IMG/VR virus record: IMGVR_UViG_3300028382_000002 | Coordinates: 1 to 30,369 of that record | Strand: one strand, 5' to 3' | Length of the DNA stretch: 30,369 nucleotides | Source of the DNA: a virus | In this document: positions 1 to 30,369 of the stretch, piece by piece | How the letters are laid out: each line of letters begins with the position of its first letter | Numbering within the stretch: position 1 is the first letter of the stretch | Notes under the pieces: generated by a model | What the model was told of the DNA's origin: nothing | The model's database searches: none | What the model saw: the letters and a program-made list of their open reading frames with translations, nothing else | Program-made: the position numbers and the translations under genes

Positions 1-479
1 GACTGTTCGAGGATGGAGGGCAGTGCAATATCGTCACCAGGGGTGTAGGCACTTGTCGGCAGGTAGTTCTCACTGTGTGCCGCATTGTCGTGTTGATTGC
101 CTGCCTGCTCCAGAATCGTGGGGAAGTTGAGGTCAGTGCTCGGGTCGTAGGTATCTGTGAGGTATGTCTCGCTGTGGGCGCTATTGTCGTGTGGGTTGTT
201 CACCAACAGTTGACTAAAGTCAATATCGCCTGCGGGGTCGTAGTCCGTTTGTGCGAGAAAGTTCGGACTGTGTGCCTCATTGCCGTGCGGGTCGTCAGCA
301 ACACCGCCCGTTTCGATATTGCTCACATCTGTGTCTATGTCGCCAAACGTCTCGTTTAGGATATACCACAGATAGTTGTATTCACTGGCGTCGATATTGT
401 CACCAGGACTGCGCGACGTGCCGTCAGACGGCTTGCTGCCTGTCGCACCCCATGTGGGGAGGTCGTCGTTGTAAGCCAT
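1..479 (-). CDS. Tail fibre, N-terminal part (runs off the left edge)
   Basis: The frame opens with ATG at 479 (MAYNDDLPTWG) and stays open for 159 codons to the window edge, so the protein is incomplete. Residues 1-60 look like the baseplate-attachment domain of a phage fibre (NIDASEYNYLWYILN). After that come three repeats of about 33 residues, each with an HxNxAHS motif (H65/H70, H97/H102, H130/H135), the histidine pattern often seen in fibre shafts. It lies directly downstream of the gpI-like baseplate gene, where P2-type phages carry the fibre gene. Its role would be host-receptor binding. The position and the repeats are seen directly; the receptor role is inferred from family and context. 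Confidence 0.75.
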   Translation of the reverse strand, partial: MAYNDDLPTWGATGSKPSDGTSRSPGDNIDASEYNYLWYILNETFGDIDTDVSNIETGGVADDPHGNEAHSPNFLAQTDYDPAGDIDFSQLLVNNPHDNSAHSETYLTDTYDPSTDLNFPTILEQAGNQHDNAAHSENYLPTSAYTPGDDIALPSILEQ

Positions 480-491
480 GTATGTGTGTTG

Positions 492-1088
492 TTATGCTTG
501 CTTGGTGCCACCGAGTGTGCCCCCAACTGTGTTGGGACCGCTCAAGCCGCTGTTATCACTCGGCACGTAGTCAGGCCCGTCCAGTTCAAGCGTGCCTGTC
601 GTGTCCAGTTCGATTGCGTGCCCACTCGGGATGGCAGCTTCGAGTGCGTTCAGTATCTCGCTATCCGTCAGCGGTGTGTTTGCAAGTGCGCCACGGTCGA
701 TAGTGAGCGTCACTGCGGGTTTGCCATTGATGCCTGCCAAGTCGATCTCGGATGCGTCAATGTCGAGGACGAGTCTGACAATCCGTGCGAAGTCACCGAT
801 TGTGCTATCTGAGAGGGCGACTGCGTAGGCCGCTTGCACCCGTGTGCGATAGGCGGCATCAGACTCGCCTGTACGCCGTTGCACGCCGATTGCTTCACCA
901 CGAAGGTCCAGTGCATCCCCGCGTGCCGTGTTGATGAACAGGTTGTCTGTCGCCGTCTCGGCACGGCTGTCGTGTGCATCCAGTGTGGATGCAAGCGCCG
1001 AGATGAGTGCTTCCAAGCGTGCATCCTCGTCGAAGCGGAGTGGTGCATTCGGATTGTTTGCTTGCAGGGCTGTTGTGTTATCAGTCAT
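492..1088 (-). CDS. Baseplate wedge protein, gpI-like
   Basis: The protein has 198 aa and an ATG start (MTDNTTALQANN). Its N-terminal half has the typical tail protein I/DUF2313 content: a helix, then ARGDALDLRGEAIGVQR and GESDAAYRTRVQAAY, a pattern found where these proteins dock onto baseplate protein J. A mixed beta region follows (VTLTIDRG, IPSGHAIELD). It lies between the gpJ-like gene, 7 bases upstream, and the fibre gene, as in P2 (J-I-H). It probably joins the wedge to the fibre. The family assignment rests on motifs and order and was not verified by a profile search. Confidence 0.75.
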   Translation of the reverse strand: MTDNTTALQANNPNAPLRFDEDARLEALISALASTLDAHDSRAETATDNLFINTARGDALDLRGEAIGVQRRTGESDAAYRTRVQAAYAVALSDSTIGDFARIVRLVLDIDASEIDLAGINGKPAVTLTIDRGALANTPLTDSEILNALEAAIPSGHAIELDTTGTLELDGPDYVPSDNSGLSGPNTVGGTLGGTKQA

Positions 1089-1095
1089 CGTGGTA

Positions 1096-2376
1096 TCACA
1101 CCTCGGTGAGTGTCACATCGGCTGCATCGAGAATGGCCTGCTCGCTCTCATCAACACTGATTGCATGGAGACCATCGGACGGACGTTGTGTCAAGTCATT
1201 TGTGCCATCACCTGTCAGGTCGACAGTCAGTGGTGTGTCAGGGTCAATACCTTGCACGCCCGTGTCAGGTCCCACGATAATGTCACGCAGTCGTGATGCG
1301 AGTACATCTTCGCCTGCGCCGAGGCCACTGTCGCTTGCCCCATTCGCCTCTGTTCCACCCACGTAGTCAACAAGACGGTTTGCGATAGCCGTTTCACCGA
1401 TATAATTCTCATTTGTCACGACGCCTGCCTCGATGCTGATTGTGAGTTGGGTGGGCCGTGCAAAGGCCACTGACACGGCTCGGTCAAGTGCGCTGACAAA
1501 CGCCTCAACAGTCACGCCGTTCGCAATGACACCGCCCTGCAAGCGGAACAGTTCAGTGACGGAGACTGTATCACGGAGCGTGCGAGCAATCGCTGTCTGG
1601 TCGCCACCCGAGACGATGACTTCATTTGAGAATGGTGGCAGTCCGTTTGGGCCTGTACTGTTCGTCGGATTTGAGAAGATGCTGACCGACCGCACCCCAT
1701 CCAGTTCGAGCAGGGCTGATTGAATCGCACCTGGCGTGGCGGCACCGCCGATGGCCGCTGCATCAAGCGTGCGTTCACGCAGTTCGGCGTCAGTTTCGCG
1801 TGGCCGCCCTGCAATCAGGGTTGACCCATCTGTGTCAGTGAGCGTCGGATCACCAGTTGGGTTTGGGTTCGTGACGCCAGGCACGCCCGATGGCGGGGAC
1901 GGGATGACCGTCAGCCGATTTGCGGGCAGATTGCCTTCGGCACCACCCGTGACGGCACGGGCGTTTGCACGCACGCTCTCTGTGCCTGTACTGAGCGTGA
2001 CCTGTTCAGTCGTCTCGAAGGCAACAGTTCCGTCTGGTGTCTGCACCCGCTGTCCCGAAGGGATAGTGAAGTTGGTTGGTGCAGGCGTATCCCGCTGAAA
2101 CTCAACCACGCCTGTTGCCCGCACTGCATCCCGTCGTGTGATGCCGTACTCACGGGTCTTGCGCTCCAGTGCGTCACCGCTGGCTGTCAGCAGGTACGCA
2201 TCTTCGCTGATGTTGGCTAAGGCCTGTTCCTGATTGTCTGCAAGTGTCTCTGCGACGGCAGTGACGATTGCACCGAGCACGTCCACCTCGTCGAGTGCGG
2301 GATCGGCCAATCGGTCTCTGAGTGCCTGTTCAGTATCGGTTGCGATACTGTCAGCGTCTTGTGGGTCGTATGTCAT
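1096..2376 (-). CDS. Baseplate J-like protein (gp47/JayE family)
   Basis: The protein has 426 aa. The Baseplate_J signature is clear: ASGDALERKTREYGITRR near residues 67-84, the beta stretch FTIPSGQRVQTPDGTVAFETT, the glycine-rich GGAEGNLPANRLTVIPSPPSGV, and GRPRETDAELRERTL near 193-207. The C-terminal half is a beta-rich arm. Proteins of this family form the ring of wedge subunits around the tail hub in contractile tails. Its start overlaps the stop of the gp25-like gene by four bases (ATGA), so translation is probably coupled. Length and order (gp25-J-I) are typical of myoviruses. Confidence 0.9.
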   Translation of the reverse strand: MTYDPQDADSIATDTEQALRDRLADPALDEVDVLGAIVTAVAETLADNQEQALANISEDAYLLTASGDALERKTREYGITRRDAVRATGVVEFQRDTPAPTNFTIPSGQRVQTPDGTVAFETTEQVTLSTGTESVRANARAVTGGAEGNLPANRLTVIPSPPSGVPGVTNPNPTGDPTLTDTDGSTLIAGRPRETDAELRERTLDAAAIGGAATPGAIQSALLELDGVRSVSIFSNPTNSTGPNGLPPFSNEVIVSGGDQTAIARTLRDTVSVTELFRLQGGVIANGVTVEAFVSALDRAVSVAFARPTQLTISIEAGVVTNENYIGETAIANRLVDYVGGTEANGASDSGLGAGEDVLASRLRDIIVGPDTGVQGIDPDTPLTVDLTGDGTNDLTQRPSDGLHAISVDESEQAILDAADVTLTEV

Positions 2377-2696
2377 GGCAGTGTGAATCGTACAGTCAGG
2401 TCGGGGCCAAGATCCGTGTTGAGAATCAGCGTGTCGTCACTGACACTGGCCGACACGTCAACAGGCTGGTTCACCACGTCATCGGTACGGAGCGCACGTT
2501 CGGCTTTGTCACGCACGTCCTCGACATTTTGCGGTGTGTTCGGACGGCCCCTGTCGTCGAACACGGCGTTCATCACGCGCAGTGTAGCTCGCTGTACCAG
2601 CGCACTGTCGTATTCGGTGACTGTCTCCAAGTCACCACGGCCTGTCAGTGTCGTCCCAAGATCGCCTGTCAACCGTATGTCTGTTCGGTAGGTCAT
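2373..2696 (-). CDS. Baseplate wedge protein, gp25/GPW-like
   Basis: The protein has 107 aa, the usual size for the GPW/gp25 family. It begins MTYRTDIRLTG and contains a helical core (LVQRATLRVMNAVFDDRG) and a C-terminal beta hairpin (TLILNTDLGPDLTVRFTLP). Members resemble tail-lysozyme folds but have no enzymatic activity, and they connect sheath to wedge. The gene sits just before the J-like gene and overlaps it by four bases. It also overlaps its upstream neighbour by four bases. Sequence identity to known gp25 is not obvious, so the assignment leans on position and size. Confidence 0.65.
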   Translation of the reverse strand: MTYRTDIRLTGDLGTTLTGRGDLETVTEYDSALVQRATLRVMNAVFDDRGRPNTPQNVEDVRDKAERALRTDDVVNQPVDVSASVSDDTLILNTDLGPDLTVRFTLP

Positions 2697-3172
2697 GCGT
2701 TGACAAGTTCGTACATCGTCACGTCAACTGTGGCGTCACCTGAGTGTCTATCAGGCACGCTGACGAATACGCAATCTTGTAGTTGCCCGTCTGTGTCTGT
2801 GACGCCAATCTCTGTCTCGACCGAAAACGGGAGTGACGATGGCTCACTGATTGTTGTCGTGACAGCAGCAAGCCTGTCATAGTCACTGATTGTCACTAAC
2901 TGCGGTGTTGACTGTGTACTGCTGACGCTGATTGGCACTGTTGTGATTTCACTCAGCGTTTGTCCAGTCACCGTGCCCCCGTCCGAAGCGTCAATGGTCA
3001 CGGTACTGTCTGTAGACGTGACTGAGAGATTGGCTCCCATGTTGAGTGTCAGTCCGACAGTTGTTCCTTCACCGCTGTTTTGAACGGCAACGGGTTGTGC
3101 ATGGTTGTGGACAGCCGCTTGTGTGTGCTCTGCAAGGTCCTCCTGTGTAAGCAGTTCTAACTCAGTGACCAT
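2693..3172 (-). CDS. Beta-rich virion protein, probably baseplate or fibre
   Basis: The protein has 159 aa and starts at ATG 3172 (MVTELELLTQEDLAEHTQ). It is almost all Thr/Ser/Val/Asp-rich beta sequence (LSVTSTDSTVTIDASDGGTV), and a histidine-containing segment near residues 15-26 (EHTQAAVHNHAQ) recalls the histidine motifs of the neighbouring spike and fibre. It lies between the spike gene and gp25 and overlaps gp25 by four bases. No catalytic motif is visible. A small baseplate or fibre component is the likely role by location; I do not recognise a named family. Confidence 0.6.
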   Translation of the reverse strand: MVTELELLTQEDLAEHTQAAVHNHAQPVAVQNSGEGTTVGLTLNMGANLSVTSTDSTVTIDASDGGTVTGQTLSEITTVPISVSSTQSTPQLVTISDYDRLAAVTTTISEPSSLPFSVETEIGVTDTDGQLQDCVFVSVPDRHSGDATVDVTMYELVNA

Positions 3173-3196
3173 CTTTTCTCACCGTGTGTGTGCCAG

Positions 3197-3418
3197 TCAG
3201 TCACCATCGCCTGTCTCGGCGGGTGGCTCTGGTCCACCCGTCTCGTCAGCCAGGAACGGTGCGTTGTATCGCTGTGCGTCGTAGGTGTAGTATTCAATGC
3301 CGTCTGCGTGATACTCCATCACCTCAGCGATTGTCTCGGGGTCAACGCCGTTGGCAAGTGCCCTGTCGATGGCGTCACGGACTTCTTTACTGAACGTGTT
3401 GGCAGTGTAGGTGTCCAT
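3197..3418 (-). CDS. Small acidic protein of unknown function
   Basis: This 73-aa protein starts MDTYTANTFSKEVRDAID. A helical N-terminal part (DRALANGVDPETIAEVMEYHADG) is followed by a proline- and acid-rich tail (GGPEPPAETGDGD). The strongly acidic composition and the tight spacing inside the baseplate cluster (5 bases after the previous gene, 24 before the next) support a real gene. I do not recognise it. A small assembly factor or minor baseplate component would fit the location. Confidence 0.6.
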   Translation of the reverse strand: MDTYTANTFSKEVRDAIDRALANGVDPETIAEVMEYHADGIEYYTYDAQRYNAPFLADETGGPEPPAETGDGD

Positions 3419-3423
3419 GTCAA

Positions 3424-3873
3424 TTAGAGTGTGTTCTTGCTCAGTGTTGGCTCACTGGGTGCGTCAGATGCTGTGGATGTAGTATCGTCGTAGCGATAGA
3501 CCAGCCTGTTGTTGGACTCGTTAAACACAAGCCCTTGGCTCACGTCGGTTGTTGATGATTTTTCTGGTGGCACAAGCTGATCTGTGAACCCACCGATGTT
3601 CAGATACGCAGCAGTCTGACTCGATCCAATTGTCCCATTGATGCCTGTCTTGCTGACAACAACTTGTCCGTCACTGTTCGAGTTCTCAAAGACGGCTGAG
3701 GAGTTTTCAAAGAACATGCCGTTACCGCCGTCTACATTTCCGTTCGATAGGACTTCTGACAGGCCAAAGTTGGCATTGGTCACGAAGTCTGGTCCGTGTG
3801 CTTCATTGCCGTGTGGGTCAGCTGCTTTGCTCTCTACTTCGGATTTCTTCGCAAGTGGAATGTCAGTCGGCAT
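3424..3873 (-). CDS. Short fibre or spike-associated protein
   Basis: The protein has 149 aa and starts MPTDIPLAKKSEVESKAADP. Close to its N-terminus (residues 19-27) it carries DPHGNEAHG, nearly the same histidine motif as the tail fibre at the left edge (DPHGNEAHS). The rest is Asn/Ser/Gly-rich beta sequence (NGNVDGGNGMFFENSSAVFEN). It lies between the spike gene and the small gene at 3197. The shared motif suggests that it docks on, or trimerises with, the fibre or spike. Its exact role is unknown. Confidence 0.6.
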   Translation of the reverse strand: MPTDIPLAKKSEVESKAADPHGNEAHGPDFVTNANFGLSEVLSNGNVDGGNGMFFENSSAVFENSNSDGQVVVSKTGINGTIGSSQTAAYLNIGGFTDQLVPPEKSSTTDVSQGLVFNESNNRLVYRYDDTTSTASDAPSEPTLSKNTL

Positions 3874-3888
3874 TGGTCTGTGTGTATG

Positions 3889-5016
3889 TTAGTTTGTTCG
3901 GATAACGAGCCGTGACTCATCTTCGACGAAGAACACGGCTGTTGTTGTTTGATCGGGTATGTCTGTCCGTGACTGTACTTCGGGTGGTGAAAACGACGAT
4001 GCAACATCCACACTATCAGGTGTCAGCGCACTGCCCGTGTGATCGTGTGCTTTCGGCTCGTGCAGGTCATCACCCGTGAGTGCACTGTGTTGTGTTGAAT
4101 TGGCAAGGTCTGCTTCGGCACTCGTTGTGACGAACGAACTGTCGCTTGGTGCGCCACTTTCGGTCGCACCAGACCCGCCTGCAGCGTTCAGTGTGTTGCC
4201 GTTAAACTCCAGGTTGTCTCCCGCCTCCAGCGTCGTACTTGTGGTGGTGCCACCATCCGCGTTCGAGAGGGTGAGTGGTTGTGGCTGCTCATGTGTGCCC
4301 GACGTGGTGTGTGTATCAACGGCATTTGTTACCTCACTTGACGTTGCGACCTCATCACTGTGTGCTCCGTCGCCGTGGGTTGCAGGTGGCTGTGGTGTGT
4401 CGTGCACCTCGCTTTCACGATGCTCGGTCAACTCCTGTCTGCGAATGACACCCTCGGCCTGCTTTGGTGTCACATCGACCGTGACCTCATCCCCGTCGAG
4501 TTGGAGACGGGCACTGTCGCCATCAATTTCTGACAGCAGTTCCACAACGCCGTCTGTCACATCGAGGTGGCCTGTTTTCAGTGGCCCATCAACCTGTTCA
4601 CAGGCATCGTCACGGAGGATTGTCTCGCTGTTGAGTAACAGGTTGCCCTCCTCGTCCCACCGAAGTAGTCCCTCGGTGTCTGCATGGTCGATGCGGCGCT
4701 CGTAACTGTACCCATCGTGATCAGTCGCCCGCGTGCCCAGGCACACACCCAGGTCATCTTTCAGGCGGATGTAGTAGACCACCTCGCCTTCGCGGGGCAT
4801 GTGCCTGTCGCCAAGACTGTGTTGTGGCACGAGTGCATCGAGTGCGTGCCGTCCCAGGCGAGGTTCGATACGAATGCGTGGCTCGACACCTGCACCTAAC
4901 TCACAGTCATCACTGTCACGCGGGTAGCGGTCAGTAACATACCCGTATTCGATGAGGCGATAGTCGTCATCACTCCTGTACTCGGGCTGTCGAGACAGTG
5001 TATTATTCTCACGCAT
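3889..5016 (-). CDS. Baseplate spike protein (gpV-like) with fibre-like C-terminus
   Basis: I choose ATG 5016 (MRENNTLSRQPEYRS), just past the stop of the upstream hub gene (TGATATG); a longer frame to 5115 would overlap that gene and is not acidic. The protein has about 375 aa. Residues 1-190 look like an OB-fold spike base (YYIRLKDDLGVCLGTRATD) followed by beta stretches (ARLQLDGDEVTVDVTP). The remainder is low-complexity Ser/Thr/His sequence with HGDGAHSDEV. Position matches P2 (D then V). The central spike pierces the cell surface; the C-terminal part may bind a partner fibre. The family call is inferred. Confidence 0.65.
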   Translation of the reverse strand: MRENNTLSRQPEYRSDDDYRLIEYGYVTDRYPRDSDDCELGAGVEPRIRIEPRLGRHALDALVPQHSLGDRHMPREGEVVYYIRLKDDLGVCLGTRATDHDGYSYERRIDHADTEGLLRWDEEGNLLLNSETILRDDACEQVDGPLKTGHLDVTDGVVELLSEIDGDSARLQLDGDEVTVDVTPKQAEGVIRRQELTEHRESEVHDTPQPPATHGDGAHSDEVATSSEVTNAVDTHTTSGTHEQPQPLTLSNADGGTTTSTTLEAGDNLEFNGNTLNAAGGSGATESGAPSDSSFVTTSAEADLANSTQHSALTGDDLHEPKAHDHTGSALTPDSVDVASSFSPPEVQSRTDIPDQTTTAVFFVEDESRLVIRTN

Positions 5017-5017
5017 A

Positions 5018-6694
5018 TCAGAAGAATGGGTTTGAGTTGACAGGCCAAGCGTCGATTGCACGCTCAACCCAACTGTTGCCACTCGAACTGGGTGGGTTCT
5101 GCACCTGTTCGACACTGACGTTTGCTATGTCTATGTCCTCCAGTCGGATTGGGAGTGACACACGCAGTTGTGTTTCGTGCTTGCGGCGGTTGCCACGGGC
5201 GGGCCGCTTGGCAGAAACGTGATGCACGAGCGATTCGACCTCGTATTCGAGTGGTGGCCCAGGTTCGATGTTTGGGCCACAGGCGGGGTATGCCGTCAGC
5301 ACACTGAACGGTGTGAGCACGGGTGCAGGAGCAGTTGTTATCTGCCCGAGCGATTCGCCTTGCAGATTTTCACGCAACATCTGCTTGGCCTTGCGTGCAA
5401 CCACAGCAGGGTTGACCACATCGACGTTTTGCACGGGTGGTGCCAGCGGCAGGTTCGCACGCTCACTCAGTGGGACGTGGCCTGCGGTGACAACGGCATA
5501 GTTACCATCGGTCGCTGGTCGTCCCGCTACCTTCAGTGTATTTTGCGGGCGTATCTCTGACAGGGCATTGTTTCTGTACACTTCGACTTGCCCATCTGTG
5601 GGACGGTCGCTGTCTGCTGTATCCAAGTGGGTTGCCTCGAAGTCGTCTGTAATCACCTCATCGTAGACGAGGACAATGCCTCCTTCATCCAGTGGGTTCT
5701 CAACAGCGTCGAAGTAGAAGATGCCGTCAAGTTGCTGTTCGAGCCATGCCAGTGCGTCAGCGGCAGTATGCTCGTTGCGCTTAAACGTCTTTTTCGACCC
5801 GAGGTTGAAGTTGCTCAATCGGGCCAGCCCTTTGAGGATGATAATGCCAGGTGCAATCCCAAGCTCAACGCGAGCGGCCAGTGCTGAGACAACATCTGCG
5901 TTCAGGTCAAGGACAGTTTCGACAAACGCACTGGTCTGTGGTGGTGTTGCGTTGCCGAGCACGTCCAGTAGTTCGCCCGCATTGTCGTCGATAATTGAGG
6001 CTAGGTTGTCGGCAAACTGTTCTTCAAAGGTGGTGTTGTCAATCTGTTCTCGTGCACTGGCAATCTGTTGTCGTGCATCACGGTCAAATTGCAGTGGCGG
6101 CACGTACTCCCCATCGGGCGTGCGGAGTCGTTCACGGAAGCCAATGCTGTCGAAGACCGTGGGAACAGCCATTGCTCGCAGTTCATCAATCACGTCTTGG
6201 ACGACGCGATCAGCCGACGTGTCACCCGTATATTCGTTGCCGAATGGAATTGCAGACAGCAGTTGCCCTGGGTCACCCACGGTCATGCGGCGCTCGATGT
6301 TGCCTTCTGCACCACTGCCACTGCCCATGACGAAGCCACGGTGTGCCAACACGAGGTCATCGGTGACGTGATGGCGCAGGTATATGTCGGCACGGTCGTA
6401 CACGTTGCCTGCGTTCGGGTCCAGTGCTTCAACTGCCCGTGCATAGTCCGTGCCGTTCCAGCGGCGTGGAAAGTACACTTCGCTGTGTCGCGTGATGGAC
6501 ATGGCCTCGTCTTTTCGCATCTCGGTGCGAATACCCTGATTGATGACAGGGATGCGGGTGCCACCGACCTCGACTCGTGCAGGCGGTGTGCGGCCACCAG
6601 CATCAGCAGGCTCGTACTGACAGATGTGGTCGGGGACGTTCGCTGGCGAGCCACCAGGCGCGTCACGGACAAGTTCATCACGAGTACCTGACAT
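5018..6694 (-). CDS. Baseplate hub protein (gpD/gp27-like)
   Basis: The protein has 558 aa and starts MSGTRDELVRDAPGG. The early part has the look of a tail hub (ARVEVGGTRIPVINQGIR). The middle includes an acidic helical insertion (residues about 225-290) and FKRNEHTAADALAWLEQQLD followed by GIFYFDAVENP, a pattern seen in gpD-like hubs. The C-terminal part is beta-rich (NTLKVAGRPATDGNYAVVT). The gene lies between a small tail protein and the spike, as in P2-like order. It would form the trimeric hub that carries the spike at the tail tip. Family membership is inferred. Confidence 0.7.
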   Translation of the reverse strand: MSGTRDELVRDAPGGSPANVPDHICQYEPADAGGRTPPARVEVGGTRIPVINQGIRTEMRKDEAMSITRHSEVYFPRRWNGTDYARAVEALDPNAGNVYDRADIYLRHHVTDDLVLAHRGFVMGSGSGAEGNIERRMTVGDPGQLLSAIPFGNEYTGDTSADRVVQDVIDELRAMAVPTVFDSIGFRERLRTPDGEYVPPLQFDRDARQQIASAREQIDNTTFEEQFADNLASIIDDNAGELLDVLGNATPPQTSAFVETVLDLNADVVSALAARVELGIAPGIIILKGLARLSNFNLGSKKTFKRNEHTAADALAWLEQQLDGIFYFDAVENPLDEGGIVLVYDEVITDDFEATHLDTADSDRPTDGQVEVYRNNALSEIRPQNTLKVAGRPATDGNYAVVTAGHVPLSERANLPLAPPVQNVDVVNPAVVARKAKQMLRENLQGESLGQITTAPAPVLTPFSVLTAYPACGPNIEPGPPLEYEVESLVHHVSAKRPARGNRRKHETQLRVSLPIRLEDIDIANVSVEQVQNPPSSSGNSWVERAIDAWPVNSNPFF

Positions 6695-6702
6695 GGCTAT
6701 GC

Positions 6703-7194
6703 TTACTGGTCCTGTTGGTCATCGACGGTCTGTAACTGAAACTCGAAGGCGGGCTGTGTCACTGCCACGCCGTTGAGCCGATACCGACCCTTGTTTAGTT
6801 CATCCTTCTGTTCGGTCGTGAGCCGTGAGAAATTGATGTTCCGATGCGTGCCCTCATCGTCAATGACCGTCAGTGCGTTCGTCGCAGGTCGCATCTTTCG
6901 CAGTGTTGTGAGTTGATCGAGCAACAGAATGCCCTCAATAGTCACTGACAGGTCACGCTCTCCGATGGCTTCAACCTGCGTCTCGCCACACAGTGTGCGG
7001 TGTGTGGCATTGTCGTTCTCCGCAACCTTGCGTAGTGTTTCGACGTAGACGGGCGTTACCTCACGCCCTTCCTCGTCGGTGATGGTCGGCTGGATTGACT
7101 GGATGTTGCGTGGGTCATTCGGGCTGACTGACCCATCACCAGTGTCACCGCCACCACCGATGATTGTTCCAAGACTATCTTCGTTTCCTGACAT
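6703..7194 (-). CDS. Tail/baseplate protein between tape measure and hub
   Basis: The protein has 163 aa and starts MSGNEDSLGTIIGGGGDTG. A flexible Gly/Asp-rich start is followed by a conserved-looking domain (ITDEEGREVTPVYVETLRK, then GERDLSVTIEGILLLDQL and NALTVIDDEGTHRNINFSRL). It sits 5 bases after the tape-measure gene and 8 before the hub. Contractile-tail clusters usually have a LysM/gp53 or tube-initiator protein here. No LysM motif is evident. A hub-proximal adaptor is the best guess. Confidence 0.6.
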   Translation of the reverse strand: MSGNEDSLGTIIGGGGDTGDGSVSPNDPRNIQSIQPTITDEEGREVTPVYVETLRKVAENDNATHRTLCGETQVEAIGERDLSVTIEGILLLDQLTTLRKMRPATNALTVIDDEGTHRNINFSRLTTEQKDELNKGRYRLNGVAVTQPAFEFQLQTVDDQQDQ

Positions 7195-7199
7195 ATTCC

Positions 7200-9311
7200 T
7201 TAGACACCGTAGTTGTCTGTAAAGACACTGCCCGTCACGAACGACGCCTGTTCAGCACGCTGTGTGGCTTCACTGCCACGGCCCTCGATGCTCACGTTAC
7301 TGCGGTTCTCAATCGTGTCCACATACACCGTGCGGTCCAAGTCGCCCATCATCACGCCCTGTTCAGTACCCATGCCACTGCGTTGGCGTTCAAGGTCTTT
7401 CAGGCTGTCACGCAGGTCGTCTACGTTCGTCTTGGCATTGAGTACGTTCGACCCGAGTACACTGAACAGCCCTGTCAACAACAGGACTGGGGCTGCGGCA
7501 GCAACCAAGCCGATGAACGACGCAACAAGTGTCTGGAGAGCACCTGCCAAGTTCACGGCAGCAATGCTCGACCTGAGCGCACTGACCTGGAACGTCGACA
7601 GACTGACCGATGAAGATAGGGCGTTGACCTTCAGGATGATGAACGCCGCCGCTGCCTGAAGGATTTTGCTTCGCCCGAGTGATAGTACCTTGCTGGTGAT
7701 GAACAGTGTGCCTGTCAGCACTAACAGTGACCCCACGAGCCGTCCGAGGATGCGGTCGCCATCACCGAGGATGCCAAACAGGGAGAGCAGTGACGTGCTG
7801 AACGAGACAATCTCAGACAACACGCTCGCAACCACGACGGCCACCTGGCTGATCCCATCACTGAAGTCCACCAGGTCAGGGATTGTCTCACGGATGAGGC
7901 CACCGAAGAAGAACAGTTGTGGCAACACCTGTGCCAGCACGTTCGTCAGTCCACGCAGTATGTCCAGACTCTCAATCGTCTCGCCAAGCCGTGCGAGCAG
8001 TGGGGTTGATGCGTTCGCAATCGCAATCAAGTCCTCCATCGTGCCTGTCACGAACTGTGCAGCAAAGTCTGCAAAGGCGCGTGTCTCTGCACGCAACGTG
8101 AGCAGGCCCTGTGCGCTGGCAGCAAGTTCGTCGAAGAACCCGCCGAGTGCGCCAATCCCATCCTCAATGAGCGGGGCCAGGCGTTGTGACAGGGGACGGA
8201 AGGCTTCGACAAACTCCTCACCGATACCATCAAACAGTGCTTGGAAGTCCTCGGCACTGGGCACTGCTCCACCCGCCTCGTTCTGTGCAGCACCGAGCAG
8301 TCCCAGCCCAACGATGCCTGCCAGTGCACCAGCGGCTCCTGCGGCGGCAACGGCAAGTCCACCTAACCCACCGAGCAATGCAGGCAACGCACCGACGAAC
8401 GTGAGTATCAGCGGCAGGCCTGCCGCAAGCAGGTCGTAGAACGTCGTGAGGCCCACACGCACGTTCATCAACCGATGTTTCAAGAGTGCAAACTGGGCAC
8501 TGTTCTCATCAATTCCTGCCGACAGTGCTTCGAGATTCGTGGTGGCCCCTGGAATCACGTCTGTGAGTTTGCCCAACTTCCCCAGTTGGCGTATGTTGCC
8601 CATGTCTACAGGCCCGTCAACACTTTGGAACTGCGCTGCATCAGCAAACATCTCAGGGTCAAACGCATCGAGGACAACCTCAGCAGGCAGTCGTTCAGCA
8701 ATTGTGTCAACAGGTGCCTGGAAGGGGTTGCCACTGTCTTGCAATGCCATGCCCATGTCCAGGCCACCGCGACGGGTGGTGTCTGATAGCACCTCTCCAA
8801 AGACACCGCCGATGTTTTGCCCAGTTGTCAGTGCACGGCCAGCTGCCAGCCCGCTCAATGCCCCGTCGCCACCACTGTCCTGGTTACTGAGCGTGTCATT
8901 GATCTCACTGATGTTGCTCGCCATGTTCGTGCGGTCGAGCATACCAGGCATGACCGACATGGCACTGCGGGTTTCACGGCCTGTGGTCTGCCCAATCTCG
9001 TCAACCCACTCGTCCATGTTGCGACGGAAAATGTCTTGCAGTGATTCATCAGGGAGATGTGACTGGTCGGACAGTGCATCGGTGTCAGTCGCATCACCGA
9101 TACTCGCAAGCCCATCCAGGCCAGCGGTTGCCGCAAGGTCTGCTTGCAGTTTTCGCAACTGCTGGTCTTGCACGACAACACGGATGCGAATGGGGTCAAG
9201 CGCATCGGCCTGTGTCCCAATTGTTTTCAACAGGCCACTGAGCCGTGTCAAATCATCCGTGAAGCCGTCACGGACGTTTGTTACGAGGTCGAGGTATTCT
9301 GCTTGATACAT
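7200..9311 (-). CDS. Tail tape-measure protein
   Basis: The protein has 703 aa and starts MYQAEYLDLVTNVRDGF. It is mostly helical, with heptad-like stretches at the N-terminus (LRKLQADLAATAG), a long hydrophobic Ala/Gly/Leu segment at about residues 305-345 (LGGLGGLAVAAAGAAGALAG), and further hydrophobic helices to about 620. This is typical of tape-measure proteins, which fill the tail tube and set its length. At about 0.15 nm per residue the tail would be around 105 nm. It lies immediately downstream of the chaperone pair, the near-universal arrangement in tailed viruses. Confidence 0.9.
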   Translation of the reverse strand: MYQAEYLDLVTNVRDGFTDDLTRLSGLLKTIGTQADALDPIRIRVVVQDQQLRKLQADLAATAGLDGLASIGDATDTDALSDQSHLPDESLQDIFRRNMDEWVDEIGQTTGRETRSAMSVMPGMLDRTNMASNISEINDTLSNQDSGGDGALSGLAAGRALTTGQNIGGVFGEVLSDTTRRGGLDMGMALQDSGNPFQAPVDTIAERLPAEVVLDAFDPEMFADAAQFQSVDGPVDMGNIRQLGKLGKLTDVIPGATTNLEALSAGIDENSAQFALLKHRLMNVRVGLTTFYDLLAAGLPLILTFVGALPALLGGLGGLAVAAAGAAGALAGIVGLGLLGAAQNEAGGAVPSAEDFQALFDGIGEEFVEAFRPLSQRLAPLIEDGIGALGGFFDELAASAQGLLTLRAETRAFADFAAQFVTGTMEDLIAIANASTPLLARLGETIESLDILRGLTNVLAQVLPQLFFFGGLIRETIPDLVDFSDGISQVAVVVASVLSEIVSFSTSLLSLFGILGDGDRILGRLVGSLLVLTGTLFITSKVLSLGRSKILQAAAAFIILKVNALSSSVSLSTFQVSALRSSIAAVNLAGALQTLVASFIGLVAAAAPVLLLTGLFSVLGSNVLNAKTNVDDLRDSLKDLERQRSGMGTEQGVMMGDLDRTVYVDTIENRSNVSIEGRGSEATQRAEQASFVTGSVFTDNYGV

Positions 9312-9336
9312 AGGTGGGTGTCAAACACGCCCTGTC

Positions 9337-9663
9337 TCACAGGCCTGATGGCGTCGAGACAGACGATGGTGATGGGGTGTTGCTCCGCGCCTGCTTGCGC
9401 TCGCGTTCACGGTAATGCTTGCCAAGCCGCATGATGGCAAGCCGTTGCACGCGGGTGATGGCACTGGCGTCTCGACACAGGGGCACCTCTGCGTTGTAAT
9501 GGAGCGTGTACGTCTCACGGCCAGCGCGTGACCGCACGAAGCCATCGAGGGCAGCTTCGTGAATTGAGGCAAACTCACCGTCCATCTCCGCGTAATGCTC
9601 CAGTGTGTCCCGTTCCAGTGGCGTCAACGACGGGTCGTCTACTCGTCCCGTGTCGGGTTTCCC
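9337..9663 (-). CDS. Tail assembly chaperone, frameshift extension (GT-like)
   Basis: This frame is open from a stop near 9667 to its own stop at 9337 and has no ATG at its start (TTG at 9627 is the only early alternative). It encodes about 106 aa after the presumed shift: PDTGRVDDPSLTPLERDTLEH and a basic helical C-terminus (RLAIMRLGKHYRERERKQA). It lies between the tail tube and the tape measure, where a -1 frameshift normally fuses it to the preceding chaperone, as in lambda G-GT. The heptamer GGGAAAC at 9657-9663 lies in the right frame. The fusion would be about 212 aa. Confidence 0.75.
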   Translation of the reverse strand, partial: GKPDTGRVDDPSLTPLERDTLEHYAEMDGEFASIHEAALDGFVRSRAGRETYTLHYNAEVPLCRDASAITRVQRLAIMRLGKHYRERERKQARSNTPSPSSVSTPSGL

Positions 9664-9974
9664 GAATCAATGTCCGTGCTTCCAAGCAGTGACATGGATT
9701 CAGCATAGGCGGCCTGCCCGACAATGAACTTGATTGGATACGGCTGTTCCTCAACCTCGGTCTGCATCTCCAGTTCGAGTGCTTCGCGCATCTCGTCACG
9801 GGTGGTGGGCACGAAGTTGAAACGCCGCTCCTGCTCCGTACTGGGCGTGTCGAACGCGGCATCGATATCTGCACTGCTTGGTGTCAGTGCCTCTTTGCCT
9901 GCTTCCATGATGGCCGCAAAGCCATCCTCGCCCATGCTGTCGAGCACGTCAGCCTGCTTTGCCTGGACTTCCAT
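9639..9974 (-). CDS. Tail assembly chaperone (G-like)
   Basis: The protein has 111 aa from ATG 9974 (MEVQAKQADVLDSMGEDG) and ends GNPTRDE. It is acidic and helical and has the size and place of a lambda gpG-type chaperone, which binds the tape measure during tail assembly. The frame stays open upstream for about 20 more codons with protein-like content (NLTAAEEEELRELG) but without ATG, GTG or TTG, so a rare start codon is possible. Near its end lies the slippery heptamer GGGAAAC in the zero frame as G-GGA-AAC. Confidence 0.75.
   Translation of the reverse strand: MEVQAKQADVLDSMGEDGFAAIMEAGKEALTPSSADIDAAFDTPSTEQERRFNFVPTTRDEMREALELEMQTEVEEQPYPIKFIVGQAAYAESMSLLGSTDIDSGNPTRDE
9657..9663 (-). 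promoter_or_regulatory. -1 ribosomal frameshift site G-GGA-AAC
   Basis: On the minus strand the chaperone frame reads TCG-GGA-AAC-CCG, so the heptamer GGGAAAC has the X-XXY-YYZ phase required for simultaneous -1 slippage to GGG-AAA. It lies about 18 bases before the zero-frame stop TAG and 5 bases inside the open -1 frame, which continues to 9337. Lambda uses the closely similar GGGAAAG in the same gene pair. Phase and overlap are read directly; the efficiency and any stimulatory structure are not known. Confidence 0.75.
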
Positions 9975-10078
9975 GCCGAGTTCCCGCAGTTCTTCTTCTT
10001 CGGCAGCGGTCAGGTTACATATCTTGTACTCAAATCAGGTACTCGTGCACTGTGCCTGCGTGTCTGTCACTGCTGGTG

Positions 10079-10516
10079 TTATGCCGATGGCCCGTCGTCG
10101 GACAGACCATCAAGGTCGCCAGCGGCAGTCACACCATCAAGGCCGAGTGACACCACAACGTCACCACCATCCTGTGCCTCAACAGTTACGTCATTCCAGT
10201 ACAGTTCAGACTGGTTCGTGCTCAGACTGCCATCTGCATCCTCGGTCGTCTGGAAGGTGGCGCTGATAGGCGTGTACGGTTCAATGGACCGTGCCAGGTC
10301 AGCCGCCGCCCCATTCAGATGTGCCGAGGCCGTCACCTCGTAGGTGATGTTGCCCAACTGCATTCCCTGTGGCTCATCGTTGCCGACACCGTGTTTGGGG
10401 TCGTTGTCACGACTGTGTGAAACCTCAACACTGTCGAGAATCAACTGGCCCTGCGTGCCACCTGCCTGTTCGTCACCAATCGTCACTTTGAGTTGGCTGT
10501 CAGAAGTAACTCCCAT
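10079..10516 (-). CDS. Tail tube protein
   Basis: The protein has 145 aa, the usual size for a contractile-tail tube protein, and starts MGVTSDSQLKVTIGDEQAGG. It alternates beta strands with short loops (GQLILDSVEVSHSRDND, GNITYEVTASAHLNGAA, ISATFQTTEDADGSLS), consistent with the beta-barrel tube fold. It lies directly after the sheath gene and before the chaperone pair, the classic order FI-FII-chaperone. It would polymerise as hexameric rings inside the sheath to form the DNA channel. Confidence 0.8.
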   Translation of the reverse strand: MGVTSDSQLKVTIGDEQAGGTQGQLILDSVEVSHSRDNDPKHGVGNDEPQGMQLGNITYEVTASAHLNGAAADLARSIEPYTPISATFQTTEDADGSLSTNQSELYWNDVTVEAQDGGDVVVSLGLDGVTAAGDLDGLSDDGPSA

Positions 10517-10538
10517 GTGTACGTACTGTGTGTGCTGT

Positions 10539-11618
10539 TTACACCTCGACGCCGCCCACGGTCACTGTGGAACTGACGTTGAGGTTGACCGTTATCTGCT
10601 TCATTACGTCGACGGGGCTGATGCCCACAAGCAGGTCAACAGCATCGTCGGTGTCACCGAGCGTAGCCCGTGCCGCATACGCATCGCCGCCACCTGCATC
10701 AGACAGGAGCGGTGGGCGGTCGGTGGCAAGATCGTTCAAGAACCCTTCAACGTCTGCCACAAGATTGGCTCGCTGTTCGGGTGTGTTGACGACGTTGCCC
10801 GCATACTCCTTGGCAATCTCTGCCACGCCGAGCGTGACCACATCGACAATCTCTGCCTGGAACACGTCGCCCAAGGCATCCGACGAACTTGCAGTCAGCC
10901 CATCGACAACCTCCTGGTCCTTCGTGACGACGGTGAACTGTTCAACGTCGGCCACGGCAGATGGGCGAAACTCGCTTGTCAGCCCTTCGACAGTGATCTG
11001 GTCGTATGCCAGTGACGCCCCAAGCGGCTTTGTCGCCGCCTGGCCCGCCACGGCCCCGACAAGCCATGCCTGTGTACTGCTCCCATCAAACGTCTCGGTC
11101 GCATACCGTGGTGCAACCTGCACGAGGCGGTGACTGTCCACCGCAGGTGATGCACTGGTCACATCGGTCGCATCGAGCGGTGAACTGGCGGCACTGTCGT
11201 GGAGCGGTGCCCATAGCCGTGTCAATTCCAGGTCAGTCGCAAAGTCCTCGACCACGGTGTGTGCATCAATAATATCCTCCTGTGCGTCACTCGTCAGGAC
11301 GATATACCGTGGGTCGAGTCCGATGGCCGTCTCCGTCGCCGTCGCAATTCCGTCCGTCGCACTCGGGTCGTATGGGACCAGGTACGCATCTGTCGCCCCA
11401 TTCTGCCGTGCGGCCTGGACTGCCAGGGCATCTGTCTCATTATCCACTGCGTCGACCGCCTCCTGTGCCCCGTCAATGAACACAGGGTCCGTGCCAGTTG
11501 CACCAGTTGACGGTGCAAGAAACACGAGGCGGCTGTTGAATCCGACCGACACCTGCGTGTCACGCGGTCGGACATTGACTGTCAGGCCGAGTGGCCCGTC
11601 ATAGGTGCTTACGCTCAT
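10539..11618 (-). CDS. Tail sheath protein
   Basis: The protein has 359 aa and starts MSVSTYDGPLGLTVNVRPRD. Sheath-like features are the small central domain (ATDAYLVPYDPSATDG, DPRYIVLTSDAQEDIIDA), VGAVAGQAATKPLGASLAYD near residues 200-220, which matches the A-G-x-x-A segment of gpFI-type sheaths, and a C-terminal beta arm (KQITVNLNVSSTVTVGG). That segment links neighbouring subunits so the sheath can contract. It overlaps the terminator gene by four bases. Its presence defines the contractile (myovirus) morphology. Confidence 0.9.
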   Translation of the reverse strand: MSVSTYDGPLGLTVNVRPRDTQVSVGFNSRLVFLAPSTGATGTDPVFIDGAQEAVDAVDNETDALAVQAARQNGATDAYLVPYDPSATDGIATATETAIGLDPRYIVLTSDAQEDIIDAHTVVEDFATDLELTRLWAPLHDSAASSPLDATDVTSASPAVDSHRLVQVAPRYATETFDGSSTQAWLVGAVAGQAATKPLGASLAYDQITVEGLTSEFRPSAVADVEQFTVVTKDQEVVDGLTASSSDALGDVFQAEIVDVVTLGVAEIAKEYAGNVVNTPEQRANLVADVEGFLNDLATDRPPLLSDAGGGDAYAARATLGDTDDAVDLLVGISPVDVMKQITVNLNVSSTVTVGGVEV

Positions 11619-12223
11619 GTGTCTGTTGTTGTATCAATCGTTGTGTCAATCAAAACGTCTTGTTCGTCGAGTTCTGTGAGCGGTGCGCCCACTTCCACGC
11701 CGACGTTTCGCATCGTCGGGACAGTGCCGAGAACATACTCATTGTCGTATTCGACGGTGAGCCGATAGCGGTCACCCACGAGGTTATCAGTTGGACTGCC
11801 AATATCCTGACTGCCGTTGGCCTCCAGTGTGTCCACATCGGGGTGCAAGGCATCGAACGTGCTGAACCGCGTGGCAAGCGTGGTGAATCGCTGTTCGAGT
11901 GCCTGATACAACGTGTTGACAGTCCGTTGGCGGCCACCAGCCGCGTGCACGCCAATATCAACTGTCGCCTCCATCTCGCGGCCTGCACGGACAGTTGTCG
12001 TGCCATCAGCGTTCTGCTCGAAGCCAGCCACGTATGCCCCACCACCAAGGCCATTGTTGACAGCCGACTCGAATATCTCAACTGTGTAGGCTGGCACGTC
12101 CGTGTCACCATCACGGTTCGCCAGTCGCACATGGCGCTCGGGATTAGACACACCGATAGCTGTCTCAATCAGGTCCACCAACTCAGCGTGTATCGCATCT
12201 TCAATGTCCTGTTTCGTTGCCAT
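11615..12223 (-). CDS. Tail terminator protein
   Basis: The protein has 202 aa and starts MATKQDIEDAIHAELVDLI. A helix at the start is followed by beta strands (DVPAYTVEIFESAV, ATVDIGVHAAGG) and a second helix (VNTLYQALEQRFTTLATRF), then more strands (YRLTVEYDNEYVLG). This matches the alpha/beta plan of terminators that cap the tube at the head-proximal end. Its place between the gp10-like gene and the sheath is the standard one. No enzymatic motif is expected. The call is mainly by order and secondary-structure pattern. Confidence 0.65.
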   Translation of the reverse strand: MATKQDIEDAIHAELVDLIETAIGVSNPERHVRLANRDGDTDVPAYTVEIFESAVNNGLGGGAYVAGFEQNADGTTTVRAGREMEATVDIGVHAAGGRQRTVNTLYQALEQRFTTLATRFSTFDALHPDVDTLEANGSQDIGSPTDNLVGDRYRLTVEYDNEYVLGTVPTMRNVGVEVGAPLTELDEQDVLIDTTIDTTTDT

Positions 12224-12228
12224 GTGTG

Positions 12229-12828
12229 TCAGAATGTACGGCGAATGGCCTGTCGCACACCGTTGCGGTGGGCACGCTTCAGGTCAGCCTCGTGTGCGTT
12301 CCAGGCAGGCCGCATGTACGGATGGGGGCGTGTTCCAAACGCTGTGATGCTATCAGCAATGGCCGAAGCAAGTGCGTCACGGCTATCGAACTGCCGTGGG
12401 GTGATGCCCTTACGGTCAATCCACTCGCGGATGGCCCCATACGGAGCCACGTCGGGTGCATCGAAGTTGGCCCCACCCATCGGTGACTGGGTAAGCCCAC
12501 GGAGTCCCGTGCCGTACTCAACGTAGGCGGCATACGGTGCATCTGCACGGGCAATGTGCTTGCCGTAACTATCGAGTCGCGTGTCAGTGAAACTGGGTTC
12601 ACTCACCTGGCCGACTCTGCCGCCACGTTGCTCGATGCTCCGAAGGAGCGTGCCCGTCACGACTGACCGATCACCGTACTTGTCAGGGGCCGCCAGTGCC
12701 GCTTTTGCGCTTGCCACGAGTGCTGCTACGGCAACACGCATCTGTGCGTTCACTGCATCTTCGATATTGTCTGGCAGTGATGCAACGTCGCGTGCCGCAC
12801 GGGTGAAGTCATTTGTCATGGTGTCCAC
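12229..12828 (-). CDS. HK97 gp10-like tail completion/neck protein
   Basis: The protein has 199 aa with an ATG at 12828 (a second ATG at 12819 is possible). The HK97_gp10 signature is present: a helical start (ASLPDNIEDAVNAQMRVAV), then DRSVVTGTLLRSIEQ near residues 53-68 and YAAYVEYGTGLRGLTQSP near 100-117, ending with PHPYMRPAWNAHEADLKRA. Members act at the head-tail junction. It is 1 base from the upstream connector gene and 5 from the terminator, as in many tailed viruses. Confidence 0.85.
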   Translation of the reverse strand: MDTMTNDFTRAARDVASLPDNIEDAVNAQMRVAVAALVASAKAALAAPDKYGDRSVVTGTLLRSIEQRGGRVGQVSEPSFTDTRLDSYGKHIARADAPYAAYVEYGTGLRGLTQSPMGGANFDAPDVAPYGAIREWIDRKGITPRQFDSRDALASAIADSITAFGTRPHPYMRPAWNAHEADLKRAHRNGVRQAIRRTF

Positions 12829-12829
12829 C

Positions 12830-13207
12830 TCACAGTGACTCGAAACTCACCCGTTGGAGCGGAAACTGGATGACGGCAGGCCGCTGTGGCGACGGCACCT
12901 TCCGTATCGGCTCCAGCACCTCGTATCGCTTGCCACGCTCCTCGAAGCGGTCACGCACCTGAATGTCAGCATCGGCCACTGCCAGTCCCGACAACTGGCC
13001 CTGTTCGACCTCACCGACGCCCTGTATGTCACGGCCTCCTGTGGCATCGTACAGGTACGCATCAACCGTGACGGCATCTGTCTCGTACTGCTTGCCACCG
13101 CCAGCCAGGTCGTTGTCATGCCCACGGTAGCGGTCAATGGTGTACGGGCGTGCAATTGACCGCACATGCGCTCGCAACGGGCCTGTCGGCACACGACCAC
13201 CAACCAT
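12830..13207 (-). CDS. Head closure/stopper-like connector protein
   Basis: The protein has 125 aa and starts MVGGRVPTGPLRAHVRSIAR. It is beta-rich (DAVTVDAYLYDATGG, RGKRYEVLEPIRKVPSPQ), in line with small barrel-like stopper proteins (SPP1 gp16, HK97 gp7 type). It shares its first base with the last base of the adaptor gene. It lies between the adaptor and the gp10-like protein, where a head-closure factor belongs. The family is inferred from order and size. Confidence 0.65.
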   Translation of the reverse strand: MVGGRVPTGPLRAHVRSIARPYTIDRYRGHDNDLAGGGKQYETDAVTVDAYLYDATGGRDIQGVGEVEQGQLSGLAVADADIQVRDRFEERGKRYEVLEPIRKVPSPQRPAVIQFPLQRVSFESL

Positions 13208-13644
13208 CAGTGACCGTGGCCCCCGATGTAGTCAGTCGTGTTTCGCAGTGTGTAACTGGCCGTCGCATCACTGTTTCGCAAGCCCTCGTTCAGTATCTCG
13301 TTGAATAACTGAAACTGGCTTGATTCTTCCTGCGTGGCCTCGTTCACACGAATCTGCTGGTCGCCCACTGACCAACTACTCACCGAATAGTTCTCCACTT
13401 CAGCCTTGGCGATAATCGCGGTGCACCCAATCAGGGCTTGGCCCAAGGCCGCGTCCCTGAACCACTCGCCTTGCTCTGCGTCCACCCGCGTTGCCATGCG
13501 AAGTTTTGCCAAGCGCACCTTCTTGTCAAGTGTCTGTGCAGGCAGTTCATCAGGTGCGTCTGCATAGCCCGTGAGTGCCCGCACCATCTCGTGCAGCTCG
13601 GCATCAGTCGTCGGGGCATACGACGGTGGCTCAGTCTCACTCAT
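13207..13644 (-). CDS. Head-tail adaptor protein
   Basis: The protein has 145 aa and starts MSETEPPSYAPTTDAELHEM. Helices dominate: residues 13-30 (DAELHEMVRALTG), then TLDKKVRLAKLRMATRVDAE and WFRDAALGQALIGCTAIIAK, followed by a mixed region (YSVSSWSVGDQQIRV). This resembles the helical adaptor proteins that bind the portal (HK97 gp6, SPP1 gp15). It overlaps its upstream neighbour by 8 bases and its downstream neighbour by 1. The adaptor call follows from this fold pattern and from its place just after the capsid genes. Confidence 0.65.
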   Translation of the reverse strand: MSETEPPSYAPTTDAELHEMVRALTGYADAPDELPAQTLDKKVRLAKLRMATRVDAEQGEWFRDAALGQALIGCTAIIAKAEVENYSVSSWSVGDQQIRVNEATQEESSQFQLFNEILNEGLRNSDATASYTLRNTTDYIGGHGH

Positions 13645-14017
13645 CTGTATCAGTCTCGTTGACGCGCTTTGTTAGCTCGCTGACGGCAATCCCGTTATCA
13701 ATCAGGTATCTGTCAACCTCGTTGCTGTTGATCGTCACCTGTTTGTCAGGGTCCAGTGCGCGTGCGTTTGCCCGCGACACCTGGATGTGGTGAGCCTGCC
13801 GTTGGTCGATATTATCGAATTTCTCACTCGTTTCTTCAATTCGCTGTTCCGTGCGCTCCACACGCTCAGGCAGTTCAAACAGCGGTGCCAGTCGGGTTGG
13901 CACACCAAACTTCGGTGCATACACCTGCCACAGCACCCACACAGTGAGTAGCCCAACACCCGCTTCAGGCATATAGACCGAGACGGGTTCGGGCAATCCT
14001 GTCGAAAGCAACATCAT
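13637..14017 (-). CDS. Membrane-anchored coiled-coil protein
   Basis: The protein has 126 aa. A hydrophobic helix at about residues 19-34 (AGVGLLTVWVLWQVYAP) would span a membrane. A charged coiled coil follows (LPERVERTEQRIEETSEKFD), and the C-terminus is polar (EVDRYLIDNGIAVSEL). The gene lies between the major capsid protein and the adaptor and overlaps the adaptor by 8 bases. It has no family I recognise. Possible roles are a minor virion protein or a membrane factor used in release or entry; nothing in the sequence decides between them. Confidence 0.6.
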   Translation of the reverse strand: MMLLSTGLPEPVSVYMPEAGVGLLTVWVLWQVYAPKFGVPTRLAPLFELPERVERTEQRIEETSEKFDNIDQRQAHHIQVSRANARALDPDKQVTINSNEVDRYLIDNGIAVSELTKRVNETDTDE

Positions 14018-14039
14018 GTCACTGCTACACTCACTGTGC

Positions 14040-15101
14040 TTAGTCGAAGATGCTACTGATGTTGGTCAGGCGAATGTAGTCACGGACGTTCGGATAGCGG
14101 TTCTCGGGGTCGAACTTGTGGCTGTACCGCCAGGCATAGTCAACTGCCTCACGGCCACCGCGCTGTGGGTACGGCCCAAACGTCTCGGGTGACGGCATCT
14201 CGCTGAGACGGAACACGGAGTTGCGGTGCACTTCGGCGTCGGGCACGAGTATCAACTCGTCGGTGCCCAGTTCCGTGGTCAGGTCAACGTGCAGTTCATC
14301 CTCCTTGTCGATGCCAGCCACGTTGTTGCCCTCACCACGCGGGATGGTGTGCAGGCGCAGTTCTTCAGGGATGAGCACGTCATCGTTCACGCCACCACGG
14401 GCCTCGCCCATGTTGATGGCCTCACGATAGGTCATGCGGCCCGCAGACTGCGTGCTCTGCTTTTTGTTGAGTGTTGCCAGCGCCTCCTGGCGACCAATCA
14501 TCAGTGCCCAGTTGGGGTCACTGCGCGTGAGCACGTCACCACTGATGCGCTTGTACGCTTCATGGTTGATGATGTTCTCAGGCACCTCGTCGGTGGGCGT
14601 ATCGACGAACTGTGAACAGTCAATGGTGCGCTCGTCAGGAATCTCGTTCTTGAGGCGCTGAATCATGCCCTCACGAACCTGCTGGCCCGTGCGGTTGTCC
14701 TCAAGCCCCTTGAGGAAGTTTGCATCCGCAAGGAAGTCGAACATCTCCAGTGACGCACGCCGCTGGAGTTCCACGTTGGTCACGTCCTCCTCGTCCATGT
14801 ACTCGAAGCCGTGCACGTATCGAACGGTCTTCCACTCCTCACCGTCAATACGGACGGTTTCGACGCCACTGCCACCCGTCTCGCCCATACCCGTGGGGCC
14901 AAACGGCATATCCATCGAACGCGGGTCGACAAACTCCTTGTCCTCACGCTCGACATAGAAGGTGTCCAGGGTAATCGGTTGTACGGCGGCCAGCTCACGG
15001 CGGATGCCAGGACGGTCAAAGTCCCGTCGCTCGAACATGGCATCCTCCTCGGGCGCGAACATCTCAGTGTCTTCGTTCTGATTGCGCGTGCTCGTAGGCA
15101 T
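14040..15101 (-). CDS. Major capsid protein (HK97-fold)
   Basis: The protein has 353 aa and starts MPTSTRNQNEDTEMFAPEED. The pattern fits HK97-fold shell proteins: an N-arm (residues 1-60), an extended loop (RIDGEEWKTVRYVHGFEY), a long spine helix (VELQRRASLEMFDFLADANF), the P/A domain (ALMIGRQEALATLN, DDVLIPEELRLHTIPRG), and a C-terminal region with VPDAEVHRNSVFRLSEMPSP. There is no long cleavable scaffold domain in this gene. It follows the protease/scaffold and decoration genes, the normal order, and would form the icosahedral shell. Confidence 0.85.
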   Translation of the reverse strand: MPTSTRNQNEDTEMFAPEEDAMFERRDFDRPGIRRELAAVQPITLDTFYVEREDKEFVDPRSMDMPFGPTGMGETGGSGVETVRIDGEEWKTVRYVHGFEYMDEEDVTNVELQRRASLEMFDFLADANFLKGLEDNRTGQQVREGMIQRLKNEIPDERTIDCSQFVDTPTDEVPENIINHEAYKRISGDVLTRSDPNWALMIGRQEALATLNKKQSTQSAGRMTYREAINMGEARGGVNDDVLIPEELRLHTIPRGEGNNVAGIDKEDELHVDLTTELGTDELILVPDAEVHRNSVFRLSEMPSPETFGPYPQRGGREAVDYAWRYSHKFDPENRYPNVRDYIRLTNISSIFD

Positions 15102-15145
15102 TGTCTGTGTGATAGATTACTGTATTTGTGTCTCGCACCGTGCAG

Positions 15146-15319
15146 TCAGGCACGGTCGGTACTGCCAACGGACTCGCCCTCGCGGTCGAATACATCCTCA
15201 CCACTCCCCATCATATCGAGAGCGACCGTTGCAGTGTCATCATTCTGGTCACGGTTCGACGTGGGCATGGACATGTCCATCCCCGTTTCCTCCGTCTCGT
15301 CGCCATACTGTCCTGGCAT
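15146..15319 (-). CDS. Small acidic 57-aa protein between decoration and capsid genes
   Basis: The frame starts at ATG 15319 (MPGQYGDETEETGMDMSMP) and ends at TGA 15146-15148. It is Met- and Asp/Glu-rich (NDDTATVALDMMGSGEDVFD). It fills an otherwise unexplained 243-base gap in a region where genes are packed end to end, and its composition matches its neighbours, which argues that it is real. No family is recognised. A capsid-associated or minor virion role is a guess from its position. No clear Shine-Dalgarno sequence precedes it. Confidence 0.55.
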   Translation of the reverse strand: MPGQYGDETEETGMDMSMPTSNRDQNDDTATVALDMMGSGEDVFDREGESVGSTDRA

Positions 15320-15344
15320 CGTAATGTGTGTACTTGAACCAGCC

Positions 15345-15797
15345 TTACAGTCCCAGGCGAATGGTCACACCATCACCTGCAACCGCATAGTGAATTGCAC
15401 GGCCAAGTGCGTCCGTCACGGCATCAGCGGAACTGGCAGGGACAGCCTCGAAGTTCGCATCGAGTGCCACTTCCTCCCACTGGTTTATGTCAACCGCCGC
15501 CGTGACCGCATCACGGGTCAGTTCTGCCGCCTCCTCAAGCTGGTAGATTGGCACAGGCCCTTCGCCCTCGTCATACTGCTTGGGCGTGTAGTCCTGTGCG
15601 TGCTCACGGAGCACGTCACCGCGCTCACGTCGTGGCACGACACCGAGAATGGGCTTGCCATTCCCAGGGTCGGCAACGTATGCCTTCTGGTCGCCCTCAC
15701 TGAAGTAGACGAAATCGCCTTCCTCGATAACCTCGCCAGCCTCGTTTGCGTACACGGGGCTGTGCTGTATCTCCTTGATGTAACGTTCAGCAGCCAT
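15345..15797 (-). CDS. Capsid decoration/stabilisation protein (DUF2190-like)
   Basis: The protein has 150 aa and starts MAAERYIKEIQHSPVYANEAG. The plan is typical of small beta-barrel capsid cement proteins: GEVIEEGDFVYFSEGDQKAY followed by GKPILGVVPRRERGD, and later strands (WEEVALDANFEAVPASS) ending in a beta hairpin (YAVAGDGVTIRLGL). It lies between the protease/scaffold and the capsid gene, which is where such proteins are encoded. It would bind the outside of the expanded shell. The fold is inferred from the pattern. Confidence 0.7.
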   Translation of the reverse strand: MAAERYIKEIQHSPVYANEAGEVIEEGDFVYFSEGDQKAYVADPGNGKPILGVVPRRERGDVLREHAQDYTPKQYDEGEGPVPIYQLEEAAELTRDAVTAAVDINQWEEVALDANFEAVPASSADAVTDALGRAIHYAVAGDGVTIRLGL

Positions 15798-15834
15798 GTG
15801 TGTCTATCTGTTGGTATGCGTATCTCGTTGTTAC

Positions 15835-18831
15835 TTACGCCGTGTGCGACAGGTCAAGGACCTCGCCAGGGGCGTAGTCACTGTCGCCCGAGCCGTTGCT
15901 CGCATCAGCGCCCGCTTCGACGCCCGTGGTCCCACCGCCAGTGCCAGCCCCATCGACACCTGCCGCAATGTCCTGGGCCAGTTCATGGCGGTCTTCGAGC
16001 GTATCCAGGGAGAGGTCGAGCAGTTCGTCCTCATCCCAGGCGTCCGTGAGCGACAGAATGTCGTCCACAATCGCCTGTCGCTCATCGGCACGGTACGACT
16101 CAACCTCCTCGGTCAGTGCCTCAAGTTCGTCGACGAGGGCACTCCGCTGTGCCTCAAGTTCGTCACTGAGCGAGTCCAGTTCTGCCGCCAGTTCGTCTCG
16201 TTCGTCACGCAGTTCGGCCACACCCTCGTGTTTCTCTGCAATCGCATCCACAGTCAGGTCGCCAACGTCGATGGCGAACCCATCAGTCGTGTTCGTATTG
16301 TCACTCATAGATTCGGATTTGTGTGTCGTCTCCGTTACTGTCTGTGCAGCATCACCTGCACCGTCCGTCTCGATTGGCGCACTGTACTCCGTTGACTCTG
16401 CAAACACCTCGTTGAGTTGCATCACCTTGCGGTCGTGTGCATCACTGTCTACACCACCGCGTGCACCAAGTGCATGGGCCGCATCGACATTGCCCCGCCG
16501 CAGGTAGCCGTCTCCGTCTACCACGGGATACGACGAGGCCGATTTGGTGTCCTCGGAATACAGGTAATGTTGCTCGTAGTCGTCATTGGGAATCTCAGAC
16601 TCGTCCAACTTGCCGTCACGCAAGCCCGTGAACGAGACACCTGCCACATCCCTATCAGTCGCAAGCCTCGTCGACAACAGGTGTGCCCCGTCAGCGCATA
16701 GCGGTGCGTTCAGGACCGTGGCCGCATAGTCATCAGCCATCTGCTCGAAGATAGACATGCGCCCATCCGAGGTGTCATCAGCCATGACCACGGCACTGTC
16801 AAACACAAAGCCCTGCTGTGTCTCAATCGGGTTTGCCATGTCACCCGTCTCGGTCGCATAGTACAGGACCGCGTACACTCGCCGTGACTCGGCAATCGGC
16901 TGGTCAAACTCAACCCCCGTCGACACCTCCTCGTAGGCGTCAAACGGCCCTGCCCGACCCAACTGCTCGCCCACCGACACGTTCTGTCGTGTGTGCTCTG
17001 CACCCTCATCGTGCAAGGCCACATAGAAGTCCGTGTGGGCAGTCGCCATGTTGACACGGACTGATTCGGTCGCCATCTGGTGCTCGATACCCACCTTGTC
17101 ATACTCCGTCCAGTGGCGGTCCTCAGTCGGGCGGTCCAGGGTGGTTGGTCGCCATGCCGCATCTGTAGCATGGTCGCCACTGTTCTCACGAATCTCCGTG
17201 ACGTGTTCCTGCTTTCGTGCAAACCAGTCCTTGTAGAAGCCCCACAACGCTTGCTGAACCTCGCCACAGCCATGCTCGGTCCAGTCCTCCTCGGACCACT
17301 CCGTTGGCGGCCCCTCGGGTGTTACGTCACCCTCGTGACTGTCCAGATAGTTTGCAGGTGAATACCTGGCTACGTCACCGCCGTTCTCGATAATCGTGGG
17401 CGTCAACTCGTCATCAACAATCTTCTGCCCCATCGACTCGCCCACGCCCGTGCCACAGTCACCGATTGCATCGGCATACTCCTCTTTGGCTTCCATGCCC
17501 GCCTCAACCGCATTCACCACTTTGTCAGGTGGCGTGAGGTCCATGTCCTCCAACGTCTCAGCATCAGCACCTATCGAAGCCACACTGTCGTTGCCAGGCG
17601 GGGAATACCCATCAGGGGCCAAGTCGTTGTCGGCACCACTGTTCAACGCATTGCCGTTTCGCAAGTCCTTCAGAAACTCCTTGACACGAGCCAGTGCCCA
17701 CTGCTCCTGTGACGCACCTGGGGCATGTGACGTTTCCCAGGCTCCAGCCCCACGTTTATACACCTTCTTGAGTGTTGACATGTTGGGACTGTACTCGGAC
17801 TTGTCCATCTCGTTGTGTTCCTCACGGATGGTTTCGATGGACTTGCGCTGTTGCTCGCTAATGTCAATATCCGAGCCATCACCCTCCGTTGAGGCATTAT
17901 CATTGTCCTCATCGTCTGTGTCGTACTGGTACTCGTCACCAAACTTGTCGCCCCACTTGCGGCGGAACTCGCCGTGGCTCGCACACGGCATGTAGATGGT
18001 CACGCCGTTGTCTTTCTCATGACTGTGGGTGTAGTCCTCAACGGCCTCAGCGTCGGCACAGTCCAGTTCTTCAGCAGCATTGGCCGCAGCCTCTCGTGTC
18101 TCGAAACGGTACTCAGCCCGTGCCTCACGGGCCTCTGTCTTGTCCAAGTGCATCCCACACGAGCACGGGCCTGCCGAGCAGTCAGCCCCCACCGCCGCAT
18201 GAAAGCCAGACACGGCATCTGCCTGGTCCACGCCGAGGCCACAGCCGTCCTCACGCGAGCATCGGCCCTGCTCGACAATCGCTACGTGGTCAATCAACAG
18301 GTCACGCTGGTAGGCATCAACGCCCTCTGCGTCCATGTCTGTGTTGTACCAAAAGCCAATCGAGACACCATCGTTGTCCTCAATCCACGACTTTGCCGCA
18401 CCGTCCGTGATGGGCACGTAGGCATCTGCTCGCAGTGCCTCATCACTGCCATCCCACCGTGGCGCACGGGTGAACCCATGCACCTTGTCCACACCATCGA
18501 CGATGCGTGACTGTGGGTGGCCGAGCGTGAGTGGGGCATTGTCCAGTGACCACGCCGCCTGCCGAAGTTCCATTGCAGGCTTTTGCATCGTCACGGAACC
18601 GTCTGGTGTCTGATAGGTCTGCTCGACTGGGCGTGCCGCCGTCAGCGGCATCTTGTAAAAGCGGTCTGTATCAAACGCCTGCTCGTGCGGCGGATTGTCA
18701 ATCTGGACAACCTGTGCCTCACTCCAACTGAACGTGTCCGTCCCAGTCGCGTCCACCTCGAATGGCGTCTGCACCGCCGCATCAACACCAAACGCCCGTG
18801 TCTCACCGCCATGCCGTTGTTGCTCACTCAT
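15835..18831 (-). CDS. Prohead protease (DUF2213) fused to internal domains and a scaffold
   Basis: I choose ATG 18831 (998 aa); a GTG at 18849 is the alternative, overlapping the previous stop. Residues 1-190 match DUF2213 maturation proteases, with LTLGHPQSR (H105), VSIGFW (S157) and DHVAIVEQGRC. Residues 355-390 hold a phage motif (KKVYKRGAGAWETSH, then EQWALARVKEFL). A long middle of unknown function follows. An internal ATG at 16308 (M842) begins a coiled-coil scaffold-like part (LRDERDELAAELDSLSDEL) that could be translated alone, as lambda Nu3 is from C. The usual protease is 200-400 aa, so this fusion is unusually long. Confidence 0.8.
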   Translation of the reverse strand: MSEQQRHGGETRAFGVDAAVQTPFEVDATGTDTFSWSEAQVVQIDNPPHEQAFDTDRFYKMPLTAARPVEQTYQTPDGSVTMQKPAMELRQAAWSLDNAPLTLGHPQSRIVDGVDKVHGFTRAPRWDGSDEALRADAYVPITDGAAKSWIEDNDGVSIGFWYNTDMDAEGVDAYQRDLLIDHVAIVEQGRCSREDGCGLGVDQADAVSGFHAAVGADCSAGPCSCGMHLDKTEAREARAEYRFETREAAANAAEELDCADAEAVEDYTHSHEKDNGVTIYMPCASHGEFRRKWGDKFGDEYQYDTDDEDNDNASTEGDGSDIDISEQQRKSIETIREEHNEMDKSEYSPNMSTLKKVYKRGAGAWETSHAPGASQEQWALARVKEFLKDLRNGNALNSGADNDLAPDGYSPPGNDSVASIGADAETLEDMDLTPPDKVVNAVEAGMEAKEEYADAIGDCGTGVGESMGQKIVDDELTPTIIENGGDVARYSPANYLDSHEGDVTPEGPPTEWSEEDWTEHGCGEVQQALWGFYKDWFARKQEHVTEIRENSGDHATDAAWRPTTLDRPTEDRHWTEYDKVGIEHQMATESVRVNMATAHTDFYVALHDEGAEHTRQNVSVGEQLGRAGPFDAYEEVSTGVEFDQPIAESRRVYAVLYYATETGDMANPIETQQGFVFDSAVVMADDTSDGRMSIFEQMADDYAATVLNAPLCADGAHLLSTRLATDRDVAGVSFTGLRDGKLDESEIPNDDYEQHYLYSEDTKSASSYPVVDGDGYLRRGNVDAAHALGARGGVDSDAHDRKVMQLNEVFAESTEYSAPIETDGAGDAAQTVTETTHKSESMSDNTNTTDGFAIDVGDLTVDAIAEKHEGVAELRDERDELAAELDSLSDELEAQRSALVDELEALTEEVESYRADERQAIVDDILSLTDAWDEDELLDLSLDTLEDRHELAQDIAAGVDGAGTGGGTTGVEAGADASNGSGDSDYAPGEVLDLSHTA

Positions 18832-18845
18832 AGTTGATTCATGTC

Positions 18846-19211
18846 TCACTGCGTTACATCACTGACTGCTGGTAAAATCTCAACCGTTCGCTGTAAGGCC
18901 ACCGCTGACCAATCTGTACCCGCACCGTCATAGCTCACGCGCACCTCCTCTGTTGCAGTGCCCGTTTGACTCACGGCTGTTGCTGGCACCGTCACCTCAT
19001 AATCACTGGCCGTCTCACTCCCATCGGTGCGCGTGACAGCCACATCCCCGTCAGTTGCCTCAAACAACACCTCACCATCAACGCTCGGTGGGCCTGTGAC
19101 CAAATAGTATGCCACATCTAACTTATCGACAGTTGACGCCACCTGCTCCCGCTGTATGTCAATTGGGACAATCCGCGTTGACCCCGCATACACCTCGGCG
19201 TTCCCTGTCAT
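18846..19211 (-). CDS. Beta-sandwich minor virion protein
   Basis: The protein has 121 aa and starts MTGNAEVYAGSTRIVPIDIQ. It contains alternating strands (LDVAYYLVTGPPSVDG, DGDVAVTRTDGSETASDYEV, TEEVRVSYDGAGTD), as in Ig-like or BppU N-terminal domains of appendage proteins. Its start overlaps the end of the FN3/repeat gene by four bases, and its stop lies 14 bases before the protease ATG. The coupling to the FN3/Kelch pair suggests that it is part of the same external appendage. It may be the base that anchors it; this is inference. Confidence 0.6.
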   Translation of the reverse strand: MTGNAEVYAGSTRIVPIDIQREQVASTVDKLDVAYYLVTGPPSVDGEVLFEATDGDVAVTRTDGSETASDYEVTVPATAVSQTGTATEEVRVSYDGAGTDWSAVALQRTVEILPAVSDVTQ

Positions 19212-20227
19212 TGTTCTGCCTCTCCTGAACGGTCTGTCTTTCCAAGTTCGACGATAATTGGGTCACCTTCAATATCCACATCAGCCGTCACACCAGCCTG
19301 CGTTGACGCAGGTGGGTTTGGCACAATCACCCGCGCAACCGCTGTGGCAGTCACGGAGATGCTGACCTGGGACCCTGCAACTGTACGCGACCGTCGTGGT
19401 GCAGTGTCACTGCGACCCCCATGCCTGGCCTGAAAGACAGGCACATGTGTCCGATCAACTGCCGTTTGGGCACTGTCTGTCTCCACAGCCACCGTGCCAA
19501 TGGCCTGTGCCCGCACGGGCGTTATCTCAGAAACACTTGTGTCAATCACCTGCGTGCCCACCGCCTGTGCACGCACAAAGGCTGTCTGTCCAATGTTCGT
19601 GTCCACTGCCGTGGTGCCGACAGTCTGTGCCCGCGCAGGAGCCGTCTGTACAGGAGCCGTTTCAGTAATGCCTGTATCAACACTGCCAGTGCTGATAACA
19701 AAGCTCTGTTTAAACGCTGTCTCTGCAGTCGTCGTGTCCACGGTTGTGGTGCCGACAGTCTGTGTTCGCGCAGGAGCCGTCTGGCCTGCGTCCGTGTCCA
19801 CGGTCGTAGTAATAACAGTCTGTGTTCGCGCAGGCCCCGTCTGCCCAGTCTGTCTTCGCGCAGGCGACGTGTCAGCAACCCCCGTTGCTACAACAGTTGC
19901 AGTAAGATTCTTTGTCCGATCTGTCGTCGTCGCACCAACTGTAGTATCACGACCACTGAAGCCAAGCGTGTTATCCAGCACCGCCGATACGGTATCAGTC
20001 GTGGGGGTTGACTCGCCCACCGAATTGAAGGCCGTGACAGCATACGTATAGTCACCTGTTGCTACGCCCGTGTCAGTGAACGACGTAACGCTATCCCCGA
20101 CAGACGCCATCTTCGTATAATCAGTCGGAAACGACGGACTGCTCGTTGCCGACCGATACACGCGCTGACCATCAACATTACTCGTCCCTGTCGGAGACAG
20201 GCTCCACGACAGTTGTACATCAGGCAT
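19208..20227 (-). CDS. FN3 domain plus 20-residue repeat fibre protein
   Basis: The protein has 339 aa and starts MPDVQLSWSLSPTGTSNVDG. Residues 1-85 form a fibronectin type III domain (GQRVYRSATSS, GDYTYAVTAFNSVGESTPTT), though its first strand lies at the end of the preceding Kelch gene. Residues about 115-265 are seven imperfect 20-residue repeats of the type QTAPARTQTVGTTTVDTDAG, likely a beta fibre shaft, and a C-terminal beta domain follows. The start codon overlaps the Kelch stop (TAATG), so the two are probably translated together or joined by a shift. It likely forms a surface fibre. Confidence 0.75.
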   Translation of the reverse strand: MPDVQLSWSLSPTGTSNVDGQRVYRSATSSPSFPTDYTKMASVGDSVTSFTDTGVATGDYTYAVTAFNSVGESTPTTDTVSAVLDNTLGFSGRDTTVGATTTDRTKNLTATVVATGVADTSPARRQTGQTGPARTQTVITTTVDTDAGQTAPARTQTVGTTTVDTTTAETAFKQSFVISTGSVDTGITETAPVQTAPARAQTVGTTAVDTNIGQTAFVRAQAVGTQVIDTSVSEITPVRAQAIGTVAVETDSAQTAVDRTHVPVFQARHGGRSDTAPRRSRTVAGSQVSISVTATAVARVIVPNPPASTQAGVTADVDIEGDPIIVELGKTDRSGEAEQ

Positions 20228-20787
20228 TACTGAACCTCAGCAATCAGGTTACTTGGTGGCTCAGGTGGCGAGGGTGCGCTGAACTTTACCGTTGCCAGAT
20301 CATCGCCCCCGCCAACCGCATAGATGTTATCATCTGAGTCAGATACCGCGCCGAATTTCCTTCGTCCTGTCGGCATATCAGGGAGACTACTCCACGATGA
20401 CCCATCCCACTTCTCTACCGTTGACTTACCACTGTATCCGCCAAGCACATAGATATTATCATCTGAGTCGGATGTAGCCGCCACAGCATTTCGTCCTGTC
20501 GGCATATCGGGCAGACTACTCCACGATGAGCCATCCCACTTCTCTACCGTTGCCATGGCACGGGGTCCCCCAAGCACATAGATATTATCATTTGAGTCAG
20601 ATGCCGCCGCCACCTCAGTTCGTCCTGTCGGCATATCAGGGAGGCTACTCCACGATGACCCATCCCACTTCTCTGCCGTTGCCAGATCAGCGCCTCCGCC
20701 AATCGCATAGATATTATCATCTGAGTCAATTGCGACCCCCAAGCCATCTCGTGGTGTCGGCAGACCAGGGAGACTGCTCCACGGCAT
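20227..20787 (-). CDS. Kelch-repeat protein
   Basis: The protein has 186 aa and starts MPWSSLPGLPTPRDG. It holds four 43-residue Kelch repeats, each with the core DSDDNIYAIGGG or similar and the linker EKWDGSSWSSLPDMPTGR. Four blades are fewer than the five to seven of a closed propeller, so it may be partial, oligomerise, or be shortened. The C-terminus (PSPPEPPSNLIAEVQ) is the opening strand of an FN3 domain that continues in the next gene. Kelch domains bind proteins or sugars, so a receptor-binding appendage is likely. The copies are almost identical at DNA level. Confidence 0.8.
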   Translation of the reverse strand: MPWSSLPGLPTPRDGLGVAIDSDDNIYAIGGGADLATAEKWDGSSWSSLPDMPTGRTEVAAASDSNDNIYVLGGPRAMATVEKWDGSSWSSLPDMPTGRNAVAATSDSDDNIYVLGGYSGKSTVEKWDGSSWSSLPDMPTGRRKFGAVSDSDDNIYAVGGGDDLATVKFSAPSPPEPPSNLIAEVQ

Positions 20788-20790
20788 CTG

Positions 20791-21102
20791 TTATCCCCGC
20801 GCCTTGATTTCGGTCTTCAGTTGTGGCACAGACTTGTTGATAACGCTCAGATTCGAGAGCGCGTTTGCCAGACTCTCAAGCGCCACGTCACCATCCCCGA
20901 GCGAATACTCCATCGTGACCGTCACAACGGCTTCTGTGTTGAACGTTGTGCCATCATCTCTGGTTCCGCCACCCGTATCGTACCGAGCCGAAAGAGAGAC
21001 GCCACTAATGTTATCAAGATTCTCAACCGAATCAACAGCCGTGCCAACGTCTTGCCACGAAATGTCGTACAGCGTCGTTGACCATGTATGAGTTTCACTC
21101 AT
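20791..21102 (-). CDS. Small virion-module protein of unknown function
   Basis: The protein has 103 aa and starts MSETHTWSTTLYDISWQDVG. It contains a beta part (GVSLSARYDTGGG, TEAVVTVTMEYSLGDGDV) and ends in a helix (LESLANALSNLSVINKSV). A GAGGAG stretch at about 21110-21116 on the minus strand is a good ribosome binding site. It lies 3 bases upstream of the Kelch gene. Function is unrecognised; its position suggests an appendage or head-associated component. Confidence 0.6.
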   Translation of the reverse strand: MSETHTWSTTLYDISWQDVGTAVDSVENLDNISGVSLSARYDTGGGTRDDGTTFNTEAVVTVTMEYSLGDGDVALESLANALSNLSVINKSVPQLKTEIKARG

Positions 21103-21161
21103 TGTTCTCTTGTCTCCTCAATGTACACGAGCGCCGTGGGGCCGTACTCAACTGAGGGCAT
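21099..21161 (-). CDS. Possible 20-aa leader peptide
   Basis: A 20-codon frame (MPSVEYGPTALVYIEETREQ) starts at ATG 21161 and ends at TGA, which overlaps the ATG of the next gene (ATGA) at 21102. It sits in a 70-base gap that otherwise holds only a ribosome binding site. Coupled translation is plausible. The frame is short enough to arise by chance and has no recognised relatives. Confidence 0.3.
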   Translation of the reverse strand: MPSVEYGPTALVYIEETREQ

Positions 21162-21172
21162 ATATTGTTAGA

Positions 21173-21553
21173 TTACTCGCCGCCGAACGTGAACGAAGCG
21201 TTACCCGCAGGCAGCGACGTGCTACCGTCACCAGACAGGTCCGTGTCGCCTGTCGGTGAGTTGTCGATCAGAAACTCCTGTGATTCATTCGGATTCTGTA
21301 TCGCAATCTGGTCGATCACGAACCCGCTCGGTGAGCCAAAGTCAATACTGTCCGTGTTTTCGAGCGTGCTCGTGCCATTCCCATTGTCGTGTGTGATCGT
21401 CCAATCACCACTTGCCGTTGTCGTCTGTGCGTCACTGCTTAGTGTCGTGTCAGCATCACTGGCCGCATTTGCACTGCTCAAGAGATGGACCGTCCCACCC
21501 TGGAACTGTGACAAATACGATTGCCGTGATGCCTGATTGCCGCCTTCAACCAT
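21173..21553 (-). CDS. Ser/Thr/Asp-rich beta protein, minor virion component
   Basis: The protein has 126 aa and starts MVEGGNQASRQSYLSQFQGG. It is dominated by Ser, Thr, Asp and Asn, and has short beta strands (GDWTITHDNGNGTSTLEN, FVIDQIAIQNPNESQEFLID) ending in SLPAGNASFTFGGE. Such composition is common in exposed virion proteins of halophilic viruses. It lies among small genes between the portal and the Kelch pair. No named family is recognised. Confidence 0.6.
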   Translation of the reverse strand: MVEGGNQASRQSYLSQFQGGTVHLLSSANAASDADTTLSSDAQTTTASGDWTITHDNGNGTSTLENTDSIDFGSPSGFVIDQIAIQNPNESQEFLIDNSPTGDTDLSGDGSTSLPAGNASFTFGGE

Positions 21554-21583
21554 GTGTGAGAAGTGTGTGTTTACTGTCTGCGT

Positions 21584-21868
21584 TCACTGTGCGTGCGGTG
21601 CGACGTGGACTGCTACCTCAGTGCCGTGCTCTGCAATCGAACTGACCGTGCCCCGACCCACAACAGTGTGCGCCTGCACGGCCACTGCCTCATCGCCGAC
21701 TGCAACCCGACGCAGATGACCTGGAACAAGCGTTGCCCACGCAAACCCATCCATCCAAATGGGCAATTCACCATCAATATACCGCTGATGGCTGCCGACA
21801 ACCTGGATGTAATCAGCATACAACGTGGGCCGCTCAGACCCCGCCTGTCGAATTTGTTCTGTGCTCAT
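21584..21868 (-). CDS. Small protein of unknown function
   Basis: The protein has 94 aa and starts MSTEQIRQAGSERPTLYADY. It is a compact mixed protein (IQVVGSHQRYIDGELPIWMD, AVQAHTVVGRGTVSSIAEHG). The beta-rich C-terminal half resembles that of the next gene upstream (strands around ...EHGTEVAVHV and ...EHGTELEVRQ), so the pair may be distant paralogues. Function is not recognised. Confidence 0.55.
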   Translation of the reverse strand: MSTEQIRQAGSERPTLYADYIQVVGSHQRYIDGELPIWMDGFAWATLVPGHLRRVAVGDEAVAVQAHTVVGRGTVSSIAEHGTEVAVHVAPHAQ

Positions 21869-21908
21869 TCGCCTGTCTCTCAGTGTAGGATGGCCGTGGG
21901 GTGCAGTC

Positions 21909-22184
21909 TCAGTGCGTGGCCTCAGTCGGCGGGTAATACCGCACGATGCGGTCCATCAACACGAAGTGTGTCGTGTCAGCACCCTCAACGACAAGCGTCT
22001 CATGCTCGTAATCGAAGGTGGCCGTGCCCTGCCGCACCTCCAGCTCCGTGCCATGTTCCCATGCATCGTGTTCCTCGATGACAACGTGCACTTCACCGTG
22101 GTCTGCCACGACCTGTTCGAGTAGTTTGATGTGCCCAAACGCACCCGCCTCTGCATCCGTCTCAGTATCGTCTGTGTCTGTCAT
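21909..22184 (-). CDS. Small acidic protein of unknown function
   Basis: I choose ATG 22184 (MTDTDDTETDAEAGAFGHIK) over an upstream GTG at 22217 whose extension is not acidic. The protein has 91 aa with beta content (GEVHVVIEEHDAWEHGTELE, then ATFDYEHETLVVEGADTTH). The EHGTE motif also occurs in the downstream gene at 21584. Both lie between the small membrane protein and the appendage genes. No family is recognised. Confidence 0.6.
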   Translation of the reverse strand: MTDTDDTETDAEAGAFGHIKLLEQVVADHGEVHVVIEEHDAWEHGTELEVRQGTATFDYEHETLVVEGADTTHFVLMDRIVRYYPPTEATH

Positions 22185-22240
22185 GTTTCTGTTAGTATAA
22201 AAATGGATAGTGACCACACCGCCGTGATGTTGCAGGTCAG

Positions 22241-22489
22241 TTAGTTACCGCCCTCGGACCCATCATCCTGCTGTTCGTCAACCGCACGCAGGTTGTTGAT
22301 GCCCACCACGCCCTGCATTCCAAGCTGGAACTGGTTGTTCAGCGAGCGGATGCCAAGGTACTGTAGGCCGAACTGTCCGAGCGCACCGATAAGCGTCAGG
22401 CCAAGGACACCTCCGACACCGAGCAGCACAAGCTGCCCAACGTCGACCGACGACCCGACCTGTGCCGCGACGAGTAGTGCTTCAAACAT
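22241..22489 (-). CDS. Small membrane protein
   Basis: The protein has 82 aa and starts MFEALLVAAQVGSSVDVGQ. A hydrophobic helix (about residues 18-42, GQLVLLGVGGVLGLTLIGAL) is followed by an Asn/Gln-rich part and an acidic tail. A strong ribosome binding site (GGAGGTG at 22498-22504) lies 8 bases before the ATG, and a TATA-like CTATAAG lies at 22542-22548. Size and single hydrophobic stretch are compatible with a holin-like or virion membrane protein, but nothing proves either role. Confidence 0.65.
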   Translation of the reverse strand: MFEALLVAAQVGSSVDVGQLVLLGVGGVLGLTLIGALGQFGLQYLGIRSLNNQFQLGMQGVVGINNLRAVDEQQDDGSEGGN

Positions 22490-22497
22490 GTATTAGT

Positions 22498-22548
22498 CAC
22501 CTCCATGTACCACTCGTTTTTACGCCTCTCGCCCACACAGGCTTATAG
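22498..22548 (-). promoter_or_regulatory. Promoter and strong ribosome binding site before the small membrane gene
   Basis: On the minus strand a TATA-like CTATAAG at 22542-22548 is followed about 40 bases later by GGAGGTG at 22498-22504, 8 bases before ATG 22489. The spacing would give a leader of roughly 30 bases. This lies in the 76-base gap after the portal genes and suggests a separate transcript for the genes downstream. Confidence 0.45.
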
Positions 22549-22565
22549 GCACACCGTCGTGTGCG

Positions 22566-23494
22566 TCACTCCGAGGACGGGTCCTCACTGGCCGTGGACT
22601 GGCCCTGTTCCATCCCACCGCCATTCTGCCCAACACGCGGGTTGCCACCAATGTCGCTCAGTGAGCCATCTGACGCACCGAGGATATTGTACAACCGTTC
22701 AAACTCATCATCCTCCAAGATGCCGCTCAAGTCCACATCTGTCCACTCAGCCCACTGTTCCTGCAAAAACGACCGTGCCTCTGCATCCGACATGACGAAG
22801 TTGGTCTGTGCCTGCGACACCAACTGGACGTGCCGTGCCATTGCCTCCGCACGGTCCAGTTCAGACAACTTGAACAGTGGCCCCCACTCAAGTTCCAACC
22901 CACTGTTCAGGTCATAATCATTTGCGTCGTAGTCGCTGTACCAGTTCACCAAGTCGCGTAGTTCACTCTCATAGCGATTCCGACGCAGGCGTTCAATCTT
23001 GTTGAAGTAGTTTTTAATGTCAACCTCAGACCCGCTGACCGTGCCAGCCTGCGTGCCGAACAGCACACTGCGCGTCATCTCCGTGGCCGCACAGATTTGG
23101 TCGAACAGCACCGAGTATGATGGCTCAACCTCGTTTTGCTGAATCTTCTCAATCGAACGCACCTCGAATCCAGGCGGCTCCATGATCGAGGACTTGGTGT
23201 TGATATTGTGCATCTGCTGTTCGGCCTCATCCACTTTGGCCTCGTCAGTGCCTTCATCATAGCTGACGACGTGCAACGGAGCCGAGTGCCTGAACAACGA
23301 CTGCATGGTTGCCCAGTTGCCCTTCATCATCGACCGTAGCAAGTGGATAATCGGCATGAGGACCGAATCACCCTCGTAGCCACCCCAGGTGCGGTCGCCC
23401 ACGTCGCCATCCACATCACCGCGCCACGTAATGTGAAACACACGCTGTGGGTGAATCATCAACGGCTGGAACTCCGCCCCACGGTCGTATCAGT
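22566..23494 (-). CDS. Portal protein, C-terminal half (DUF1073-like)
   Basis: This frame is open from about 23491 to 22566. Its first in-frame ATG is at 23462, where it overlaps the stop of the N-terminal half (TGATG). The residues before that ATG (DRGAEFQPLMIHPQRVFHIT) are already portal-like, which argues that the true protein is joined to the upstream half. The rest is typical of DUF1073 portals: the helical stem (LFDQICAATEMTRSVLFGTQ), GSEVDIKNYFNKIERLRRN and a helical C-terminus. As a dodecamer it would form the DNA channel at one capsid vertex. Confidence 0.8.
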
Positions 23495-24181
23495 GTCGTC
23501 ACGCGGCAGGCGTGTGTCCTCCACACTGTCCGTGTTCAGGTTCGGGTTGGCCTCCTCAGCCCGCTGTATCAAGTCACCCAATGCCGTCACCGCTTCCGTG
23601 CTCGATACGGACTGCCCCGCATCGGGGTCCATGATGTTCTGCGCGTTGCCCGCCGTCAACTTCTCCTCGAACGCAATCGGCTTGCGGTTCGTGAGGTCGT
23701 CGATGGTCAACACCTTCACTTCGTGAATCCCATCGACATTTTCAGGCGGCTCCCACTCACTGCCCGTGTCGCGCAGTCTGAACCACAGCAATGCAAACCC
23801 ATCACGCCGTGCGTTTCGATGGGCCTTGCGATAAGTGTCCTCAATGTCCTGCAAAAACTGTTGGGTGTCATCGGCAGTGTCCACCGCCGAATACCCATGC
23901 TTGAACGCATCATCAACAGGCCGATCAACAATCGTGGACGCCAACGCCCCGTTGCGATAAAACCAGCGTATGTCGTCAATCGAGGGCGTCCGAAACAGCC
24001 GCTTGGGGTCCACGTCGTCGGCAGTTGCGTCGTCGCCCTCAGAACCATACACACTCCGCACACCGTTCTGCTCACTGCCAACACTTGTCGGCGTCAGATA
24101 CTCCGCGTCGAGGTTGAACCCCGTGTACGATGAGGCGTGCCCCAAACCGTCATCCGCGTCCTCGCCATCCATGTCACTCAT
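23459..24181 (-). CDS. Portal protein, N-terminal half (DUF1073-like)
   Basis: The protein has 240 aa and starts MSDMDGEDADDGLGHASSY. It contains the portal signature WFYRNGALASTIVDRPVDDA near residues 73-92, followed by FKHGYSAV, and ARRDGFALLWFRLRD, as in DUF1073 portals. It ends GRSSSR then TGA, 1 base before the ATG of the second half. Together the halves give about 540 aa, the normal portal length. A -1 shift on the four-G run at 23477-23480 would join them. A single missing base in the sequence would look the same. Confidence 0.8.
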   Translation of the reverse strand: MSDMDGEDADDGLGHASSYTGFNLDAEYLTPTSVGSEQNGVRSVYGSEGDDATADDVDPKRLFRTPSIDDIRWFYRNGALASTIVDRPVDDAFKHGYSAVDTADDTQQFLQDIEDTYRKAHRNARRDGFALLWFRLRDTGSEWEPPENVDGIHEVKVLTIDDLTNRKPIAFEEKLTAGNAQNIMDPDAGQSVSSTEAVTALGDLIQRAEEANPNLNTDSVEDTRLPRDDTDTTVGRSSSR

Positions 24182-24214
24182 GTGTATCCTGTGTTACTGC
24201 CAGTCCCGTCGTCC

Positions 24215-24252
24215 CCGCTTCACCCATTATATTATAACCAGGGTCTTATAAA
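24215..24252 (-). promoter_or_regulatory. 38-bp duplicated promoter, copy 1 (before the portal)
   Basis: The minus strand reads TTTATAAGACCCTGGTTATA and continues AATATAATGGGTGAAGCGG. It contains two TATA-like elements and lies 34 bases upstream of the portal ATG at 24181. The same 38 bases occur at 27281-27318. A conserved duplicate upstream of two structural transcripts supports a promoter with a bound activator. The TATA identity is inferred by analogy to archaeal promoters. Confidence 0.6.
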
Positions 24253-24264
24253 GGCGGGTCGCCA

Positions 24265-25983
24265 TCACCGTGCGCCTGGCACCGACGTGCCGCCAAAGCG
24301 CACAGGCGTCTCTGTCGGCCCCAACTTGTCTGCATGATACGCCATGAACGCATACAGACAGGCGTCGAAGGCATCGTCATTGTCACCACTCTCTGACGTG
24401 ATGGTGGACTTCTTGCGCCCACTGCGTGTCTCCTTGCGCTCCTCGTATGGGGCTGTCAGGTGTCGGTACAGCCGTGTTCCCGTTGCATCATCACGGCCAT
24501 GTGCACCCGTATCGAGATTGCCCGCAGGCAACGTCAACCGCTCTGCCTTCACGAAATCAACAAACGACTTCGCCATGTGCGTCTTATCCGCCGTGAACAG
24601 GGCTTTCTCGTCACTGTCCTTCCACTTGACCGTGTGCCGATCACTGATGTTGCCAAACCGACAGCCCTTCACCACCTCGTAGCCGTCACTGTCCATCGTG
24701 TGATTGCCCTGCTGTAAATCCTGCCGTGCCTTCGCACCATACCCCTCGTCGACGACAACCATCTCAGGGTCGAACTGGATGATGCGCTTTTCCAACTCCA
24801 TAAACTCCTCATCCTTCGTCATCGTCTCAGGCAGGAACGTCACATCATTAACAATTGACTCCACACTGCCGTCCTCGTACTCGGCGTGCTCCATCACAAC
24901 GATGACTGTATCAGCCGCCTTGCGGTCAGTGCCACCACCCCAGTCAATACCAATCGTCAGCCAGTTGTCGGCAGCCCGCTGATTGTCAACGAAGGCCAGT
25001 GTCGGGTCTGCAATCGCATCGATGTGGCGTTCCGAGAGCAGGTGGTCCTCGGGCGAGTAAAACTCTGCCAACACCTCATTCTTGAACTCCTGTTCGCTTT
25101 TCATGTCGCGTTTCGCAGCCACCTGTGCTGGTGAGTGCAACGGCGCTGTTGGCTGGTCAATGTGCCAGCCCACCACGCTCATGCTGTCACCTGCCTTGCC
25201 ATCGCCATAGGTGGTGCTCTCGGACTGGGCAACCCATGCCCCATCATCACCGTGTCCACCCGCATCGGGCATCCACTCACGCTGGTCTGACCGCTCCCAC
25301 ATCTCCTCGAAAAACGACCCTTCCATCTTCGGCGTGCCCAACAGAAACATGACTGGGAAGAACGGCACGCCTGCAATCGACTGATCAATCACTTCATAAA
25401 AGCCTGCATTGAACGACTTGGCCGAGGCATCCTGAAACTCATCGTAAATGCCGATATGGCTGTGCGGGCCACGCATTGCATCACCACTGCCCCACCCCGA
25501 ATCTGACTTGAAACTCGCATACGCTGTTGGCGCATTGTCGGGGTCGAACTTGAACTTCTGGTGCTTGGCGGCGTTCTTCACACGGTACTGTGTCAGCCCC
25601 GACCACTCGAACTTCTCACGCAACTTGCTCACAAACTCTGTGGTCTGGTCCTCACGCGGGGCCGCCATGTATGCCTCCAAGCCCTGTGGCCCATAGAACT
25701 GGAACGCCCAGTTCAGTATCATCTGCAACGTCGTCGTCTTGAGCAAGCCCCGTGCCATCAGGAAGATGTTGATGCCACCCCAGGCGTGTGGATTCAACGG
25801 GCCTGCATCCGCCAGCAGGTACGACAATTTCTGATCCCCACTCGTCGTGCGAAAGTCGTAGTTGCGCTGGCGGTCATTCGGGTGGGGCCACACGTTTGAA
25901 ATGTACAGCCGTGGGTCACGCTTCAGCCGCGACAGTTGTGACTCATCGGCATCTGCCAACGCCGCCTGGGGTGTGTCCATCAT
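24265..25983 (-). CDS. Terminase large subunit (TerL)
   Basis: The protein has 572 aa and starts MMDTPQAALADADESQ; a second ATG follows at once. The ATPase domain carries a degenerate Walker A at residues 77-87 (ARGLLKTTTLQ), Walker B HIGIYDEFQ (177-184, catalytic E182) and the coupling motif FLLGTP (213-218). The nuclease domain has IGIDWGGG (D347), VVVDEGYG (D412) and DDAFDACLYAF near the C-terminus, giving the three acidic residues of the RNase H-like fold. It packages and cuts viral DNA at the portal. It lies 14 bases after the TerS candidate. Confidence 0.95.
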   Translation of the reverse strand: MMDTPQAALADADESQLSRLKRDPRLYISNVWPHPNDRQRNYDFRTTSGDQKLSYLLADAGPLNPHAWGGINIFLMARGLLKTTTLQMILNWAFQFYGPQGLEAYMAAPREDQTTEFVSKLREKFEWSGLTQYRVKNAAKHQKFKFDPDNAPTAYASFKSDSGWGSGDAMRGPHSHIGIYDEFQDASAKSFNAGFYEVIDQSIAGVPFFPVMFLLGTPKMEGSFFEEMWERSDQREWMPDAGGHGDDGAWVAQSESTTYGDGKAGDSMSVVGWHIDQPTAPLHSPAQVAAKRDMKSEQEFKNEVLAEFYSPEDHLLSERHIDAIADPTLAFVDNQRAADNWLTIGIDWGGGTDRKAADTVIVVMEHAEYEDGSVESIVNDVTFLPETMTKDEEFMELEKRIIQFDPEMVVVDEGYGAKARQDLQQGNHTMDSDGYEVVKGCRFGNISDRHTVKWKDSDEKALFTADKTHMAKSFVDFVKAERLTLPAGNLDTGAHGRDDATGTRLYRHLTAPYEERKETRSGRKKSTITSESGDNDDAFDACLYAFMAYHADKLGPTETPVRFGGTSVPGAR

Positions 25984-25997
25984 GCTCGTGCCTTCAG

Positions 25998-27002
25998 CTA
26001 CGTGCCGTCGCCATCTGCATCGGCGTCCACGTCACCGTCTGTGCCTGACACTGCATCCACATCTGCATCGGCATCCGTGTCCAGCATCTCCTGTTCAATC
26101 GGATTCGGGTCTGAGCGCAGTGCACTCGTCTCCTCCAAATCCAGAATCAACTGATCTGGAGACGATGCGCCCGTGCCAACACCATCATCAGTCCCATCAA
26201 TCGGGACACCGCCAAATGCCAGCAACTCCTCTTTGTCCTTGTCGATGCGTGACAGCGGCAGGTTCAGGTGATGTTCGTCGAAGTCCGTGACCGTACCACT
26301 CTCCGTCGTTCCGACGACCGTCTCGCGTTCCATTGCCGTGCCATCACTCGTGTCCAGCAAGGCCCGATCTGCCAGGCCTGCCTTCACATCTGCCAGTGCC
26401 GCACGGTACAGTGCGAACGCACGCACTGCATGGGTGTGTGGAATCGGCACCCCAACGACCATCTCGCCACGCTCGTTCAGTTGTGCCTCCACTTCGAGTG
26501 GCAACGAACCATCGTAGTCACTGAAGTCAATGCGATACTCCTCGAAACTCGCATCAAACTCGAATCGAGACTCTTGGACATACGAATCGTACCAGCCCAA
26601 GGCCGTCAACTTCTGCCACGGCTCTAAGTGCTCAAACACATGGCGAATCGTCTTGGAGTAATACCCGTGCGTGAACACGTCACTTGCTCTATCCATGAAT
26701 GGGTCTTGCTTGCTGTGGACGCGACAGTATTCACTGCCGTCGTCAATGAACGTCGATTCGGGAAGTGCCATACAGTACCGTGGCTCCCCGTATCTATCCT
26801 CCCATGCGTCGAGCGTGGCGTTGCACCGACCCTCCGTGGGCGACACCGACCCCTGATACGGATTGTAACGACGGTCATTGCTGTCACGCAACTGGTCGCC
26901 ATCCCACTGGTCAGGGTGGTGTTCATCGGCATCGAACGCACACGCTTCCTGTGCAGCCGCATCCTCACACTGACGACACATGCAGTGTCTTGTCACTCCC
27001 AT
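25998..27002 (-). CDS. Zinc-finger protein, candidate small terminase or packaging factor
   Basis: I choose ATG 27002 (MGVTRHCMCRQCEDAAAQEA); a longer frame to 27137 is basic and overlaps the upstream gene. The protein has 334 aa. Residues 7-12 hold CMCRQC, and further on GRCNATL...RYCMALP...EYCRVH forms the C-C-C-H pattern known from phage packaging proteins with HGGxP-type fingers. A helical region follows and the tail is a run of Asp/Ala/Val (DADADVDAVSGTDGD). It directly precedes TerL, the place of TerS. The assignment is inference from context and zinc residues. Confidence 0.65.
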   Translation of the reverse strand: MGVTRHCMCRQCEDAAAQEACAFDADEHHPDQWDGDQLRDSNDRRYNPYQGSVSPTEGRCNATLDAWEDRYGEPRYCMALPESTFIDDGSEYCRVHSKQDPFMDRASDVFTHGYYSKTIRHVFEHLEPWQKLTALGWYDSYVQESRFEFDASFEEYRIDFSDYDGSLPLEVEAQLNERGEMVVGVPIPHTHAVRAFALYRAALADVKAGLADRALLDTSDGTAMERETVVGTTESGTVTDFDEHHLNLPLSRIDKDKEELLAFGGVPIDGTDDGVGTGASSPDQLILDLEETSALRSDPNPIEQEMLDTDADADVDAVSGTDGDVDADADGDGT

Positions 27003-27174
27003 CTTCAACTGCCGTTCGTGCACCGCCCGTCTCGTCAGCGCCAGCCTGCACCGCACGATCTCGTGCCGTCCACAGTGCGGCCACCTGCTGTTCAACCACG
27101 GCCCGTGCCGCAGGGTCGTGCGACTCGGCAGTTGCATAGGCAGGTGGTAAGTATCGCTGTTCTGTCTGCGTCAT
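26965..27174 (-). CDS. Small acidic protein at the head of the terminase operon
   Basis: I choose ATG 27174 (MTQTEQRYLPPAYATAESHD); ATG 27180 is 6 bases upstream. The protein has 69 aa with a helical centre (ARAVVEQQVAALWTARDRA). GGTGGG at 27185-27190 lies 10 bases before ATG 27174 and is enclosed in a hairpin. The gene overlaps the zinc-finger gene by 38 bases. It is a possible TerS partner or a regulator; no family is recognised. Confidence 0.6.
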   Translation of the reverse strand: MTQTEQRYLPPAYATAESHDPAARAVVEQQVAALWTARDRAVQAGADETGGARTAVEDGSDKTLHVSSV

Positions 27175-27184
27175 GTCCATGTTA

Positions 27185-27201
27185 CCCACCGTTGTGGTGG
27201 G
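27185..27201 (-). promoter_or_regulatory. Hairpin over the ribosome binding site of the small acidic gene
   Basis: CCCACC-ACAAC-GGTGGG on the minus strand forms a perfect 6-bp stem with a 5-base loop. The 3' arm contains the candidate ribosome binding sequence GGTGGG, a few bases before the start codon. Opening the stem would be needed for translation, so it could be a control element. No ligand-binding domain is evident. Confidence 0.4.
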
Positions 27202-27280
27202 CACTTCTATGGTGATAACAGCCCCGTGGCTGGACGCTCCGTGTGCCCCACGGCCATGCCCACCACCGTGTCTGTCACCA

Positions 27281-27318
27281 CCGCTTCACCCATTATATTA
27301 TAACCAGGGTCTTATAAA
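27281..27318 (-). promoter_or_regulatory. 38-bp duplicated promoter, copy 2 (before the terminase operon)
   Basis: This is an exact copy of 24215-24252, lying about 107 bases upstream of ATG 27174 and downstream of the regulator-like gene at 27351. It would drive the small acidic gene, the zinc-finger gene and TerL. The identity of the copies over 38 bases is read directly. Confidence 0.6.
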
Positions 27319-27350
27319 AAACGGAAAAGGCGTGTCGAACACAGTCATGG

Positions 27351-28196
27351 TCACGCATTCGGGCTGTCGTAGGCGTCGTGGGCACGCAGTCGGGTTCGTG
27401 CATCGTGAAGTTGTGAGTACGATACGTTGTACGCACTGACCAGTTCTTCACAGGCCGTGTCGCGCAGGGCTGATTGCACGGCCCGTCCTGCACGGCCATA
27501 GCGGGTACGGTCCTCGTCAATCACGGTTGTGACGACGGCAAGGACGGCCACTTCGAGTGGGCCGCTTGGCACGAGTGATTTGACACCAGTCTGGTCAACG
27601 AGGAACTGTGCGCGGTCACGCTGATGCGGTGTGACACCGAATTGTCCACAGACCACATCCAGTGCCCGCTCGACGGTGGCTTCATGCACCTGCGTTGCAC
27701 GGTCCTGTTCGCCACGCCCGTGCTGAAGCTCATCCAGGGCACGCCAGTGGGCCACATTCTCATCTGCATCAGTCGGGTCAAACCCAGTCTGCCCTGCACT
27801 CTCGGCAACGTGCATTGGAAGGTTCTGGTCAATGCGTGGATCACGGTCATCCGTCACGAACGTGTCCCAGTCAAGTGCGAGCCACGGGAGTGGGTTTGCA
27901 TCGGCGTGGTGTGCAGGATGTGTGTCTCGTGCAGAAGTCCCACCATCAGTGCAGACACGCCGCGTGCTGGACAGTCCCGTGGCTTCACGCCCCCCACCCC
28001 CATGTATGGTGAGCGTGACAAGCATCCGAGGCCCACCCTTGCGGTGGGTCGAGGATGCGTCACCACGGTCGGTTGTTTCATGTGAGTGCGACATGGCACA
28101 GTCTGCATCGGCGTCCGAGCAGTGTGCCTGTGATGCAGTCTGCGTGTCTGCATCCACAGTACGATGCCCCGCACCGTCACGTCCCATGCTGTACAT
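27351..28196 (-). CDS. Possible TFB/cyclin-fold-like regulator
   Basis: The likely start is ATG 28196 (MYSMGRDGAGHRTVDADTQ), because TTTAAG at 28217-28222 places a leaderless start there; ATG 28187 or 28094 are alternatives. The protein has 281 aa. The C-terminal 100 residues resemble a TFIIB-type cyclin fold: GVTPHQRDRAQFLVDQTGVK, then PLEVAVLAVVTTVIDEDRTR and a helix-turn-helix-like end (LVSAYNVSYSQLHDARTRLR). No zinc ribbon is seen. Such a protein could redirect host RNA polymerase to the late block it heads. The resemblance is by eye and moderate. Confidence 0.5.
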   Translation of the reverse strand: MYSMGRDGAGHRTVDADTQTASQAHCSDADADCAMSHSHETTDRGDASSTHRKGGPRMLVTLTIHGGGGREATGLSSTRRVCTDGGTSARDTHPAHHADANPLPWLALDWDTFVTDDRDPRIDQNLPMHVAESAGQTGFDPTDADENVAHWRALDELQHGRGEQDRATQVHEATVERALDVVCGQFGVTPHQRDRAQFLVDQTGVKSLVPSGPLEVAVLAVVTTVIDEDRTRYGRAGRAVQSALRDTACEELVSAYNVSYSQLHDARTRLRAHDAYDSPNA

Positions 28197-28216
28197 GGGG
28201 GTTAGAGGGGGTGGCA

Positions 28217-28222
28217 CTTAAA
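28217..28222 (-). promoter_or_regulatory. TATA-like element before the regulator gene
   Basis: TTTAAG on the minus strand, preceded by AAAGG, lies about 24 bases upstream of ATG 28196, the distance expected for a leaderless archaeal transcript that starts at the ATG. No ribosome binding site precedes the ATG, which agrees with this. Confidence 0.4.
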
Positions 28223-28559
28223 CCTTTGCCATAGATGCACAGTTCTCGGTGTCTGTGCACATAAAACGATACTGGTAACGGACGGATATGCTGGTGCTGA
28301 GTGACTGTGCAAATAATTCACGGCTCGTGTCGACACCGACCTGTGAGCCATGTGGTTTTGACGGGGGCATGGGTGTGCCCCCATCGCCCTGGCCGCGACG
28401 TGCCCCGCACCTGTGTCCACGGCGGTGCACAGACACGTTCATGGCCGCTCACAGCCGCCTGCGTACCGTCGCACGGTTGTGTCTGACCCAATCATCATGT
28501 CACTGTCCACGCCGCCTGTGCGCCCGCTCACGGACGCTGTATGACCTCGCACACGGTAC

Positions 28560-28627
28560 TGGCCGAACGGCTGTGTTGGCCGAACGGCTGTGTTGGCCGA
28601 ACGGCTGTGTTGGCCGAACGGCTGTGT
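28560..28627. repeat. Four tandem copies of a 17-bp repeat
   Basis: The unit TGGCCGAACGGCTGTGT repeats exactly four times with no spacer (28560, 28577, 28594, 28611), and a partial fifth copy follows. Each unit contains the near-palindrome GCCGAACGGC. Such arrays usually bind an initiator or regulator. Confidence 0.9.
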
Positions 28628-28757
28628 TGGCTCCCCGCTGTCGCGCATGGTGTCTGCTTGTTGCACACCCCACACTGGAAGCCCTCCCTATGCCACGTGG
28701 GTGGGCAAAGAGGTGTCCAATCTCGACGGGGCCATGTACACACATGGACACCAGCAC

Positions 28758-28815
28758 ACAGATATGTACATTGATGTAGTGGACAGATACGTACACCTCC
28801 GTACAGATATGTACA
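28758..28815. repeat. Three copies of a 13-bp iteron
   Basis: ACAGATATGTACA occurs at 28758 and 28803, with a one-base variant (ACAGATACGTACA) at 28783. Each contains the palindromic core GTAC. The spacings are 25 and 20 bases. They look like protein-binding sites within the control region. Confidence 0.7.
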
Positions 28816-28841
28816 CTCAAAGGCCCGTGCCTGGGGCTTGT

Positions 28842-28879
28842 GTGCCGTCAGCAGGTCCGTGTGCCGTCAGCAGGTCCGT
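28842..28879. repeat. Tandem 19-bp repeat
   Basis: GTGCCGTCAGCAGGTCCGT occurs twice head to tail without a spacer at 28842-28860 and 28861-28879. Two copies alone could be a chance duplication, but it lies among other repeat families. Confidence 0.8.
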
Positions 28880-28956
28880 GTGTGCACGTGCGAGACAAGC
28901 ACCCCGTATCGAGCATGGGGCTGTCGACACCGCATATAGTTGTCTAATTGACATAC

Positions 28957-29051
28957 ACCTGTACACAGACACCTGTAGCCACCCGCACACCTGTAACCAG
29001 TCACCTGTAGCCAGTCACCTGTAGCCAGTCACCTGTATCCAGATACCTGTA
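28957..29051. repeat. Array of seven ACCTGTA iterons, mostly 14 bp apart
   Basis: The core ACCTGTA occurs at 28957, 28971, 28989, 29003, 29017, 29031 and 29045, with spacings of 14, 18, 14, 14, 14 and 14. In the middle copies the unit is ACCTGTAGCCAGTC. Regular spacing suggests cooperative binding by one protein. The adjoining AT-rich stretch supports an origin-like role. Confidence 0.85.
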
Positions 29052-29184
29052 GCCACCCGCGTAAGATACGGTCAGCCATGACGAGAGGGGTGTGCGTCGA
29101 GAGACACAGATATAACTCACATGTATGCTGTTCTGTATGCACATAACTTGTGTGTATGGACTTGTGTGGATATCGGACAAAAGT

Positions 29185-29192
29185 CTTAATAC
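29185..29192 (+). promoter_or_regulatory. Rightward promoter-like element
   Basis: CTTAATAC, preceded by GGACAAAAGT, resembles a haloarchaeal TATA box with its upstream element. A start about 25 bases on would fall near 29213-29217, at the beginning of the structured region. No other promoter-like sequence stands out before it on this strand in the last 100 bases. Confidence 0.45.
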
Positions 29193-29572
29193 AGATGCAC
29201 CCTTCTGTAGATATGCGTTTGATGAGGATCGCACCCCTGGGATTTGCCCATCAAGGCCCTAAGATGCTTTCTGATGTAAGCTGCCTCCCACTGGGTTAGT
29301 AGGTGTGATGTTTGCCAATAGACGGGTGGACTAAATCATCAAAAGTCCCAGTGATAGGGGCAAGTCAGTGAGACTTTAGCCACAATGACGGAAGAAGTAA
29401 AGCGTGCGTGAGAGACAAAAAGTTGAGGCCTGAGATAAGGCCTGCCCGTTAGTTCTGACAGACCAAGGCACAGAACTTTCCCGTTAAGTTGGACAATAGA
29501 CGCAACCGCCTAAGTGGTGTGGAAGTCAATCCTGGCTATTCCCAAGGATCGTTATTCTGCTGTCCTATGACC

Positions 29573-29657
29573 GAGAGAGCAAGGGCAGTGTTCCAGCACT
29601 CTCATCGAGAGAGCAAGGGCAGTGTTCCAGCACTCTCATCGAGAGAGCAAGGGCAGT
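29573..29657 (+). repeat. 34-bp tandem repeat within the structured region (2.5 copies)
   Basis: The unit beginning GAGAGAGCAAGGGCAGTGTT occupies 29573-29606 and 29607-29640 without differences, and its first 17 bases recur at 29641-29657. Each full copy can form a hairpin (AGTG/CACT, extended by GAG/CTC with a bulge). A CTGTCC at 29560-29565 can pair with the GGGCAG of any copy. Confidence 0.9.
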
Positions 29658-30002
29658 AGGATACATACACCTCTATGTGATGGATCGGGAGTGATCCTAA
29701 TCATAGACGTATCTCGAAGGGCCGATACTCGCCACGCTTATTGCATAGGCCTAACACTGATAGCAAAGGCCAATAACTGCAGTAAGAGTAATCTCCTGAA
29801 GACTGAAATCTCTCACGCAGTGAAAGACTGCCTGGTGAAACACCTGACCTATGTCTGAGACGTAACGTACTGAAACGCAATAGGTAAGGGGAGTTAAGTA
29901 GGTGATCAAGGTTAATTCAACAAACCGCATAGATAAATGGCAGTGAGACACAGAATCAGGGACACACGCCCATTATGAGATACGACAGGGAAACTAACTT
30001 AT

Positions 30003-30046
30003 CCTGGTGTGTCCCCAACACCCGACAGGTGAGGGGCACAACCAGG
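30003..30046 (+). promoter_or_regulatory. Long hairpin covering a ribosome binding site
   Basis: CCTGGT-GTG-CCCC at 30003-30016 pairs with GGGG-CAC-ACCAGG at 30033-30046 (13 bp, with single-base bulges), and the apex adds CACC/GGTG (4 bp). The 3' arm contains part of AGGTG (30044-30048), which is 9 bases before ATG 30058. If that frame is real the hairpin would block its translation until opened. Confidence 0.65.
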
Positions 30047-30057
30047 TGTAACAACCC

Positions 30058-30369
30058 ATGCAAGAAGAACCAGATATGCAGGTTATCAACCTGCGTGTGG
30101 CGGTTGAAGAAGCGTACAAAATGGGATATGAAGACGGTTTCGAGGATACCGAAGAACCGCTTATAGGTCTCTCCCATTTCAAAGAGAACAAGTCATGGAC
30201 CCTTAACACTCGACAGACCCTAATGGCTTTGTCGGGTATGTCACGAGATGACCATACTGGTCTACACAACGGACATAGTGACGTTGGGGTTATCTGTGAC
30301 GGTTATGACAGTCGGGATACGCCGATCCCGATAAACGTCATGGATACCCGACATACGTATGACATAGTC
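30058..30369 (+). CDS. Possible CDS, open to the right edge (partial)
   Basis: From ATG 30058 (MQEEPDMQVINLRVAVEEAY) the frame is open for 104 codons to the edge. AGGTG at 30044-30048 gives a good ribosome binding site at 9 bases, and KMGYEDGFEDTEEP is protein-like and acidic. However, hairpins at 30078-30094, 30119-30179, 30209-30236, 30236-30257 and 30312-30331 continue through it, and the later residues (KSWTLNTRQTLMALSGMSRD) are less convincing. It may be a real gene, a peptide inside a structured RNA, or chance. No family is recognised. Confidence 0.35.
   Translation, partial: MQEEPDMQVINLRVAVEEAYKMGYEDGFEDTEEPLIGLSHFKENKSWTLNTRQTLMALSGMSRDDHTGLHNGHSDVGVICDGYDSRDTPIPINVMDTRHTYDIV

Follow-up and report, generated by a model that had tools for sequence, protein, structure and literature searches.

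What does the long non-coding stretch at the right end of this halovirus contig encode? The window, by which we mean the whole 30,369-bp IMG/VR contig (IMGVR_UViG_3300028382_000002; the complete record, classed as linear and likely a fragment), carries a leftward structural operon of myovirus type with TerL, a split-looking portal, protease, sheath and baseplate J. Its TerL is 63–71% identical to those of the IMG/VR contigs L003, L004 and L007 (63% for L004) and 36% identical to that of Haloarcula tailed virus 2; blastn against phage and plasmid records gave no relevant match, and genome contigs searched by TerL and by the motif described below yielded none or chance matches. Two adjacent frames at 22566–24181 share portal homology, each matching phrog_146, and a Kelch-repeat protein lies within the operon at 20227–20787. 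The non-coding stretch points rightward, beyond a repeat-rich region in which three short direct-repeat arrays (17, 19 and 14/28 nt; 28560–29055), possibly an origin or control region, separate it from the operon. No tRNA or tmRNA genes were found in the window, and no tRNA genes within the available sequence of the window, L003 and L004.

The initial annotation took 29200–30369 to be gene-free and to hold a structured RNA of at least 1.15 kb in a haloarchaeal virus. From about 29200 to 30057 only short overlapping frames occur, the longest of 78 aa, and none is plausibly coding. Beyond this point lies an open 104-aa frame, whose protein has no relatives among the viral contigs searched, so the gene-free RNA ends near 29985–30057 rather than at 30369, which leaves about 770–840 nt. 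Folding outperformed shuffled controls: for 29216–30057, the plus strand gave z = −5.3, with none of 20 shuffles as good, and the minus strand z = −1.6. By part, the RNA strand gave z = −3.4 for 29216–29755 and z = +0.7 for 29755–29990, but the P4 and P2 helices of the latter would be pseudoknotted and thus invisible to a folding test. Folding and synteny with L004 support the large structured non-coding RNA of a haloarchaeal tailed virus that had been proposed, at about 29200–30057.

The rightward promoter-like element reported at the start of this RNA was borne out (Table 1). L004 has an equivalent box, TTTATG at 2279, 29 nt before TGCG, in a geometry like that of the window, and the box would be an archaeal promoter. 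The hairpin at the start reads UUGAUG..GGG/CCC..CAUCAA in the window and CGGUCG..GGG/CCC..CGACCG in L004, with different outer pairs. No Rfam family matched the 5′ domain, and primary-sequence similarity between the 5′ domains of the window and L004 was not above that of shuffles. The tandem repeat arms noted earlier were recovered by TRF; they make the surroundings of the proposed helix 29565–29570/29701–29706 repeat-rich, so that some of the arms are tandem copies. An internal duplication relating the 5′ and 3′ domains was unsupported on sequence comparison, and a P1 pairing between the two termini of the full transcript (GCGU/ACGC) was set aside, with just 4 bp in two sequences.

The identity of the 3′ domain emerged from comparison with L004, a second halovirus contig that has a syntenic non-coding stretch on the same strand (about 2265–1118). 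Only one block could be aligned between the two, CGCAUAGAUAAAUGG...UGAGACACAGAAUC, identical at 31 of 34 positions, and it carries UAGAUAAAUG-N10-ACAGAA at the exact spacing of RNase P RNA. RNase P, an RNA enzyme, trims tRNAs; its RNA is usually regarded as a cellular housekeeping gene. The diagnostic UAGAURAAUG, 10-nt spacer and ACAGAA were found at 29930–29955 in the window and at 1172–1147 in L004. Covariance model R2 (see below) placed CR-I/P4 of L004 on GAGGUAACCUCGGGA, whose last seven bases (CUCGGGA) pair with UCCCGAG right after ACAGAA; none of 200 shuffles gave as good a P4 pairing, by a score designed after inspection. The other candidate helices of L004 are P2 (AAUCC/GGAUU), P5 (ACCC/GGGU), P7 (GGAC/GUCC), P8, P9 and an 8-bp P10 with CR-II ACAGA, together with a hairpin before CR-IV (CGUGGC..GCCACG) and a P1 candidate, GAGCC/GGCUC (1506–1502/1134–1130). 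The P7–P10 cruciform is already present in the unconstrained MFE fold. After the RNA, at 200–1050 of L004, a hairpin of the CCACTGG..CCAGTGG type stands shortly before the ATG of small genes. The window and L004 provide the only two haloviral copies: L003 ends too near the RNA start to help, and HATV-2 and HGTV-1 gave no match to model R1 in a search that is low-powered for haloviral copies.

In the window, the signature CAUAGAUAAAUG-N10-ACAGAAUC lies within a 3′ part of about 230 bases (29770–29985). The initial annotation had recognised no RNase P signature, a statement that no longer holds, since the CR-IV/V motif, P4 and a candidate P2 occur in the expected order. P4 joins CR-I, with a bulged nucleotide, to the strand after ACAGAA; in the window (UC[U]CCUGA/UCAGGGA, 3′ strand at 29956–29962, bulged U) it was equalled in 2 of 200 shuffles when 250 nt were searched and in 17 of 200 when 800 nt were searched, and is weaker than in L004. 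The P2 pairings, ACUGC/GCAGU in the window and AAUCC(CGC)/GGAUU in L004, are 5 bp each and could be at chance level; a second ACUGC at 29827 offers an alternative 5′ strand. Compared with the GAGGAAAGUCC-like consensus, CR-I is close in L004 (GAGGUAAC) and degenerate in the window (GAGUAAUC; GAGUAA). Inside the window P7 lie P8 (29817–29831), P9 (29834–29844) and P10 (29847–29852/29880–29885), in the order seen in L004, with P8 and P9 present in the MFE fold, and a CR-III-like AGGUAAGGGGAG at 29882–29893. The S-domain arrangement of P7 around P8, P9 and P10 with CR-II/CR-III thus appears in L004 as MFE topology plus ACAGA, and in the window as a plausible topology without a clear CR-II; P3 also has no clear form in the window. 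The region of GAUCAAGG and its hairpin was aligned by cmscan to the GCAAG stretch of archaeal RNase P. Earlier placements of P4 at 29834–29848 and CR-I at 29338 were dropped for 29786–29799. L004 shows what would be a full RNase P core fold, and the window what appears to be a reduced, weaker version. The window alone is suggestive; the RNase P case rests on the window and L004 together.

Table 1 Coordinates of the putative RNA and its surroundings in the window
Feature	Position	Strand	Basis or remark
TATA-like box TTAATA	29186–29191	+	Sequence; 28 nt before TGCG at 29214
5′ structured domain, without known family	29214–29755	+	Fold z −3.4 (window), −2.9 (L004)
34-nt hairpin unit, 2.5 tandem copies, inside 5′ domain	29572–29657	+	TRF
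Candidate P2 5′ strand ACUGC	29776–29780	+	Pairs with GCAGU 29940–29944; register as in phage class
CR-I-like GAGUAAUCUCCUGA with P4 5′ strand	29786–29799	+	Placed by covariance models R1/R2
S-domain cruciform, P7 CUCUC 29810–29814 / GGGAG 29889–29893	29810–29893	+	Labels inferred
GAUCAAGG, then hairpin GGUU..AACC (P15/P18-like), directly before CR-IV	29904–29926	+	Sequence
CR-IV/CR-V signature CAUAGAUAAAUG-N10-ACAGAAUC	29928–29957	+	31/34 identity to L004; motif retrieves RNase P-like RNAs
ORF, 104 aa, acidic, runs off contig	30058–30369	+	Outside the RNA

The sole Rfam match in 29150–30060 was to RNaseP_arch (29820–29969; 12.7 bits, E 0.31), short of the 84-bit gathering threshold, which is a detection cut-off and not a biological definition, and which phage members at E 1e-14 miss too. 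L004 gave no Rfam RNase P match. Apart from this weak match, GOLLD, ROOL and all other Rfam families were without a match in the window at gathering or relaxed E-values. Model R2, built from 22 phage RNAs with the window and L004 left out, gave 54.9 and 46.1 bits to genuine bacterial RNase P, 29.5 to L004 and 24.9 to the window. About 35 loci in which the 3′ pattern occurs by chance peaked at 21.3 bits, which leaves the window a margin of 3.6 bits. Because the phage set was picked by the motif of the window and L004, the 3′ part of the R2 score is circular. The chance-locus controls answer much of this circularity, but the margin of the window is small; the Rfam models that score four phage loci as RNase P are independent of the window.

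The phage RNAs were gathered by scanning IMG/VR with TAGATAAATG-N10-ACAGAA, which returned 59 stretches. About 20 are non-coding, often among tRNA genes, and most others lie inside reading frames; about 35 coding loci are chance matches, kept as controls, and the match in L006 is also due to chance. Two loci, L023 and L051, are ordinary bacterial RNase P above the Rfam cut-off. About ten further members came from a scan with TAGATGAATG, which brings the total to some 30 RNase P-like RNAs of viruses, most of them from large phages rich in tRNA genes (L019, L027, L029, L033–L035, L038, L039, L041, L042, L044, L047, L048, L053, L056, L058, L060, L067, L071–L074, L085, L087, L091, L099, L101, L103, L112, L117, L120 and L121). 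tmRNA genes share contigs with RNase P RNA in L033 (1261–1644, minus strand) and L051 (9797–10131, minus strand). Members also occur in huge phages of 634 and 735 kb (LR745206, LR756501) and in the cultured T4-like Stenotrophomonas phage DLP6 (KU682439.2, 105814–106007), where the RNA lies in an unannotated gap inside a tRNA cluster. The phage members share GAGGAAGUUCGCGAC (CR-I), a bulged P4, P2, P5, an S-domain helix and P15/P16, with strong covariation in P2, bulged P4, P5 and P15. Among ten phage RNAs, 94.1% of pair cells are standard (69.2% in shuffles), same-pair double changes number 81 cells against 26.7 in shuffles, and 25 of the 33 pairs changed on both sides; when partner strands were slid as a control, pairing fell to 32–42%. 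With a relaxed threshold, the Rfam RNase P models found four of seven loci, at E 2.9e-14 (DLP6), 3.6e-10, 1.9e-8 and 3.6e-7, all below the cut-off. About 30 viral contigs thus carry RNase P-like RNAs, and those tested are mostly missed by Rfam cut-offs.

We consider it likely that the window encodes a highly divergent viral RNase P RNA that makes up the 3′ part of a longer transcript. A rightward transcript would start near 29214 and comprise the 5′ structured domain followed by the RNase P RNA (about 29770–29985), which would fold with P4 and the universal CR-IV/CR-V strand at its centre and form a complex with archaeal RNase P proteins of the host. During infection, the complex would cleave the 5′ leaders of pre-tRNAs, either those of the host or viral ones from genes elsewhere in the genome; the position of phage RNAs inside tRNA arrays fits such a role. 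We infer that one RNA spans both domains, that it is expressed and catalytic, and that these are its substrates. A more ambitious version is tentative and, on balance, doubtful: an archaeal virus's own RNase P ribozyme would form the 3′-terminal part of a giant ornate RNA with a 5′ domain of novel fold, scaffold-like domain and tRNA-processing catalyst in one RNA, and viral RNase P RNAs would be widespread but largely overlooked in phages and in at least one archaeal virus lineage.

Several other readings bear on parts of this proposal. The fusion, rather than the RNase P assignment, is challenged by the possibility that one or two promoters drive two distinct RNAs, first an independent 5′ RNA comparable in spirit to GOLLD/ROOL and then an RNase P RNA standing alone. 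The 5′ domain folds independently, the RNase P RNAs of phages lack a domain of this kind, and the possible P1 of L004 would close the RNase P part alone, suggesting a self-contained 3′ RNA; yet the conserved promoter geometry occurs only before the 5′ domain, and no clear TATA box lies upstream of the 3′ one, which suggests one transcript. We lean only slightly against separate RNAs. The proposed pre-tRNA cleavage has its main rival in a decoy for host proteins, in which a reduced descendant of RNase P that has lost catalysis would capture RNase P proteins or tRNAs of the host, or give the 5′ domain a handle for binding proteins. The degenerate CR-I, the lack of a clear P3 or CR-II in the reduced window copy and the absence of tRNA genes nearby would fit this reading, but L004 retains the full set of core elements and the catalytic parts, ACAGAA and CR-IV, are the best conserved, so we regard it as unlikely.

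That an unrelated giant RNA resembles RNase P through CAUAGAUAAAUG...ACAGAAUC by coincidence is improbable. The Rfam score is weak, the covariance-model margin over chance loci is small and the window helices were chosen post hoc; against this, the sole block conserved between two viruses contains some 15 specified bases with the spacing exactly kept, CR-I/P4 is found in L004, and the P7–P10 cruciform arises in the unconstrained fold of L004. Hardest to credit is a DNA element, such as an origin or packaging site with hairpins acting as DNA: the repeat arrays just upstream (28560–29055) are compatible with it, but the folding advantage is strand-biased and the motif matches RNase P RNAs.

In the open literature, we found no report of a virus-encoded RNase P RNA, and the DLP6 paper makes no mention of one; subscription papers and most preprints lay outside this search, and priority is not established. 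If the preferred reading, a viral RNase P RNA, is correct, viruses would bring their own tRNA 5′-processing enzyme, which could explain how large phage tRNA arrays mature after host takeover, and they would supply minimal RNase P RNAs of natural origin to study; the 5′ domain may in addition be a new large RNA fold. The phage half is directly testable in the cultured phage DLP6. The sequence comparisons suggest that copies of the ancient RNase P ribozyme are encoded in the genomes of many viruses.

Of the systems already described, RNase P RNA (Rfam CL00002: RNaseP_bact_a RF00010, RNaseP_arch RF00373) shares with the haloviral RNAs CR-IV UAGAURAAUG and CR-V ACAGAA at exact spacing, the P4 partner after ACAGAA, a candidate P2 strand after AAUG and, in L004, the P7-P8-P9-P10 order and CR-II ACAGA. 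Unlike it, the haloviral RNAs fall below Rfam cut-offs, the window has a degenerate CR-I and a minimal S-domain, and the copy belongs to an archaeal virus, as the 3′ part of an apparently larger transcript. Standard models also miss, or give low scores to, the reduced, minimal RNase P RNA of Pyrobaculum (Lai et al. 2010, as cited in PMC4919922) and the diverged ones of CPR (PMC8172020), but these are cellular rather than viral genes. The phage RNase P-like RNAs (DLP6; LR745206, LR756501; L029, L034, L042, L121) share GCAUAGAUAAAUG-N10-ACAGAAUC, P4 and the P2 register with the haloviral ones; they differ in being compact (180–300 nt), with a GAGGAAG CR-I and no giant 5′ domain, and many lie in bacterial-phage tRNA arrays. 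GOLLD and ROOL are likewise large structured viral RNAs, and GOLLD also combines a conserved 3′ with a variable 5′ region (PMC12286853), whereas the window matches neither in Rfam and has an RNase P-like 3′ domain. The unrelated archaeal-virus counterpart of GOLLD/ROOL first envisaged is borne out only in part: the structured 5′ domain is of no known family, but the 3′ domain is not a new fold. A giant ornate RNA can be upheld only in fusion with, or transcribed together with, an RNase P-like domain.
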